Assembly (NCBI GenBank): GCA_019636735.1
Contig: JAHBWY010000008.1
Location: 62,001-126,000 of the forward strand
Origin: Phycisphaeraceae bacterium
GTDB taxonomy: Bacteria > Planctomycetota > Phycisphaerae > Phycisphaerales > SM1A02
Direction: 5' to 3'
DNA: 64,000 bases
Below the pieces are notes generated by a model that was not told the origin of the DNA, made no database searches, and worked only from the letters and a program-made list of their open reading frames with translations. Position numbers and translations under genes: made by a program. This document shows, one piece after another, positions 1 through 64,000 of the stretch; position 1 is the first letter of the stretch, and each line of letters opens with the position of its first letter.

Positions 1-2877
1 GCGGAACACGTCAGGGAATTCGAGTTCCCAGTGGAAGAACCGCAGTGATCCGGCGAGCTCGCGCGCGATGGTGCGCGCGTCTTCGGTCGGCGCGGCGAAC
101 TCGGTCGGGAGCGGACAGTCGTCGATTCGATCACCCGGCCAGAACCAGATCGCGCACCAGAGGTCCAATGCGTCCTTGAGGCGCGTGAACGCTTGCGTCT
201 CGCGGAGCGCCCGAAAGCGGCGCGAGCGTTCGGCCGTTTCATGGACCGGCAACTCGTGCAGCGCGCGCAGGGCACGCTCGGCCTCGTCGTGGGCTGTCGC
301 CACAGCGGCCAGATCGGGCTTGAAGAGCATGTCGGCGCTGTCGATGAAGGCAATGAGGTCGGGCTTGACCACCTTCGACTTCCGCGTCGCGATCGCCTTC
401 GTGAATGCCTCCTTCGCGAAGTGGACGCCGTTGGCGTGGCTCTTGTCGCCGCCTTCGCGCTCCCATGCCATGACCGGGTAGTGCAGGAACTGGTCGAACC
501 AGGCGCCGACGAGCGAGTTGCCGCAGCGCACCTTGTGATCGAGGAACGAGAACGGCAGGTCGCGGTCCATCGTCTCGATCCAGAGGGCGAGTCGGCAGAG
601 TTCGGCTGCGAGCGGATCGAGATCGACGCCGTAGATGCAGCGCTCGACGACATGCCGGCGCAGGACTGCCTTGAGGCGCTCCTCGAAGCGGTCATCCTCG
701 GGGCGACAAGGCAGCTTCTCCTCGCGCAGCGGCTCGGCGCCGTTGTTCGCCGCGTGTGGCGCTGGCAGTCCGAGGATGTCGCGCAGTGGGCGGCCTATAT
801 CGCCCTCGAGGCGCCGGTGGTGCAGGATGGACTGGAAGAGAGCGTCGGTCAGGAACCGCAGCGCCGCGAGCGGGAACGAGCCCGAGCCACACGCCGGATC
901 GCACACCTTGAGCGAGAGAATCTCTTCGGGCCTCTTCGGGACCCACCGGTGCGGAGCAGCGTCGGTGTCGGGTAGGCCGTCGGCGCCTGTCGGCGGATCG
1001 AACGCGAGCGGGCGCAGCGTGCGGTGCACCGTGGGGATGGCGAGCTGCGGCTTGGTATAGAAGGTTCCGGAACCCTTGCGCGTGCCGCCCCAGCGGACGA
1101 GGTACCACTCACGGGGAAGGATGACGCGATCGACGAGCGCGCGTGCGGCACGGGCGAGAGCGGCCTCGTGCTGGAGCTGCCTTTCCGGCGTGAGACGGCC
1201 GCGTGGCTTCGGCACGATCCCCGCAACTTCGCAGGCGCGTCGCGCCCACTGTTCGGCGCGCGAGCGGGTGGTGTGGCGAATGCCCTCGGATGCTTCGGCG
1301 TCGTCCGCAACCTCCGGCTGCTCCTCCTCGGCGGCTGAATCCGACTCGGGGTCGCTGTCCTCGGAGTCCGCTTCGGCCCCGTCATCATCGTCCGCCTCCT
1401 CGGCGGCATCGTCGCCCTCCTCCTCGTCCTCGCTCCCAGCCTGCTTCTTCTGCTTCATCTTCTCGAGGAGCGCCTTCAGCGCGGCATCATCCATCGCCTC
1501 GAGCGTCGCCAGTGGAAGCGCTGGCTGATCGCCCACATTGAGGAAGATGACCGGCTGATCGCCGGGCGCAGCGCGGAGCTCATAGTCGAGTAGGCCCTCG
1601 TAGAGGATGCCGATGTACTCGTTGTCGAGTTCGGAAAAGTTGACCGGCGCTGCGACGAGCGTGCTGGACCGGCCTTGTCGGATGCGCACCTTCGTGCGCG
1701 TCAGCAGATCGAGGATCGCGTGGACATCGCGATCGGGGATGACCTCGGCGTCGAAGCAGTCGGTCTCGAACAGGTGCACCGCACGAGAGACGCCGTCGGC
1801 GGAGGCCGGGTCGCCCGGCTCGAAGAGTTCGCCGCCGTAGCGCGGGACGGGCAGAGCCTCATGGGCGCATCCGTCGTGGATCAGGCGAAAGAGCGCGAGC
1901 AGGTGCGGCCACCCCGAATGACAGCGGGCGAGCCGTGCAGGCGAGCGAACAAACTCGCGCTCGAGCCGATCGCGCAGGCCGCGGACGCTGTAGGCGGTGT
2001 GGTAGATCTCGTTGTCGGCGGGCAGCAGTTCGCGGGACTCGGCAAACAGCGTGACGACGATGCGCATGATCATGCGCACCGCTGCGCGGTACAGATCGGA
2101 CTGATCGATGGCACCGGCTCGTTCGTGCAGCGCCTGCTCGTGCGCCTGGGCAAGGATCTCAACGGCACGGCGAACGCGCTCGCCGAGGATGGCCGAGAGA
2201 TCGGATTGACCCTTGCGGCTGTCAAGGATCGCGCGAAGGAGCGGCGAAGGCTGATCGCGCTCCGGCGGTGTCCAAATCGTCGGGTTCAGGAGTGAGCGAA
2301 GGCCCGTGAGGCGCCGCGAGACGCCGCCCTCCTCGAACCAAGACTCGACATCCCACTCGACGGATGCGTGGAAGTCGATGCCCGCAAAGATAAGCCGCCA
2401 CTGCTCGCCGTTCGTGAGGATGGCGAGACGCTCTCCGCCGGCGCGAAGCCATTGGAGCACCTGGCTGACGGTGCGGCGACCTCGCCCGATTCCGACGCGG
2501 GCGCCAGGCTCAAAGAACACCGGAAGCACAGCGCCGCGCGGTCCACTCCACAAGTGCCGCGGCCGGATCGTCTCGCCCGCCGAGCCGAGGCGCGACCATT
2601 CCGCGGGGACACTCGAACCCCGCTGCCAGGAGCCGTCGCCGCCCGCAAAGCCGCAGACCTTCTCAAGCACGAGGGCGACGAACTCGCCCGTCGAGGCTTC
2701 GCCGCCGTCCTGGCGCGTCGTGACCGCGCGTCGCAGTTCCTGTTCGCGAAACGACGGAAGCGGCTCAGGGTCCTCGGCGACGAGGTCGCGCAGGCGCTGC
2801 ATGTCGAGAAGCAGCCCCTCGTGGCGAAGGTCCTGCCACCAGGCAAGACGATCGATGCTCGACGCTTCGACGGGCAT
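1..2877 (-). CDS. drmMI: DISARM-type adenine-specific DNA methylase DrmMI (3' end outside window)
   Basis: The ATG overlaps the helicase stop codon by one base (TGATG), and the frame stays open for 959 codons to the window edge. The protein has an N-terminal alpha-helical part, an acidic Asp/Glu-rich linker at about residues 481-521, then an Eco57I/DrmMI-like N6-adenine methylase domain. I see KGSGTFYT shortly before SAM motif I, DPACGSGSF (660-668), and later YGVDLDPLAAELCRLALW and DHKVRCGNSLVG, which are typical of this family. The window stops just after FHWELEFPDVF, the segment that usually precedes the catalytic NPPW/NPPY motif, so the catalytic residues are not visible. In class 1 DISARM this enzyme marks host DNA. 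The helicase-methylase order fits, but drmA, drmB and drmC would lie outside, so a stand-alone type IIG-like pair remains possible. Confidence 0.75.
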   Translation of the reverse strand, partial: MPVEASSIDRLAWWQDLRHEGLLLDMQRLRDLVAEDPEPLPSFREQELRRAVTTRQDGGEASTGEFVALVLEKVCGFAGGDGSWQRGSSVPAEWSRLGSAGETIRPRHLWSGPRGAVLPVFFEPGARVGIGRGRRTVSQVLQWLRAGGERLAILTNGEQWRLIFAGIDFHASVEWDVESWFEEGGVSRRLTGLRSLLNPTIWTPPERDQPSPLLRAILDSRKGQSDLSAILGERVRRAVEILAQAHEQALHERAGAIDQSDLYRAAVRMIMRIVVTLFAESRELLPADNEIYHTAYSVRGLRDRLEREFVRSPARLARCHSGWPHLLALFRLIHDGCAHEALPVPRYGGELFEPGDPASADGVSRAVHLFETDCFDAEVIPDRDVHAILDLLTRTKVRIRQGRSSTLVAAPVNFSELDNEYIGILYEGLLDYELRAAPGDQPVIFLNVGDQPALPLATLEAMDDAALKALLEKMKQKKQAGSEDEEEGDDAAEEADDDDGAEADSEDSDPESDSAAEEEQPEVADDAEASEGIRHTTRSRAEQWARRACEVAGIVPKPRGRLTPERQLQHEAALARAARALVDRVILPREWYLVRWGGTRKGSGTFYTKPQLAIPTVHRTLRPLAFDPPTGADGLPDTDAAPHRWVPKRPEEILSLKVCDPACGSGSFPLAALRFLTDALFQSILHHRRLEGDIGRPLRDILGLPAPHAANNGAEPLREEKLPCRPEDDRFEERLKAVLRRHVVERCIYGVDLDPLAAELCRLALWIETMDRDLPFSFLDHKVRCGNSLVGAWFDQFLHYPVMAWEREGGDKSHANGVHFAKEAFTKAIATRKSKVVKPDLIAFIDSADMLFKPDLAAVATAHDEAERALRALHELPVHETAERSRRFRALRETQAFTRLKDALDLWCAIWFWPGDRIDDCPLPTEFAAPTEDARTIARELAGSLRFFHWELEFPDVFR

Positions 2878-5800
2878 CAGCGACGGGCCTCCGTCTCGCG
2901 GAAGCGGACGTCGATCGCCACGGGAAAGACGCTCGCCTCGCCGTCGAGAGCAAAGCGACGGGGAATCAAGCGATTGAGAATGCGCTCGCGCTCAAGACCG
3001 AGCTGCTCACGAATCTCCTCGTAGTGCCGCTTGCGGCGTTCAAGCTCCTCCCGCTTCCGCTCGATGGAGCGGTCGACCTCGTCGATCTCGTGGGCCGCGA
3101 AGCCGAGCAGCCCCTGCTGGAGATCCCGCTTCATCGTCTCGATCTCTCGCTCGAGGCGAGCGAGCGTGTTCTCCTCGACGAGCTTCGACACCTCGCCCTG
3201 CCGGCTGCGGTATCGTTCATCCTCTTGTCGGCGCGCTTCCTCACGGTCGGTCTCGAGTTGCGCACGCAGATCGTTCGTCAGCGCTTCGGCGGCGCGGACG
3301 AGATACTCGCGCAGCCCGGGTTCCACGTCGGCGAGGATCTCGCGGGCCCGCTCGAGCAACCCTTCATCATGCACCGGCCGGGCGCCTCGCAGCGTTCGGG
3401 CCGCAGCAGGTGGGAGCGGATCGCCGAGGCGGTCGCCACGGACGGGGAGCGCGATGGTTTCGACCCAGTGATGAAACGTCTCGCGCAGCTCGTTGACAGC
3501 GAGCTGCTCCACGCTGAGCAGGATGAGAGCGTCGGTGCCGGAAGGGATCTCACCGAAGCGGACGGTCCATCGAGAGACCTGTTGGTCGCTCGGGAAACGC
3601 CGTCGGGTGAGCGAGCCGAGCGCCTGCCGCATCATCGGATGGGCCAAGCTAAGCATCACGGTGTCGGGACGAGGATTGAAGACCTGCCGCGGTCCGACCT
3701 GCTCGAGGAATGGCGCCTGGCCAAAGGCCAGCGCTCGGAGCGGTCCACGGTTCCCGGGGCGCGCGCGGCGGCGAAGCGTGTCGTCAATCGTGTCGCGCCA
3801 TCCCGGCAGATCGGGATTCACGAGATCGAAGCGCCCGCCGTCTTGGGCGGAGGGCCGGATCTGCGGACGCCCGCCGCCGGGCGACATCGCCATCGCCGTC
3901 TCGAGCGTCTCGCGCATGGCGTCGCCGTCGAAGTCGATCGCCGCGGCGATTGCATCGAGATCGGCGACACTTCCGGCACGTTCCTCGGCGGGCGCTGTCG
4001 TGGCGTCGGCCTCGAACGACGCGCGGGTGCGGGCCTGCTCGATCTGGAAGTCGAGCGTCTTCTGCACCTCGACAAGCGGGGCACCTTCGATCAGACGCCG
4101 GTGCGTTGCCTCGTCGAAGAGTTCGCCCGTCGAGCCGAGGTCCTCGCGGATCTGGTCCACCTTGCGGATCACGTGATCGAGGAAGCGCAGGTCGTGATCG
4201 TCTTCACTCACGAAGTGGTGGATGGTCACGTCCCGCGCCTGACCATGGCGATCGAGCCGGCCGTTGCGCTGCTCGAGGCGCGACGGATTCCACGGGCAAT
4301 CGAAGTGCAGCATGTAGCGCGCGGTGCGCTGGAGGTTCAGACCCTCTGCTGCCGCGTCGGTTGCGACAAGAACGCGCACCGGCTCGGCGGGATTGTTGAA
4401 GGCCTCCTTTACCGACTCGCGGAGCTCGTCCTCCATCCCGCCGAAGAGGGTGATGACTCGCTCGGTGTCGCCGTAGCGCTCGCACAGCCGCCGCACGAGG
4501 TAGTCGAGCGTGGTCTTGTACTCGGTGAAGACGATGAGGCGCTCGTCGTCGCGCCAGCGGCCATCGCTGCGAAGCAGGCGATCGATGAGTTGCGTGAGCG
4601 CGGTGAATCGCGCGTCCGCCGCGGGATCCTGCTCGGAGAGCGGCGGCCCCTCAAGATCAAGCCCAAGTGACGCGACAGCGCGATCGAGCGCGGCGATCTC
4701 GGGGGACAGTTCGTCGGCGAACGGTCTGAGCCACGCACCCACGATCGTCGAAGCGGTCGCCTCGCGGGACTGCGTCTCGCGATCGTCGGAAGAATCCTCG
4801 GTGACGCTCCGCTGCGCCGCGGCGACCTCGGAGTCCGCCGCAGCTTCGAGCTTGGCGAGGCCCTCCTTGCAGCGGCGCCATGAATCGGCGAGAGCGATCG
4901 GACAGCTGAGGAGGCGCTTCCCGAGAATCTCTACCGCGAACCAACCTGCTCGGCGGCGGCTTCGTGAGCCTGTCGCCACGAGCGATCGCACTCGGCTACG
5001 GAACGAGTCGAACGCCCGGGCCACCGCTCTCTCGTCGGGCGCAAAGTCCAGCATGATGGCCTGCGGCGGCAGCCGTCGGCAAAACTTCGGCGGATCGGTC
5101 CGTGCGTTGATCTCGCGCTTGAGACGGCGTACGACGACCTGCTCGATGCGGGTCCGGGCCGCAGGCCCCAATTCGTCGACTTGGCTGAACCTCACAGGAT
5201 CGAGCGTCTCGAGCAGACCGGAGAACGATCGCGTATGGCCATTGTGCGGCGTAGCTGTCAGGAAGACGCGGTGCTCGAACTGGGGAGCGATCAGCCGCAG
5301 CATCCGGCAGAGGTCGCTGTCCTCGCCGAAGGGCGCCGGCATGAGATTGTGCGCCTCGTCGACGATGAGCAGGTCCCACGGCAGATGCGGAGAGTTCGGC
5401 GGCGTTCGGCACGCGGCGCGAAACTGCTCGTACACATCCGGCTGCCGCAGGTAGTGGTACGACGCGATGATCTTGGAGTAGGCCCGCCAGGGATTCGCGT
5501 CGGTTCCTGCCTGCCGCTTGAGCCGGTTGGTGGCCTCGCGATCGATTACGGTGAAATCGAGCGAGAACTTGTCCCACATCTCGTCGCGCCATTGGAGGCG
5601 AAGCGATGCGGGCGTCAGGATCAGCACTCGCTGGACGCGCCGGCGGAGAAGCAACTCGCTGAGGATGAGGCCCGCCTCGATGGTTTTGCCGAGGCCGACA
5701 TCGTCGGCGATGAGCAGGCTGACGCGCGGCATGCGCAGCGCCTTAAGCAAGGGAACAAGCTGGTAGTCCTCGACCTGGACCGCGCTGTGAAACGGCGACG

Positions 5801-6146
5801 AGATCGGCTGCCGATCGAGTGGGCCCTTCGCGTCCGGGTCGACGTACGGGAAGATGGCATCCCATCGCGCGGATCGGACGAGTGCGTCGAAGTCGTCCGC
5901 CGGCATTGGGTCCGATCGCGAGGCATCGGGCAGCGCCGTGGGATTGACCACCGACTTCCGCGGCTCAAGCTCCCAGATCAGCCGCTCGGTGGACGGCTGC
6001 TGGTCGTCCTTGTACTCCACCTCGACGAGGTGAAGTCGGCCATCGTGACCGTCGAACGCCGTCGCTCCCGCGATGATCCCGCGTCGATTGCGCACCGTGG
6101 CAACCATGCCGACGCGGGGCTGAGATGTTGAAGGTGATGGTGCCAT
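2877..6146 (-). CDS. drmD: SNF2-family helicase, probable DISARM DrmD
   Basis: This 1089-residue superfamily 2 helicase has a Walker A-type motif DDVGLGKT (148-155), DEAH (263-266) and motif III LTATPHNG (about 296). Its C-terminal helicase half shows IVFTEYKTTLDYL, VLVATDAAAEGLNLQ and NGRLDRHGQ. A charged coiled-coil-like region (about 930-1050) follows. Length and architecture match DrmD-like SNF2 helicases that head class 1 DISARM operons, where an adenine methylase follows. Here the methylase start overlaps the stop codon, so the two are translationally coupled. An HTH gene ends 18 bases upstream. The helicase call is firm. The DISARM assignment is inference from gene order, because the core drmA/drmB genes are not in view. 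Confidence 0.8.
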   Translation of the reverse strand: MAPSPSTSQPRVGMVATVRNRRGIIAGATAFDGHDGRLHLVEVEYKDDQQPSTERLIWELEPRKSVVNPTALPDASRSDPMPADDFDALVRSARWDAIFPYVDPDAKGPLDRQPISSPFHSAVQVEDYQLVPLLKALRMPRVSLLIADDVGLGKTIEAGLILSELLLRRRVQRVLILTPASLRLQWRDEMWDKFSLDFTVIDREATNRLKRQAGTDANPWRAYSKIIASYHYLRQPDVYEQFRAACRTPPNSPHLPWDLLIVDEAHNLMPAPFGEDSDLCRMLRLIAPQFEHRVFLTATPHNGHTRSFSGLLETLDPVRFSQVDELGPAARTRIEQVVVRRLKREINARTDPPKFCRRLPPQAIMLDFAPDERAVARAFDSFRSRVRSLVATGSRSRRRAGWFAVEILGKRLLSCPIALADSWRRCKEGLAKLEAAADSEVAAAQRSVTEDSSDDRETQSREATASTIVGAWLRPFADELSPEIAALDRAVASLGLDLEGPPLSEQDPAADARFTALTQLIDRLLRSDGRWRDDERLIVFTEYKTTLDYLVRRLCERYGDTERVITLFGGMEDELRESVKEAFNNPAEPVRVLVATDAAAEGLNLQRTARYMLHFDCPWNPSRLEQRNGRLDRHGQARDVTIHHFVSEDDHDLRFLDHVIRKVDQIREDLGSTGELFDEATHRRLIEGAPLVEVQKTLDFQIEQARTRASFEADATTAPAEERAGSVADLDAIAAAIDFDGDAMRETLETAMAMSPGGGRPQIRPSAQDGGRFDLVNPDLPGWRDTIDDTLRRRARPGNRGPLRALAFGQAPFLEQVGPRQVFNPRPDTVMLSLAHPMMRQALGSLTRRRFPSDQQVSRWTVRFGEIPSGTDALILLSVEQLAVNELRETFHHWVETIALPVRGDRLGDPLPPAAARTLRGARPVHDEGLLERAREILADVEPGLREYLVRAAEALTNDLRAQLETDREEARRQEDERYRSRQGEVSKLVEENTLARLEREIETMKRDLQQGLLGFAAHEIDEVDRSIERKREELERRKRHYEEIREQLGLERERILNRLIPRRFALDGEASVFPVAIDVRFRETEARR

Positions 6147-6164
6147 GGACAGAGCGTGCCGCGA

Positions 6165-6446
6165 TCACGCGCTTGGTGCGGGTCCCGATCGGGGCGATGC
6201 GGTCGAATCGAGCCAACGATCGATCGTTTCCTTTCTGAACCGCCAGTGCCGCCCGACCTTCTGGCCCGGGATCTTGCGCTCCTGCGCGAGCTTGTAGACC
6301 GTCGACTTGGGGAGCTTCAGGTAGGCGACAAGGTCGTCGATGGTGAAGACGGCATCCGCCCCCGTCTTGGAGACTCGACGCGAGCGAGGTGATCTGCCCG
6401 AGGTGCCCACGAAGGCGAGTGGACTTACCCTGACAGTTGATGTCAA
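6165..6446 (-). CDS. Excisionase-family (HTH_17/MerR-like) DNA-binding protein
   Basis: The core FTIDDLVAYLKLPKSTVYKL, followed by ERKIPGQKVGRHWRF and ETIDRWLD, is the classic winged helix-turn-helix of small excisionase-like regulators. The open frame begins with TTG at 6446, and a GTG at 6410 is an equally possible start, so the first dozen residues are uncertain. The gene sits 18 bases upstream of the helicase and is probably its first operon partner. Small HTH_17 proteins often precede defence operons, and a regulatory role is inferred from that. The short palindrome TGACA-N5-TGTCA at 6431-6445 overlaps the possible start and could be its operator. Confidence 0.7.
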   Translation of the reverse strand: MTSTVRVSPLAFVGTSGRSPRSRRVSKTGADAVFTIDDLVAYLKLPKSTVYKLAQERKIPGQKVGRHWRFRKETIDRWLDSTASPRSGPAPSA

Positions 6447-7153
6447 TTGCTGGGGCCGTCGAGGGGGCGATGGCGCGGGGAGTCACCGCGTTCGGCAAGT
6501 AGAAACCGTGGCCAAACTCTGTCACGGCAGAATTCGGACAGGCGAAAGAAAGTCTGTCTACCCTTGCGGCTGTTCCCGCGGCCATGAGTAAGCGATCTCT
6601 GCGTGGTAGGACCCATGGCCGCCGGTCCCTGCCCCGTCTGACACTGACGGAACCCCTTCGCGCGGACTGGCCCACCGATTCGCACCACACCGCTCAGGCC
6701 GCGCCGCCGATCGCCACAAGGTTCCGTCGGTTGTGTCAGGCGTCAGAGCGGCGCGCTGTCCCACCTGTCGCGCACCGCGCGATTCCTGCCCGCCGTGGCC
6801 CACGCCGGGTCATCTTCGAGTGCCGGCACCCCGCGCTGCGCCCGGCGCTGCGCGCCCCGCGCACCCTCGCACTTCCGCCGCAGAATCGCGCCAGCGCCAG
6901 CGCCAGCACCTTCGACTCCCCTCATGACCGCGCCCCGGCCTCAGCGCATCGTGACGCCATCCGTCCGGGAGTGCCCGGCAGGCGGCGGCTCAGGGGCGAC
7001 CGCGGCACCGGGTCAGAATCCGATTCGGGCATGGAATAGCCCTTGGAGACCGCTGTCCAGATGCCCGAACGGACCCCTCGTCCGGCACTGGGCCGGGCGA
7101 AGGAGATCCCAGGGATTGATGGACAGTTTCCGTCGTCCGAAAGGAGTGGACCC
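6447..7153. other. Intergenic region between divergent defence locus and secreted protein gene
   Basis: About 700 bases between the divergently read HTH gene and the secreted-protein gene. Open frames here are Arg/Pro-rich shadows with no recognisable domain. The region should hold the promoters of both flanking units. I see no tRNA, repeat array or clear terminator in it. Confidence 0.5.
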
Positions 7154-7633
7154 ATGCGTCTTGCCTCACTGCTCTTGCTCGCCGCGCTCGCCATCCTGAC
7201 GCGGCCCGCCTCGGCGGACTCGAAGTTCGCCTTCAGCATCAGCTTCGGAAATGGGTGGGCCACGCCAGCGCCAGTCGTCGCTCCGGTCTGTGCTCCCGTG
7301 GTCCCTGTCTGTCCGGCACCCGTGTACGCGCCGGTGGTCTACGCCCCCGTCGCCTACGCCCCGGTGAACTCATGCGGAGTGGCTCCGGTCACCGTGGTGC
7401 AGAGCACACCTGTCTTCGTCCAGCAGGGCTGGAGTCATGGCCGACGCGCACGCGTCGTGCAGAGCGGACCGCTGGTCGTGCAGCAGCCTGTGCTCGTGCA
7501 GCAGCCTGTGTTCGTGCAGCAGCCCGTCGTGGTGACTCATCCCGTCGTGGTCGCGCCCGCGGCGCCGGTCGTTCAGCCTGTCGCCCCCGTTCATGGCCAG
7601 TTTGCCCGAGCCTCCTTCGGCTGGCGACGCTGA
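7154..7633 (+). CDS. Secreted Val/Gln/Pro-rich repeat protein of unknown function
   Basis: The start ATG at 7154 is preceded by AAGGAG (7141-7146) and begins a clear signal peptide (MRLASLLLLAALAILTRPASA). The open frame extends upstream, but the ribosome site and signal peptide decide this start. The mature protein is low-complexity: Ala/Pro/Val blocks such as APVVYAPVAYAPV, then repeated VQQPV units (PVLVQQPVFVQQPVVV), and it ends in SFGWRR. Two Cys pairs occur in the first half. No domain is recognised. It is probably exported and structural or surface associated. A strong terminator follows at 7715, so it appears to be a single-gene unit. Confidence 0.7.
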   Translation: MRLASLLLLAALAILTRPASADSKFAFSISFGNGWATPAPVVAPVCAPVVPVCPAPVYAPVVYAPVAYAPVNSCGVAPVTVVQSTPVFVQQGWSHGRRARVVQSGPLVVQQPVLVQQPVFVQQPVVVTHPVVVAPAAPVVQPVAPVHGQFARASFGWRR

Positions 7634-7714
7634 CCGGCAACCGCGCGGCGCACCTTCGGGTGACGCGCGACACTGATCAACACTCACGATCCTTCGAGGA
7701 TTCCTCCTCTCAAT

Positions 7715-7738
7715 GGGCCCGGATGAAAGTCCGGGCCC
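7715..7738 (+). terminator. Rho-independent terminator after secreted repeat protein
   Basis: A perfect 9-base-pair GC-rich stem, GGGCCCGGA/TCCGGGCCC, closes a six-base TGAAAG loop and is followed by TTTC. It lies 81 bases after the stop codon of the upstream gene. Confidence 0.75.
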
Positions 7739-7803
7739 TTTCGCCGCGCGCGTGAGTGGCCGCGACGCAGTGAGCAAGCGTCGTCGGCACGAGCCTTGGC
7801 CGA

Positions 7804-8025
7804 TCAGATCGGCGTCTTGAATCCCATGGCCCTCACTGCACACCACCCTGCGGCACCCTCGAAGATGCCGAAGGCGCCACCCGCGGTTGCACCGAGCCCG
7901 GTGTAGAGCGCCCACTCCGCGCCCTGCGTCCACCACCACCCGAGCAGTGCGAGGCCCGCCACGAGCGAGGCCGTTCCGATGAGAAGCCGCACAGCCTTGC
8001 CCTTCGCATTGATGTTGCATTGCAT
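7804..8025 (-). CDS. Small two-helix membrane protein (DUF2892/YgaP-like)
   Basis: A 73-residue protein with two hydrophobic segments (about 14-30 and 38-62) separated by WWTQGAEWALYTG, ending GFKTPI. The start MQCNINAKGK, with an early Cys-containing N-terminus and RLLIGTASLVAGLALL, resembles the YgaP-type transmembrane domain (DUF2892) found alone in many bacteria. The ATG at 8025 is preceded by a weak GAGG. It points toward the terminator of the convergent secreted-protein gene. The function of stand-alone members is not known. Confidence 0.65.
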   Translation of the reverse strand: MQCNINAKGKAVRLLIGTASLVAGLALLGWWWTQGAEWALYTGLGATAGGAFGIFEGAAGWCAVRAMGFKTPI

Positions 8026-8236
8026 GAGGGGATCCTCGTTCGTGTGTGTCCGCGGTCGTCGCTTCGTTCGCTCGAGTGTCTCGTCGTTCGCGTCAGAACG
8101 CGTCGCGGCTTCACTGTCGGACTTGAGAGCCTGAACCGAAATGCAGGCCGCACGGGCGGACATTCGCGCGGCGGGTGATCCACGCTCGCGGCCCCCTCCT
8201 TCATCGGCACCGGGGCGCACGCCACGGCGCCGCTTC

Positions 8237-9733
8237 TCAGAAGAGGCAGTTCTTCGGTGTGCGCGGGAAGGGAATGCAGTCGCGGATGTTTCCGAGGCCG
8301 GTCGCGTAGGAGACGGTCCGTTCGAAGCCGAGCCCGAACCCTGCGTGCGGCACCGTTCCGTAGCGGCGCAGATCGCGGTACCACCAGTACGCCTCCTTCT
8401 CAAGCTTCATCTCGTCGATGCGGCGATCGAGCACATCCAAGCGCTCCTCGCGCTGACTGCCGCCGACGATCTCACCGATGCCCGGGGCGAGAATGTCCAT
8501 CGCCGCGACAGTGCGCTCGTCGTCGTTCAGTCGCATGTAGAAGGCCTTGATCTCCTTCGGGTAGTTCATGACGACCACCGGGCGCCCGACGAGCGTCTCC
8601 GTCAGGTAGCGCTCGTGCTCGCTCTGGAGGTCGATGCCCCACTTCACGGGGAACTCGAAGGAGTGTCCGCCCGCCACCGCCTTCTCGAGCGCCTTGATCG
8701 CGTCGGTGTAATCCATGCGCTCGAAGCTCGCCTCGACGAACTTCTCCAGGCGCTCGATGCAGCCCTTGTCGACGCGCTCGGCGAAGAAGCGGAGATCATC
8801 GCCGCGCTCCTCAAGCAGCGCGCGGAAGATCGACTTGAGAAGGCCCTCGGCCAGCGCCGCATCGGCGGCGAGGTCGGCGAAGGCGATCTCCGGCTCGATC
8901 ATCCAGAACTCGGCAAGATGACGGCTGGTATTCGAGTTCTCGGCGCGGAAAGTTGGACCGAAGGTGTACACCTTGGAGAGCGCCAGGCACCAGCACTCCA
9001 CATTGAGCTGGCCGCTCACGGTCAAATGCGACTCGCGTCCGAAGAAGTCCTGCGAGAAGTCGACTCCTCCCTCCGGCGTGCGCGGCAGGTTGGCAAGGTC
9101 GAGCGTGGAGACGCGGAACATCTCTCCCGCTCCCTCGCAATCACTCGCGGTCACGATCGGCGTGTGAATCCAGAAGAAGCCGTTCTCGTGGAAGAAGCGG
9201 TGGGTCGCCTGAGCGAGCGAGTTTCGCACGCGACCGAGCGCACCGAAGGTGTTCGTGCGCGGACGCAGGTGCGCGACTTCGCGCAGGAACTCGTAGGTGT
9301 GCGCCTTCGGCTGAATCGGATAGGTGTCTGGGTTCTCCACCCAGCCGTGCACGCGAAGTTCATCGACTTGGAGTTCAAGCGCAGGGACCTTGCCCTGCCC
9401 CGCGACGAGTTTGCCCGCCGCTTCGATCGAACACCCCGCCGTCAGGCGCGCCACTTCGCCTGCATAGTTCGCCAGCGTGTTCGGGACCACCAGTTGCAGC
9501 GTGTCGAAGCAGCTTCCGTCGGAGAGGCTCACGAAGGAGATGCCCGCCTTCGAGTCGCGTCGCGTGCGAACCCATCCGCGGACCACCACGCGCGGCGGCT
9601 CGATCACGGTGGGGTTGCGCCTGATCTCCGCCACCGACAGCACCGGGAGCGATGGATCGATGGCCGCCGGAGACTCGGGGTGGCGGGTCACGGCGAGCGG
9701 TCGCGCGGCAACGGGGGGTGTGGCAGGGGTCAT
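8237..9733 (-). CDS. asnS: Asparaginyl-tRNA synthetase
   Basis: A class II aminoacyl-tRNA synthetase that charges tRNA-Asn. The N-terminal OB-fold anticodon-binding domain shows [19 protein letters not shown]. Class II motif 2 is [16 protein letters not shown], and motif 3 is [15 protein letters not shown] near the C-terminus. The sequence follows the E. coli AsnRS pattern closely through to the end ([12 protein letters not shown]). The ATG at 9733 (MTPATPP) gives 498 residues. The open frame reaches an ATG at 9775, and either start adds a short non-conserved extension compared with the usual roughly 466 residues. No strong ribosome site decides between them. Confidence 0.95.
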
Positions 9734-10004
9734 GGAACGACCATCTTGGAGGGTGACGGAATCGCCCGCAAGCATGAAGAGGCGAGCGGCCGAGCTCAGG
9801 TGTGCTTGGTCCGTTGCCGAGAACTTCCGCAGATGGGTGCGGGCCTGTCCGCCGTTTTGGCAGCCGCTCCGGGGCCTGCCCGCGCCACCATCATGCAGGG
9901 GCCTGTGCTCCTCCCGCGCAAGGCCATAGGAAGCGGAGGAAGTGGATTTCCTGGGCGCCCTTCATTGGGGCAGGGTGGCACGGCAGTTGCGTCTCGACCG
10001 GCTC

Positions 10005-10493
10005 ATGCACTTCGGCTCCGGCCATTCGATGCCCGCCCCGACCTCGCCATCGAGGCTCAGTCTGCTCATTGCCGACGGGGCCTGGCAGGACGATAGCTTC
10101 GCCAGGCAGCTTCCACCGCTGCTGGCGCCGCTGGGCGTGCGCTGCGTTGCGGCTCGATCGGCCTCGGAGGCGGACCGTGTTGTTCGACGCGAGCCTGTGC
10201 ACATTGCAGTCGTCGATCTCTCCATTCCCATCGATGATCCCCCGGGTCGGCACGAGGCCGCCGGTGGTCGCGTCATCGAATTGCTGCGCCGCATGCAGCG
10301 GCCGCCCGCGATGGTGGTGGTGCGGCCGAAGTCGCCCTCGCTCCGCGAGCATCGCCAGGGATTGATGGATGCACTCGCCTGGGGCGCGTTCGCGGTCGTC
10401 GATCGCCCCGTGCCCGTCGAGCAACTCCTCCATGTTCTGCACGCCGTGGTGGCGCGTCGCTTCGGCGACCGCTGGCCCGGCGAGATCGCGTGA
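10005..10493 (+). CDS. Degenerate response-regulator receiver-like protein
   Basis: From RLSLLIADGAWQDD onward the sequence reads as a CheY-like receiver fold: strand 1 (SLLIAD), a central strand VHIAVVDLSIP with an Asp at the phospho-acceptor position, and strand 5 GAFAVVDRPVPVEQLLHVL. The conserved Lys before Pro in strand 5 is Arg, and the first acidic pair is reduced, so phosphorylation is doubtful. There is no output domain. The start is uncertain: a GTG at 9942 and ATGs at 10005 and 10029 are all possible. It lies 49 bases upstream of groES on the same strand and may share its transcript. Confidence 0.55.
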   Translation: MHFGSGHSMPAPTSPSRLSLLIADGAWQDDSFARQLPPLLAPLGVRCVAARSASEADRVVRREPVHIAVVDLSIPIDDPPGRHEAAGGRVIELLRRMQRPPAMVVVRPKSPSLREHRQGLMDALAWGAFAVVDRPVPVEQLLHVLHAVVARRFGDRWPGEIA

Positions 10494-10542
10494 TTCGTCG
10501 TCACACCATTGAAGTCACTTTGCACCACCAGGAGATCTGAAG

Positions 10543-10836
10543 ATGAAGGTTCGTCCGCTCGGAGACAAGATCCTCGTTCGTCGCGACGAGGCCGCCACCA
10601 AGACTGATTCGGGCATCTACCTGCCCGAGAGCGCCAAGGACAAGCCGAAGCAGGGCAAGATCATCGCCGTCGGCGATGGCAACCTGAATCGGGAGACCGG
10701 CACGCGCCTTCCGTTCACGGTGAAGAAGGGCGACAGCGTCATCTTCTCAAGCTACGCCGGCACCGAAGTGAAGATCGACGGAGAGAACTTCCTCATCATG
10801 ACCGAGGACGACATCCTCGGCGTCATCGAGGGTTGA
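10543..10836 (+). CDS. groS: Co-chaperonin GroES
   Basis: The 97-residue GroES cap protein starts [17 protein letters not shown] and carries a mobile-loop region (about residues 17-35) and the typical ending [15 protein letters not shown] lies 10 bases upstream of the ATG. It forms the heptameric lid of the GroEL folding chamber, and groEL follows 87 bases downstream in the same direction. I looked for a CIRCE inverted repeat (TTAGCACTC-type) upstream and did not see one, so HrcA control is not supported by the sequence. Confidence 0.95.
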
Positions 10837-10923
10837 GTCGAGCATCCGCGCCGCGGTCGGACCCCGCACGGTCCCCGGCGCTTCGCATCCCACGCGCCTC
10901 TGGCGTATTCAAGGAACTGAACC

Positions 10924-12564
<1,641 letters not shown>

Positions 12565-12600
12565 TCACCTGATCAGGAGATTCGCGAGGAGAGAAAAGGA

Positions 12601-12628
12601 AAGGGGCCAGCCACAAGGCTGGCCCCTT
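12601..12628. terminator. Bidirectional terminator between groEL and pseudopilin 1
   Basis: A 12-base-pair stem, AAGGGGCCAGCC/GGCTGGCCCCTT, with a four-base loop. On the minus strand it runs into a T-rich tract (TTTCCTTTT); on the plus strand TTTG follows. It sits between two convergent genes and can serve both. Confidence 0.75.
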
Positions 12629-12693
12629 TGTCATGCGTGCTCGACGCGCTTCGAATCGGGCCCGAGAGGGGCGGACCCGATGTGTGTTCCGGT

Positions 12694-13851
12694 TCAGGAA
12701 CCGGTGACGAAGTCGCGGCCCAGGATGCCATCCGTCGTGAAGACGTGATAGCTGGTGTTGACCTGGTCGTCGTAGCGGGCGGGCAGCGTGTAGTAGCCGC
12801 CGTATCCGGTCCACGGACCGGTCGGGATGTTGCGCACCCAGAGACCCGGGTTCACGATGCCGGGCTGACCCTGATTCTGGGCAAAGACCTGCTGATCGGC
12901 GTTCATCGCCGCCGCGACACCTTCAACGCGCACGCTGCCGTCGAAGAAGAGCGTGGCGGGCGCCGAGTTGTAGGCGAGGTTGAAATACCAGGGCTCCTGC
13001 GTGCCGGTGAAGTTGCCGTTGTACTCACCGCCCTGCTGATTCTGAAGCCAGTGATGCTCGAGCATGCGGGTCTTCAGGTCGGGGTAGGAGGCCTGGCTCA
13101 CGCTCGGGCTGCGCCACGCCGACTTCGACTGTGAGCAGGGAATCCTGAAGCCCTTTGCTGAGAAGACATCGGGTGACCACATCGCCGCCGGGCTGAAGCA
13201 GTACGAGGTGAAGACGATGTTGTCCTGCACATCGGAGAGGTAGGTGAAGTCATCACCGCGGGCGAACGCGCACTCCGCGCGAGTCAGCAGCACCTTGTCC
13301 TTCGGTGCATAGAAGGTGCGGTCGTAGAACTTGCCGCCCACATAGTTGTTGAAGCTCTGGCAGTTGCCCATGCGCCAAGAGCCGAAGCCAGTGGCGTTCC
13401 CCACACCGCACTGCGTTCCAAACTGGAAGGGCCAGGTGACCACCCAGTTGCCAGCTAGGCCCACGCTGATGCCGCCGCACGGGAGCCAGTAGCCCCAGAG
13501 GCCGGCCTGACCGGTGGGCGGGCAGTATCCACCCCAACCGAGAACGGTGCTCGCGGGGCAGCCGCCGGTGGCCTGAACATACTCGGCAAAGCAGCAGGAG
13601 TTGCCGTACTGCCCGACATCGTCGGCCGAGAGGGTCCACTGCCGATCGTTCCAGGCTGCGCCATAGTTGGCGCACGCGGTACCCATGTTGCGGAGATTGC
13701 CGAGGCTCTGGGTGAGCATGGCCGCTTCGCGCGCCTTGCCGATGGCAGGCACGAGAAGCGCGATGAGCAGGGCGATGATCGTCACCACCACGAGCAACTC
13801 GATGATGGTGAAGCCGCCTGTGCGCCTTCGGTGCGAACGGGTTTCCAACAT
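12694..13851 (-). CDS. Pseudopilin with type II secretion/type IV pilin leader, copy 1
   Basis: The start ATG at 13851 is preceded by AAAGGA and gives 385 residues. The leader MLETRSHRRRTGG is followed by FTIIELLVVVTIIALLIAL, the prepilin-peptidase site and N-terminal pilin helix. The large extracellular part is rich in Trp, Cys, Gly and Asn. It ends with the segment APATLFFDGSVRVEGVAAAM, resembling the DG motif of planctomycetal DUF1559-like pseudopilins. It is almost identical to the neighbouring copy at 14277-15437, with differences concentrated in the middle (VQDNIVFTSYC against IADGIVFTSYC). It is probably assembled in, or exported by, a type II/IV pilus-like machine encoded elsewhere. 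Confidence 0.8.
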   Translation of the reverse strand: MLETRSHRRRTGGFTIIELLVVVTIIALLIALLVPAIGKAREAAMLTQSLGNLRNMGTACANYGAAWNDRQWTLSADDVGQYGNSCCFAEYVQATGGCPASTVLGWGGYCPPTGQAGLWGYWLPCGGISVGLAGNWVVTWPFQFGTQCGVGNATGFGSWRMGNCQSFNNYVGGKFYDRTFYAPKDKVLLTRAECAFARGDDFTYLSDVQDNIVFTSYCFSPAAMWSPDVFSAKGFRIPCSQSKSAWRSPSVSQASYPDLKTRMLEHHWLQNQQGGEYNGNFTGTQEPWYFNLAYNSAPATLFFDGSVRVEGVAAAMNADQQVFAQNQGQPGIVNPGLWVRNIPTGPWTGYGGYYTLPARYDDQVNTSYHVFTTDGILGRDFVTGS

Positions 13852-14185
13852 GATCAATGTCCTTTCTCGGCAGTGTGCGCAATGCAGCGCGAAGCCGAAG
13901 AAGAGAATCCTGGGCGACCCACGCCGACGCCCTGGCTCGCAGGATCGAGAAATGGTGGCGTTCCTGCGAAGTTCGACAGGCCCCCTCGCGGGGAGCCCGA
14001 CGCCAAGACAAAGTGTATCTCCGGTCTCAATCAAAGCGAGGCTGGCCTCCTCAATTGAAGGAGGGAGACCCGCTCGGATTGGTGCTCACAGCGGTCCGAC
14101 GGGATCGCCTCGATCGCACGGCGCACGAGTTATAAGGATCTGTTGTCTATGATCTTATGATCGAAGACCTTGGTTGCAACGAACA
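13852..14185. other. Intergenic region upstream of pseudopilin 1
   Basis: About 330 bases between the start of pseudopilin 1 and the terminator of pseudopilin 2. An AT-richer patch at 14125-14160 (TTATAAGGATC, TATGATCTTATGATC) is the only compositional break and could hold promoter elements. No gene is seen. Confidence 0.4.
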
Positions 14186-14210
14186 AGGGCCAGCCCGAAG
14201 GCTGGCCCCT
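14186..14210 (-). terminator. Stem-loop terminator after pseudopilin 2
   Basis: An AGGGCCAGCC/GGCTGGCCCCT hairpin with a four-base loop, followed on the minus strand by TTGTTCGTTG. The stem is closely related to the one after groEL and pseudopilin 1, suggesting the terminator was copied with the gene. Confidence 0.6.
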
Positions 14211-14276
14211 GTGACATGCACTGCGAACGCGACTGGAACCGGGCCCGAGAGGGTCGAGCCCGGCTTGTCCACCGGT

Positions 14277-15437
14277 TCAGGAACCGGTGACGAAGTCGCG
14301 GCCCAGGATGCCATCCGTCGTGAAGACGTGATAGCTGGTGTTGACCTGGTCGTCGTAGCGGGCGGGCAGCGTGTAGTAGCCGCCGTACCCGGTCCACGGA
14401 CCGGTCGGGATGTTGCGCACCCAGAGACCCGGGTTCACGATGCCGGGCTGACCCTGATTCTGGGCAAAGACCTGCTGATCGGCGTTCATCGCCGCCGCGA
14501 CACCTTCAACTCGAATGCTGCCATCGAAGAAGAGCGTGGCTGGTGCCGAGTTGTAGGCGAGGTTGAAGTACCAGGGCTCCTGCGTGCCGGTGAAGTTGCC
14601 GTTGTACTCACCGCCCTGCTGATTCTGAAGCCAGTGATGCTCGAGCATGCGGGTCTTCAGGTCGGGATAGGAGGCCTGGCTCACGCTCGGGCTGCGCCAC
14701 GCCGACTTCGACTGTGAGCAGGGAACCCTGAAGCCCTTGGCGGAGAAGACATCGGGTGACCACATTGCCGCCGGGCTGAAGCAGTACGAGGTGAAGACGA
14801 TGCCATCGGCGATGTCGTTCAGGATGGTGAAGTCATCGCCGGTGCTGAAGGCACACTCCGCGCGAGAGAGCAGCACCTTGTCCTTGGGAGCGTAGAAGGT
14901 GCGGTCGTAGAACTTGCCATTCACATAGTTGTTGAAGCTCTGGCAGTTGGCCATGCGCCAAGAGCCGAAGCCGGTGGCGTTGCTCACGCCGCACTGCGTT
15001 CCGAACTGGAACGGCCAGGTGACCACCCAGTTCCCCGCATTGCCCGAGCTGATGCCGCCGCACGGCAGCCAGTAGCCCCAGAGGCCCTTCGTACCAGAGG
15101 GCGGGCACTGTCCACCCCAGCCAAGGACGGTGCTCGCGGGGCAGCCGCCGGTTGCGGCGACATATTCGGCGAAGCAGCAGGAGTTGCCGTACTGTCCGAC
15201 ATCGTCGGCCGAGAGGGTCCACTGCCGATCGTTCCAGGCTGCGCCATAGTTGGCGCACGCGGTGCCCATGTTGCGGAGGTTGCCGAGGCTCTGGGTGAGC
15301 ATGGCCGCTTCGCGCGCCTTGCCGATGGCAGGCACGAGAAGCGCGATGAGCAGGGCGATGATCGTCACCACCACGAGCAACTCGATGATGGTGAAGCCGC
15401 CCCTCGAGCGGGGGTTCAGTCGAAGGTTTTCGTTCAC
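14277..15437 (-). CDS. Pseudopilin with type II secretion/type IV pilin leader, copy 2
   Basis: A GTG start at 15437 with GAGGAG eight bases upstream gives 386 residues. The leader MNENLRLNPRSRGG precedes FTIIELLVVVTIIALLIAL. The body matches copy 1 almost residue for residue from the pilin helix to the C-terminal DGSIRVEG block and the end RDFVTGS. The leader and upstream DNA differ completely from copy 1, so each copy has its own promoter and start. The near identity of the coding parts suggests a recent tandem duplication or gene conversion. The role is the same as for copy 1 and is not known in detail. Confidence 0.8.
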   Translation of the reverse strand: MNENLRLNPRSRGGFTIIELLVVVTIIALLIALLVPAIGKAREAAMLTQSLGNLRNMGTACANYGAAWNDRQWTLSADDVGQYGNSCCFAEYVAATGGCPASTVLGWGGQCPPSGTKGLWGYWLPCGGISSGNAGNWVVTWPFQFGTQCGVSNATGFGSWRMANCQSFNNYVNGKFYDRTFYAPKDKVLLSRAECAFSTGDDFTILNDIADGIVFTSYCFSPAAMWSPDVFSAKGFRVPCSQSKSAWRSPSVSQASYPDLKTRMLEHHWLQNQQGGEYNGNFTGTQEPWYFNLAYNSAPATLFFDGSIRVEGVAAAMNADQQVFAQNQGQPGIVNPGLWVRNIPTGPWTGYGGYYTLPARYDDQVNTSYHVFTTDGILGRDFVTGS

Positions 15438-15631
15438 GATGAGACTCCTCAAATGCGGCGCGATGGCCGTAGCACCAGCACGACGGCTGGCTGACTGACA
15501 GGATGCTCGATTGAGCACCGACACCTCGCAGGCGTGAGACATGACGGCAAACCTGCGGACACTCTCAGGCCTCAGTGGCAGAGGCCTGTTGCCGAGTTGA
15601 ATGAAGGCGCCGAGCCTGACGACAGCTCGAC

Positions 15632-15931
15632 TCAGACACCCCTATGTCCGAGCCCGGGCCATGCTCCGGTTGCACCCTTTACGCTGGCATGTGGAATCGG
15701 CTCCAAAGAGGGGTCGCTCCAGAGTTCCAGGACCCTTCTCGCTCGGTCACCCTTGCCGTCCTGCAAGATCTCAAGCGCCTTGGTGATCGCCACCCAGCGG
15801 TGGTCCGCAGCCGTGTTGGCCGACCCATGTGATCTCTGGAAACGGTCCATGAAGCCAGCAAGATCCAGCACTTTAGCCCTGTTTTCCACGAAGTATGCGT
15901 CCAAAACATCGCTTGCGGCTGGTCTATCCAT
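15632..15931 (-). CDS. Small conserved-looking protein downstream of eboD-like gene
   Basis: About 100 residues, MDRPAASDVLDAYFVENRAK onward, soluble, with a helical core (NRAKVLDLAGFMDRFQR, ITKALEILQDGKGDRARRVL) and an end rich in Pro/Gly (IPHASVKGATGAWPG). The composition and codon pattern look coding, and the gene follows the cyclase gene after about 70 bases in the same direction, so the two may form one transcript. A GTG nine bases upstream (15940) is an alternative start. I do not recognise a named domain. It could be specific to this pathway. Confidence 0.55.
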   Translation of the reverse strand: MDRPAASDVLDAYFVENRAKVLDLAGFMDRFQRSHGSANTAADHRWVAITKALEILQDGKGDRARRVLELWSDPSLEPIPHASVKGATGAWPGLGHRGV

Positions 15932-16000
15932 AGTGTTCACCGGGATCGGTCAATTCTCGTCATCGAGCGCGATTCATCAGCCAAAGTAGGTCAAATGTCG

Positions 16001-17140
16001 TCAAGAAGCCTTCTTCAGGTGGCGATCGGTGATCTTCTCGAGGTCCCCGATCGCCTGACGGAGGGCCGAGCGATCGATGGAGTTGGCGTCGCGCGCGGCA
16101 CCGATGCCTTGGAGGAGAGTCACGCAAAGCTCACCACCAAGGTGTTCTCGGAACTCATTGAGGCCAGCCTCGAGACTGGGCGCGAGCAAGAGCGGATGCC
16201 ATGTCGGAAGCCCAAGCGCGGTCAGGCATGCGATGACGCGCACACCGTCACTCTCGGGAAGCCACCCTATCCGGACGGAGTAGAGCGTGTCGAGCGCTAC
16301 TCCGATGGCCACCGCCTCGCCATGGGTGACCTGATGATTCGAAAGTTGCTCGAGCTTGTGCGCTGACCAGTGCCCGAAGTCGAGAGGTCGAGCTCGCTCC
16401 GACTCGAAGGGATCGCCGCCTTGCACGATGTGGTCAAGGTGGAGTTCGGCACAGCGCCGAATCACCGGAAGAGCCGCCTCTTCATCGCGGTCGCGAATGC
16501 GCCCCGCCTTCGCCTCGATCTCCTCGAAGAAGTCGCGGTCCTTCAGAAGCGCGATCTTCACCGCCTCGCTGAAACCACTCCGCCACTCTCGATCAGCGAG
16601 GGTCAACAGGAAGTCAGCATCGTTGAGCACGGCCCAAGGCACGGCGAAGGTGCCCTCGAAGTTCTTCTTGCCGAAGCGATTGATGGCGTTCTTCACTCCG
16701 AGGCCGGCATCATCCTGGGCCAGAACCGTCGTGGGGATCCGAACGAGCCGCACGCCTCGATGCGCCACCGCAGCGCCGTAGCCGACGGCATCTAGGACCG
16801 CGCCGCCACCGATGGCCAGCACCCAGCTCCGCCGACAGATATGGTGCTGATCGACCACCTGCACCACCAGGTCGGCTACGGAGCGATCGTTCTTGCTCGC
16901 TTCGCCGCCGGGCACGGGATAGAACCCGACCAGCCGTGGCGCAGAGGCGTCAAGCTCCAGTCGTTCACGAAGCTCGCGCTCGAGCGTGGGGCGGGCGCGA
17001 AGCACACCATCGTCCACGAAGGCGACGACCCTCGGCTCGCCCCCGTTGAGGGCCTGGGTGAGCGCGTCGTTCTCGGCGCGGAACAGCCCGCGGGTGAATG
17101 AGACCCGATGGGTGAACTTGACTGAGAAGGGGGAGTCCAA
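16001..17140 (-). CDS. 3-dehydroquinate synthase-like sugar phosphate cyclase (EboD type)
   Basis: A 379-residue member of the dehydroquinate synthase superfamily. VLAIGGGAVLDAVGYGAA is the NAD-binding glycine motif, followed by RIPTTVLAQDDAGLGVKNA and FSEAVKIALLKD. The metal-binding region DFGHWSAHKLEQLS with HGEAVAIGVALDT follows the EboD pattern rather than AroB. EboD proteins belong to the eboABCDEF cluster, linked to moving prenylated precursors across membranes, but no other ebo gene is visible here. The first in-frame start codon is TTG at 17140 and no ribosome site is evident, so the true start may differ. The substrate is unknown. Confidence 0.75.
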   Translation of the reverse strand: MDSPFSVKFTHRVSFTRGLFRAENDALTQALNGGEPRVVAFVDDGVLRARPTLERELRERLELDASAPRLVGFYPVPGGEASKNDRSVADLVVQVVDQHHICRRSWVLAIGGGAVLDAVGYGAAVAHRGVRLVRIPTTVLAQDDAGLGVKNAINRFGKKNFEGTFAVPWAVLNDADFLLTLADREWRSGFSEAVKIALLKDRDFFEEIEAKAGRIRDRDEEAALPVIRRCAELHLDHIVQGGDPFESERARPLDFGHWSAHKLEQLSNHQVTHGEAVAIGVALDTLYSVRIGWLPESDGVRVIACLTALGLPTWHPLLLAPSLEAGLNEFREHLGGELCVTLLQGIGAARDANSIDRSALRQAIGDLEKITDRHLKKAS

Positions 17141-17281
17141 GAAGCGCTCGGGAAGCTGAATCTGATGAATGCGACGGAGTCGGTGCGAGACCGAGGGCGC
17201 TCCGCCAAGTGATGAGGATAGACGCGACTCATGCCGTCAGGCCGCGAGTCGCGCGGTCGTTGCGAAGAAGCCCGTGACAGT

Positions 17282-18607
17282 TCACTTGATCGGCGCAGCC
17301 CGCTCGCGCTTCCGGACAGAGCGCTCCCCATCGCTCGGGGCTTGGCCGCTCGCAGGCTCACGAACGCCAGGCTCGGGCGTGGCCGCTCCTGGGGCCTCGG
17401 CAGGTTCGGGACCCTCCGACGCATCTCGACGCGCTGGGGTCGGCCGCTCGCCGAGCACCGCGCGGGTTTGCACAGTGGTGCCCTGTCGCAGTGCCGTCAC
17501 GACGATCTCACTTCGAGGCTGCCGCTCGCCAATCTCTCGAATGAACTCGGTCGGGTTCTCGACTTCGAAATCGTCGAGCTTCAGGATCAGGTCACCCGCG
17601 CGAAGTCCCGCGTTCCATGCAGGTGTGTTTGGCGCGACATGCGAGAGAAGCGCGCCCCGAAGCGCTCGATTGCCTTGCACGGCCGGGGCGACACCGACCC
17701 CGAGCCAGCCCCGCTGCACATGGCCTCGATCGATCAGTTCAGCAGCCACGCGCTCGACCATGGTCGCAGGAATCGCGAAGCCGACGCCATGATTGCCGCC
17801 GTCGGTGCTCGAGATCGCCGTGTTGATGCCGACAACACGGCCATCGAGATCCACCAGCGGTCCACCGCTGTTGCCGGGATTGATGGCCGCATCGGTCTGA
17901 AGGAAGTTCTCATAGGTCGCGAGTCCCATGCCGGAGCGACCCTTCGCGCTGATGATGCCTGCGGTCAGCGTCTGCTCGAGACCGAAGGGATTGCCGAGCG
18001 CGAGCACCCACTCGCCCGGCTCGATCGCCTCCGAATCACCGAAGCGGGCGGGCACGAGCCCGCTCGAATCGACCTTGAGCACGGCGAGATCGGTGTCGGG
18101 ATCGACGCCAACGACGCTCGCCTGGAGCTCGCGGCGATCCATCAATCGAATAATGATCTCGCTTGCACCCCGCACCACATGGAAGTTGGTGACGATGAAG
18201 CCATCGTGCGTGATGATGACCCCGCTGCCCTGGCCTCGACGGTCGGGTGCGCGCTGTCCGGGCGGAAGGCCCGGCATGGAGCTCCGATCGATGGTGGTCA
18301 CCGACACCACGGAGGGTGCCAGCTCACGCGCCACTTCACGAAAGGCGTGCGAGAGGGTTCGGGCGAAGCGGAGTTCTTCACGCGCGGAGCGGGGAGGATC
18401 GGCGGAGCTTCCGGCCGCTGCTGCGGAGGTGGTCGCCGCGCCTTGAATCGGGGGTGGTGCGTCGGGGGCCGCAAAAGCCAACCCGGAACCGATCGCCAGC
18501 ATCGCGACGATCGGAACTGCACGCGGCATGTGTGCGGGCCGATAACTCTCGAACGGTGTGCGAGGAGGACGACCAGTCAAGCACTTGTTGTTCAGAGAGT
18601 TGGGCAT
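17282..18607 (-). CDS. HtrA/DegP-like secreted serine protease with one PDZ domain
   Basis: 441 residues. The ATG at 18607 has AGGAG nine bases upstream. A long positively charged n-region leads to the hydrophobic signal VPIVAMLAIGSGLAFA (31-46). The trypsin-like triad is His143 (TNFHVV), Asp173 (DTDLAVL) and Ser247 (GNSGGPL). A single PDZ domain follows (about 290-370), and the tail is Pro/Glu/Arg-rich and disordered. This is the DegP/DegS/HhoA family: periplasmic quality control or regulated proteolysis. One PDZ is the DegS/HhoB layout, but there is no clear membrane anchor if the signal is cleaved. Confidence 0.9.
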   Translation of the reverse strand: MPNSLNNKCLTGRPPRTPFESYRPAHMPRAVPIVAMLAIGSGLAFAAPDAPPPIQGAATTSAAAAGSSADPPRSAREELRFARTLSHAFREVARELAPSVVSVTTIDRSSMPGLPPGQRAPDRRGQGSGVIITHDGFIVTNFHVVRGASEIIIRLMDRRELQASVVGVDPDTDLAVLKVDSSGLVPARFGDSEAIEPGEWVLALGNPFGLEQTLTAGIISAKGRSGMGLATYENFLQTDAAINPGNSGGPLVDLDGRVVGINTAISSTDGGNHGVGFAIPATMVERVAAELIDRGHVQRGWLGVGVAPAVQGNRALRGALLSHVAPNTPAWNAGLRAGDLILKLDDFEVENPTEFIREIGERQPRSEIVVTALRQGTTVQTRAVLGERPTPARRDASEGPEPAEAPGAATPEPGVREPASGQAPSDGERSVRKRERAAPIK

Positions 18608-19077
18608 CGTTCGGCACTCCTCTGGGCAGATTCCGACGGGAGCAAGGGTGGGAATCCTTCCGTTCCAGCGCGGACATCGTCATTACAGACATACGCCACT
18701 TGGGATTCCCCGGTGAGTGCCTTCAGGGGGGGCGGAGCGACGGCAGTGATGATGGCGTGACGAGCGCACCCGTTGCTCTCGGCTTCGTCCGCTGTTGTCG
18801 GAAGGGTGGCTGCCGCTCGGCCCATTCATTTGGATTCGATTCAGATTGTCATAGATCGAGCCAAGTCGATCTTCCCGACCTGCGATCGAGTGATGGGGTC
18901 AGTAGCGTGCCGAGCAGCATCGGCCCGCGGTTGTGTTGCTTTCGCACGGCAGTGCCTGGCGTTCAATGAGGTGAATGCCGCGCGCGAGCCAATGCCCGCG
19001 GGCGGTCCTGATTCACCCCCCGCAACTCCATCCCCCCATAGCCCCATTTCCCCCATCCCCCCTTGACGAGCAACCCG
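18608..19077. other. Intergenic region with C-rich/G-quadruplex-type tract
   Basis: About 470 bases between the divergently read protease and propeller genes. Open frames here carry no recognisable domain. The notable element is a run of five C-blocks of 4-6 bases at 19016-19062, a G-quadruplex-type pattern on the minus strand, just before the possible starts of the propeller gene. Confidence 0.5.
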
Positions 19078-20874
19078 ATGACCGAGTGCGGACATGAGCA
19101 TGAAGCAGGAGAGAATCTTCCTCAGCGGCACAGCGCGCTCAAGCGGACAGAGTCGAACCGTCGTTGTACGAGCGGCGCGGTGAGTTTGGCGACGCGAGTG
19201 AGCGGCGCCGCGCTCACACGAGGGTTCGCTCGTTGCCGGAGTGCGACGGCGCCATGCGGCGCGATCGCGATGTGGATGATTGCGCTCACGATGCTGGCCA
19301 GCGCGCCGGCGTCGCCGCCCGTGGGTGACCCGCCACCGGGCTGGAGCAAGGGTGACACGGCTCGACTTCGCGTAGTCGGCCGTCACTCGAGCGGCCTCTT
19401 CGACAAGGCCAGTTCGGAAATCGCCGCGTATCACGCGCCCACGAGGCGGCTCTTTGTCGTCAACGGCACGGTCGGGCTCGATGTTCTGGACCTTGCGAAT
19501 CCGGCGGAACCGGTGCGAGTCGATGCCATTCGCCTTCGCAGGCCAACCAGTGTCGCGGTGCACGGCGATCTCGTGGCGGTTGCGGCAATGGGACCAGCGC
19601 CTGGAGATCGCGGAAGCGTGAACTTCTACGACCCCTCGGCCCGCGTGCTGCGGCGCATGGTCGTCGGCTTCGGCCCGGACATGATCTGCTTCACTCGAGA
19701 TGGCAAGACCCTGCTCGTCGCCTGCGAAGGCGAACCCTCGCTCCGCGATCGCGAAGTCGATCCGCCGGGGACAATCGCGTTCATCGATCTCTCCAAGGGT
19801 GTCGAGCAGGCGACGGTCACCGAGGCGGGATTCGGGGCGTTTGAGCCGCAGCGCCAGGCGCTGATCAATCGCGGGCTTCGCGTGGTCTCGCCAGGGCGGT
19901 CGCTGGCGCAGGACCTCGAGCCTGAGTACATCGCGCTCTCGCCGAACGACCGCTGGGCCTTCGTGACCTTGCAGGAGAACAACGCCATTGCCATCGTCGA
20001 TGTCACGGAGCGGAAGGTGGTCTCGATCGAGCCTCTCGGCTTTCGCGATGCCATGACTCCAGGCATGGGACTTGACGCAATTGCCGACGGGGTCGCCAAT
20101 CCAGCGCCGGTGCCGGTGCTCGCCATGTTCCAGCCCGATGCGCTGGTCGCCTTCGAACATGAGGGCGCACTCTGGCTGGCGACAGCGAATGAAGGCGAGG
20201 CGCGCGAGGGAACCATCGATGAGGCCATCACGCTCGATCAGGCGCGAGCGATGGCAAGCGGGGGCGAGGCGAAAGCGATTCCCGAAGGGAGATTGCTCGT
20301 CTCCAGTGTGCCTGCACCGGCGACATTCGGCGGCCGCTTCTGCGCATTCGGCACGCGCTCCATGTCCCTGTGGCGCGTGGATCTTGCCGCGATCGGTGCC
20401 GCACCCGAGCGTCCAGCGATTGTGTTGGCGTGGGATTCGGGTGAGATCATCGAGCGCATGGTCGCGGAGCGCACGCCGGCGCTCTTCAACGCCGATCACC
20501 GTCGAACGGCCAAGGTTGATGCGCGAAGCCTCTCCAAGGGGCCTGAGCCAGAGGGGGTGGCGCTTGCTGAGATCGATGGCCGACGCCTGCTCATCGTGAC
20601 TCTCGAGCGCAGCAGCGGAGTGATGATCTTCGACGCGACCGATCCGGCCGCCCCGAAGTTCGCCGGGTACGCGAACCCGCGAGCGGCCGAGGTGGATCTC
20701 TCGATTGACCTCGATGGCGACGGAGTGCCGGACCACTTCGCCGCCGCGGGCGACCTCGGACCGGAGGGCGTTCACTTTCTACCCGCCAGCGTGAGCCCCA
20801 CCGGTCGGCCACTCCTGATCGTCTGCAACGAAGTGAGCGGAACGACCACGCTCTTCGAGGTCATGGTCGAGTAG
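19078..20874 (+). CDS. Secreted beta-propeller protein, choice-of-anchor I family
   Basis: After a hydrophobic export segment (GAIAMWMIALTMLASAPA) the protein reads as repeated propeller blades: LFVVNGTVGLDVLDLANP, YIALSPNDRWAFVTLQENN, GVALAEIDGRRLLIVTLERS and the closing GPEGVHFLPAS with LIVCNEVSGTTTLFEV. That last block is characteristic of the choice-of-anchor I family of LVIVD-like extracellular proteins, often linked to phosphatase-type domains in other species. The start is unresolved. The first ATG (19078) leaves about 60 residues before the hydrophobic core; GTG at 19180 or 19201, or ATG at 19270, would give a more normal signal peptide. Function beyond a cell-surface or periplasmic scaffold is unknown. 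Confidence 0.75.
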   Translation: MTECGHEHEAGENLPQRHSALKRTESNRRCTSGAVSLATRVSGAALTRGFARCRSATAPCGAIAMWMIALTMLASAPASPPVGDPPPGWSKGDTARLRVVGRHSSGLFDKASSEIAAYHAPTRRLFVVNGTVGLDVLDLANPAEPVRVDAIRLRRPTSVAVHGDLVAVAAMGPAPGDRGSVNFYDPSARVLRRMVVGFGPDMICFTRDGKTLLVACEGEPSLRDREVDPPGTIAFIDLSKGVEQATVTEAGFGAFEPQRQALINRGLRVVSPGRSLAQDLEPEYIALSPNDRWAFVTLQENNAIAIVDVTERKVVSIEPLGFRDAMTPGMGLDAIADGVANPAPVPVLAMFQPDALVAFEHEGALWLATANEGEAREGTIDEAITLDQARAMASGGEAKAIPEGRLLVSSVPAPATFGGRFCAFGTRSMSLWRVDLAAIGAAPERPAIVLAWDSGEIIERMVAERTPALFNADHRRTAKVDARSLSKGPEPEGVALAEIDGRRLLIVTLERSSGVMIFDATDPAAPKFAGYANPRAAEVDLSIDLDGDGVPDHFAAAGDLGPEGVHFLPASVSPTGRPLLIVCNEVSGTTTLFEVMVE

Positions 20875-20944
20875 AGGCTGGATTCAATCGGTGGGCGGCC
20901 AGGACCCATCCCCGCGCCGCGGCTGCAGGGCCTACGCTCTCCCC

Positions 20945-21946
20945 GTGCTTCGATTCAACGCCGTCGGTGTGTCGCCCCTCGCCATCGCGCTGCTCTGCGC
21001 CGTTTCGCCGCTTCGCGCCGAGACCGTCACGCCGTTGGGCCAGGGCGAGCCATCTGCAGCACGGTCGAGCGGCTCACCAGACACCGCGGCTCATGACCAA
21101 CCCGGGGGATCGAGTGAGACTCCCGCGACAGCGTTGATCGATTCTTCCAGCACCGCGGATCAGGAGCGGCCTGCGGGCGCGAGCGAGACGCCCGACACGG
21201 CAGCGCCCGCGACCGAGGCGCCGCCGGCGAAGGTCGATCCGCTCCGCGACGCGGGTGTGGCGCCGGAGGTCCGACGCGCCGCGATTGCCGAGCGCGCGAA
21301 GGCCAGCGGTCGCAGCGAGGTTGTCGAGACGCTCGCGGTCATCGAAGCCTGTGACGGCTGCCCCGGCCAGCGCGACCTCGTTCGGTTGCTGGCTCTTCGC
21401 GACGCCGCGGAACTTGCCGATGAAGTGGTGATGAAGGAGCTCATTGAAGCGGCATCCTCCGAGCGTCCCGAGCGCGTCAGGATCGCTGCGGCGCGCGCCA
21501 TCAATGTCGTTCCCGAGGAAATGCGCCCGCCGGAAGCGGCGCGCTTCGCGGTGCAGCGCGTGGAGATCGTCTGCGTTCCCGGCCAGATGCGCTGGGAGCC
21601 GAAGGACATCTCTGTCACAGCAGGCACCGTCGTCGAGATCGCCATGCGCAACGACGACACGATGCAGCACAATCTTCTCATCATCGCGCCAAGTTCGCTC
21701 TCGGAGATCGGCGTGGCCGCGGATCGCATCGGTACGACGCTGGCGGGCAAGGAGCGCGAGTATGTGCCCGACTCCCCCAAGGTGCTGCATGTGATGGGGC
21801 TTGTCGATCCCGGCGAAACGGGTCTGCTCTGGTTCTTCGCACCGACGCGGCCGGCGACCTATCCGCTCGTCTGCACCTACCCCGGCCACTGGCGCTCGAT
21901 GAACGGCCGAATGCGCGTCACGAGGCCGGCGATCGAGGCGCCGTGA
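20945..21946 (+). CDS. Secreted cupredoxin (plastocyanin/azurin-like copper protein)
   Basis: A GTG at 20945 starts a good signal peptide (LRFNAVGVSPLAIALLCAVSPLRA); the frame opens further upstream. A low-complexity Ser/Thr/Ala/Pro linker (to about residue 95) leads to a helical HEAT-like segment and then a C-terminal cupredoxin domain. Candidate copper ligands are His in DDTMQHNLLI, then Cys and His in YPLVCTYPGHW, with a Met shortly after (SMNGRM), the type 1 site pattern. Such domains carry electrons or sit on planctomycetal dehydrogenase-like proteins. Here it stands alone. Its 3' end overlaps the convergent glycosyltransferase gene by 29 bases. Confidence 0.8.
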   Translation: MLRFNAVGVSPLAIALLCAVSPLRAETVTPLGQGEPSAARSSGSPDTAAHDQPGGSSETPATALIDSSSTADQERPAGASETPDTAAPATEAPPAKVDPLRDAGVAPEVRRAAIAERAKASGRSEVVETLAVIEACDGCPGQRDLVRLLALRDAAELADEVVMKELIEAASSERPERVRIAAARAINVVPEEMRPPEAARFAVQRVEIVCVPGQMRWEPKDISVTAGTVVEIAMRNDDTMQHNLLIIAPSSLSEIGVAADRIGTTLAGKEREYVPDSPKVLHVMGLVDPGETGLLWFFAPTRPATYPLVCTYPGHWRSMNGRMRVTRPAIEAP

Positions 21947-22979
21947 TGAGTGGCGCGCTCGGCGTGTGAGCGGCAAGCGGGCCTTCGCGATCAGTGGTCT
22001 CCTGGTGGGACTCGTCTCGCCGGCCCTCGATCGACTCACGGATGATCCAGCCCCGCGCCTGGACGCTCGCGTTGTAGGCGTCGCTGAGCAGTTCGAGGAC
22101 GAAGCCACTCGCCAGCACGAAGAGCGCCGCGAGAAAGAGCATCACGGCGATCAGGAACGGCGGTCGGGTTCCCATGTCGATGCCATGCACCAGCCGCTGG
22201 TAAAGCAGTACTGGCATGATGATCGCGTCGATGGCGAGAAGCACCAGTGCAATTCGACCGAAGAGATACATCGGACGGCTCTTGAAGCTCGACTGGAACC
22301 AGAGCATCACGATGTCGATCAGCACATCGAGTGTGCGATTGAGACCGTAGTGGCTCTTGCCTCCGAAGCGCGGTGCGGCGTTGACATCCACTTCGAGCAC
22401 GCGCCCGCCTCGAAGCCAGACCATCGCCGGCAGGAGTCGATGCTGCCCCGCTCGAAGTCGCAGCGAACGCGCGAGATCGCCACGCAGACACTTGAAGCCG
22501 CCCATGTCGCGGACGGGGCACCCGGTCACTCGCCGCAGGAGCCAGTTCGCCATGCGGCTCGGGACCATCCGAAAGAGCGTTGACTCGGGGCGCCCGCAGC
22601 GTCGACCGGAGACAAGATCGTTGCCCTGCTCGGCGTGGGCGATGAGCGTGGGAATGTCCTCGGGGCGATTCTGAAGGTCGCCATCGAGAACGACCACCCA
22701 CTTTCCTCGGCTCTGCTGAATGCCCGCATCGATCGCCGCGCACTGGCCCATGTTGCGGGCGAGGCAGAAGGCTCGAAGCGCTGGATAGCGCTCGGCGAGT
22801 TGACGCAGCTTCGACTCCGTCGAATCCTTCGAGCCGTCACTGACGACGATGATCTCGTAGGAACGCCCAAGCGATTGGAGGGCCAAATCCGCGCGCCGCA
22901 CAAACTCCTCGACGCACTCCTCCTCGTTGTACATGGGCGTCACCGTAGAGACGGTCGCGCGATCGCCAACAACGCTCAT
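21918..22979 (-). CDS. Family 2 glycosyltransferase with C-terminal membrane segments (GtrB/DPM1-like)
   Basis: 353 residues. An N-terminal GT-A domain shows VTPMYNEEECVEEFVRRAD, IIVVSDGSKDST and the metal-binding VVVLDGDLQNRPEDIP. Two transmembrane helices follow (about 240-262 and 275-305). This is the architecture of polyprenyl-phosphate glucosyl/mannosyl transferases (GtrB, ArnC, DPM1), which load a lipid carrier for cell-envelope glycosylation. The ArnT/PMT-like enzyme at 28516-30399 could use such a donor, though nothing here proves it. The tail after the second helix is polar and non-conserved. Confidence 0.85.
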   Translation of the reverse strand: MSVVGDRATVSTVTPMYNEEECVEEFVRRADLALQSLGRSYEIIVVSDGSKDSTESKLRQLAERYPALRAFCLARNMGQCAAIDAGIQQSRGKWVVVLDGDLQNRPEDIPTLIAHAEQGNDLVSGRRCGRPESTLFRMVPSRMANWLLRRVTGCPVRDMGGFKCLRGDLARSLRLRAGQHRLLPAMVWLRGGRVLEVDVNAAPRFGGKSHYGLNRTLDVLIDIVMLWFQSSFKSRPMYLFGRIALVLLAIDAIIMPVLLYQRLVHGIDMGTRPPFLIAVMLFLAALFVLASGFVLELLSDAYNASVQARGWIIRESIEGRRDESHQETTDREGPLAAHTPSAPLITAPRSPAS

Positions 22980-23078
22980 GCAGGAAGTTTACGCTCCGCG
23001 CACGGTCGAAGTGCGCGGCATCGATTGCCTCCGCGTTGCCGGGCGAAGGCCGCGCGGGCGTTGGAGCAGTCTCTTAGC

Positions 23079-23915
23079 ATGGGAACCATGGCGCCCCCGT
23101 CCACCCAAACACCGCCGCGCGATCTCTGCGTGGCGGTGTGCACCTTCAACAGCATGCGGACGCTTCCGCGGCTCATCGATTCGGTGGACGGGTGGTCGGC
23201 GCGCGTGCTGCTGGTTGACTCAGGGTCAACCGATGGCACCGTCGACTACGGACGCGGGCGCGGCTGCGAGGTCGTGCACCGCGCGTGGGAAGGCATGTTG
23301 AGCCAGCGTGCATTCTGTCTCGAGCAGGCTGCGGCTCACGCGTGGATCCTCCTTCTTGACTCCGATGAGAGCGTGGAGCCCGATCTGCGTCAGGCGATCG
23401 AGCGGATGCTCAACGACGACGCAACTGGCGCCCCGGGCGCCGTGCCCTTCGATGCATTCGATCTCAATCGCAAGGTCTTCTTCGAGGGGGGGTGGCTCCA
23501 CCACACCTTTCAACCGGAGTATCGAGTGCGCCTCGTCCGAGGTGGTCGCGGCCGCGTGGCTGGCAGTGGGCCGACCGGGCGCGGCATTCACGATCGAATC
23601 GAAGTGCAGGGTGGCGTCGGTCGACTGACCGGCACGCTGCGTCATGACTCGTGGTTCGATCTCGAGGACTTCTGGACCCGCTCCATCCGTTACTCGCGCG
23701 ATGCGGCGCGGACCGGCGAGCGCGGCGGTGGTGTCTTCGACATTCTCATGCGCCCGAGTCTCGCGTTCCTGAAGCAGTATGTGCTGCGCCGCGGCTTTCT
23801 CGACGGCCGGCGCGGCTTCATGATGGCCTCGATGCTGGCGACCGGCAACGCCATGAAGCAGATCACCATCGCCATGCATCGGTGGCGCGGCACAGGGCAC
23901 GACCGGATCACCTGA
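23079..23915 (+). CDS. Family 2 glycosyltransferase (WaaE/KdtX-like)
   Basis: About 278 residues beginning MGTMAPPSTQ. The GT-A core reads LCVAVCTFNSMRTLPRLIDS, LLVDSGSTDGTVDYG and ILLLDSDESVEPDLRQAIE, followed by GWLHHTFQPEYRVRL and a C-terminal segment typical of WaaE-type transferases that add sugars to cell-envelope glycans. The ATG at 23088 (MAPPS) is an alternative start. It is divergently oriented from the GtrB-like gene 100 bases away, and its 3' end overlaps kynB by eight bases tail to tail. Confidence 0.8.
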   Translation: MGTMAPPSTQTPPRDLCVAVCTFNSMRTLPRLIDSVDGWSARVLLVDSGSTDGTVDYGRGRGCEVVHRAWEGMLSQRAFCLEQAAAHAWILLLDSDESVEPDLRQAIERMLNDDATGAPGAVPFDAFDLNRKVFFEGGWLHHTFQPEYRVRLVRGGRGRVAGSGPTGRGIHDRIEVQGGVGRLTGTLRHDSWFDLEDFWTRSIRYSRDAARTGERGGGVFDILMRPSLAFLKQYVLRRGFLDGRRGFMMASMLATGNAMKQITIAMHRWRGTGHDRIT

Positions 23916-24537
23916 GAACGGCGCGGATCGGGCTGGCGTCGCAACCCTCGAGCTTCAGCGGAAGGCCGATGAACTCGTAGGTGCCCGCTGGCACCTCGCG
24001 AAGAACGAGCCCTTCGATGATGGCCATGGTCCGGGCCAAGCAGCGTGCATGCGCAGGGAGATCCTTCGAGTCTGCGGTATCGACCGAGGGCGTGTCGACT
24101 CCGAGCAACTTGACACCACGGTCGGCGAGATGATCGATGAGCGCGGGATCGATCCCGAGGAAGTTCGGTGCCCACTGTTCCGCGTCGGGCGACGAGCTCG
24201 TGCGCAGCAGAATGCGAGCCGCGTCGATGGGCGCGGAGCCGAGGTCGGCGATGGTCACCCGTGGGTGGCCTCGCGCGCCCGCGGCTGAGACATCGATGAC
24301 GCGGCAGGGGCCGAGATAGAGATCGAGCGGCATCGCGTCGATGGTTGCGCCATCGCGACCGTAATGACTCACGGCATCGGCATGGGCGCCGAGATGCACG
24401 GTGCTGCGAATGGTCGAGAGCGTGATGTGATCGCCGCGCTGCATCTCCATGAGGACCTCGCGCGCAAATGGCGTGTCGCCGGGAAAGACGGCGAGCCTCG
24501 GCGAGATGAGCGGAGAGATGTCAATCAGCGGTCGCAT
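23908..24537 (-). CDS. kynB: Kynurenine formamidase (cyclase family)
   Basis: 209 residues. MRPLIDISPLISPRLAVFPG and the metal-binding HLGAHADAVSHYG motif are characteristic of KynB-type arylformamidases, as are LLGVDTPSVDTADSKDLPAH and a final YEFIGLPLKLEGCDASPIRA. It hydrolyses N-formylkynurenine to kynurenine, the second step of tryptophan breakdown. It is the last gene of the kynurenine operon, seven bases after kmo. Confidence 0.92.
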   Translation of the reverse strand: MRPLIDISPLISPRLAVFPGDTPFAREVLMEMQRGDHITLSTIRSTVHLGAHADAVSHYGRDGATIDAMPLDLYLGPCRVIDVSAAGARGHPRVTIADLGSAPIDAARILLRTSSSPDAEQWAPNFLGIDPALIDHLADRGVKLLGVDTPSVDTADSKDLPAHARCLARTMAIIEGLVLREVPAGTYEFIGLPLKLEGCDASPIRAVLR

Positions 24538-24544
24538 ATCAAGA

Positions 24545-25927
24545 TCAGCTTCGAGCGAACACGGCCCACACGAAGAGCAGCAGGAGGAGCGCGATCACAA
24601 AGAGAACGGCCGAAGCGCCGATCATCAGCGCGCGATCCTGGCGTCGGGCCCGTTGCCGCGCGTCGTCGTACGGAATGGTCGAGAAGCTGACCATGTCGTA
24701 GAGCGGCTGATAGTGGTTCGGAAGAAGACCGTGCAGCGTGTGATCGATCTTCTTTCGAAGATGGAAGAGTCGGCTGGCCGTCTTGTCGCGCATCTCGATG
24801 AAGTTGGCCAGCGCCAGGTCGGCAATCGCATTCGCGTGGCGCATGCGACGCTCCTGATAGTGGGCGAGGGCCGAGGGGATGTCGTTCTTCGAGTCGTCGA
24901 GGGCCGCGACCAGTGCGACCGCGTCTTCAAAACCACAGTTCGCGCCCTGGCCATAAAAGGGCACGATGGCATGCGCCGCATCGCCGATCAGGGCGGTGCG
25001 TCCGTCCCAGACCCACGGCGCGCAGCGGATTGTCACCATGGTCCCGATCGGATTGGCGTCAAAGTCGCTTGCCAGGGTCGGCATCATGGTCAGCGCGTCG
25101 GGGTAGTGGGCTCGGAAGTACTCCGTTGCCGCCACACCGTTACGAATCGAATCGAACGATGGTTGATCGCTGCCGGCGGGTGAGCGGAAAGGCCAGAAGA
25201 GCGTGCAGGTGAAGCTCCCCTCGGGGTTGGGAAGTGCGATCATCATGCTGCCGCCGCGGGGCCAGATGTGAAGGGCCTGCGGCTCCATGGCAAAGGGCGC
25301 ATGCGGTGCCACCGCATGGGCGTCGGCATCCTCGGCAAGCGCTGGAATCGTGAGCTCCTTGTAGCCGTGGGTCAGGAACGACTGCTGGTAGTCGAAGCGC
25401 TCATTGCGTTGCATGGCGGCGCGAATGGCGGAGTAGGCGCCGTCGGCGCCGATGACCATGTCCGCCTCGATGCGCTCCTGCGCCTGCGTCGGTTCGTGCA
25501 GGAAGCTCACCGCCGGTCGTGTGAAGTCGACTTCGAGCGCCCTCCGGTCGAAGCGAATCTCGACGGATGGCTGCGCCGCCGCGGCTTCAAGGAGGAGCAT
25601 GTTGAGTCTCGAACGGCTCACGGAGTGGATCGCCCTCGTGGGATCGCGGCTGTAGGGCTGGAAGAAGGGAGCGCCCGTGTGTGGATGAATCATGCGCCCC
25701 GGCATCCGGATCGCACGCTCGCGGAGCCGGTCACCAAGCCCCGCGCGGTCGAGGGCGTCGAAGCCTCGTACGGAGATCGCGAGATTGATCGATCGACCCG
25801 CCACGGCACCTCGAGCGCGGGGGTCGGAGCGGCGCTCGACCAGCAGCACCTGCCAGCCGCGCGTGCCCAGTTCATGAGCCAGAAGCGCTCCAACGAGGCC
25901 GGCGCCGACGATCAGCACTCGGGGCAT
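24545..25927 (-). CDS. kmo: Kynurenine 3-monooxygenase
   Basis: 460 residues. The FAD dinucleotide motif VLIVGAGLVGALLAHELG is at the N-terminus, the DG motif is VIGADGAYSAIR, and ALIGDAAHAIVPFYGQGANC matches the second FAD-binding motif of this family. It hydroxylates kynurenine to 3-hydroxykynurenine with NADPH and oxygen. The last 25 residues (MIGASAVLFVIALLLLLFVW) form a hydrophobic helix, so it is probably anchored in the membrane, as eukaryotic KMO is. The gene lies 97 bases downstream of kynU. Confidence 0.92.
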   Translation of the reverse strand: MPRVLIVGAGLVGALLAHELGTRGWQVLLVERRSDPRARGAVAGRSINLAISVRGFDALDRAGLGDRLRERAIRMPGRMIHPHTGAPFFQPYSRDPTRAIHSVSRSRLNMLLLEAAAAQPSVEIRFDRRALEVDFTRPAVSFLHEPTQAQERIEADMVIGADGAYSAIRAAMQRNERFDYQQSFLTHGYKELTIPALAEDADAHAVAPHAPFAMEPQALHIWPRGGSMMIALPNPEGSFTCTLFWPFRSPAGSDQPSFDSIRNGVAATEYFRAHYPDALTMMPTLASDFDANPIGTMVTIRCAPWVWDGRTALIGDAAHAIVPFYGQGANCGFEDAVALVAALDDSKNDIPSALAHYQERRMRHANAIADLALANFIEMRDKTASRLFHLRKKIDHTLHGLLPNHYQPLYDMVSFSTIPYDDARQRARRQDRALMIGASAVLFVIALLLLLFVWAVFARS

Positions 25928-26024
25928 GGCGGCGGAGAATACGGGTGGGAGTGAGGCGGAGGGAAGCGCACGAAGTCACCAGAGAGAAGGAGCGAGCGCC
26001 AAGCGGCGCGGGCCCGAGCGCCAC

Positions 26025-27323
26025 CTATTCGGCGGCGAGCGCGTCAACGAGTCGCCAGACTTCCTCGAATGAGTTGTAGAGCGGCACTGGTGCGGCGCGG
26101 AGAATGTCGGGCTCGCGCTTGTCCAGCCAGAAGCCCCGGTCCGCAAGATCTCTCTGGCGATCGGCGGCATCGCCTTGCACGCGCAGCGAGAGTTGGCAAC
26201 CGCGAGCCTCGGCATCGGCGGGTGTGATGACGGTCACTCCGCGCGGCGCCCGCTCGCGGAGCAGGTAGTCGAAGTATCCGGTGAGCACGCGGCTCTTGCC
26301 ACGGAGCGCCGCCACACCGCCGGCTTCATCGAAGAGCGCCAGTGATGCAATCACTGGAGCCATCGAGAGAATGGGCGGGTTCGAGAGCTGCCAGCCATCG
26401 GCGCTCGGTCGCGCGACGAACTCCGATTCCATGCGGAATCGCGTGTCCGGGTCATTGCCCCACCATCCGGCGTAGCGCGGAAGCGTCGTGTTCTGCGCAT
26501 GTCGGCGATGAATGAACGCGCCAGCCACGGCGCCGGGACCCGAGTTCAAGTACTTGTAGCTGCACCAGCAGGCGAAGTCGACACCCCACTCGTGCAGTTG
26601 GAGAGGGACATTGCCGACAGCGTGAGCAAGGTCCCAGCCGGCGACAGCACCGACGCGCTGCGTCTGCCGCGTGATGGCCGGAATGTCGAACCACTGCCCC
26701 GTCGTGAATCCGACACCACCGAGAAGCACCAGCGCGAGTGAATCGCCGAGCCGCTCGATCTCCGCCACGATGTCCTCGGTGCGGAGCAACACTTCGCCCT
26801 GCCGTGGCGTGAGCTTCACCACGGTGCGCGCGGGGTCGAGGCCGCGCGACGCCACATGGGTCTCAATCGCGTAGTGATCACTCGGGAACGCGCTCGCCTC
26901 CATCAGGACCTTCGTGCGCGGCCCCGCTGGTCGATAGAAGCTCACCATCATCAGGTGGAGGTTCACGGTGAGCGTGTTCATCATCACGACTTCATCGGCG
27001 TGGCCGCCGACCAGCCGCGCTCCCGGCTCGGCGAGCGCCTCGTGGTAGCGGAGCCAGGGGCGTCGCCCCTCGAGGTGACCTTCGACACCGAGTTCGGCCC
27101 AATCCTCGAGCACCTCCGTCACCAGCGATCGGGCATCCACCGGCATCAGGCCGAGCGAATTCCCGGTGAAATACGCGACTCGGGAGCCATCGGGCCGGCG
27201 CGGACAGGCGAAGCGACCTCGCATGGATGCGAAGGGATCAATCGAATCCATGTGGCGGGCGAAGTCGCGCGAGACCTCGAAGTCTCGCGCCGCAATGTCG
27301 AGCGAAGCGGGCATCGTGGTCAT
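26025..27323 (-). CDS. kynU: Kynureninase
   Basis: 432-residue PLP enzyme of aminotransferase fold type I. YFTGNSLGLMP near residue 50 and GWDLAHAVGNVPLQLH are family signatures, and the PLP-binding Lys lies in CWCSYKYLNSGPG. It cleaves 3-hydroxykynurenine to 3-hydroxyanthranilate plus alanine. The ATG overlaps the ACMSD stop (ATGA), so translation is coupled. The hydroxylated product is the substrate of the dioxygenase encoded at 46256-46876. Confidence 0.94.
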   Translation of the reverse strand: MTTMPASLDIAARDFEVSRDFARHMDSIDPFASMRGRFACPRRPDGSRVAYFTGNSLGLMPVDARSLVTEVLEDWAELGVEGHLEGRRPWLRYHEALAEPGARLVGGHADEVVMMNTLTVNLHLMMVSFYRPAGPRTKVLMEASAFPSDHYAIETHVASRGLDPARTVVKLTPRQGEVLLRTEDIVAEIERLGDSLALVLLGGVGFTTGQWFDIPAITRQTQRVGAVAGWDLAHAVGNVPLQLHEWGVDFACWCSYKYLNSGPGAVAGAFIHRRHAQNTTLPRYAGWWGNDPDTRFRMESEFVARPSADGWQLSNPPILSMAPVIASLALFDEAGGVAALRGKSRVLTGYFDYLLRERAPRGVTVITPADAEARGCQLSLRVQGDAADRQRDLADRGFWLDKREPDILRAAPVPLYNSFEEVWRLVDALAAE

Positions 27324-28435
27324 CGTGGTGCGTCTCGCGGCGGGGCAGTGGTGGTCGTGTCGGGAGCGGGCGACGACCGCGGCGGCGCATCCATGGCAAG
27401 GAACTCAAGTGCCGTTCCACCGAGCATGCGAGCGAGGTCACCCTCGGGCAACTCCAGCGAGCGAAGGAGTTCGCCCGGACGCGCCTCTCCGAGCGGGAAC
27501 GGGTAGTCGGATCCGAGGGCGAGGCGTCGAGGCCCTGCAACATCGATCAGGAACCGAAGGGCCCGCGCATCGTGCACGAGCGTGTCGAAGTAGAGGCGCC
27601 GCGCGGCCTCGCGCGGTGGCGTGGTCGTGTCCGTCTGGCACAGGTCGGGGCGCTCATCGAAACCCTTCTGAATGCGGCCGAGCGTAAAGGGGAAGCTGCC
27701 GCCACCATGCGCGAAGCAGAGGCGCAGCGTCGGGAGCGCATCGAGCATGCCGCTCATCACGACGCTCGCCACCGCCAGCGCCGTTTCCGCAGGCATGCCC
27801 ACAAGCCATGGGAGCCAGTAGGTCGGCATGCGATCGCGGCCGACCATTTCCCACGGGTGAATGAAGATCGCGGCGCCGCGGACGGCCGCATGAGCGAAGA
27901 AGGGGCGCAGCAGCGGATCGCCGAGATTGGTGCCGTTCACATTCGAACCGATCTGCACCCCCGGGAGTCGAAGCTCGTCGAGGCATCGATCGAGTTCGCG
28001 GCAGGCGAGTTCGACATCCTGCATGGGGACCGTTCCAAGCGCGGCGAAGCGATTGGGGTGCGCGGCGACCACCCCCGCGATGTGATCGTTGAGCATCCGC
28101 GAGAGGTCAAGAGCGTCCGGCGCCTTTGCCCAGTAACTGAACATCACGGGCACGGTCGAGAGAACCTGGAGATCCACACCCGACTCTCGACAGTCCGCGA
28201 GGCGCCGCTCCGGACTCCAGCAGCGATCGTCAATCTGCCTGAAGACTCGATCGCCGACGATCATGTTCGCACGGCATGGCGCGACATGGTCCAGCCGAAC
28301 GAACCCCGGGTAGCCGTACTTCCTTTCAAGGTCCTCCCAGTGCTCCGGGAGAATGTGCGTATGCAGGTCGACGGTGCATGGGCGAGAGCGACACACGGGA
28401 GAGCACAGCGTACGCATGAGGGCACTTGGCCGCAT
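27320..28435 (-). CDS. nbaD: 2-amino-3-carboxymuconate-6-semialdehyde decarboxylase (ACMSD)
   Basis: An amidohydrolase-superfamily decarboxylase. The metal site begins VDLHTHILPEHW; LSTVPVMFSYWAKAPDAL, IFIHPWEMVG, YWLPWLVGMPAETALA, FAHGGGSFPFTLGRI and LGSDYPFPLGE all follow the ACMSD pattern. It diverts the 3-hydroxyanthranilate ring-cleavage product away from quinolinate toward 2-aminomuconate semialdehyde, so this operon looks catabolic rather than NAD-forming. It is the first gene of the operon. The start is uncertain: ATG at 28435 or 28417 is preferred, because the frame open to 28546 adds non-conserved residues and would run into the divergent gene. Confidence 0.92.
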   Translation of the reverse strand: MRPSALMRTLCSPVCRSRPCTVDLHTHILPEHWEDLERKYGYPGFVRLDHVAPCRANMIVGDRVFRQIDDRCWSPERRLADCRESGVDLQVLSTVPVMFSYWAKAPDALDLSRMLNDHIAGVVAAHPNRFAALGTVPMQDVELACRELDRCLDELRLPGVQIGSNVNGTNLGDPLLRPFFAHAAVRGAAIFIHPWEMVGRDRMPTYWLPWLVGMPAETALAVASVVMSGMLDALPTLRLCFAHGGGSFPFTLGRIQKGFDERPDLCQTDTTTPPREAARRLYFDTLVHDARALRFLIDVAGPRRLALGSDYPFPLGEARPGELLRSLELPEGDLARMLGGTALEFLAMDAPPRSSPAPDTTTTAPPRDAPR

Positions 28436-28515
28436 GTTCCAACGAGTGGTTCGCGGCCGCTCACGCGGGTCACGACTGGGACGACTCGGGTCCCTCGCTG
28501 CGTTACCCTCCGCGA

Positions 28516-30399
28516 ATGGAATCGGGTCGAGTGTCGCCGCTGTCAACGGGTGACGTCGCGCCCCGCTCTGCGCTCCAAGGTCGCCGCGGTCCGCAATCGT
28601 GGCTGCCGTTCGTCGTCCTCGCGATGTCGATGCTCGTGCCGTGGTTGGGCGCGTGGGACCATCCGCTGCACTCGCCGGATGAGGGTCGATATGGCGTCGT
28701 CAGCGCCGGCATGGCTGAGAGCGATGAGTGGCTGGTGCCTCACTTTCGCGGTGCGCCGCACCTGACGAAGCCGCCCCTCATCTACTGGCTCCAGGGAGGC
28801 GTCATCGAGGTGATCGGGCGAAGCGAGCTGGCCCTTCGCGTGCCCTCACTCGTGGCCGGATCACTCGCGTGCCTGGTGCTCTTTCTCTTCGTGCGTCGAC
28901 TTCGCGGCGTGGAGATGGCGATGTTGGCCGTCGCCCTCTATGGCGTCATGCCGCTGCCGCTCTTCTTCGCAAGAGTCGCCACGATCGATGGTGTGCTGAA
29001 TGCGCTCTGGCTCGGGGGGCTGGTCTGCGCGGCGCTCGCGATCGACGGTCGTCGTCGCGGTGCAGTGAGCGCCCTCGGCTGGCTCGGTGGGGCGTGGGCG
29101 TGCGTCGCGGTGGCCGCACTCGCCAAGGGACCGATCGCGCCCGCGCCGATGGTGATCGTGGGAACCTGGCTCCTGCTCGGACGGCGTTGGAGCGATCTCC
29201 GCTGGTTCCTGAAGCACGCGCTGTGGGCGGCGCCACTGGCGCTCGCACCCATCGGCGCGTGGGTCGCGGTCATCGCCCAGCGCTTTCCCGAGGCGTGGGA
29301 GGTATGGCGCGTGCAGTTCCTCGATCGCTTCGCCGTGGGATTGCCGCCGCAGCCGCTCTTGGCGGACGCAGGGCCGCAGGAGATTCTCCGCGAGGCTGAA
29401 CCACGGGAGCGCTTCTGGTTCTATCTCCCGATCTTCCTCATGGGCATGCTGCCGGCGACCTGCGCGCTGACCTTGCCGTGGTTCAACCTGCGCCTTCGCG
29501 ACGCGATGCGAGCGTTCACGGCAGGCGATCTTCGCGCGCTCATGCTGGTGGCCGTCATGGGACCGCTGCTCTTCTTCTCGGTTGCGTCGGGGAAGATGCC
29601 GGCCTACATCGTTCCGATTGGTGCACCGACGGCGGTCCTGGTGGCGGGCATGCTGCTGCGGGTGGCGCTGGGGCGGCGAGCGGCCGACGGCGGCCTCGGA
29701 GACGCTCCGCTCCGAATCGATCGCGAGCCCGACATCCGATTGACCTACGCACTCGCGCTGAGCTTCGGCTGGGTTGGCGGAACGGTCGCGGCCGCGATCA
29801 TGGGAGGTTCCTCATGGGTGCTTGAGGCGGTGCCGTTCCTGGTCGTGCCCGCTGCGGCATGGCTCGCCGTGTGGTGGTGGCCCGTGGAGAGGGGGCGTCG
29901 CGGTGCGGCGCTCGCGCTCCAGTGGCTGGCGATGGTCACGGTGATTCTTCTCATGCAGCGACTGGAGACGCGAGCGCTCGTGCAGCGCGACATGGGCGCA
30001 CGGGCGATGATGGAGCGAGTCCGGGTGGCGACCGGAAGCACGCGGCCGCAGATGATCGTCTATGGGTTCAGGAACCCCACCATCGACTACTACTCGGAGT
30101 CGGTGCCGCAGATGATCTGGAGCGTGAGCGATCTTCGCGGACTCTGGCCGCGCCTCGAGCCGGACCATGCGATCCTGATCTTGAAGAAGACCTGGCTGTG
30201 GATCGAGCGCGAGTACCCGCTGCTCGCCAAGTCACTCGTGCCGCTCGTGCCCGAAGGCGACGGCGACGCGAATGAGCGCAGCGCATCGGTCTGGAACCGC
30301 TGGCCCGGGCGACCGACCATGCTCCTTCGCATGATTCACCCGCCGGGCGAGGACGAGTGGCGTGATGCGGCAACGATTTCACCCGAGCCGTCGGAGTGA
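28516..30399 (+). CDS. ArnT/PMT-like membrane glycosyltransferase (GT39/GT83 superfamily)
   Basis: 627 residues from MESGRVSPLS. A first transmembrane helix (SWLPFVVLAMSMLVPWLGAW) is followed by the catalytic loop HSPDEGRYGVVSAGM, with the acidic pair typical of lipid-sugar-dependent transferases, then LTKPPLIYWLQGG. About ten further hydrophobic helices and a soluble C-terminal part follow. This family moves a sugar from a polyprenyl-phosphate donor to lipid A, protein or other envelope acceptors. The acceptor cannot be told from sequence. It diverges from the kynurenine operon with a shared promoter region of about 80 bases. Confidence 0.85.
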   Translation: MESGRVSPLSTGDVAPRSALQGRRGPQSWLPFVVLAMSMLVPWLGAWDHPLHSPDEGRYGVVSAGMAESDEWLVPHFRGAPHLTKPPLIYWLQGGVIEVIGRSELALRVPSLVAGSLACLVLFLFVRRLRGVEMAMLAVALYGVMPLPLFFARVATIDGVLNALWLGGLVCAALAIDGRRRGAVSALGWLGGAWACVAVAALAKGPIAPAPMVIVGTWLLLGRRWSDLRWFLKHALWAAPLALAPIGAWVAVIAQRFPEAWEVWRVQFLDRFAVGLPPQPLLADAGPQEILREAEPRERFWFYLPIFLMGMLPATCALTLPWFNLRLRDAMRAFTAGDLRALMLVAVMGPLLFFSVASGKMPAYIVPIGAPTAVLVAGMLLRVALGRRAADGGLGDAPLRIDREPDIRLTYALALSFGWVGGTVAAAIMGGSSWVLEAVPFLVVPAAAWLAVWWWPVERGRRGAALALQWLAMVTVILLMQRLETRALVQRDMGARAMMERVRVATGSTRPQMIVYGFRNPTIDYYSESVPQMIWSVSDLRGLWPRLEPDHAILILKKTWLWIEREYPLLAKSLVPLVPEGDGDANERSASVWNRWPGRPTMLLRMIHPPGEDEWRDAATISPEPSE

Positions 30400-30456
30400 G
30401 TGGCGGCGCGTCGACGCCCGCGCGACCCGTGGGTGGATGACCCCAATTCGCGAAAC

Positions 30457-32424
30457 TCAGACGCCGACCCCGCAGATGGCGGCTGCGCGTGCCGCGATTG
30501 CCGTGTGATCGAGCCCGCACATGCGAAGGACTCCATCTTCATCGCGGGCGCTCTTCGGAATCCGGTCGACGAACATCTGCGCCAGCGTGAAGCCGTCACC
30601 GGACTCGGTCAGAGCATCGGCCAGAGCGCTGCCGAGACCACCGGCGTAGTTGTCCTCGACCGTGAGAATGTTGCCGCCGTTGTCGTTGGCCAGATCGAGC
30701 ATCGCCTCCTGATCAAAGGGAATGCTGTAGAGGTCGACGAGCGTCGCATCGATGCCCTGCTTGTCGAGCAGGTCGATCGCCTTGTTGCACTCATGCACCA
30801 TGAAGCCGGCGGTGACAATGAGGAGATCGCGTCCCTTGGTGAGCACCTCGAACTTGCCTAGGTTGAAGACGGTCTTGTCGTCGTAGATGAACTCGACATC
30901 GGGTCTCGCGGTGCGCATGTAGCAGCACCCCTCATGGTCGGCCATGGCGAGCGTGAGGCCGTAGGCAGCGAACGCGTCGGCAGGTTGAAGCAGGTAGAAG
31001 CCCGGATTGCCGCGATGGTCCCGCACGCGAGTGAAGGCGCGGAACCAGGAGACATCGGGAAGAGACATCTGGCTCGGCCCGTCGGCGGCGAGCGAGATGC
31101 CCGAGTGACTGCCGAGGATCTTCAGATTGGCGCCGGAGTTGAGCGCCATCTCCACCTGGTCGTACGCGCGAGTCACGAATTTGCTGAAGGTGGCGCAGAA
31201 TGGAATCTTGCCGGCGGCGCTGAGCCCGCACGCGGCGCTGATCATGTTCTGCTCGGCGATCCGACATTCGACGAAGCGATCGGAGAGCTCCTTGTCGAGC
31301 GCGAACCACTCGGTGAAGGTGCTGTTACGGACATCGGCGTCGAGCACCATCACGCGCGGATGGGTGTGGCCGAGCGCCCGCAGCGCCAGTCCGGCGGCCT
31401 TTCGCGTGGCGAATCGACCGGTCGCGAGTGTCGAGGCCATGTCGTAGTTCTTCATGGCCTGCGAGAAGCTTGGTGGATCGCGAGGTTCCGCGGGCTCCGT
31501 CCATGTCCCGGTCGGCGGGAAGATGCGCAGCGTGTCATCCGACGCGAGCGCCGAGGTGAGGCGCACGCCGGTCGCGTCGAGTTCTTCGAGCGCCTTGGTC
31601 AACTTGGCTCCGGTCGCGGGCTTGCCGTGCCACCCGCCACCTTGCATGCTCGGAGCGCCCCAACCCTTCACCGTGACGGCGACGATCGCCATCGGCGCCG
31701 AGGTCTTCGGCCGCTTGGTGAATTCTTCGCACCCGGCGCGGAGGGCCGCGGGGTCATGGCCGTCGACCTGTCGCACATGGAAGCCGAACGCCTCGAGCTT
31801 CTTCGCGAGCGTGGCCGGTGATTGCTGCGGCGAGACCTTGTCGCTCTGGCCGTAGGCATTGCAGTTGAAGATGGGCAGCACCTGCGTGAGTCGGTGGTCA
31901 ACAATGAAGTCGGCCGCCTCCCAGACCTGACCCTCGCGAGACTCGCCGTCGCCGATGATGCAGTAGATGCGACGGTCGATCTCGTCGTGCCGTGCGGCGA
32001 GCGCAAGGCCAGCGGCGATCGAGAGTCCCATGCCGAGCGATCCGGTTGCGGCGTCGAAGAAGGGAAAGCCCTCGGCCGGATTCGGATGGCCATCGACAGG
32101 GCTCTCGGCCTTGCGCAGGTTCATCGCGTCGTCGCGCGTCATGGGGCGCCGCGAGGCGGGATCCTTGCCGATCAGTACGCCGAGGTCGGCGCAGGCGGCG
32201 TAGATGATCGGACAAGCGTGTCCCTCGGAGAGCACGAGTCGATCGGAGAGCGGATGCTCGGGCGCATCCGGTGTCCAGCGCATCGCGTGGTACATGAGGA
32301 CGGTGGTGATGTGGCCGAGGCTGAGGGCCGTCGTGGGGTGACCACTGCCGGCGGCAGCACACATTTCGAGGGCCATCTTGTCGAGCTGGATGGCCTTGGC
32401 ATGGACAGCGGCATCAAAGGACAC
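30457..32424 (-). CDS. tkt: Transketolase
   Basis: 655 residues. The ThDP-binding motif runs from IIGDGESREGQVWEAADF to PIFNCNAYGQ. GSGHPTTALSLGH at the start, the pyrimidine domain (LDADVRNSTFTEWF, RFVECRIAEQNMISAACGLS) and the C-terminal domain are all present in one chain. It moves two-carbon units in the pentose phosphate pathway or Calvin cycle. The sequence style is closer to the shorter, animal-like transketolases than to E. coli TktA. The gene is convergent with the glycosyltransferase to its left and divergent from pdxA. Confidence 0.95.
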   Translation of the reverse strand: MSFDAAVHAKAIQLDKMALEMCAAAGSGHPTTALSLGHITTVLMYHAMRWTPDAPEHPLSDRLVLSEGHACPIIYAACADLGVLIGKDPASRRPMTRDDAMNLRKAESPVDGHPNPAEGFPFFDAATGSLGMGLSIAAGLALAARHDEIDRRIYCIIGDGESREGQVWEAADFIVDHRLTQVLPIFNCNAYGQSDKVSPQQSPATLAKKLEAFGFHVRQVDGHDPAALRAGCEEFTKRPKTSAPMAIVAVTVKGWGAPSMQGGGWHGKPATGAKLTKALEELDATGVRLTSALASDDTLRIFPPTGTWTEPAEPRDPPSFSQAMKNYDMASTLATGRFATRKAAGLALRALGHTHPRVMVLDADVRNSTFTEWFALDKELSDRFVECRIAEQNMISAACGLSAAGKIPFCATFSKFVTRAYDQVEMALNSGANLKILGSHSGISLAADGPSQMSLPDVSWFRAFTRVRDHRGNPGFYLLQPADAFAAYGLTLAMADHEGCCYMRTARPDVEFIYDDKTVFNLGKFEVLTKGRDLLIVTAGFMVHECNKAIDLLDKQGIDATLVDLYSIPFDQEAMLDLANDNGGNILTVEDNYAGGLGSALADALTESGDGFTLAQMFVDRIPKSARDEDGVLRMCGLDHTAIAARAAAICGVGV

Positions 32425-32609
32425 GGATCACCTCGGTGGGGTCATGGGCGAGCATCCGGCGAGCGCGCTGCTCAGCGGGAAGACTGGGCAGTATGGCGGA
32501 ATGAGTCGATGGGGGCAATTCGCGGAAATCTGGGCTTGTGGCGGGGCGCGCCTGGCCCGCGGCTGACATGAGCCGATCGTGTCGAACCTATCCTGCTCGT
32601 TGGATCACG

Positions 32610-34184
32610 ATGAATTCCCGCCCGCGATCAAGCTCGGATGGACCGCAGATGCCGCTCGACGGTGATCGTCGTGGAGAGGGTGTGGACCCCGACCGGCGTC
32701 CGGTGGTGGGCATCACGATGGGGGACCCCGCCGGGATCGGTGCGGAAGTGCTCGTGAAGGCCTTGGCCGACCTTCGATTGCAGCAGCGCGCGAGGTTCGT
32801 GATATACGGGCAGAACGAGGTGCTCCTCGAAGCGGCCGAGCGAGCGGGGATTCACCCGTTCTGGATGAGAGTCGCGGCGGCCAGTGAGCGGGCGGCGCAG
32901 GGGGTTCTCGTGGAGCCGGTGGTCTATGACTACGACGCGCCGACACTGACCCGAGGACCCGATGGAGTGGCCGCAAGGTCGAAGGTTCACGGGCAGTCGG
33001 GCGACGGCGACACTTCTCGCAGCGCTGGTGATCGGAGCGACGCAGGCTTGCGCGGCGGAAGTGGTCGGGGCGGCGCAGGTGGAGTGGGGTCGGGCGGTGC
33101 ATCGCACACCACGCTTGGCGCGCCGGGAGCGCCTCAGGCGCCGGGAGGGGACGGAGCATCAGGAGCGCCCGGCGCGAGCGGAGCGCCGGGAGCGAGCGGA
33201 GCGCCGGGAGCGAGCGGAGCGCCAAGAGCGCCCGGCGCGAGAGGCGAAACGGGAGCGCCTGGAGCGGGGCGTGGGAGTTCGCGAGCCGTGCCCGGTGGCG
33301 CGCTCGGCGATGTGCTCGGCGGCGCCCCCCGCACAAGTGACGGCAGTTCAGTGGGTGGTTTCAATGGTCCCGGCTTCGATGACACCGGCGGCGCTTCGTC
33401 AGGCAGCGGAGTTGGGCTCTCAGGCCTGCTGCAACGACATGCACCTTCCGCTTTCGGTGGCGTGCTGTCCAAGGCCTTTGTTCAGGATGCGATCACCGAC
33501 GCGCTGCGCCCCCAAGGTGAACGGCGGCGGATTGATGCCATCGTGACCGGTCCGATCAGCAAGGAGAGCTGGGCGATGTGCGGATTCCGGTGGCCGGGTC
33601 ACACGGAGTTGCTCGCGGCGCGCAGTCGTGCGAGGCGTCACCTGATGCTCTTCTGGAGCCGGAAGCTCTGCGTGGCCCTGGCGACCGGCCACATCGGTCT
33701 CGCTGAAGTGGGCGATCATCTGACGATCGGGCGTGTCTTCGATCCCATTGAGATGGGCCATGACTTCCTGCGGAGGCTCGGCGTCAAGCAGCCTCGAATC
33801 GCCGTGTGCGGCGTCAATCCACACGCCGGTGAACATGGACTGTTCGGCAATGACGAAGAGCGCGTGATTCGGCCTGCAATCGAACTGGCGCGGCGGCAGG
33901 GAATCAATGTCCACGGGCCGTTCCCGGGAGACACCATCTTCATCGCCGCGCTGCGCGGGGAGTGGGATCTTGTCGTGGCGATGTATCACGATCAGGGTCT
34001 CATTCCGCTCAAGCTGGTGGCGCGGGATGAAGCGGTCAACTGCACGGTGGGACTCCCATTCGTCCGAACCAGCCCGGACCATGGAACGGCGTTCGACATC
34101 GCCGGTCGGAACACGGCGGATCCGGGAAGCATGCGCTCGGCCATCGAACTCGCGATCCGCCTTGCGACATCCGGGGCCGAGTGA
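32610..34184 (+). CDS. pdxA: 4-hydroxythreonine-4-phosphate dehydrogenase PdxA with collagen-like insertion
   Basis: PdxA makes the amino-ketone precursor of pyridoxal phosphate. The family sequence begins PVVGITMGDPAGIGAE and resumes AFGGVLSKAFVQDAITDAL, DAIVTGPISKESW. Metal ligand motifs GHTELLA, VNPHAGEHG and MYHDQGLIPLK are intact, as is LPFVRTSPDHGTAFDIAGR. Between the two halves lies an in-frame insertion of about 160 residues (32943-33431) of Gly-rich sequence. Its core is a collagen-like Gly-X-Y tract such as GAPGASGAPGASGAP. Total length is about 525 against the usual 330. The ATG at 32610 is one of several possible starts (32568, 32649), none with a clear ribosome site. Confidence 0.88.
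   Translation: MNSRPRSSSDGPQMPLDGDRRGEGVDPDRRPVVGITMGDPAGIGAEVLVKALADLRLQQRARFVIYGQNEVLLEAAERAGIHPFWMRVAAASERAAQGVLVEPVVYDYDAPTLTRGPDGVAARSKVHGQSGDGDTSRSAGDRSDAGLRGGSGRGGAGGVGSGGASHTTLGAPGAPQAPGGDGASGAPGASGAPGASGAPGASGAPRAPGARGETGAPGAGRGSSRAVPGGALGDVLGGAPRTSDGSSVGGFNGPGFDDTGGASSGSGVGLSGLLQRHAPSAFGGVLSKAFVQDAITDALRPQGERRRIDAIVTGPISKESWAMCGFRWPGHTELLAARSRARRHLMLFWSRKLCVALATGHIGLAEVGDHLTIGRVFDPIEMGHDFLRRLGVKQPRIAVCGVNPHAGEHGLFGNDEERVIRPAIELARRQGINVHGPFPGDTIFIAALRGEWDLVVAMYHDQGLIPLKLVARDEAVNCTVGLPFVRTSPDHGTAFDIAGRNTADPGSMRSAIELAIRLATSGAE
33174..33227 (+). repeat. Three tandem 18-base units inside pdxA
   Basis: The unit GCGAGCGGAGCGCCGGGA occurs twice exactly and a third time with two changes. 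It encodes the six-residue unit of the collagen-like GAPGAS tract and suggests growth by repeat slippage. Confidence 0.85.
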
Positions 34185-34680
34185 CGCGAGGTCGGGGCCG
34201 CTCCGCGCCGTACCGCGGGACTGCCGTCTGCTGATGCGGCTGCGGCGGTTGTGGCCGACGAGAGAGCGCAAGCCCATCGGCGACACGCGACGGCTCAACT
34301 CAGCGACCCGGCGCCGTCGCAAGAATCCGCTCCCGCCGTCATGATCGACGGGAGCGGATCCCGAGGAGAGAAGGTCGTTCTCCGGCTCATCGGATTCTCA
34401 TCTCTCGGGACCGCGGCTCCCGAGGACCTGACGCTCCACCGTCCGAAGGCCACCGTCCACCACCACTGTCCACTGTTCGTCGTCCGCCGGTCGTCCCGAA
34501 AGAGCCGCGACGGCGCTCCCCGCGTGCGCCGCCGCGGCATCGATCCCGCCGCGCCATGCGGCTGATGCGCGTGTGTGGTGCGGGCTCGCAGGCGAGCGCT
34601 CGCGCATCGGATCGAGTTCCAAACCCCACCAGCGCGTGCCCCCTGATGACGCGTGATGGCTCGTTGTGCCCCGAAGGACC
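34185..34680. other. Intergenic region with inverted repeat
   Basis: About 500 bases between the convergent pdxA and PEP-CTERM-like genes. A perfect 11-base-pair inverted repeat, ATCCGCTCCCG/CGGGAGCGGAT at 34325-34359 with a 13-base spacer, could terminate pdxA transcripts but lacks a T-tract. The remaining open frames are Arg-rich shadows and no gene is recognised. Confidence 0.45.
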
Positions 34681-35322
34681 TCACTCCCTTCGTCGTCGTC
34701 CACAAAGACCGGCACAGCCCAAGAGCGCCAGCGCCGCAGGTGCGGGAATCGCGGTTGCCTCGATGCGGACATTGTCAACGCGGAAGTTGCCCTGCGCGCT
34801 CGTGGCGCCATCCAGCCGAAGCCGCAGAGAGGCCACGCCGTCGTTGAGGAACCCAAGACCGGAGAGGTCGAAGCTGGCGGTGGTCCAGACACTCCCAACG
34901 AGGGAGAAGCTTCCAACCGACTGCCAGTCTGCACCATTCCACGCCTCGATGACGCTGAGCATGTGTCCGGTCGCAGTCGCGCGCACGGCCATCGAAAGAC
35001 TCAACCCCTCGTAGCCCGCAGAAGAAGTGGTGAACACCGCGGACTTGCCATTCAGGCTTGTGCCCGTGAAACCGAGCCCCTCGCCCGCAGGGTCACTGCC
35101 CCACGCATTCAGGCTCGAGCCAGGCTGCCACGCAAGTCCCGTCGTGAAGTCCGAAAGATCGAGCGACCCCGAACCATGCTGCGCGCTAATCGATGCGCCC
35201 ACCGGCGCGTCAAGGCCATTGAAGTTCCATCCTGCAAGAAGATCCGCTGCGGCGCTTCCGGCCACCCCGCCGCCCGTCAGCGCGGCGATCACCGCGCACC
35301 CCGAAACAAAGCCCCGTTTCAT
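34681..35322 (-). CDS. Secreted protein with PEP-CTERM-like sorting tail
   Basis: 213 residues. The signal peptide MKRGFVSGCAVIAALTGGG ends near SAAA. The middle is a beta-rich, jelly-roll-like domain (GWNFNGLDAP at the start, WTTASFDLSGLGFL and FRVDNVRIEA near the end). The C-terminus, IPAPAALALLGCAGLCGRRRR, is a Pro-containing motif, a hydrophobic stretch and a basic end, the layout of PEP-CTERM/exosortase-type sorting signals common in planctomycetes. It is probably exported and processed at the envelope. The exosortase is not in the window. The function of the body domain is unknown. Confidence 0.8.
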   Translation of the reverse strand: MKRGFVSGCAVIAALTGGGVAGSAAADLLAGWNFNGLDAPVGASISAQHGSGSLDLSDFTTGLAWQPGSSLNAWGSDPAGEGLGFTGTSLNGKSAVFTTSSAGYEGLSLSMAVRATATGHMLSVIEAWNGADWQSVGSFSLVGSVWTTASFDLSGLGFLNDGVASLRLRLDGATSAQGNFRVDNVRIEATAIPAPAALALLGCAGLCGRRRRE

Positions 35323-35473
35323 CGTTCGTCCTTTCTCAAGTGATTGGGCCCCAGCGGCCCCTCGCTCGAATCAACTCCGATTCGAGGCGGGCAATCTAGA
35401 GGCTGTCACACACGCCTCGTCAATCCCATCCACTTTTTCCTGAGCCGCTTCGTCGGACTACGATCAATCTTCG

Positions 35474-36454
35474 ATGGGCTCGTCAAGGCTCCTCTGCGCA
35501 CTCGTGAGTGTCACCGCGTCCTGGGCATCGGTGCCATGGGCGACATCGTCGACTTCGTCGACACCGACATCAATGGAGCTCTCAAGGCCAGTGGCATCAG
35601 CGGCTTCATCGCCCGAATCGGCGGCATCGCCATGGTCGACTCCATCGCCATCAACCTCGACTTCATCATCAACCGCGACATCGCCATCCTCGCCATCATG
35701 GGCGTCTTCTTCACAATCGTCGACTTCGCCATCACCGGCTTCATGGGTCTCCCAGGTCGCGGCAGCGCCGCCCGGCGTCACAACTCCCGATACTCCGCCA
35801 GCGACTCGTCCAACTGCGCCGCCGCGGCCTGCATCGCTCATCTCCTGGAGCGCGGAGCGACCGCTCAAGTGGAGTGACTTTCAGGGGCCCGTGCCATCGA
35901 GCAACGAAGACGCCGACAGCTCGAGTGCCGAAGGCTCGCACGAGAGCGGCTGCCACCACGCAGCCATGACGGCGTGCACGCTCCAGATCCACTACTCCGA
36001 TCGAGCCACCTCTGAGCAGCGCACTCGCGGTGGTTGGTGGACCTGCACCGTGCAACTTGCATCGGTCCGAACGGAAGCGCTCTTCGATCCGTCGAAGTCA
36101 TGGGTCAAGGCAGATCTGAAGAGTGACGCTCTCCTCGCGCACGAGCAGATTCACTTCGATCTCGTGCACATCCAGGCCCGCCGGGCCGCGGCGCGGATTT
36201 CGCGCGAACTGGGTGCCAAGGCCTTCACGGCTGAAGCGGCCACGGAGCGCGAAGCGCGCGACCTCGCCCGAGCCAGGTGGATCGAGGAGATCGAGCGCCT
36301 CGTGGCGGAGGAGCGCGCGGAACTCAACGAGCGAAATCGGCTCTACGACGCCGAGACGGAGCACGGCACTCGGGCCGTGGAGCAGCAGCGCTGGGCGCGC
36401 CTGGTTGAACGGGAGCTGCGGGAACTCGGCATCCGCCGACCCGCGGCACGGTGA
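35474..36454 (+). CDS. Secreted DUF922-type putative zinc protease with Ser/Pro-rich linker
   Basis: 326 residues. The signal peptide MGSSRLLCALVSVTASWASV is followed by about 100 residues of Ser/Thr/Pro/Ala low complexity. Next comes a DUF922-like domain: ERPLKWSDFQGPVP, WWTCTVQLASVRTEALFDPS and the motif LLAHEQIHFDLVHIQARRA. HEQIHFD fits a metal-binding HExxH variant expected of this predicted Zn-protease family. The C-terminal 90 residues are a charged helix. No ribosome site is evident at the ATG. The linker-coding DNA (35508-35760) is strongly repetitive in GAC/GCC/ATC-type triplets and opens long frames on both strands. Confidence 0.75.
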   Translation: MGSSRLLCALVSVTASWASVPWATSSTSSTPTSMELSRPVASAASSPESAASPWSTPSPSTSTSSSTATSPSSPSWASSSQSSTSPSPASWVSQVAAAPPGVTTPDTPPATRPTAPPRPASLISWSAERPLKWSDFQGPVPSSNEDADSSSAEGSHESGCHHAAMTACTLQIHYSDRATSEQRTRGGWWTCTVQLASVRTEALFDPSKSWVKADLKSDALLAHEQIHFDLVHIQARRAAARISRELGAKAFTAEAATEREARDLARARWIEEIERLVAEERAELNERNRLYDAETEHGTRAVEQQRWARLVERELRELGIRRPAAR

Positions 36455-36473
36455 GGCGGCGCAGCCGAGCCGC

Positions 36474-37598
36474 CTACGCCTTCGGCCCCTCGGGCGGCGC
36501 AATGAAGACATCCTTCACGGGCATCTTCGCAAAGAGTGACGCAGGCTTGCCGAAGTTCGTCGCCAGCACATCGGCGGGATTCGCCGCGATCCACTGGGAG
36601 AGATCCACGGTCGCGTAGATGCCGGTGTTGAAGCCGATGAGAAGTCGCGCCGGGGTCGACCCGACATTCTCGATCGAATGGCCGTAACCCTGCGGGATGT
36701 ACCCGACATCGCCCGCCTCGAGCCGCTCCACGCGATAGCGCCCATGTGAACCGAAGAGCGTCACGCTCACGGAGCCCTCGACGACATAGTGCCACTCATC
36801 GGAAGTGGGGTGCCAATGCAGTTCGCGCAGGGCGCCGGGCTCAAGGTCGAGCACCACGCCGGTCATCGTGCGCGAGATGGGGAAGTTCGTGCTGTCCACG
36901 CGCCACTCGCGTCCTCCATGAAAGACCCGGTGCGGCGGCTGTGCAAGCAGGCGATACCGATGAGTGAGCGGTGGTCGCGAGGCGCCCTGCAGCGCGGGCT
37001 TCGCAGGTTCGGGCGGCACCTCGCCAAAGGCAAAGTACGCCTCCTCCTTCGGAAACTCCTTGAAGGTCGAGGCGGCGACACCGAGGTTCTTCGCCAGAAG
37101 CTCAGGTGAAACATGACCGAGCCAATCGGTGATGCTGAATGTTCCAAACTCTGAGAAGTAGCCGTTATCGAAGATGAGGATGAATCGACACGGTTCCGTC
37201 CCGAGGCACTGGAGCATGTGCGGATGACCGCGCGGGAAGTACCAGACATCACCTGGATCGAAGTCGTTCGTCTCGGCGTTGCCGTCGGGATCGACCACCG
37301 TCGTGCGCACGCGGCCCGAGAGAACGAACGCCCACTCGGCGGCCGTTGCGTGCCAGTGCAGCTCGCGGATGCCGCCCGGCTCGATCCTCATCGAGACGCC
37401 GGCGAGCCCCTTGGAGATAGGCAACTGCGTGACCGTGGCTTCCTTGCCGTAGCTCGATCGCATCACCTTGCCGGCTGAGGCGTCGAGGCGGAACTTGAAG
37501 CTCGGCAGCTCGCTCCCTGAAAGCAGGGGATCCGGCGTGTTGTTCTGAAAGCTCGAGTCGCCGGAGAACGCCGGTGCCCAGGGGGTCGGGGGTGACAT
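36474..37598 (-). CDS. oxdC: Bicupin oxalate decarboxylase family protein
   Basis: 374 residues with two cupin domains. Mn-ligand motifs are ELHWHATAAEWAFVLSG with RGHPHML in the first, and ELHWHPTSDEWHYVVEG with GYGHSIEN in the second, so both sites look complete. The lid segment reads FDNGYFSEFGTFSITDWLGH. In Bacillus OxdC the same place carries SENS, whose Glu is the proton donor needed for decarboxylation. Glu is kept here but the next two residues are changed. It would convert oxalate to formate and CO2, and the lid variant leaves some doubt between decarboxylase and oxidase activity. No signal peptide is seen. Confidence 0.85.
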   Translation of the reverse strand: MSPPTPWAPAFSGDSSFQNNTPDPLLSGSELPSFKFRLDASAGKVMRSSYGKEATVTQLPISKGLAGVSMRIEPGGIRELHWHATAAEWAFVLSGRVRTTVVDPDGNAETNDFDPGDVWYFPRGHPHMLQCLGTEPCRFILIFDNGYFSEFGTFSITDWLGHVSPELLAKNLGVAASTFKEFPKEEAYFAFGEVPPEPAKPALQGASRPPLTHRYRLLAQPPHRVFHGGREWRVDSTNFPISRTMTGVVLDLEPGALRELHWHPTSDEWHYVVEGSVSVTLFGSHGRYRVERLEAGDVGYIPQGYGHSIENVGSTPARLLIGFNTGIYATVDLSQWIAANPADVLATNFGKPASLFAKMPVKDVFIAPPEGPKA

Positions 37599-37633
37599 CG
37601 AGTGTGTCCTTTCTCGCTCGCGCGGAAGGGCGA

Positions 37634-38779
37634 TCAGGCGCCGGCCACCACGCCCAAGATGGTGCTGACGAGCTGATGCACGCCGCGCGGGTCGATCAGC
37701 CAGAGCCAGTCGTCGAAGAGGAACTCAAATCGCTTGGCCAGCAGCGTGACACGGCCCATCACGGTGAATCCGAACACGGCGCCGAAGGTGATCATCAGGA
37801 ACCACACGCCCACGCGCGCCACGCGCCCGGCGGCGCCCTTCTGCTCCATCGAGAAGAAGAAGTAGAAGAGCGTGCAGACCGTGCCGATGAGCAGCAGGGA
37901 GTTCTGGAGCGACGCGAGGAAACTTTGCCAGATCATCTCTCCGGTGCCCAGCGGCTGACCGGGAACGAGTTCCTTCACCACGACCAGCGGTGACTGCGCG
38001 GTGGCCGCCCGAAGCTGCCCGAGCAGATCGCTGTCGATGAAGGTGAAGAGCTTCAAACCCGCGAAGGTGCCGATGATGAAGGCGAGCGGCCAGACACCCA
38101 TCCAGCGCACCTTCGGCACGAGCTGCATGAGCAGCATGACGCCCAGCACCAGCGCGGCCGCCATCGCCAGGCGATCCGCAAGGCTTGGATCCCGCAGGGT
38201 CGGCTGCACCACTTCGCGCACAACCCACGGCACGAGGGCGCCGAAGAGCTTCGGAACGAGCACATCCCAGAAGCCGACCACCATGTAGTACGCGGCGCTG
38301 GCGCCGACGACCACGCTCTCGGTGAACTTGTAGAACGGGTTGTCGCGATAGAGGAATGAGAACGCCGCGAGTGTGAAGAGCGCCGCCAGCCAGAGGCCGA
38401 TGGTGCGCGGCCAACTCAGTCGACTTTCAGGCTCCCGCCCACCGGTTCGTAGGGCTTCCGCGCGCGCCTCGAACACCTCGGTGGCCTTGATCTCGCGCCA
38501 CGAGGTCCAGCCGATGATCTTCGCGCCACTCTGATCCGTCTCCTGCCAGACTCCGCGCCGGTCGATTGCGCCTGCCGGCGGCGTGACGGGATTCCAGGTC
38601 GCGCGCGGTGGGCGGTCGCCCTGATCGGCCCATGGAATCGGATCGGCGGGAACTTCTTCAAACGCCTGCACCTTCGGCTCGACATAGATCCGACCCATCC
38701 GGCCGGCAAGTGCTCGGAAGGAGATGAACCCCACGAAGAGCAGTCCGATGAGCGCCCAGATGATCGTCTGACGACTCAC
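37634..38779 (-). CDS. Multi-pass membrane protein of the GlmL-DUF6754 operon
   Basis: 381 residues with a GTG start that overlaps the upstream stop (GTGA). An N-terminal helix (IIWALIGLLFVGFISF) is followed by a soluble part of about 110 residues (WTSWREIKATEVFEARAEAL). About six hydrophobic helices come next, among them TIGLWLAALFTLAAFSFLY, MAAALVLGVMLLMQLVP, LLLIGTVCTLFYFFF and VWFLMITFGAVFGFTVMG. No catalytic motif is recognised. It is the last gene of the eight-gene run, and its tight coupling to the 294-residue protein suggests a shared complex. Confidence 0.75.
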   Translation of the reverse strand: MSRQTIIWALIGLLFVGFISFRALAGRMGRIYVEPKVQAFEEVPADPIPWADQGDRPPRATWNPVTPPAGAIDRRGVWQETDQSGAKIIGWTSWREIKATEVFEARAEALRTGGREPESRLSWPRTIGLWLAALFTLAAFSFLYRDNPFYKFTESVVVGASAAYYMVVGFWDVLVPKLFGALVPWVVREVVQPTLRDPSLADRLAMAAALVLGVMLLMQLVPKVRWMGVWPLAFIIGTFAGLKLFTFIDSDLLGQLRAATAQSPLVVVKELVPGQPLGTGEMIWQSFLASLQNSLLLIGTVCTLFYFFFSMEQKGAAGRVARVGVWFLMITFGAVFGFTVMGRVTLLAKRFEFLFDDWLWLIDPRGVHQLVSTILGVVAGA

Positions 38780-39660
38780 GCGCCACCTCCGCGCCGACGG
38801 CTGGTGAAGTAGATGACATTCCCCAGGATGATGAGCGACACCATCAGCACATGGGCGACAAGCTGCGGGCCCATCCGGCGCACCGCTTCCTGGTACTTCG
38901 GTGGAATCGGAGCGCCGGGGTTCAGCTTCTCGACCTTGTCGTTCACGAGCGTCTCGTACTCCGCGGCGCCCTTGATGGCGCCAATCAGGCCATCAAGCTG
39001 GCCGGGGTAGTAGGGGAAGAGTTGCGGCGTCTGCACGCCGGTGCAGCCGACCACGGCCTTCAGCGGCGTGGCGCTCCCGCGCTCGGGAGTCACGACATAC
39101 TGCACCCACTCCTTGCCGCCGGGATAGCCCGCGCTGACGGCGATCAGGCACGCGAAGTCGCGCGTCGTGCGGATGCCCGACATCATCGGAATCTGAGTGA
39201 CGCTGATGCCGCGGACATCACGCGGGAAGGTCCGTAGGAAGTCCGACTTCGCCTGCTGCATGACGGCTTCATTGCCCGCCTGGAAGCCGAGGTTGACCCA
39301 ATCCACCCCTTCCACGAGATGGGGGAAGTCCTCCTTCAGCACCTCGCGAATCTTGTCGGCGATCATCTGCGGTCCAAAGGGCCACAGGGTGATGAAGTAC
39401 ATCGAGTAGCCGCGCAGCGCGCAGTGCCGGACGAGCGAGGTCGCCATCGGCCCGAGCTCCGGCTCGCTCGCGGGATCGAAGTCGAAGGAGAGCAGGACTC
39501 GCGAACCATCGGGGAGATTGTTGATGGTGTTGAACGCGCGTTCCGCAACGGCCGTGGGCTTCTCGGGGAAGCGCGCCTCGAAGAGGATCGGCAGCGCCAC
39601 GGCGAGGCCCATGGCCAGGAAAATCCACCGTCGATCAAGAGTCTGGAGGAATCGCAGCAT
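38776..39660 (-). CDS. Membrane-anchored protein of unknown function in the GlmL-DUF6754 operon
   Basis: 294 residues. An N-terminal helix (WIFLAMGLAVALPILF) and a C-terminal helix (VAHVLMVSLIILGNVIYF) flank a soluble alpha/beta domain: SRVLLSFDFDPASEPELGPM, YFITLWPFGPQMIADKIREV and VDWVNLGFQAGNEAVM. The alternation of strands and helices looks Rossmann-like, but no nucleotide motif is clear. The gene starts three bases after the preceding stop and overlaps the next gene by four bases. Confidence 0.75.
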   Translation of the reverse strand: MLRFLQTLDRRWIFLAMGLAVALPILFEARFPEKPTAVAERAFNTINNLPDGSRVLLSFDFDPASEPELGPMATSLVRHCALRGYSMYFITLWPFGPQMIADKIREVLKEDFPHLVEGVDWVNLGFQAGNEAVMQQAKSDFLRTFPRDVRGISVTQIPMMSGIRTTRDFACLIAVSAGYPGGKEWVQYVVTPERGSATPLKAVVGCTGVQTPQLFPYYPGQLDGLIGAIKGAAEYETLVNDKVEKLNPGAPIPPKYQEAVRRMGPQLVAHVLMVSLIILGNVIYFTSRRRGGGA

Positions 39661-39663
39661 CGC

Positions 39664-40359
39664 TTACTCTCCAGCCCCCAGATAGGAGCGATCGATCCCG
39701 AGCAGGATGCGAAGGCTGGTTGCGGCGACGCCCAGCGCGATGCCGATCATGATGGCGCGATTGCCCGCCGTGTTGAAGACCTGCATGATGTAGAGCGAGA
39801 GGTTCTCAAGCTTGAGGCCCTCGATGGCCGGCGGGAACCAGCCAGTCAGATACGCCGAGGCGGCGGTTCGACCCAGCAGGATGATGAAGGCGGTGCCCAG
39901 CAGGAGGCCTGCTTCAAGGTTCTTCGCGCGGAAGGCTCGGAACGCGGCGCTCGCCACGAAGAAGGCGAGCAGTGAGAAGAGCGCCGCGGTGATCGGCGCG
40001 ATGAGGTACTCGTAGATCCACCAGATCGCGCCACCCGGCTCGCTGTAGCTGCCCGAGAAGGGCAGGTCAGGGGTGAGCGGCGCGGGCGCGACACCGACCT
40101 TCAGAAACCCCACCGCCAGCGTGGCGGCGAAACAGAGCAGCGTCACCACCGAGTAGCCCCAGCCGGGTCGCTTCGCCGAGACCTTCGTGAGATGAACCTT
40201 GGCGATGCTCGCGGCCCCAAGCACGAAGGCGACCGCCGCCAGCACATTGAACATCTCCGTCACGAGATCGCCGAACCCGAGCACCCTGGGGATGAAGTTC
40301 GACGCGATCACCGTGAATCCGGCGATGGCGGCAATCCAGAGTGGAAGAAGGCGTCTCAC
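39664..40359 (-). CDS. Six-helix membrane protein in the GlmL-DUF6754 operon
   Basis: 231 residues with a GTG start 13 bases after the DUF6754 stop. About six hydrophobic helices are visible (LPLWIAAIAGFTVIASNFIP, MFNVLAAVAFVLGAASIA, VVTLLCFAATLAVGFL, YLIAPITAALFSLLAFFVA, LLLGTAFIILLG, RAIMIGIALGVAATSLRIL). It has almost no extra-membrane domain. Function is unknown, and it is likely an integral subunit with its operon neighbours. Confidence 0.75.
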   Translation of the reverse strand: MRRLLPLWIAAIAGFTVIASNFIPRVLGFGDLVTEMFNVLAAVAFVLGAASIAKVHLTKVSAKRPGWGYSVVTLLCFAATLAVGFLKVGVAPAPLTPDLPFSGSYSEPGGAIWWIYEYLIAPITAALFSLLAFFVASAAFRAFRAKNLEAGLLLGTAFIILLGRTAASAYLTGWFPPAIEGLKLENLSLYIMQVFNTAGNRAIMIGIALGVAATSLRILLGIDRSYLGAGE

Positions 40360-40372
40360 GAGTCGGTTCAGT

Positions 40373-41752
40373 TCAACTGGTCAGGATCGTGCGGATGAAG
40401 CTGGACACGGCGCTCCATGGGCCCGCAGGGAGCACTGCGGCAAGTGCGAGGCTGCCCGCGCCGATCAGAATGACGAGGATGGCGACGGCCTTGCCCACAT
40501 CCTGGCCCTTGATGCTGCCGATCTGGTCGGGCTCGCCGGAGAGGTAGGCGCTCGCCGCGAAGAACTCCTCGCCGATCAGCGTGTAGTCGCAGGCCGCGAC
40601 GAAGAAGGGCAACTGTGAACTCTCCGCCGTTCCGGCAATCTGAATCGCGCCGATCGAGTTGCCCGTTTCGGCAAGAATCAGGCTCTCGGCGAAGAAGCAG
40701 CCCATGTAGAAACAGGCGGCAGGCTTCTCGCGCACCATCCGACCGCCGACATAGGCGACAAAGCCGAACTGCTCGTCGGTGATGTAGTTGATGACATCAG
40801 GGTTGTAGCTCTCGGAGCGACCCGCCTGCATGTAGCTCGCCTGCACGGCTTCGCGCGACGCCTGCATGGTGAGCGATCGAGCCGTCGGCACCTCGATGGC
40901 GGCGTCATACTCGGCCACGGTCTTTGCCACGCGCGAGAGCACTGTGATGCCGGCGATGGTCTGGACATTGTCCATGTCCTGAATGCCGGGAATGAAGAGC
41001 ACCGATCGGCCCATCTCCGTGGCACGGCCGACGGCTTCGTCGACCGCCTCAAGCGCCGCAATGCGCCTGATGCGCATCGGGCGACCTGCACGAGCCATGA
41101 GGATGAACGCGATGACGGACCCGCCGACGAGGACGATCCATGCCAGGAGGTACGCTCGCTGGCCGAAGAAGAGCCCCGGCCGTGGGCGCATGGGCGCGGT
41201 GGCCGAGGGCAGCTCCCCCACGATGCGATCGGGTGCCGTCGCCACGACCATGAATCGATAGTTCTGGTCCGATTCAAGTCCGTCCACCATGAAACGATGT
41301 TCGGCGCCAGGCTCGGTGGCAGGCACCACGCTCACCACCAGTGCGGCTTCGGGAGGAGGCTCGCCGTCGGCCGGGGTCGGAACCTTCCGATGGGCTTCGA
41401 TTGCCGCCTGCGTTCTCGCCTCCTCCGGCGCGACGCCCTCGCTGGCCAGCCGCGCATACGCGTGCTCGTACACAAGTCGACGCTGCTCGAGTCGCGCCGC
41501 CTTCGCCTCGCTGCGCGAGAGTGAGCGGCTGATGATGAAGGCCTGCACCTGATGCCGAGCAGTGGCCGAGTCCACCCACTTCAGTTCGACCTCGCCGCCC
41601 CGGCCCAGGAGGGGCACCTTCGCGGTCACATCGCGCGGCTGCGGCGTTGTTGGCGGCACCTGTGCCGCAGCGCTCGCGAGCGACGCGGTCACCATCAGCA
41701 TGCCCATGGCCATGCATGCCGTGCCCAGCCACGGTGGACGCCAGCGTGTCAT
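40373..41752 (-). CDS. DUF6754-type membrane protein
   Basis: About 459 residues. The ATG at 41752 gives a normal signal sequence (MTRWRPPWLGTACMAMGMLM); an in-frame ATG at 41794 would overlap the previous gene by 23 bases. A fibronectin-III-like domain (VELKWVDSATARHQVQAFII to YRFMVVATAPDRIVG) precedes a helix (YLLAWIVLVGGSVIAFILMA). A conserved cytoplasmic domain follows: MGRSVLFIPGIQDMDNVQTI, PTARSLTMQASREAVQASYM and AACFYMGCFFAESLILAETG. Two further helices end the protein. The layout is what I know as DUF6754. No biochemical role has been assigned that I know of. Confidence 0.75.
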   Translation of the reverse strand: MTRWRPPWLGTACMAMGMLMVTASLASAAAQVPPTTPQPRDVTAKVPLLGRGGEVELKWVDSATARHQVQAFIISRSLSRSEAKAARLEQRRLVYEHAYARLASEGVAPEEARTQAAIEAHRKVPTPADGEPPPEAALVVSVVPATEPGAEHRFMVDGLESDQNYRFMVVATAPDRIVGELPSATAPMRPRPGLFFGQRAYLLAWIVLVGGSVIAFILMARAGRPMRIRRIAALEAVDEAVGRATEMGRSVLFIPGIQDMDNVQTIAGITVLSRVAKTVAEYDAAIEVPTARSLTMQASREAVQASYMQAGRSESYNPDVINYITDEQFGFVAYVGGRMVREKPAACFYMGCFFAESLILAETGNSIGAIQIAGTAESSQLPFFVAACDYTLIGEEFFAASAYLSGEPDQIGSIKGQDVGKAVAILVILIGAGSLALAAVLPAGPWSAVSSFIRTILTS

Positions 41753-41771
41753 GCGTTCTGGCCGCTCCCTG

Positions 41772-42917
41772 TCATCCCTCGATGAGCTCCACATTGGCGC
41801 GGGGAACGGTGATGCGACCTGCGTTCTCCACCGCCACCTCGAGCACGCGAGCCTTTGACCCGGAACCGAGGACCGCGGGCTGCTCAGGGAGCGCCGCGAC
41901 GGTGCCGATCACGCCGAAGTGCGGATCTCGGATCACGCGGACAAGCGTACCGACTTCAAGCACGCCTGACTCATGCCCTGAGTCCTTGGCTGCCTCAAGC
42001 CCGGAGAGCTTTGACGGGTCCAATCCATCAAGCGGCACCACGAGCTCCGGTCGCATGACGCCCGCGCGGATCTGCGTGGCGCCGTTGACGCTGGCCGGTC
42101 GACCGGCATGAGCCGCCAGAAGGGCGAAGGTGCGACGCGCCATTGAGATCTCGCCGAAGCCCTCGGTGATGACGACCGTCAGTCCCGTCTTCTCGCTTCC
42201 CGTGATGGCGACGCCGAGGTCATACCCAAGAAAGTCGCGAAGGTCCTGGTCATCCATACCGCCGCTCACAACCGCCGCCGCGCCGACATCGCGGGCGCGC
42301 CGCACCGCCGTCGCGGTCATGCGGGCTCCACCAACGATCACGGCCCCCTTCATGGCCGGGGTGATCAGGTCCTCGTGCAGCTCCTCGTCGCGCGACTTGC
42401 ATGCGAGGGCGATGGTGCCAAAGGTCTCGCCTCCGACGCCGAAAATGCCCTGCACCAGAGAGGCATCGTTCTCGATGACCACACCCTCGGCGGGAAGCAC
42501 TTCGACAACTTGGCCCGGCATGTAGGCGAGCACGCGAATGGGCAGCTTCTCGCCCCGGATGATGGCCATGCCGCTCGAATCGCTGACGCTCTCGAGCACG
42601 CCGGTCGCGGCCGCCTTCACCTCCACCTTGCCGAAGCCGAAGATGCCCTTCGAGCGCGCGATCGGTTCGTCCTTCGTGACCGCGGCCCCGACCGGCTTGA
42701 GCATGAGCGAAGGGAGTTCCTTCGGCGTGCAGCCGAGGAGCGAGGCGAGTTTCATCGGCGTCAGATCGCCTTCGGTGAAGGTCTCGGCGACGACGGTGTC
42801 CGCGCTCACGCGATCGCCCTGCTTCACGCGCACCTCGCCGGGCACCGGCAGCAGTCGTCGGGCGCGATGCCGGGTTCGCGCGGAGACCTTCAATCCTGGT
42901 GTGTAGGCCTTGGCCAT
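41772..42917 (-). CDS. Barrel-sandwich (lipoyl-like) and KOW-containing protein in the GlmL operon
   Basis: 381 residues, no signal peptide. The N-terminal half has a barrel-sandwich-like pattern (RLLPVPGEVRVKQGDRVSAD, VAAETF-like turn, GKVEVKAAATGVLESVSDSSG) such as RnfC or lipoyl-like domains show, but no lipoylated or biotinylated Lys motif is clear. The middle shows Gly-rich alpha/beta sequence (MKGAVIVGGARMTATAVRRA, AAVVSGGMDDQDLRDFLGYD). The C-terminus has a KOW-like element (VGTLVRVIRDPHFGVIGTVA). It lies between GlmL and DUF6754 and may bridge ATPase and membrane parts. That bridge is inference. Confidence 0.7.
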   Translation of the reverse strand: MAKAYTPGLKVSARTRHRARRLLPVPGEVRVKQGDRVSADTVVAETFTEGDLTPMKLASLLGCTPKELPSLMLKPVGAAVTKDEPIARSKGIFGFGKVEVKAAATGVLESVSDSSGMAIIRGEKLPIRVLAYMPGQVVEVLPAEGVVIENDASLVQGIFGVGGETFGTIALACKSRDEELHEDLITPAMKGAVIVGGARMTATAVRRARDVGAAAVVSGGMDDQDLRDFLGYDLGVAITGSEKTGLTVVITEGFGEISMARRTFALLAAHAGRPASVNGATQIRAGVMRPELVVPLDGLDPSKLSGLEAAKDSGHESGVLEVGTLVRVIRDPHFGVIGTVAALPEQPAVLGSGSKARVLEVAVENAGRITVPRANVELIEG

Positions 42918-42950
42918 AGATGACTTGGAGTGACTTGAGGTGAGTCGGGA

Positions 42951-43040
42951 TGATCAGGCTGGATCAGGCTGGATCAGGCTGGATCAGGCTGGATCAGGCT
43001 GGATCAGATTGGATCAGGCTGGATCAGATTGGATCAGGCT
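42951..43040. repeat. Tandem decamer repeat GGATCAGGCT, nine units
   Basis: Nine consecutive 10-base units: one TGATCAGGCT, six GGATCAGGCT and two GGATCAGATT, with no spacer. Degenerate copies continue to about 43140 (GATGATCAGG, CTGATCAGGC). It fills the only long gap (236 bases) inside an otherwise tightly packed operon. The units are shorter than CRISPR repeats and have no spacers. Confidence 0.95.
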
Positions 43041-43153
43041 GGTCAGGGTGAACAGGTTGGTGCAGGTCGGTTCTGGATGATCAGGATGATCAGGCTGATC
43101 AGGCTGATCGGGGAGATGACGGTGGTTCAGGGTGATCGAGGGGTCAGCGTGAA

Positions 43154-45022
43154 TCAGTCGGGGTAGAGCTCGAGCGCCTTCACCCAGCGGGCAATAGTGG
43201 CCCGTCGCTGCTGCGGATCTTCAGGAAGGGAGAGCGGTCGGCCCCGCGCATCAAGCACGAGCCCCACCGTGCCGCCGCGCACTTCGCGCGAGATGGGCTT
43301 CCCTGGACCCGCGCCGACATCGAAGCCGCGCTCGGGTGTGATCTCGGCGCGCGCGGTCTGACCCGCGGCCAGGCGCAGGAGCTTCACTTCGCCGTAGGCC
43401 ATGGTGCCGCGCTCGGAGAGCCCGCCGCCGCTGATCGAATAGGAGAAGCACGCCTTGCCCAGCTTGCCGGTGCCCTTCGCAGCAATCGAAGTGCCCAGAA
43501 GAATCAGGCAGTCGCGCTCGAAGACTTCCATCGCCGCCTTTGAATGGACGCTCGCGAGCACGCCGAGGTGCGGCATCATGAAGATCGAGTCCTTGGCCAA
43601 CTCCGTGAAGCCCTCGGGCTCGAAGCTGTCGACGAGCATCGCGGCGGTCTGCTCCATCCTCGGAGCGTGGGAGAGCACGCCGCCTGACGCGACCAGCAGG
43701 TCGAGCTTCATGTTGTCGACAATCGTTCGGCCCGCCTCCTGCTGGCTGAAGGCATCGCCCACGGTGCGCTGCTGCTGCACGCCCTTGAGCGTGGTGGCGA
43801 AGTCCTTGTGCTGCACATAGGCGAGCCGCAGCGCCTCACGCGCGACGGCCTGTTCGAAGACGAGCGCCTCACGGGTCTGCGGAATCGTCGTGGGGCGGAT
43901 CATCTTGTTCTTCACGCGATTGCGCAACTCGCGCTCATCCATGTCCAGGTGCACCCAGCGGAGCACATTGGCCATGCCCGCCTCGGCGCAGACATTGGAG
44001 ATGGAGTAGCTCATGCCGAGGTTCGCACTCACCGTTCGATTGAAGACGGGGCTGCCGGCATGGTCGAAGACGCTGAAGACATCGGTGGTGGCGCCGCCGA
44101 TGTCGACGCCGACCGCGTTGATGCCGCGCTGTCGCGCGATCTCCTGGAGAATGTCGCCGACGGCGCCGGGAGTCGGCATGATCGGTGCATCGGTCCAGGC
44201 GATGAGCTTGTCATAGCCCGGCGCGTGGGCCATGACATGCTCGAGGAAGACATCGTGAATCTTCTCTCGCGCGGGACCGAGATTCTCGCGCTCGAGCACG
44301 GGACGGAGGTTGTCGACCACCGCAAGATCGAAGCCGGGGCCGTCGAAGACGCGACGAACCGCGGGCGCCGCCTCCTTGTTGCCGGCAAAGATGATGGGCA
44401 GCCGGTACTCGCTGCCGAAGCGAGGGCGCGGTTTCGCCGGGGCGATCAGCTCGGCGAGTTCCACCACCTTCTTTGAATCACCGCCATCGGTTCCGCCGGA
44501 AATGAGCACCATGTCGGGGCGAAGCTCGCGAATGCGCTGGATCTGCTCGTGCGGCTTCCGCTGGTCGTTCGCGGCAATCGTGTCCATCACGATCGCACCC
44601 GCGCCGAGCGCGGCGCGCTTCGCGCTCTCGGCGGTCATCTGCTTGACCACGCCGGCCACCATCATCTGCAGTCCGCCGCCGGCGCTCGAAGTGGAGATGT
44701 AGATGTCGCAGCCGTTGGGGTCGTCCGGCGAGGTCCGGCGAATGATGCAGCCATCGTCATCGACGAGCCGTCGACCGGAGAGCTCCTGGAGTTCCGTCAC
44801 CGAGTTCGAGACGCCGATCGTGACATCGGCGAACGGCTCTTCGACGGTGGTCGGCGCTTCGCCGCGATGGGTTTGACGGTAGGAGCCGTCCGGCTGCTGC
44901 TGAATCAGAATGGCCTTGGTCGTGGTCGAGCCGCAATCGGTCGCGACCACGACACGAATGCGGTCGGGGGGCGGCGTGGGTCGCGCCGAGGCATGGCCGG
45001 CAGCGTGGGAAGGCGATGACAC
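43154..45022 (-). CDS. GlmL/MutL-like ASKHA-fold ATPase
   Basis: About 622 residues from a GTG at 45022; the frame is open to 45268, but that part overlaps the upstream gene and is Arg/Pro-rich. The ASKHA phosphate-1 motif is VVATDCGSTTTKAILI and phosphate-2 is VGVDIGGATTDVFSVF. DMVLISGGTDGGDSKKVVEL, YDKLIAWTDAPIMPTPGAVG and LLVASGGVLSHAPRMEQTA match the glutamate mutase L family. GlmL is thought to act as a chaperone or reactivator for B12 mutases, yet no mutase subunit gene is in the window. Instead the neighbours are membrane proteins, so it probably energises or regulates that assembly. Confidence 0.85.
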   Translation of the reverse strand: MSSPSHAAGHASARPTPPPDRIRVVVATDCGSTTTKAILIQQQPDGSYRQTHRGEAPTTVEEPFADVTIGVSNSVTELQELSGRRLVDDDGCIIRRTSPDDPNGCDIYISTSSAGGGLQMMVAGVVKQMTAESAKRAALGAGAIVMDTIAANDQRKPHEQIQRIRELRPDMVLISGGTDGGDSKKVVELAELIAPAKPRPRFGSEYRLPIIFAGNKEAAPAVRRVFDGPGFDLAVVDNLRPVLERENLGPAREKIHDVFLEHVMAHAPGYDKLIAWTDAPIMPTPGAVGDILQEIARQRGINAVGVDIGGATTDVFSVFDHAGSPVFNRTVSANLGMSYSISNVCAEAGMANVLRWVHLDMDERELRNRVKNKMIRPTTIPQTREALVFEQAVAREALRLAYVQHKDFATTLKGVQQQRTVGDAFSQQEAGRTIVDNMKLDLLVASGGVLSHAPRMEQTAAMLVDSFEPEGFTELAKDSIFMMPHLGVLASVHSKAAMEVFERDCLILLGTSIAAKGTGKLGKACFSYSISGGGLSERGTMAYGEVKLLRLAAGQTARAEITPERGFDVGAGPGKPISREVRGGTVGLVLDARGRPLSLPEDPQQRRATIARWVKALELYPD

Positions 45023-45089
45023 GGCTGCGAAAGGTAGCGGAAAGAGCGGGGGCCATGCTCGATGTGGCGCGCGTGCCAGACGGGGGGCG

Positions 45090-45596
45090 TCAAGGGGCGA
45101 TTCGGCCGTTCGGGCACCGCAGCGGCGCGGTGTCAGGCGCGGCTGTAGGAGCAGTGGTGGGCGCGGCGGTGGGGGCAGAGGCGGGGGTCGTGCTCGGCGC
45201 TGCGCTCGAATCATGCGGCGAAGAAGGTGTGGTCGGCGCGCGGCTGGCGTCCGACGACGCGGTGCCATCGGAGTCGCCCGGCGATTGCAGCGCTTCCATC
45301 CGGTTGATGAGGTACTCCGCGGCGCCTCGCTTCTCCATGAAGCTGCTGAACAGCTTGTACGCGACCGGCTCGATCAGCACACTCATGAATGGGCTGAAGA
45401 AGTGCATCGCCTGGCTGCCGAGATAGGTCATCGGTCGCACCGACTCGAGGAAGATCGAGGCGGGCATGGTCATCTTTCGGCGCACGACCTCGCGCAGCAC
45501 GCGATCGACCACTTCCGCCTCGGCGGGTGTGGGTTTCGCCGGACCGGGTTTCTCCACGGCGAAGGCGTGAGCGAGGATGGCGCGCCACCGCTTCAT
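45090..45596 (-). CDS. Small protein of the GlmL operon with helical core and low-complexity tail
   Basis: 168 residues. The first 100 residues are helical and look conserved (VVDRVLREVVRRKMTMPASI, FLESVRPMTYLGSQAMHFFS, VAYKLFSSFMEKRGAAEYLI). The last 60 are Ser/Thr/Ala/Pro low complexity. The SQAMHFFSPFMSVLIEPVAY segment is amphipathic and could bind the membrane. The gene overlaps the PH-like gene by four bases (ATGA) and precedes the GlmL-like gene by 67 bases. No known domain name applies. Confidence 0.7.
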   Translation of the reverse strand: MKRWRAILAHAFAVEKPGPAKPTPAEAEVVDRVLREVVRRKMTMPASIFLESVRPMTYLGSQAMHFFSPFMSVLIEPVAYKLFSSFMEKRGAAEYLINRMEALQSPGDSDGTASSDASRAPTTPSSPHDSSAAPSTTPASAPTAAPTTAPTAAPDTAPLRCPNGRIAP

Positions 45597-46156
45597 CGAG
45601 ACTCGACGCCGCTCCTCGCGGTGTTCGGCGGACCATCAGAAGCACGGAGGCGAGCCGTCGAATCTGCTGGCGGACTGGTGGTGGCGGTGCGCTCGGCGGC
45701 AGCGCCATCCACGGGCTCAACCGACGCGGGAGGCGATATCGCGCGCCGATCGATCACTTCGCAGTGCGGCGCGGCGGCGGCACGAATCGCATCGATCACG
45801 ATCCTGCGCCGGTCCGCATCGACGGGAAGATCGATGGAGAGCCGTGTGGCACCGCCGGAGAAGAGCACTCCCGAGTCGTCAAAGGCGATTCGACGAAGGC
45901 TCTCCCACTCGAGCGTGCGTCGACGAAGGGGATGGTCGATGACCAGCCCGTGCGGCTCTACCGCATAGCGGCTGACAAGGAAGGCGCGATTGAGTGCGAT
46001 GCCGAGCGCGAGTGCGGCGATCAAGCCCCAAGTCATCTCCCCCGCGAAGAGGGCGACGGCGGTCGACAGCGCCGCCACTGCCGCCAGCGCTGCGAGTGCC
46101 CGGAACGGCCGCTCGATCACGGGATGAATCGCCCAGCGCACGCCTCGCGCATCCAT
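45593..46156 (-). CDS. Membrane protein with PH-like domain, first gene of the GlmL operon
   Basis: 187 residues. Two adjacent hydrophobic helices (FRALAALAAVAALSTAVALF and WGLIAALALGIALNRAFLV) form a hairpin, then a small beta-rich domain with the bacterial PH pattern (YAVEPHGLVIDHPLRRRTLE, WESLRRIAFDDSGVLF). A polar Pro/Ala/Ser tail ends it. It reads away from the dioxygenase gene 100 bases to the right, so the operon promoter should lie at 46157-46255. Confidence 0.65.
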   Translation of the reverse strand: MDARGVRWAIHPVIERPFRALAALAAVAALSTAVALFAGEMTWGLIAALALGIALNRAFLVSRYAVEPHGLVIDHPLRRRTLEWESLRRIAFDDSGVLFSGGATRLSIDLPVDADRRRIVIDAIRAAAAPHCEVIDRRAISPPASVEPVDGAAAERTATTSPPADSTARLRASDGPPNTARSGVESR

Positions 46157-46255
46157 GCAAGGAGCGTATCCTCACGAGGCGGGTTCTCGATGTCGGCATC
46201 AGCGCGTGACGCCACGCTTCCCGATCGCATGCACGCACCATCTCAGGAGTTTTCG

Positions 46256-46876
46256 ATGAGCACAGTGACTCCAGGCACCTGCAGCAGCGGCGCCATGGCC
46301 GGCGCCGCCCTCGATGACCTCGGCAATCCGACCGGCTTGGCCGTGGATGGCTCGGTGGCGAGCGCGGTCGACCTCATGAAGTGGATCGGTGAGAACCGTC
46401 ATCTCATGAAGCCGCCCGTCGGCAACAAGTATCTCTACTCGGGCAAGGACTTCTTCGTGATGATCATCGCGGGGCCCAATGCGCGCAATGACTTTCACAT
46501 GACCGACAGCGAGGAGTTCTTCATCCAGTTGAAGGGCGACATCAAGGTCACCATCCGCGATGCGCACGGGGTCCGTGATGTACCGGTGCGCGAGGGTGAA
46601 GTCTTCTTCATCCCACCGGGCGTGCCGCACTCGCCGCAGCGCGGGCCCAACACACTCGGGCTCGTCGTTGAGCGACGCCGGCCGCCGCATGAGAAGGAGC
46701 ACCTCATGTTCTTCTGCCCAAAGTGTCACGAGCTCGTCTACGACAAGGCATTTGCCTGTCGTGACATCGTGGAGCACTTCGCGCAGGCGATGGAGGAGTT
46801 CTGGGCGGACCCAAAGCTCAGCACCTGCACGAAGTGCGGGACGAGAATCACGAAGCCTGCAACGCCTGCCGGCTGA
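46256..46876 (+). CDS. nbaC: 3-hydroxyanthranilate 3,4-dioxygenase
   Basis: 206 residues; AGGAG lies seven bases before the ATG. The cupin iron site is visible: ARNDFHMTDSEEFFIQLKGD and PGVPHSPQRG. The C-terminal rubredoxin-like metal site CPKCHELVYD with CTKCGTRI is the mark of bacterial enzymes. It opens the aromatic ring of 3-hydroxyanthranilate to 2-amino-3-carboxymuconate semialdehyde, the substrate of ACMSD. The rest of the pathway lies at 23908-28435, 18 kb away. The gene is monocistronic here and convergent with the RNA helicase gene. Confidence 0.95.
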   Translation: MSTVTPGTCSSGAMAGAALDDLGNPTGLAVDGSVASAVDLMKWIGENRHLMKPPVGNKYLYSGKDFFVMIIAGPNARNDFHMTDSEEFFIQLKGDIKVTIRDAHGVRDVPVREGEVFFIPPGVPHSPQRGPNTLGLVVERRRPPHEKEHLMFFCPKCHELVYDKAFACRDIVEHFAQAMEEFWADPKLSTCTKCGTRITKPATPAG

Positions 46877-46878
46877 AA

Positions 46879-48495
46879 TCAGCGACGCTTGGTTGGTCGA
46901 TGCCAGCCGCGCGTGATCTGACGACCGGCGGGAGCCTCGGTGCCCGGCGACCGCGACGCGTGCGGTGCGCCACCCGTTGCTGATCCACGCGCGCCACGAG
47001 CGGGATGCTCGTGGCGATCCGGCTTCGAAGCGCGCGAGGGGCGCTCGTCGTGCGATCGCGCCTTCGGGCCTGATCGAGCGTCCCGGTGGCTGCCGCCGCG
47101 CGACGGTCCCGCATGGCGCGACGGGCCTGAGTGGCCCGCACCGCGCTTCGCATGGCCGCCTCGGCCGCGGCCGTGACCGCGGCGCGGCGAGCCATCGCTT
47201 CCGCCACCATGATCGGAAGTGAACTCGAGCGAGGCATCGCTTCCTTCAGCTCGATCGATCGGTGTTCCAATGAGCTTCTCGATCTGACGGAGCAGTCCGC
47301 GCTCATCGCGTCCGCAGAAGGCGATCGCCTCTCCCTCGGCGCCCGCTCGGCCGGTTCGACCGATGCGATGCACATACGCCTCCGGCTCGAAGGGCAGATC
47401 GAAGTTGAAGACATGGCTGACATCGTCGATGTCGATGCCGCGCGCGGCGACATCGGTGGCGACGAGAACCGGCATTCGACCGCTGCGGAACGCTTCAAGC
47501 GCCCGCTGGCGCGCGTTCTGCGCCTTGTTGCCGTGAATCGCGCCGGTGCGGAAGCCGCTCTTCTCGAGCCGCCGACAGAGCTTGTCGGCGCCATGCTTCG
47601 TGCGCACGAAGACGAGGGCACGCTCGGGCGTGAGCGCGTGAAGAAGGGTCTCGAGCAGGTCGACCTTCGCGCCCTGGTCAACGAGGTAGACGGCCTGGCG
47701 GATCTTCGGTGCAGCGCTCGCGACCGGTGCCACGGCGACGCGCACCGGGTCACGCAGAAGCGACTCGGCGAGACTCGCGACTTCGCGCGGCATGGTGGCC
47801 GAGAAGAGAAGCGTCTGACGCTTCGTCGGCACCGACGCGGCGATCTTGCGAACGGGATCGATGAATCCCATGTCGAGCATGCGATCGGCCTCGTCGAGCA
47901 CGAGGACTTCGACCGAAGTGAGGTCGACTTCCTTCTGCTGCATCAGATCGAGCAGCCGCCCGGGGGTGGCCACCAGCACATCGACGCCGCGACGCAGCGC
48001 CTTCACCTGACGGAACTGGCTCACGCCGCCGAAGACGGTGGTGACCGAGATCTTCGCGTGGCGTCCGTAGGTGATGAAGCTGTCGGCGATCTGCACGGCG
48101 AGCTCGCGCGTCGGCGCAAGAATGAGGGCCCGCGGTGCCTTGCTGCGGCGCGGAGCCGCGAGCAATCGCTGAATGACCGGCAGTGCGAAGGCCGCCGTCT
48201 TGCCTGTTCCGGTCTGAGCGCAACCGAGAAGGTCTCGGCCCTCAAGCAGAACGGGAATCGACTGATGCTGAATCGGCGTGGGAACTTCATAGCCGCTGTC
48301 GCGCAGGGCGCGACGGATGGGCTCGGCAAGTCCCAAGCCATCAAAGGTGTGGTCCGAGTTCGAGTGCGGCCGCGTCGGGTTAACCGAAGGTGCCGCGTCG
48401 GCGGGAGGGGCCATGCCCGCACTATCGACGGAAACGCCGGGGCGAGCGGAGGAAAGCTTTGAAGGGGAGGGTGAGAGAACGGTCGTCGCAGACAT
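46879..48495 (-). CDS. DEAD-box RNA helicase (RhlE-like)
   Basis: About 538 residues from ATG 48495. The Q-motif region [20 protein letters not shown] is followed by PTPIQHQS, Walker [16 protein letters not shown] in [20 protein letters not shown] and the C-terminal [14 protein letters not shown] tail of about 110 residues rich in Gly, Arg, His and Ser ([17 protein letters not shown]) should bind RNA. The role is RNA remodelling in ribosome assembly or mRNA decay, often induced in the cold. No clear ribosome site decides the start; the frame opens to 48615. The stop is two bases from that of the convergent dioxygenase gene. Confidence 0.92.
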
Positions 48496-48799
48496 GAACA
48501 CGAAACAAAGACTCCTTGAGCGCCTCGACCGCTCCCACGCAGGGATGCGGCGACAACGCTCGCGCTCGAATCGCGCGGCATGAACCGCGCGAGCGGATCG
48601 GTTGCGGAAGATCACGACGCGCCGCTGGGCGGGTCGTCAGGCGAACCTGATGAAGAACGGTTCCGGCCGTCCTGGGTTGGAACGCTTCGCCTGCAAGAGT
48701 GATCCTGCGTGCGAGCGTTGCCGACAGTTTCCCAGGGCAATTCTGCCTTTGATGCGGGAGACGACCCGTCATCACATGCCTGACAATCCAGGCCCGAGG
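48496..48799. other. Intergenic region upstream of the RNA helicase
   Basis: About 300 bases that probably carry the helicase promoter and a long leader. I see no gene and no cold-shock box that I can name. Confidence 0.4.
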
Positions 48800-48967
48800 C
48801 TACCGGCGAAGTTCCTCATGATAGGCGATCCACCCGCTTTTGTGAAGCGGCTGCTCCCAAGTGAGGTCCAGATAGGTCAAGAGTGGCTCTGCGGAAGCGT
48901 CTTCGGTGCAGAATTCGACGAATCGCTTCAGAATCGCGACCTGACGCGACGGCCCTCGCCGCGGCAT
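48800..48967 (-). CDS. Possible small protein, 55 residues, unknown
   Basis: A short frame from ATG 48967 to TAG 48800 reads MPRRGPSRQVAILKRFVEFC, then AEPLLTYLDLTWEQPLHKSG and WIAYHEELRR. The composition (Trp, Tyr, Leu, acidic residues) is more protein-like than that of the overlapping frames, and the end looks like a real C-terminus. There is no clear ribosome site. It may be a short hypothetical gene or the remnant of a longer one. Confidence 0.35.
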   Translation of the reverse strand: MPRRGPSRQVAILKRFVEFCTEDASAEPLLTYLDLTWEQPLHKSGWIAYHEELRR

Positions 48968-49174
48968 GGTCACGCACCCTGCGCGGGCGAGCGAAGCTCC
49001 GCATCGCAGAGTTCGAGAGCGAGATTGTCGCGTCTCTCCAGGTCGTCCGACGCTGCGAATTCGACGGTCCTCAGCAGAGCGGCGTCATCGAGACCTTTGT
49101 GATTCTGCTGATCCTGCGAAGCTCCGGGATTCGGCGTTCAGCGGATCGTGAGAACCCGCTGCCAGCGCAGGTGC

Positions 49175-49912
49175 TCAGGGGAACTGGCCTGTTGCGAGCA
49201 TGGCGGGGACAAAGGGAAGCAGCAGCACAAGCTCGGGGTGTGCCTTCGTGGTGAAGGATCGTGTGAAGTCTCCCTCGATGTGGATGGGCCGCAAGTCCGA
49301 GGTCATCCCATGAAGCGCGACGCTGAGGTGGTAGCGCCCCTGTTTCTCATTGAGCGCGTGAATCCGCATGTGCCCTTGAAGCGGAGTGGCCTTCGGGTCA
49401 TTGGCCTTGGCTTCGGGCTCGAGTGCAGCAAAGCGCTGCCACATCGTCTGTGCATTCTGGGGATAGACATACTCCGCGTAGGTCAGGTCAGTGAAGAGCC
49501 ATGCTTCCAACTCACCCGATTCCGTCGTGATCGGCGCATCGACACAGGACGCCGGCGGCCGCGCGATCAGTAGAAGCGATTGAAGCGTGGCCACGGACGG
49601 TTCGCCCGACCTGAACGACGCGTCAAGGCCGATGATGAGCGTGCCATCCTCGGAATTGTCGGTCCAGTGTCGGTGCTGTCCCAAGTCCGTTGCGGCGCCG
49701 GGCCCGGGCTCAAGGTGCCCTTGGAACTTCGAGATGGGCGTGTGCGTGCAGCCGCTCAGAGCGCTGATCGCCATGACGGCCAGCAGTGAGCCGAGAGATG
49801 CGAACAACAAGTGGGGCCTGCGAGTCACGGTGCGTGGCTTCTGAGAAGTCCTTTCATCGGGCCGAGTTCCAGAAGCAAATGCCGCGAATTCCATCATCCA
49901 AGAAAATGCCAT
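49175..49912 (-). CDS. Putative lipoprotein of unknown function
   Basis: 245 residues in the longest frame. A hydrophobic segment ends in the lipobox-like LSGC (ASLGSLLAVMAISALSGC), so export and lipidation are likely; with this start the n-region is unusually long, and a later start is possible. The mature part is soluble beta-rich sequence (EDGTLIIGLDASFRSGEPSV, EAWLFTDLTYAEYVYP, RYHLSVALHGMTSDLRPIHI) with no recognised domain. It starts four bases after the stop of the large helicase-nuclease gene on the same strand. Confidence 0.6.
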   Translation of the reverse strand: MAFSWMMEFAAFASGTRPDERTSQKPRTVTRRPHLLFASLGSLLAVMAISALSGCTHTPISKFQGHLEPGPGAATDLGQHRHWTDNSEDGTLIIGLDASFRSGEPSVATLQSLLLIARPPASCVDAPITTESGELEAWLFTDLTYAEYVYPQNAQTMWQRFAALEPEAKANDPKATPLQGHMRIHALNEKQGRYHLSVALHGMTSDLRPIHIEGDFTRSFTTKAHPELVLLLPFVPAMLATGQFP

Positions 49913-49915
49913 GGC

Positions 49916-52900
49916 TCACCGCTCGCGAAGTGATCGCGCCACACTCTCAAGTCGTTCCCTGATGCGCGGGCCGAGTCGTTGGAACGGGAGCACTTCAAAG
50001 AGGTCGCGGATGAGCTCCTCGTCAGTGCGAAGGAGCCCGTCGGACTGAATCCACACGGCAATCGTTCGGAGTTCCCGCTCGCTGTACTGATCGATCGACT
50101 CACGAGATGGAATGCGCGGTGCCGGGCCGCGCACTCGCGCCGAGGGGGTGGAGACCGGCGTCACGGTGTGATTGGCGGGTTCGGGTTGGTCGGGGCGGTT
50201 GGCGCGATCAACGCGATCGTTGGTCGCAGTGTTCCGCGGCATGGCGCCATCCGTGTCAAGAAGATCGGCGCGGCGCACCGCCTCATGAAAGGCCTCGACG
50301 GCGCGCTCGATCTCCTGTTCACGACGATAGAACCAGTCGGTGGACCAGATGCGATGAAAGCGCCAGCCGAGTCGCTCGAGGTTGCTTTGCCGTAAGCGAT
50401 CCCGGTCCCGCGCAGTCGCGCTCGAGTGATAGGACGCCCCATCGCACTCGATGGCGAGCACAGGGCGGCCCGGCTTGGTCGGGTGCATGGCGACGAGATC
50501 GATGCGATAGCGGGAAGCGCCGAACTGCGGTCGAACCTTGATTCCGCGCCCTTCAAGGGCATCGCGGATGTCCGCCTCAAATGCGTTGAGCCCAACCTCT
50601 CCGGCGATCTCTTCGGTGGGGAGCCGCTGGCCGCCGCTCGCGGCGTATTCAAGGTACGCCTTCAGCAGTCTCACCCCTCGACTGCCCGACCGTTCGAGAT
50701 CGACCTCGTGATGCGAGAAGGAACTGATGACGCCCATTCGGCGCTTTGCCCGAGTGATCGCCACATTCAGGCGCCGGTATCCCACTTCCTGGGTGAGCGG
50801 TCCGAAGCGGTGGGGGAGATCGCCATTGGCTGACTTGCCGTAGCCGATGGTGAGGATGATGGCATCACGCTCATCGCCCTGGACCGTCTCGAGGTTCTTG
50901 ACGAAGAAGCGCTCATCACGATCGAGCGAGAAGAAGTCAGACAGCTCCGGCCGGTCCTCGAGGGCACGATCGAGCGCTGCCTGCACTCGATTGGCGTGCT
51001 TGATGCCCATCGTGATGACACCGAGCGACTCGTGAGGCCGGCTCTCCGCATGAGCGAGCACTTGGCGGACCACCTCCTCGACCTCACGCGAGGCGCTCTC
51101 CTCCTGCGCGCCGAGCGCCGGGTCATGCGGAACGAGCGTGTGGCGAATCGCATCATGGCCTCGCGCACTGGGAAAGGTCACCAGGCGCCCCGAGTAAATG
51201 TGCTCGTTGCTGAAGGAGATCAGCCGCTCGTCTTCACTGCGATAGTGCCACTCGAGAAGCCAGTTCGGAAGAAAGGCGTTGAGCGTGTCGAGCAGGCTCT
51301 CATAGCCGGAGATCGCCTCGGTGGCCGTGGCCATGGCGTCGCGCGTGTCGATGTCGTCATCATCGAGCTCATCCTCGCCTTCCACCGCAGTCGCAAAGAA
51401 TGTTGTTGGCGGAAGCTGGTGCCGATCGCCAGCCACCACCACCTGCTCGGCGCGGTAGAGCGCGGGAATGGCCTCCTCCTGGAGGATCTGGCTGGCCTCG
51501 TCGAAGACGACGATGTCGAAGTGACGGCGGTCGCCGTCGAGCAACTGGCTGACTGAGAGAGGGCTTGCCACCCAGCAGGGCGTAATGCGCGTCAGCACAT
51601 CGGGCGCGCGGGCGAGAAGATCCCGCACCGAAATGTGTCGGGACTTCTTGTTCGCCTCGCTGCGGACCAGGTTCGCCTGGTCGAAGTGGCTGTTCATTGC
51701 GCTGATCGCGCGCTCGGCATGCAGCCGGCGGACGCGAGCGGCCGCAAGACGAATCCGCTCGCGGTCGAGCCGAACGAACTCCGCGATGATCTGCTCCTGA
51801 GTCTTGCCACTGAACGCCGCAAGGGAGGGATCGGTGGCGAGCGCCTGGTCGAGGGCGGAGTGAAGCCAGATGAACTCAAAACGGGGAATCCACAACTCCG
51901 GATCAGTGCCGCGCGTGCGCAGGTCGTCGAGGAAGCGCTCGAACCCCATCGCGTGAAGTCGCGCGCGAAGGTCATGCACACCTGCAAGTCGATATGCGGT
52001 GTGGCGATCGTCCGCGAGGGCCTGCAATCGAGCGCGCATCGCGTTGAGCGACATGCTCCCGAAGGCCTCGCCCTTGACGATGTCGCCAAGTGCGGAGACC
52101 GCCTCGGTCAAGGCAATCAGCGAAGCCTCGAGTTGAGCCTCGCGACCGCACTCTGTCGGCGAGTCCGAAGCCGCGCCTGCGGCCCGCCACCGCGCGCGAA
52201 GGCTCTCTGCCGCGAGGGCCTCCTTGTGGAGGGTGGCGGCTGAAGCCGGAGAAGTTCGCAGCTCGATGAGCCGATGTCGCGCGGCGCGGTATGGGCCATT
52301 GCTGATGGCGGCCCAGCAACGAGCCAGTGCGCCTCGGGCCGCGGGCTCGAGCGATCGAGCCAACTCCCCCGGTGCCGAGGTGAAGATCCCTGGCTTGTAG
52401 CGCTCGCGGAGCTGGCGGATCGACTTCAGAAGTCCGACCAACTCGCCCGCTTCGTCGAGCGTGGCGGGCGGCCGAAGACCAAGCGCACGAATCACCTCGC
52501 TCAGGTGCTCACCAAAGTGCGGAGCGAGTTCGGTGGCCGCCTTCACCGAGAGGTCGGCAGCCTCCTGCGCGCGCAGGCCATCGGTGATGTCGGCGTGGAT
52601 CCATGGAGACGAATCCGTGCGCAGAAGAAGTGATGGGTGGGACGCCCCCTCGCGCAAACACTGGCGAATCTCGTCGGCACGCTCGGGTGTGAGTGCTTCG
52701 AGCGGACCGCTTCGAAGTCGGAGCGTCGATCTCGCCGACGCCGGCAGCTTCAACAGCCTTCCGATCATCTGATTGATGGACAGCCCGGCCGGGGAGCGGA
52801 CCATGTTGACTCGACGCGCGTGATCGTTGAGTTGCTTGCGGCGAGCTTCGAACTCGCGGTGCACGCCTTCGACTCCGTTCGCGGCGTCAGCCGTGCGGAT

Positions 52901-54082
52901 CTGTTGCAGGGCATTTGCGAGTCGCGCCATCACCTCCTTGCGGGAGACCGACGCTCCGTGCAGATCGAGAACGAGATGTCCGAGCCCGACATCGGGATGA
53001 CTCAGTCGCTTGATGACGGCATCGAGCGCGGCTCGCTTTTCCGCGACGAACAGCACGCGTCGACCCGACGCCACGCTCTGGGCGATTAGGTTCGAGATGG
53101 TCTGGCTCTTCCCTGTGCCCGGAGGCCCCTGGATCACGCCGCTCTGCCCCATGCCGACCAGCACGATGGCGCGATGCTGCGTCGAGTCCGCGTCGAGGAC
53201 CAGAAAGTCGTCGGATGCGGGGCGTTCGTCAAGCTCCGCTGGCGAGATCTCGCCGCGCGGCGCGGCCAGCGTCTCGCGCGAGAGCGAATGACCGGCAATA
53301 GCGGCAACAATCGAACTCGATGCGATGAGCTCGCCGTTGCGCTTGAGGTCTTCGACCATGGCCATCTTCGCAAACTGGAAGTTGGCGAGGATGACCCGTG
53401 GAGTGATCGCAAAGCCCTGAATCGTCGCAGCGTCCTGAATGATGCGACCGAAGACGGCCTCCGGTTCGATGCGCCATTGGCCAGCATCATCCTCGCCCGC
53501 GCAGGCGGCCATGACCGCGGCACCATCGATGCGAATCGCGTGATTCTCAGCAAGGACATGGAGCAGGACGGGGTTGATCCGCGGTTCACCGACGATCGAG
53601 AGCCGAAGGTCCTGACCTCCTCGACCGCGAGATTCGATTCGCGCAGGAAGCAGGAGAACAGGCGATGCGTAGGGCCGACCTCCGTCGACTGCCGGCCAGC
53701 TCGCGAGCCCCACGGCGAAGTGGAGCGTCTCAATGCCCTTCTCTTCAAGGTTGCTTAGCGCCTTCCGCTGGAGTGCAAGAAGCGCGCCCTGCGTGCGCTG
53801 ACGGAGCTCAGCTTCGGCCCGCGCGCGAGTGGCGGGATCGGAGCTCTGGGGAAGGCGACTCGCGACGCAGAGCGCGTCGACCTGGAGTTTCTCGCCGGCG
53901 AGCAGTCGATCAACCGCCGTGGTCTCGTCGGTCAGGTCGAGCGTGCCAACCTTGAGATCACGGAAGAACAGCAGCGAGTTCGTGCGCGAGAAGTCAATGA
54001 GCCGCCGGGTCCAGACGCCGCGTGCGGCATCAATGTGGCGCCGGGTCTCCTGGTTCAACGCTGTCGAGTGCGATTCGGACAT
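49916..54082 (-). CDS. Large DUF4011-type superfamily 1 helicase with C-terminal Vsr/DUF559-like nuclease
   Basis: About 1388 residues from ATG 54082, with GAGGT upstream. The N-terminal DUF4011-like region (WTRRLIDFSRTNSLLFFRDL) precedes Walker A GVIQGPPGTGKSQTISNLIA (about 320). The helicase then has VVFDEASQILQEEAIPALYR with AGDRHQLPPTTFF, TVQGDERDAIILTIGYG and motif VI RRLNVAITRAKRRM. Near the C-terminus, FEADIRDALEGRGIKVRPQF, YRIDLVAM and LAIECDGASYHSS, with ERLGWRFHRIWSTDWF, form a Vsr-like PD-(D/E)XK nuclease fold. Such helicase-nuclease fusions are common in defence islands. A role against foreign DNA is inferred. No partner gene is obvious. Confidence 0.85.
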   Translation of the reverse strand: MSESHSTALNQETRRHIDAARGVWTRRLIDFSRTNSLLFFRDLKVGTLDLTDETTAVDRLLAGEKLQVDALCVASRLPQSSDPATRARAEAELRQRTQGALLALQRKALSNLEEKGIETLHFAVGLASWPAVDGGRPYASPVLLLPARIESRGRGGQDLRLSIVGEPRINPVLLHVLAENHAIRIDGAAVMAACAGEDDAGQWRIEPEAVFGRIIQDAATIQGFAITPRVILANFQFAKMAMVEDLKRNGELIASSSIVAAIAGHSLSRETLAAPRGEISPAELDERPASDDFLVLDADSTQHRAIVLVGMGQSGVIQGPPGTGKSQTISNLIAQSVASGRRVLFVAEKRAALDAVIKRLSHPDVGLGHLVLDLHGASVSRKEVMARLANALQQIRTADAANGVEGVHREFEARRKQLNDHARRVNMVRSPAGLSINQMIGRLLKLPASARSTLRLRSGPLEALTPERADEIRQCLREGASHPSLLLRTDSSPWIHADITDGLRAQEAADLSVKAATELAPHFGEHLSEVIRALGLRPPATLDEAGELVGLLKSIRQLRERYKPGIFTSAPGELARSLEPAARGALARCWAAISNGPYRAARHRLIELRTSPASAATLHKEALAAESLRARWRAAGAASDSPTECGREAQLEASLIALTEAVSALGDIVKGEAFGSMSLNAMRARLQALADDRHTAYRLAGVHDLRARLHAMGFERFLDDLRTRGTDPELWIPRFEFIWLHSALDQALATDPSLAAFSGKTQEQIIAEFVRLDRERIRLAAARVRRLHAERAISAMNSHFDQANLVRSEANKKSRHISVRDLLARAPDVLTRITPCWVASPLSVSQLLDGDRRHFDIVVFDEASQILQEEAIPALYRAEQVVVAGDRHQLPPTTFFATAVEGEDELDDDDIDTRDAMATATEAISGYESLLDTLNAFLPNWLLEWHYRSEDERLISFSNEHIYSGRLVTFPSARGHDAIRHTLVPHDPALGAQEESASREVEEVVRQVLAHAESRPHESLGVITMGIKHANRVQAALDRALEDRPELSDFFSLDRDERFFVKNLETVQGDERDAIILTIGYGKSANGDLPHRFGPLTQEVGYRRLNVAITRAKRRMGVISSFSHHEVDLERSGSRGVRLLKAYLEYAASGGQRLPTEEIAGEVGLNAFEADIRDALEGRGIKVRPQFGASRYRIDLVAMHPTKPGRPVLAIECDGASYHSSATARDRDRLRQSNLERLGWRFHRIWSTDWFYRREQEIERAVEAFHEAVRRADLLDTDGAMPRNTATNDRVDRANRPDQPEPANHTVTPVSTPSARVRGPAPRIPSRESIDQYSERELRTIAVWIQSDGLLRTDEELIRDLFEVLPFQRLGPRIRERLESVARSLRER

Positions 54083-54453
54083 CGAGCGCCTACCTCGTGA
54101 TCCCAACGCTGAACGGTGCCTGGAATCGCGTGCTTCTGGAACGGCGGCTCTCGTCGGGCAGCGAAAGGCCAGTCACCGGCCATGCTCGCGCCCGGTGACG
54201 CCGGCTTCTTTGAGCAGGCCCGAGAGGTACCGGGAGACAAAGTGGGACGCCGTCAGCACTCGGTAGTGCGGATTGAAGTGTGCGTGTTCACGGGTGCAGA
54301 GTGTTGGGCTGCGATGTGACTTTGTCAGCGCCGCCCTTGGCGCCTCAGGGCCCAATACTCACGAACACCCCTTGGGCGGGGGGCATGTGCTCGCCCGGCG
54401 TCCCGCCGCAGTCTACAGCTGGACCTGCCAGTTGGCCTCCTGAATCCGCCCAT
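54083..54453. other. Intergenic region upstream of the helicase-nuclease
   Basis: About 370 bases between two minus-strand genes. It should contain the promoter of the helicase-nuclease gene. No conserved frame, repeat or RNA gene is recognised. Confidence 0.4.
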
Positions 54454-54864
54454 TCACTCGCGAAGCTGTGCGGAGAAGTCCTCGGATTGCTTCTGGAGCT
54501 TGCTCACATCGATGGACGCCACCCACTTGATCTCGCGGGCGCTGTAGCGATCGGGGTCCTTCCTGGCCGCATGAAGCGCTGCGTCGAGCATGGAAATCCG
54601 CTGCGAGAGCGCGTCACGGTGCGCAATGGCGGCGGTCAGCGTGCGGCCGTCGGGGAGCCTGTGTGCAAGGTTCGCGGCATTGATGGCCGTGACCAGCTTT
54701 TCAAACTCATCCAGCACCCCTGCGGCCTCGGCAAGGAGCTTCAGCGGATCCTCGTGAGGTTGACTGCCCTCCTGCACAAGAATGTTGACCGCGATGCGCT
54801 CGCGGAGGGAGGCGAGCTTCTTCTGCATCGAACCGCGAAGGATGAGAGCCTCGGCAAGTTTCAT
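54454..54864 (-). CDS. DIP1984-family protein
   Basis: 136 residues. MKLAEALILRGSMQKKLASL with ERIAVNILVQEGSQPHEDP and AINAANLAHRLPDGRTLTAA, then AIAHRDALSQRISMLDAAL and a final IDVSKLQKQSEDFSAQLRE, is the pattern of the DIP1984/septicolysin-annotated family. The protein is a helical coiled-coil type without signal or membrane segment. Its function is not established, and the name septicolysin should not be taken as evidence of toxicity. Confidence 0.75.
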   Translation of the reverse strand: MKLAEALILRGSMQKKLASLRERIAVNILVQEGSQPHEDPLKLLAEAAGVLDEFEKLVTAINAANLAHRLPDGRTLTAAIAHRDALSQRISMLDAALHAARKDPDRYSAREIKWVASIDVSKLQKQSEDFSAQLRE

Positions 54865-55148
54865 CAAAGATCCCCTGGGTCAATACGCCGTTGGTCCACC
54901 GGTGAGTAATGGCATGGTCCCTCGCGCCGGTCCACCCCCGCGAGAGCGCGAACATCATGCCCCCGTCCGGCCTGTCCTTAGGCGCGAAGCGCTGCGTCGT
55001 CGCGGCCCCTCTCGATGCCCGCTCCTGCGCCCGCTCCCGGGCTCACCCTCGCGTCCTTCGCGAGCATCGGGCGTTCCGGGCCGGCAACACGCCTCGGCCC
55101 CCCACAAACCCTGAGCTTCGAGGACGAGTGACGGCAGCGCGCCGCCAC

Positions 55149-55646
55149 TCACTCTGCGGGTCCGACGGGCTGGTAGTCGCGCGGGTCCGTGATCTCGCGC
55201 TTCCTTCCGGGATAGGAGTCGTAGAGCGCCCGGTGCCTGGCGAGGCCGTACTCATCCGTGCGCTCCTCGTACGATCGAACCCAATCGATCAGGAAATCGA
55301 GTTGCGCGTTCTGCTCCTGGCGTGACCGAAACTTCTCCGGCTCCCACGGCCGCGCGCGACAATGGGCCACGCATGCCGCGACACCCGGGTTGAGAAAGAT
55401 GAGTTCATCACAGAAGTCGAGCAGCGGTTCGATGAGGTCGGCGTAGCAACCTTCGATGACCCAGCGGTCATGGAGGGCGATCCAGCGCTTGGCGGCGTCG
55501 ACGCTCTCCCGCACGGCTCGCCGCTGGGTGCCGCCGTGAAACGCCACCTCGTCAAGTGAGAGACGGGCGGCCGCGGCGGTCGCCGCAAGTCGCTGCGCCA
55601 GGGTGCTCTTGCCTGCTCCAGCGTTTCCAAGAATGATGACTCTCAT
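55149..55646 (-). CDS. P-loop NTPase, adenylate-kinase-like small kinase
   Basis: 165 residues. MRVIILGNAGAGKSTLAQRL is a clear Walker A motif. RLSLDEVAFHGGTQRRA, HDRWVIEGCYADLIEPLLDF and DELIFLNPGVAACVAHCRAR follow the FlaR/adenylate-kinase-related pattern, in which a small kinase domain acts on a nucleotide or unknown substrate. The open frame extends far upstream but is not coding in character there. A conserved lid is not evident. Confidence 0.75.
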   Translation of the reverse strand: MRVIILGNAGAGKSTLAQRLAATAAAARLSLDEVAFHGGTQRRAVRESVDAAKRWIALHDRWVIEGCYADLIEPLLDFCDELIFLNPGVAACVAHCRARPWEPEKFRSRQEQNAQLDFLIDWVRSYEERTDEYGLARHRALYDSYPGRKREITDPRDYQPVGPAE

Positions 55647-55753
55647 CGTGAGTCCGGCGGATCGGCCTCGCAGGTGGTGTCGCGGAAACCGGCCCTCCGC
55701 AGACGAACGCCGGCGGTGGCGCCGCTGAGTGGTGATCGTAGGCTCCGCGTCAC

Positions 55754-56032
55754 TCAGGTGAGCGCGCGTCCCGCAGCACGCTCGCGGTGGGGACATCCCG
55801 GCCAGCAGCATGGCCTGCGCGTGCCCTTGGACATCTGGTCGATGCCGACCGCAATTCGGCGCGACCTCGTCTCGTCCCTCTTGGCCGAGGTGACCCAGCA
55901 GATCCACTCGTTTCGAGCCAGCGGCGTGATCTCCGTCCAGAGCGCTCGTGCGACGGGATTGGATGCGATCGCTTTCCGAAAGTCGGAGGGGAGAGGATGA
56001 ACCGTTCCGCCGTCGATCTTCGAAGTCGTCAT
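55754..56032 (-). CDS. YdeI/OmpD-associated family protein
   Basis: 92 residues. The core LPSDFRKAIASNPVARALWT, ITPLARNEWICWVTSAKRDE and MSKGTRRPCCWPGCPHRE matches the YdeI/OmpD-associated family (sometimes annotated bacteriocin-protection). It overlaps the upstream membrane-protein gene by four bases (ATGA), indicating coupled translation. The biochemical role is unknown. Confidence 0.75.
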   Translation of the reverse strand: MTTSKIDGGTVHPLPSDFRKAIASNPVARALWTEITPLARNEWICWVTSAKRDETRSRRIAVGIDQMSKGTRRPCCWPGCPHRERAAGRALT

Positions 56033-56640
56033 GAGTCACCCGGTGCCTTCGAGGAAGAACACCTGCTCGTGTCCTTGGGTCGCATGCAGGCAGGGTTCCA
56101 ATCGCGTTGTGTCGCCTGCTGAAACAGTGCCACCGCGAAGACGAGTTCAGTGAATCCGCTCGCGAACGCCGCGACCGGTGGAGCGCCCCTGGCGACCGCC
56201 AGGCCGAGACCGAGTGCACAGAGCACCGCCCCGAGCGCCCGGAACAGGCGAAGGCCGTAGATGGTCTGGAATGTGAAGTAGCGACCTCCGATGAACAGCA
56301 ACATGGCCGGAAGGAACCACTCCAGCCGAACGAGTTGCATCCCGTACGCCACGGCGACGGCAGCGAGGAGCCAGATCGTCCCTTCTGCGGCCAGGCGGCC
56401 GAGCGGGTTTCCCACCGTGTGCGAGCCGCGTCGCCCCAGTGCCTTGGTGGCCACGATGCTGAGCGGGAAGATGAACGCTCCACCGATGAGGAGCGCATAC
56501 ACCGCAGCCTGGTGCGAGAGCGTGACCGCCACAAGCCCCGCGGCCAGCCAGACGATGCCCGAAACCAGGACGCCGGGTGCTCCAGAGGCGTAGCCCTCGC
56601 GCATGCCTGCTTGCGCCTGCGAGAAGGAAATCTCGGACAT
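56029..56640 (-). CDS. DUF7010-like six-helix membrane protein
   Basis: 203 residues from MSEISFSQAQ. Hydrophobic helices include GVLVSGIVWLAAGLVAVTLS, AVYALLIGGAFIFPLSIVAT, WLLAAVAVAYGMQLVRL, FLPAMLLFIGGRYFTFQTIY, FRALGAVLCALGLGLAVARG and FTELVFAVALFQQAT. The layout fits the small DUF7010 membrane family. The last 20 residues are polar. The following YdeI-like gene starts within its stop codon. Function is unknown. Confidence 0.7.
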   Translation of the reverse strand: MSEISFSQAQAGMREGYASGAPGVLVSGIVWLAAGLVAVTLSHQAAVYALLIGGAFIFPLSIVATKALGRRGSHTVGNPLGRLAAEGTIWLLAAVAVAYGMQLVRLEWFLPAMLLFIGGRYFTFQTIYGLRLFRALGAVLCALGLGLAVARGAPPVAAFASGFTELVFAVALFQQATQRDWNPACMRPKDTSRCSSSKAPGDS

Positions 56641-56773
56641 GCTGAGGACTATACGAGGTGATGTAGTGCGGCTGAGCACCCGAGTCCAGCAGGCGTCCAC
56701 AGGCGGCAGGCCCGGGTGCTGGAGCGCCGTCGGGACGAAGTGTTGAGTGCCGTTCGGGCACGGGCCGGAGGAG

Positions 56774-57440
56774 TCAGGCGAGAACCGACTTGCACATCGC
56801 CTCCACATGGCGCTGATCGGTGCCGCAGCACCCGCCGAGCACATTGAGTTGCGGAATCTGCGCTCGCAGGGTCTTGTGGTCTTGGCCGCACTGGTCGGGA
56901 TCTCCTGCGTCAAGTGCCGCCGCTTCGTTCAGTTCGGCATGGCTCTTCTAAGAGGCATTCGTTCGCAGGCCTCGGACCCGGGCCACTTACTCTTCGGAGG
57001 ATTCCAGCGACTCCCTGAAGTGCAGCGGATGCGCACCGTTGATCATGCAGTCGACGGGGTGGTTCGCCGTCGCGTCGTCGGTCCGCGCAATCGCCGCTCT
57101 CAAGCTGTGGCCGGCAGGAAGGCGGCCATCGGTCTCCACCGTGAACGAAGTGGCGATTGGCATGCCCGCAGAGTGAGCCGCCAGCGCTACCCCGAGGGCT
57201 TCCTCAACGGTGTTCATGGTCAGAGCCACGATCATGTCCGCCTCGGTCCGGGCCAATGTTCGGACCGGTGGGGTGTGGTCCTTCGTTGCCTCTTCGGTGA
57301 CCATTCATCGAGATGGCACATGGCCATCGAACCTCGCGCCAATGCAGCCGCCGCTCACGACTCGCGTCGTGTGGGTGTCCTTGGTGTCACGGAGATTCGT
57401 CAGCAGTTCGACAGCTCGCATACCTCGCGATGGCGCACTT
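56774..57440 (-). pseudogene. mmuM: Decayed homocysteine S-methyltransferase (three in-frame stops)
   Basis: One continuous reading frame matches the MmuM family: VVSGGCIGARFDGHVPSR, then stop TGA (57305-57307), TEADMIVALTMNTVEEALGV, TSFTVETDGRLPAGHSLRAA, CMINGAHPLHF, stop TAA (56987-56989), VARVRGLRTNAS, a TAG, then SHAELNEAAALDAGDPDQ and NVLGGCCGTDQRHVEAM. All three stop codons occur, so recoding is excluded. The zinc-ligand Cys expected in NCAHP is Gly here, while the GGCCG pair is kept. The N-terminal domain is also missing. The gene is dead by several independent lesions. Confidence 0.85.
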
Positions 57441-57467
57441 GACGCATGCACCGCTTTCAAACCCCTT

Positions 57468-57851
57468 CTAGTTCGCGAGAGCCCATGTGACCTCTTTCGC
57501 ATCTGCGGAGAAAAGCCCCAGGCTTGGCAAGAGTTCTGAAACTCGTTGCTTTGTACCTAGAGTTACCGCCGGGTTGTTCAGGAGCGAAAGCAACACAGCC
57601 TTCGTGTCGCTGCTGAATCCGCCGGTGGCCTGCAGGACCTCCACAAGGTAGATCTGCTCTGCCTCGGTGATGTCAGGCCTGGCGGCGATGTCTCGAAGCG
57701 TCGATGCCCTGTCGCTGGAAAAGCCGATCGAGCCCGCCGCGTAGATCGCAGGACTGTATCGTCCTTCTGGCTTCGGAATCTTCGACAGCCGGGAAGAGGA
57801 GCATCCAGCGACTGCAATGATGGTGATGAGGGTGATGAGTGTGGTTTTCAT
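57468..57851 (-). CDS. Small lipoprotein of unknown function
   Basis: 127 residues. A textbook lipoprotein signal MKTTLITLITIIAVAGC is followed by SSSRLSKIPKPEGRYSP. The mature part is helical with Leu/Ala repeats (STLRDIAARPDITEAEQIYL, VEVLQATGGFSSDTKAVLLS, LLNNPAVTLGTKQRVSELL) that look like short armadillo-type helical pairs. It ends the ordinary chromosomal part before the cassette array. No domain name is recognised. Confidence 0.65.
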   Translation of the reverse strand: MKTTLITLITIIAVAGCSSSRLSKIPKPEGRYSPAIYAAGSIGFSSDRASTLRDIAARPDITEAEQIYLVEVLQATGGFSSDTKAVLLSLLNNPAVTLGTKQRVSELLPSLGLFSADAKEVTWALAN

Positions 57852-58003
57852 GTGTGTTGCCAGGCGTTCAGCATCAGCGGCGGCCGCTGCATGCTGGTGT
57901 GTGTTGGCGGTCCGTACAGCCCGATCCCTCGCCCCATCATCCTCGCCTTCCTAGACCACCAACCACAATGACAGCGATCGATGTTGATACGCCTCCGGTG
58001 ACA

Positions 58004-58048
58004 GCCTAACCGGCCTTCCCAACCAGGAGCTTCTGCGCCGCGTTAGAT
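58004..58048 (-). other. Possible short attC site
   Basis: On the plus strand GCCTAAC (58004-58010) and GTTAGAT (58042-58048) form a correctly oriented core-site pair just downstream of the minus-strand gene, whose TAA stop lies in the right-hand core. The 45-base span is shorter than a normal attC and its interior is only weakly palindromic, so it may be truncated. Confidence 0.4.
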
Positions 58049-58543
58049 CATGGCCTCGCTCGCCGGGTGCTGGCCGCGCGTGTGAATGTCGATGTACTCG
58101 TCGTGAGACGCGACTCCCTGAGCGTCGGTCCTGCGGCCAGCGATGGCGGGCAGTACATGAGCGTCCCATGCGTGTTCAAGCACCTGTGTGAGGAACTCCA
58201 GAAGGGCGTCCTGCTCGCCGGCGCGAAACAGATGCCCAGGTGCGTCCTCCAAAGACCGGCGCTCGCCACGCCCGCCGCGGGCCGCGTAGTACCGCGGCCA
58301 ATCCTCGCCGGACGGCCAGACACCCCACTCCGTGACCCAAAGCAGGCACTCGTCCCAGCTGCCCAGCGCTGCGATGCACTGCCGGGCGGCGTCCGCCTCA
58401 TGACCGGAGCGCTTGCCTTGGGCGTACGGGATCCGCTCACGCCGAGTAGCCGCCGGCGGGCGGACCGGCCGAAGGCCGGGCGTGAGCTCGAACCCGTGCT
58501 CGGCACACCAGGTCCATGCCTCGTTGAACGATAGGAACTCCAT
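58043..58543 (-). CDS. Hypothetical cassette-borne protein
   Basis: 166 residues, soluble, rich in Trp and Arg: MEFLSFNEAWTWCAEHGFEL, WDECLLWVTEWGVWPSGEDW, LLEFLTQVLEHAWDAHVLPA and a polar end. The family is not recognised. The stop codon lies inside an attC-like core site, as is usual for integron cassettes, and the start lies 21 bases from a transposase fragment on the other strand. It is probably the leftmost surviving cassette of the array. Confidence 0.6.
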   Translation of the reverse strand: MEFLSFNEAWTWCAEHGFELTPGLRPVRPPAATRRERIPYAQGKRSGHEADAARQCIAALGSWDECLLWVTEWGVWPSGEDWPRYYAARGGRGERRSLEDAPGHLFRAGEQDALLEFLTQVLEHAWDAHVLPAIAGRRTDAQGVASHDEYIDIHTRGQHPASEAMI

Positions 58544-58563
58544 GATTGTGACCTTCCCTCACT

Positions 58564-59331
58564 TTGCGTACCAAAGTCTATGAGTGTTCCTGCACCGTTG
58601 GGAGTGGCTGCCGGGACGACCGGAGCGCAGCGATGGATGCTCCAAACCGAGTCTGGTGCGCCGATTTCAAGGGCGAGTTCAAGACGCGCGACGGGAACTA
58701 CTGCTATCCGCTGACGGTGACGGGCGGCTTCAGCCGCTTCCTGCTGGGGTGCCAGGGCCGCCGCTCGACGAAATGCAGCGAAGCGCGGCCTGTTTTCAAG
58801 CGACTGTTCGAGGAGTACGGATTGCCGGATCGGATCCGAGCGGACCATGGCGTTCCGTTCGCGACGAACTCGCTGGCGCGGCTGTCGAAGCTCTCTGAGT
58901 GGTGGGTGCGCCTGGGCATTCTGCCGGACCTGATCGAGCCGGCGAGTCCGCAGCAGAATGGAAGACACGAGCGGATGCATCGGACGCTGAAGGCGGAGAC
59001 AGCGCGACCGCCGGCGTCAAGCATGCGATCGCAGCAGCGGAGCTTCGATCGATTTCGCGCCGAGTACAACGATGAGCGTCCGCACGAGGCGCTCGACCAG
59101 GCGACGCCGGGATCGCTCTATGAAGCTTCGTCGCGCCCGATGCCTTCGAAGGTGCCGGTGTTGGCGTACCCGTCGCACTACGAGCTGCAGTATGTGAGCG
59201 GGAACGGCGGGATGCGGTGGGGGAACCGCTGGGTGATTGTGAGCATCTGCTGCGTCGGCGAGTATGTGAGTCTGGAGGAGATCGACGACGGCGTGTGGGA
59301 TGTGTGGTTCGGCAGGCTGACGCTCGGTTGA
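58564..59331 (+). pseudogene. Truncated IS481-like transposase (integrase catalytic domain)
   Basis: The rve/DDE domain is present: VWCADFKGEFKTRDG with the first Asp, RIRADHGVPFATN with the second and SPQQNGRHERMHRTLK with the Glu, then YNDERPHEALDQATPGSLY, the IS481-family hallmark. The N-terminal HTH region of about 100 residues is missing; the frame begins with a TTG directly beside the neighbouring cassette gene. No terminal inverted repeats could be paired. It is a fragment that probably landed in the array and removed an attC. Confidence 0.8.
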
Positions 59332-59423
59332 CTGCTCGAAGAGCAGCTTCGAATCGAGGACCAGTTCGGTAAGCTTCGATGTGCAAAGGTGTGACCCATG
59401 GACCCGGACTAAGGTGCCACCGA

Positions 59424-59858
59424 TCAGCCCGGCCGTTCACTGGTGCCGTAGCGGCGTTGGACTTCACGGACCGAACCGACAATGAGCTGCTCGAGAACTT
59501 GAGTGTCGAGGTCCGAGAGTCGCTTGAAGTACAGGCAAGACTTGCCCATCTCGTGCTTACCCAGGCGGGCCAGGAGTTCGGTCTGGTCCGATTCCTCACA
59601 GCTGAGATAGACGACCAGTTCCCGACCACGAACAGCGAAGCCGGCAAGGGGTGCTTGGCCCGAGTGGCCGCTCTTGTACCTATATGTGTACGACCCGAAC
59701 CCGACGATGCTTGGTCCCCACATCTTGGGTGCCTGTTTGGTAGCGCGCTGGCACATGGCCGTGATGATTTTGCAGTCTGCTGCCTGCTCAGGACTGGCTC
59801 GCGAAGCAAGGTAATCGTCAATGCTTGCATCGGTGGGTTTGGTCTTGGCTTCCGCCAT
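59424..59858 (-). CDS. DUF1801-family protein
   Basis: 144 residues from MAEAKTKPTDASIDDYLASR. KMWGPSIVGFGSYTYRYKSG with LAGFAVRGRELVVYLSCEES, LLARLGKHEMGKSCLYFKRL and a terminal helix are the DUF1801 (YdhG-like) pattern, a small iron-chaperone-like fold of unknown role that is common in mobile cassettes. No attC is found downstream, where the transposase fragment begins within 100 bases. Confidence 0.8.
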   Translation of the reverse strand: MAEAKTKPTDASIDDYLASRASPEQAADCKIITAMCQRATKQAPKMWGPSIVGFGSYTYRYKSGHSGQAPLAGFAVRGRELVVYLSCEESDQTELLARLGKHEMGKSCLYFKRLSDLDTQVLEQLIVGSVREVQRRYGTSERPG

Positions 59859-59906
59859 GCGGCAACTCCGGAGGGCGTTGGTGGGTAGGAAAGGTGTGAA
59901 TGCGAC

Positions 59907-59976
59907 GCCGAACGTTCGAGCTAACCGGCGCGCTGCCGCCTTGCCGCAGCGCGTCCGGTTGAGCGAGGGGTTAGGC
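59907..59976 (-). other. attC recombination site
   Basis: On the minus strand the site reads from GCCTAAC, through CTCAACCGGACGCGCTGC, a short loop and GCAGCGCGCCGGTTAGCTC, to GTTCGGC. The arms pair well (ACCGGACGCGCTGC with GCAGCGCGCCGGT, one extra base). It is 70 bases long, a normal attC size, and follows the NTF2-like gene, whose TAA stop lies in the first core site. Confidence 0.8.
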
Positions 59977-60480
59977 AGGACTGCGCGCAGGGAAGCGGCT
60001 GAGGTGCTCGTGGACGATTCGAAACTTGCCTCCCTCGTGTGCGAGCACCCGGGTGCCTCGGCCTTGAATCTTGAACTCCCGGCCACCTTGGGCGCCTTCC
60101 CAGTTGTATGTGTAGGTTGCAGTTGCTGAAGCCCTGTCTGTCGTGAGCACTACGATGTCGGACAAGTAGAACCGGGTCTTCTTGACCGTGGGATCACCCT
60201 TCCACGTTCTCTCGAAGACGGCTTGGATCGACTGGCGGCCGACGAAGTCCCCGTCATTGAAGCGGAAGTAGGCTCGCTCGTCAATCATATCGTGGAGGAG
60301 GCGGAAGTCCTCCTTCATGGCAACCTCCTCAAAGTAACTGAGGAATCTTACGACCGAGTCTGCGGTGATGCTGTTGTCCACTCGTGGCGCCTCCTGAACT
60401 GCGGTCGTGCAGCCTGATACGTTGAACCCGACTGCGGATACTGCCGCGACAATGACCTCACGGCGTGTGTTCGTGTACAT
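59971..60480 (-). CDS. NTF2/SnoaL-like cassette-borne lipoprotein
   Basis: 169 residues. A lipoprotein-type signal (VIVAAVSAVGFNVSGC) is followed by an NTF2-like cone fold: SVVRFLSYFEEVAMKEDFRL, LLHDMIDERAYFRFNDGDFV, GRQSIQAVFERTW and AHEGGKFRIVHEHLSRFPAR. Such domains bind small ligands or serve as enzyme folds; no catalytic residue is obvious. The stop codon overlaps the attC core site, so this is a clear integron cassette. Confidence 0.75.
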   Translation of the reverse strand: MYTNTRREVIVAAVSAVGFNVSGCTTAVQEAPRVDNSITADSVVRFLSYFEEVAMKEDFRLLHDMIDERAYFRFNDGDFVGRQSIQAVFERTWKGDPTVKKTRFYLSDIVVLTTDRASATATYTYNWEGAQGGREFKIQGRGTRVLAHEGGKFRIVHEHLSRFPARSPA

Positions 60481-60519
60481 GAGATTGAACTGGCGGACCG
60501 CGGAAATGTGCCCCGTGCT

Positions 60520-60585
60520 GCCGAACGTCTTTGGCCATCAGCCGCCGGCCGCTTGGGGCCGGCCGGCTGCATGGACTTGTTGGGC
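60520..60585 (-). other. attC recombination site
   Basis: On the minus strand the site reads GCCCAAC, then CATGCAGCCGGCCGGCC, a short loop, GGCCGGCGGCTGATGG and GTTCGGC. The arms are strongly complementary. The right core GTTCGGC is the same variant as in the neighbouring site at 59907-59976. Length is 66 bases. Confidence 0.85.
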
Positions 60586-60599
60586 GGGCGCCGAGCGAG

Positions 60600-61076
60600 C
60601 AATCGAACACGCCTTGACCTCCTCGGTCCACTCGGCGAACGGTTGAACGAACCGCTCCTGTCGAAACCAGTTGGGCTCCGATCAACCAATGTGTAGCACG
60701 CCCTCCCCGGTGATCCCGTGGTCGAACGCACCGCCGTCGATGCCGGGGTGCGCGATGACAAGCACCGGGGTGCCGCGAGAGTACGCGAGGGCGCCCTCGA
60801 TCTGGTTCCACGGTAGGCGCACCGGAGGTTGTTCTGGAACTGCGCGCTCCTCCGAGCTTGATGCGAGAACTCGATCTGCGGATAGCCGAGGATCAACGCA
60901 CCGCAACATTCGTTGATCAGAACGATCACCGCTCGCAGTGGCGGCTTCTTGGAGTAGTCACCACCACCAAGTCGCCGCAGCACCAGACCCAGTGAGACCA
61001 AGTACTGCCGAAAAGGCTCATAGGAAGCCTCGAACTCCGGACGCACCACGGTTGGTCGACTCACGAAGATGTTCAT
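60600..61076 (-). pseudogene. Decayed cassette gene (one frameshift, one in-frame stop)
   Basis: The frame starts well: MNIFVSRPTVVRPEFEASYE, PFRQYLVSLGLVLRRLGGG, ECCGALILGYPQIEF. Near 60850 the protein-like sequence changes frame and continues SEERAVPEQPPVRLPWNQIE, GTPVLVIAHPGIDGGAFDHG. A TGA at 60682-60684 then interrupts, yet WFRQERFVQPFAEWTEEVKA follows in the same frame. A single-base shift and one nonsense change therefore separate three parts of one ancestral protein. The LPWNQIEGALAYSRGTPVLV segment resembles nucleotide-binding-type proteins seen in cassettes and defence genes, but I do not name a family. Confidence 0.7.
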
Positions 61077-61119
61077 CAGTCACCAGTATTGACACGAAGA
61101 AAGGGCCCATGCCTGCGCC

Positions 61120-61279
61120 GCCTAACATTGTTGCTCAGCCGCAAAGGCCCCCGGCAGCGTCGCCGGGCAGTTGCCGACTGAGCGGACATCGGCAGCCTAC
61201 CCACGGCTGCCTTGGATACCCTCGCCGACTCGACGGTGCCCGATCAGGGGCCTTTGGCAGCAGGAGCGTCTCGTTAGGT
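61120..61279 (-). other. Large attC recombination site
   Basis: On the plus strand the site runs from GCCTAAC (61120-61126) to GTTAGGT (61273-61279). The outer arms CTCAGCCGCAAAGGCCCC and GGGGCCTTTGGCAGCAGGAG pair well, and a long interior with further short hairpins brings the total to 160 bases, similar in size to large VCR-type sites. It lies downstream of hicBA in array orientation. Confidence 0.75.
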
Positions 61280-61356
61280 CGGTCGGGACGCTGTGGAAAG
61301 CCGACGGAAGCGGAGAATGCAACTCTCGGCATGAGAAAGCTGATCCGCGGAGTACA

Positions 61357-61572
61357 ATGCTCTCCATGGAATTCACGATCGAGCTCGAGCGCGAGGATGA
61401 CGGTCGCTGGATTGCGGAGGTCCCGTCGTTGCCCGGTGTACTTGCCTATGGCGGCAACCCCAACGAAGCCAGGTTCAAGGCCCAGGCGCTGGCGCTCCGC
61501 GTGGTGGCGGAGCGACTTGAGCATGGCGAAGCGGGCTCCGAGTTTCTGAGCATTAGTTTCAAGGCCGCATGA
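61357..61572 (+). CDS. hicB: HicB-family antitoxin
   Basis: 71 residues, MLSMEFTIELEREDDGRWIA with EVPSLPGVLAYGGNPNEARF, the small partial RNase H-like fold of HicB/UPF0150 antitoxins without an added DNA-binding domain. GGAG precedes the ATG by four to five bases. Its stop overlaps the hicA start (ATGA). It is oriented against the rest of the array, as toxin-antitoxin cassettes with their own promoter often are. Because its toxin is broken it may now be a free antitoxin. Confidence 0.85.
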   Translation: MLSMEFTIELEREDDGRWIAEVPSLPGVLAYGGNPNEARFKAQALALRVVAERLEHGEAGSEFLSISFKAA

Positions 61573-61795
61573 GCCAGTGGGGAAGCCAGCGAGCACGCCG
61601 AGTCTTGGCTGCTCTACTGAGAATCGGTTGGCAACTCAAGCGGCAAAGCGGATCGCACTGCACGCTCGCTCGTGAGGGCTCGCTCGTGAGGGATGGCCAG
61701 ACTATGTGTTTGCATTCCACGACGCGGATGAGATCGGACCGAAGATGCTCTCGCGAATTGCGAAGGCGACCGGCCTGAAGCCTGAAGACCTGTAG
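61569..61795 (+). pseudogene. hicA: HicA toxin gene broken by a 14-base tandem duplication
   Basis: The start MSQWGSQRARRVLAALLRIG, WQLKRQSGSHCTLAREG is the HicA double-stranded-RNA-binding fold with the catalytic His in SGSH. The 14-base unit CTCGCTCGTGAGGG is present twice in a row (61665-61692), shifting the frame. Removing one copy restores LAREGWPDYVFAFHDADEIG and PKMLSRIAKATGLKPEDL, a normal HicA C-terminus ending at TAG 61793-61795. The toxin is therefore inactive as it stands, unless slippage removes one copy. Confidence 0.85.
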
Positions 61796-61809
61796 GCCGG
61801 CCCCGATCA

Positions 61810-61902
61810 ACCTAACGACCAAAACTCAGGGACCCGGCGCACGGGACGCATGGATTGCAAACCACGACGCCATGCCGGGTTCGCTGCAGCGCATGGTTAG
61901 GC
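61810..61902 (-). other. attC recombination site
   Basis: ACCTAAC (61810-61816) and GTTAGGC (61896-61902) bound a 93-base imperfect palindrome. The arm CTCAGGGACCCGG pairs with CCGGGTTCGCTGCAG, leaving extra-helical bases, and CATGG pairs with CCATG nearer the loop. It lies eight bases downstream of the DUF7832-like gene. Confidence 0.85.
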
Positions 61903-61909
61903 CACACGG

Positions 61910-62365
61910 TCAAAATGGCCACCAGCCTTTCTTCTTGGGTGTCTTCCATTCGTCGTAGCGGCGATCAATGACCCGCCGCATTTTCTGGTAACTGTCTTCA
62001 GTGTAATCAACGTGAAACTCTGACGGCAAGCGGCCCTGCAAAGTCTCGATGTAGTCGTGAATGTAGCACCCGCGCTCGAAATCGAAATAGTGCATCGCAA
62101 ACGCGTTCCCCTCTTCCGAGAGCATGTCGTCAACGAGACAGCCATCCCACCACCCGTAAACCTGGTGAATCGAAACCTCGCCGGTTCGAAACTGTCGAAG
62201 AATCCCCTCGGCCTCCTGCTCGAAAAACTCGCTCATCAGTCGACGCTCGATGAGCCAACGAAGGAAAACCACAGTGTGATTGGCGGCGTGCTCCTCTGAG
62301 AGACCGTGCTGCTCAATCGTCTCGTGGTGATACTTGGCCTTGTCGTAAACGTGCTGCGAACTCAT
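61910..62365 (-). CDS. DUF7832-like cassette-borne protein
   Basis: 151 residues from MSSQHVYDKAKYHHETIEQH. LSEEHAANHTVVFLRWLIER, QVYGWWDGCLVDDMLSEEGN, FAMHYFDFERGCYIHDYIET and SYQKMRRVIDRRYDEWK give the aromatic-rich helical pattern of a small family seen as DUF7832. It is found in isolated cassettes and stress-gene neighbourhoods. No catalytic motif is seen. attC sites lie close on both sides. Confidence 0.7.
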   Translation of the reverse strand: MSSQHVYDKAKYHHETIEQHGLSEEHAANHTVVFLRWLIERRLMSEFFEQEAEGILRQFRTGEVSIHQVYGWWDGCLVDDMLSEEGNAFAMHYFDFERGCYIHDYIETLQGRLPSEFHVDYTEDSYQKMRRVIDRRYDEWKTPKKKGWWPF

Positions 62366-62382
62366 GGGGTGCGCGTAGTGTG

Positions 62383-62446
62383 GCCTACCGTTGAGCTCAG
62401 CTGCAAGGGCCCGCTCGCCGGGCCCGCGACTGCTGAGCGGTGACTG
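62383..62446 (-). other. Degenerate attC-like palindrome
   Basis: GCCTACC (one base off RYYYAAC) is followed by GAGCTCAGCTGCAAGGGCCCG, a short loop, and CCGGGCCCGCGACTGCTGAGC. The stem is strong but the right core site is not recognisable, so this site is probably worn. It lies between two minus-strand cassette genes, where an attC is expected. Confidence 0.5.
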
Positions 62447-62473
62447 CTGGGAAGTGGCAGCATACACCCCGGG

Positions 62474-63217
62474 TCATGGGGCCCTTGTCAACTGGAGCGC
62501 CTTTGCTAGGCGCCACAGTACTGGGCGCGGTGGCGATTTCCGCCAGCCGCACTCGCTGCAAGTGGACATCTCCTTCATTGGGTACCCGCATCGGGGGCAA
62601 CCTCGCCTTTCCCGGCGCACAAACCTCCATTTGGTGACCGCGGCGACAAGCAACCATCCGAGTACGGCATACAGACAAGAGTTGGCAATGAGGCCCAACC
62701 AGAGCGGCCGGAGCGGAATAGTGAATGTGTCCGACCCCGCAATGCGCGCCGCAACCCAAGAGGGCACCGAAACGGTTACTCCCCAGAGCACGCGATTGTC
62801 CGACACGGGGAAGTCGGCCTCAGTGGTGCTGCAGTCGCGACTCAGTTCCGCCCCAAACGCGAGGAAGGGCCATCCAGCGGCCATGGCGTGTCGGTGAGAA
62901 CGGTCCCAGGGAACTCCATTTGATGCAGGCGCGTGCCAGGGTTCCGCGAGTCCACTCCAAGGAAGCGGATGCGGCGATGATAGACCTGACAACGGGGTGT
63001 CACGATCATGGGCGCGAAAGTCAACCCTGTAACGTGTCAGTCCAGGACGCGCGTCGGTACTGATCCACCAGTCTAAGCCTGACGAGTGACCCTTGTTGAC
63101 AACTCGGAGCGTGAGATCAGCGGGCGCCCCTCTAGCCAGCGCAAGCGACGCAGAGACCAAGAACGCGACCACGGCTCCGAAGGCGAGGAGAATGAGCGCA
63201 CGTGGTCCGTGGGTCAT
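62474..63217 (-). CDS. Cassette-borne membrane protein with zinc ribbon
   Basis: 247 residues. An N-terminal helix (ALILLAFGAVVAFLVSASLA), an extracytoplasmic domain of about 140 residues and a second helix (LGLIANSCLYAVLGWLLVAA) are followed by a cytoplasmic zinc ribbon CPRCGYPM with CSECGW. This ribbon, with its Gly-Tyr, is typical of many planctomycetal membrane proteins, which links the cassette to this lineage. Function is unknown. A degenerate attC-like palindrome lies downstream and a good attC upstream. Confidence 0.7.
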   Translation of the reverse strand: MTHGPRALILLAFGAVVAFLVSASLALARGAPADLTLRVVNKGHSSGLDWWISTDARPGLTRYRVDFRAHDRDTPLSGLSSPHPLPWSGLAEPWHAPASNGVPWDRSHRHAMAAGWPFLAFGAELSRDCSTTEADFPVSDNRVLWGVTVSVPSWVAARIAGSDTFTIPLRPLWLGLIANSCLYAVLGWLLVAAVTKWRFVRRERRGCPRCGYPMKEMSTCSECGWRKSPPRPVLWRLAKALQLTRAP

Positions 63218-63223
63218 GTGTGC

Positions 63224-63283
63224 GCCTAACGGGCAGCATCAGCTGCGGCGCGAAGCGCCGTCAGCTGCAACCGGTTGTTATGC
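63224..63283 (-). other. attC recombination site
   Basis: GCCTAAC (63224-63230) and GTTATGC (63277-63283) bound a 60-base palindrome: CATCAGCTGCGGCGCG, loop AAG, CGCCGTCAGCTGCAAC. The right core differs by one base from GTTRRRY, but the stem is strong. It lies 12 bases downstream of the metallopeptidase gene. Confidence 0.75.
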
Positions 63284-63295
63284 AGAGCCGTTTCA

Positions 63296-64000
63296 TCAGT
63301 AAGTCCACTCCTCGTGCGCGAGCGGCGCGCGGTTCAGCTCATCACGATGAACACGCCACGCAGGGAGCAACGTATCCATCCACTCCAGGAAGCGGTCGTT
63401 GTGATGCCGTTCGTGCAGATGCACAAGCTCATGGACCAGCACATATTCCAGGCACAGCACCGGCTTCTTGATGAGTTCCAGGTTCAGCCAGACGCGCCGT
63501 GCAGGGCCGTTGCAGCTTCCCCAGCGGGTTTTCATCTTCCTGATCCGCACCTCGGAGGCCGTCTTTCCAATCCTGGGCTCCCATTTCGCGAGTAGCGCCG
63601 GGAGTAGTGCTCTCAGCTGGCGGCGGTACCAGCGCTGCAACACAGCATCCCGTTGAGCATGGTCGAATCCGGGAGGGACGCGCAGTTCCATCGACGACTT
63701 GCCAACGAGCCGTACCTGCGCAGCACCATCGCACTCCTTCACAGCGAGCAGGTAGCGGCGTCCCTGGAAGTAGTGGCTCTCGCCCGTCACGATCTCTCGC
63801 TGCGACTGGCGATCCTGCCCTGCGAACTCCTTCTGCTTGCGGCGAGTCCACCCCAGGCGCGAAACCAATGCCAGCCGCACCGCTTCGTCATCGAAGCCCA
63901 GTGGGGCCGCCACCCGCACCCGGCCCGCGGGCGGGTAGACCCCTACGTGAAGGTGCTTGATCTCCTTACGCACCACCTCGACGGCGATGCCGGCGATCTG
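63296..64000 (-). CDS. YgjP/DUF45-family metallopeptidase (5' end outside window)
   Basis: The frame is open to the window edge, where IAGIAVEVVRKEIKHLHVGV is the usual N-terminus of this family, so only a few residues are missing. RVRVAAPLGFDDEAVRLALV, SRLGWTRRKQKEFAG and the zinc motif VLVHELVHLHERHHNDRF (HExxH) identify a YgjP-like, M48-related peptidase. Such genes often sit beside type I restriction-modification genes and also occur alone. Here an attC follows its stop by 12 bases, so it may be a cassette. Confidence 0.85.
   Translation of the reverse strand, partial: QIAGIAVEVVRKEIKHLHVGVYPPAGRVRVAAPLGFDDEAVRLALVSRLGWTRRKQKEFAGQDRQSQREIVTGESHYFQGRRYLLAVKECDGAAQVRLVGKSSMELRVPPGFDHAQRDAVLQRWYRRQLRALLPALLAKWEPRIGKTASEVRIRKMKTRWGSCNGPARRVWLNLELIKKPVLCLEYVLVHELVHLHERHHNDRFLEWMDTLLPAWRVHRDELNRAPLAHEEWTY

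Follow-up and report, generated by a model that had tools for sequence, protein, structure and literature searches.

PdxA (4-hydroxythreonine-4-phosphate dehydrogenase) is a tight dimer whose active site lies at the dimer interface (PMC10471632). In bacterial collagen-like proteins the Gly-X-Y triplets number in the tens, and Scl1 has 50 of them together with an adjoining trimerization domain (PMC8968730). The Rickettsia palindromic elements (RPE) described by Ogata et al. (2000, 2002) are, as outlined in the summary of PMC10969869, palindromic, about 150 bp long and present in dozens of copies. The locus described here touches on all three: a pdxA gene in a 64,000-nucleotide stretch of Planctomycetota DNA (the window, ie the whole stretch that was analysed) is enlarged in frame by a Gly-rich segment that contains a short tandem repeat. 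Positions are those of the window unless a contig is named.

The gene lies on the forward strand at 32649..34184 and encodes 511 residues; it was identified from Pfam PF04166, the predicted fold and dN/dS. Its start is uncertain, ATG 32649 being used here with ATG 32610 and GTG 32538 likewise in frame, and the stop-free reading frame extends over 32538-34184. The PF04166 match is 303.8 bits against a curated cut-off of 27 (Pfam), which places the protein in the family; the match covers only the C-terminal 222 profile positions because the extra sequence cuts off the N-terminal part. The C-terminal catalytic part (33438..34181, forward strand), delimited with the invariant columns of an alignment (A1), carries DAIVTGPISK, GHTE, NPHAGE and YHDQG. 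In that alignment H318, H392, H447, K455 and R473 (numbered from 32649) are invariant columns, all present here, and N464 is a nearly invariant one. The metal and substrate residues (the histidines of GHTE, NPHAGE and YHDQG) are all kept in the parts flanking the insert, as the sequence-only reading of this DNA had stated for both sides. An AlphaFold model built from 37 sequences has a core with pLDDT mostly above 90 and shows the PdxA fold: superposition on E. coli PdxA (1ps6) aligned 322 of 328 residues and gave Z 38.5. The flanks are 78% identical to those of the sister species with a dN/dS of 0.12, a rough ratio at a dS of about 1.5, near saturation, and are apparently under purifying selection. 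Since the genome gives a single match to pdxA, a single one to its genomic partner pdxJ, and none to pdxS, ie the context of DXP-dependent vitamin B6 synthesis, this PdxA is most likely the working enzyme of that route, and it is presumably active.

The insertion itself was confirmed as real. From the YDY that closes one strand to the GG ahead of helix LSKAFVQDA, the linker measures 176 residues, compared with 14-21 in 36 aligned relatives. The LGDPxG-type motif and DAIVTGPISK lie 272 residues apart, where the relatives measured typically have 114 (range 72-122). The in-frame, low-complexity insert was placed at 32949..33431 on the forward strand from the linker comparison, pLDDT and composition (G 32%, A 16%, S 13%, P 8%). 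Its net size of about 158 residues bears out the earlier claim of a large Gly-rich insertion of some 160 residues, and its position after the VVYDY strand and before the LSKAFVQDA helix agrees with the loop that had been proposed for it. Residues 109-253 have a pLDDT below 50 and no secondary structure in the single-chain AlphaFold model, and the insert is probably an intrinsically disordered loop. GC by codon position is 0.78/0.79/0.63 in the insert, compared with 0.78/0.47/0.79 and 0.69/0.49/0.74 in the two flanks, and the codons of the PdxA frame score negatively across it (-0.192 log-odds per codon). On these two grounds it looks unlike long-selected coding sequence. The open frame is by itself weak evidence, since in a Markov-1 simulation of the insert one frame was stop-free 24% of the time.

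Within the family PdxA was found in 167 of 181 genomes, as single pieces of approximately 980-1060 nt among the matches listed; among those same matches, the two genomes of the genus, G000 (which contains the window) and its sister species G001, give split matches. Among 297 genomes sampled across the class, G000 has a match spanning 1473 nt, compared with about 970-1080 nt for the fullest others among the matches listed, and in neither survey is any other listed match as long. In G001 pdxA is split between two contig ends, with its N-terminal half on contig 226 and its C-terminal half on contig 29. Both ends encode Pro/Ala/Gly-rich residues, DDAAGPLGAPAVDASPPDRERAAPSHARLQNGGG and GPPPRAAAAGPSSGPSAA, and they share four bases only (AGGG). 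If the contig ends do not overlap, the G001 linker is at least about 35 residues above normal, the insert being incomplete because the assembly breaks at that site. Its visible parts do not align to the G000 insert and are not Gly-X-Y. The insert thus occupies the same site in both species with differing sequences, and therefore the enlargement is a genus trait whose sequence changes fast, in a genus sample of two genomes of which one (G001) is broken at the insert site. In an alignment of PdxA from relatives, a check that had been suggested beforehand, all 36 have the short linker, and the insert is restricted to the genus. It had also been held that relatives with PdxA of normal length would speak against the insert; such relatives were indeed seen, but they date the insert and do not refute it.

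The split PdxA matches of the class survey that were followed up (in an alignment leaving out G206) were mostly due to hydrophilic insertions of about 17-38 aa at other positions, so PdxA loops have grown elsewhere too, and what sets the present case apart is size and site. In another family of the class, the PdxA at G283:C19 (L222) has two loops with nearly the same peptide (KPEARSQKPEEKIES... and KPEARSQKPEEKIEN...), which suggests that a single repeat may have been inserted twice in one gene. In the PdxA at G010:C1:3750378-3750436 (L207), about 19 aa of repeat-like sequence, PGTRNPELGTSSPGTSSP, are inserted near model position 263.

Inside the G000 insert is a tandem-repeat core (33117..33269, forward strand), defined by tandem repeats and exact arrays, with a 9-bp unit, GGAGCGNNN, and an 18-bp higher unit, that encodes (GAP GAS)n-like triplets. 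The Gly-X-Y pattern is there because this DNA unit is read in the PdxA frame. The two arms flanking the core, about 55 aa each, are Gly-rich and not made of GGAGCGNNN units, so that repeat growth directly accounts for only about one third of the insert. No terminal inverted repeats or flanking (target-site) duplication were seen at the insert, the only inverted matches being internal and repeat-derived. In a pattern search, exact (GGAGCGNNN)3 arrays occurred at only two places in the 3.43-Mb genome, pdxA and a gene for an FAD-dependent monooxygenase, and a three-unit array had no match in the sister species.

The monooxygenase gene (G000:C1:454087-455985, reverse strand) was recognised from Pfam FAD_binding_3, whose match is split in two by 73 residues that include HAPTTPVAPIAPIAPHALTAHVAPVAPVAPVAPTP and directly precede GDAAHVHSP. 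At that site there are about 11 residues in the sister species and in other relatives, which lack the insert. From the relatives and the repeat pattern, the in-frame, low-complexity (VAP)n insert amounts to a net of about 62 aa (C1:454870-455088, L164:2371-2589, reverse strand). The GGAGCGNNN unit is sense in pdxA, giving GAP/GAS, and antisense in the monooxygenase, giving VAP. Searching the same genome at DNA level with the PdxA insert turned up a single further significant hit, at C1:454933-455039 (E 6e-5); a search of this kind can overlook diverged copies. This result, and the failure to find inverted ends, speak against a mobile element dispersed in many copies. The stretch of pdxA related as DNA to the monooxygenase insert covers approximately 165 bp (33118..33281, forward strand). 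Local alignment of the two inserts scores 61, compared with a maximum of 56 among 500 dinucleotide shuffles and of 60 among 1000 period-preserving permutations. Under period-9 nulls P ranged from <0.001 to 0.013, the weakest being the 9-bp block permutation (P 0.013). A 13-mer, GCGTGGGAGTTCG, is common to both inserts outside the array. Given these scores and the 13-mer beyond the array, a shared DNA source of the two inserts is likely rather than proven, the alternative being parallel slippage of one same motif at the two genes.

Low-complexity tracts were also surveyed in a 400-kb sample and the window, with a subset checked by Pfam, and most candidates resembled linkers, tails or upstream extensions. 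Tandem RRSSVVG heptapeptides, reflecting a 21-bp DNA repeat at two places, are encoded in open frames around positions 67313 and 103738 of G000:C1, perhaps upstream of the real starts. Sixteen copies of a 10-bp tandem repeat, GATCAGGCTG, whose period is no multiple of 3, lie between predicted genes at 42952-43106 of the window. The protein encoded at 1-2877 (reverse strand) of the window weakly matches methylases of the Eco57I/MmeI type and contains, in its interior, an acidic stretch of low complexity (AGSEDEEEGDDAAEEADDDD...). The long ORF at G000:C1:339079-342615 has an internal, nearly pure poly-Gly tract of more than 30 residues.

The GAP/GAS triplets had been read as a collagen-type tract that could drive trimer contacts. 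The triplets are present: the longest unbroken run is 9, above the expectation from residue shuffles of the insert (mean 4.1, P 0.0017), and PF01391 (Pfam Collagen) is the sole Pfam match of the core. A solved fibril chain with GAP-rich triplets, 8zxl, also aligns with the core, and GAP-rich chains can build fibrils, so the triplets themselves are not forbidden; 8zxl was nevertheless not counted as support, since no single stretch of it does better than E 0.021 and its large whole-sequence score is repeat-driven. The PF01391 score is 16.8 bits for the whole insert and 23.8 bits for the core, both under the cut-off of 27.2. The run is broken twice, by QAP and RAP, leaving at most 15 of 17 triplets and no long uninterrupted repeat, compared with the 50 triplets and trimerization domain of Scl1 (PMC8968730). 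A triple helix needs three chains where known PdxA has two, the visible G001 insert has no Gly-X-Y tract, and residues 109-253 are predicted to be disordered, in a single-chain model which does not test a trimer. A collagen triple helix joining PdxA chains into trimers or higher assemblies is therefore considered very unlikely. Nor does the collagen-type nature of the DNA unit hold up in the monooxygenase, where it yields (VAP)n, not collagen, and the resemblance in PdxA looks like an incidental by-product of the reading frame.

Short tandem repeats are prone to mis-sizing and the G001 assembly breaks exactly at the insert site, as would suit an assembly or sequencing artefact, whether a chimera or a repeat expansion during assembly. 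The frame is maintained, however, through about 480 bases, and because an independent genome of the genus is enlarged at the same site and the repeat core is just about 150 bp within a 139-kb contig, we regard such an origin as extremely improbable. We give equally little credence to the insert having come from another gene, a piece of which would here be read out of frame. Open over 32962-33546, the +1 frame has a signal-peptide-like start and scores 0.078 log-odds per codon against the negative value in the PdxA frame, but GC-rich repeats open several frames, and the +1 peptide has no Pfam match and, itself aside, no convincing relative among ten genomes (best E 0.11). A phage origin was discarded, as no match was found among phage records. 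Somewhat less remote, and still unlikely, is a loop with a selected role other than collagen, ie a disordered tether or binding segment serving, for example, a partner enzyme, localisation or solubility. That both species of the genus carry an insert at this site would fit such a role, whereas the unusual codon-position composition, the lack of sequence conservation between the visible parts in the two species, and the rest of the family being without such an insert (among the matches listed) argue against it.

The insert is probably a nearly neutral loop, disordered and confined to the genus, that was enlarged through tandem-repeat DNA. The functional, single-copy PdxA of the genus would have had a surface-type loop greatly lengthened between the VVYDY strand and the LSKAFVQDA helix, the loop acting as a nearly neutral, intrinsically disordered spacer. 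Besides its neutrality, we infer the route: growth would have taken place at the DNA level, the 9-bp GGAGCGNNN unit being multiplied through slippage and probably copied between loci too. The frame would stay open because the units are multiples of 3 and GC-rich, and the enzyme would tolerate the loop because it is excluded from the fold. Against neutrality, the insert persists in two species at a dS of about 1.5, so the loop may have some use; its sequence is not conserved. Of the three ideas offered in the sequence-only reading, neutral repeat growth and a flexible linker are the best fit, and trimer contacts are not.

A wider proposal, which we put forward only tentatively, is that a non-palindromic short repeat family of this Planctomycetota genus spreads between genes and comes to lie in frame, in one orientation or the other, within loops of enzymes, giving unrelated peptides (GAP/GAS in PdxA, VAP in the FAD monooxygenase). 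It might then be an RPE-like source of disordered segments outside Rickettsia, and presence in frame in unrelated genes was found for these two. If the preferred reading of a repeat-grown, nearly neutral loop is true, a single-copy, probably essential enzyme can bear a loop that is disordered and about half as large as its fold, and a collagen-like peptide can arise merely from the reading frame of a 9-bp DNA repeat. The reversed GGAGCGNNN DNA in the monooxygenase is a direct natural control, and the case is a warning against inferring function from Gly-X-Y tracts in GC-rich genomes. What merits following up is the repeat common to two enzymes in opposite orientation, which is RPE-like in effect, without palindromic ends and so far without the copy number.

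Compared with known systems, the enzyme is like E. coli PdxA (PF04166; 1ps6/1ptm) in its fold, its conserved motifs and its genomic partner pdxJ, and unlike PdxA generally in having 158 extra residues in a loop of 14-21 aa in the aligned relatives. With Scl1/Scl2 and BclA (PF01391) it shares a short Gly-X-Y run without need for hydroxyproline. Those surface proteins, however, have a trimerization domain and triplets numbering from tens to hundreds, whereas here 9 unbroken triplets, under the Pfam cut-off, sit in one loop of a predicted cytosolic and dimeric enzyme. As for the RPE, on the outline given in PMC10969869, short DNA lies in frame inside unrelated metabolic enzymes and is apparently tolerated by the fold, but the repeat of PdxA and the monooxygenase is a non-palindromic 9-bp tandem unit at two loci, with no target-site duplication seen. 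Low-complexity or tandem-repeat loop insertions generally are, like this one, disordered, repeat-bearing, lineage-specific and fast-changing; the present insert differs in being unusually long for PdxA, and in that its GGAGCGNNN unit also occurs in a second enzyme, on the other strand.
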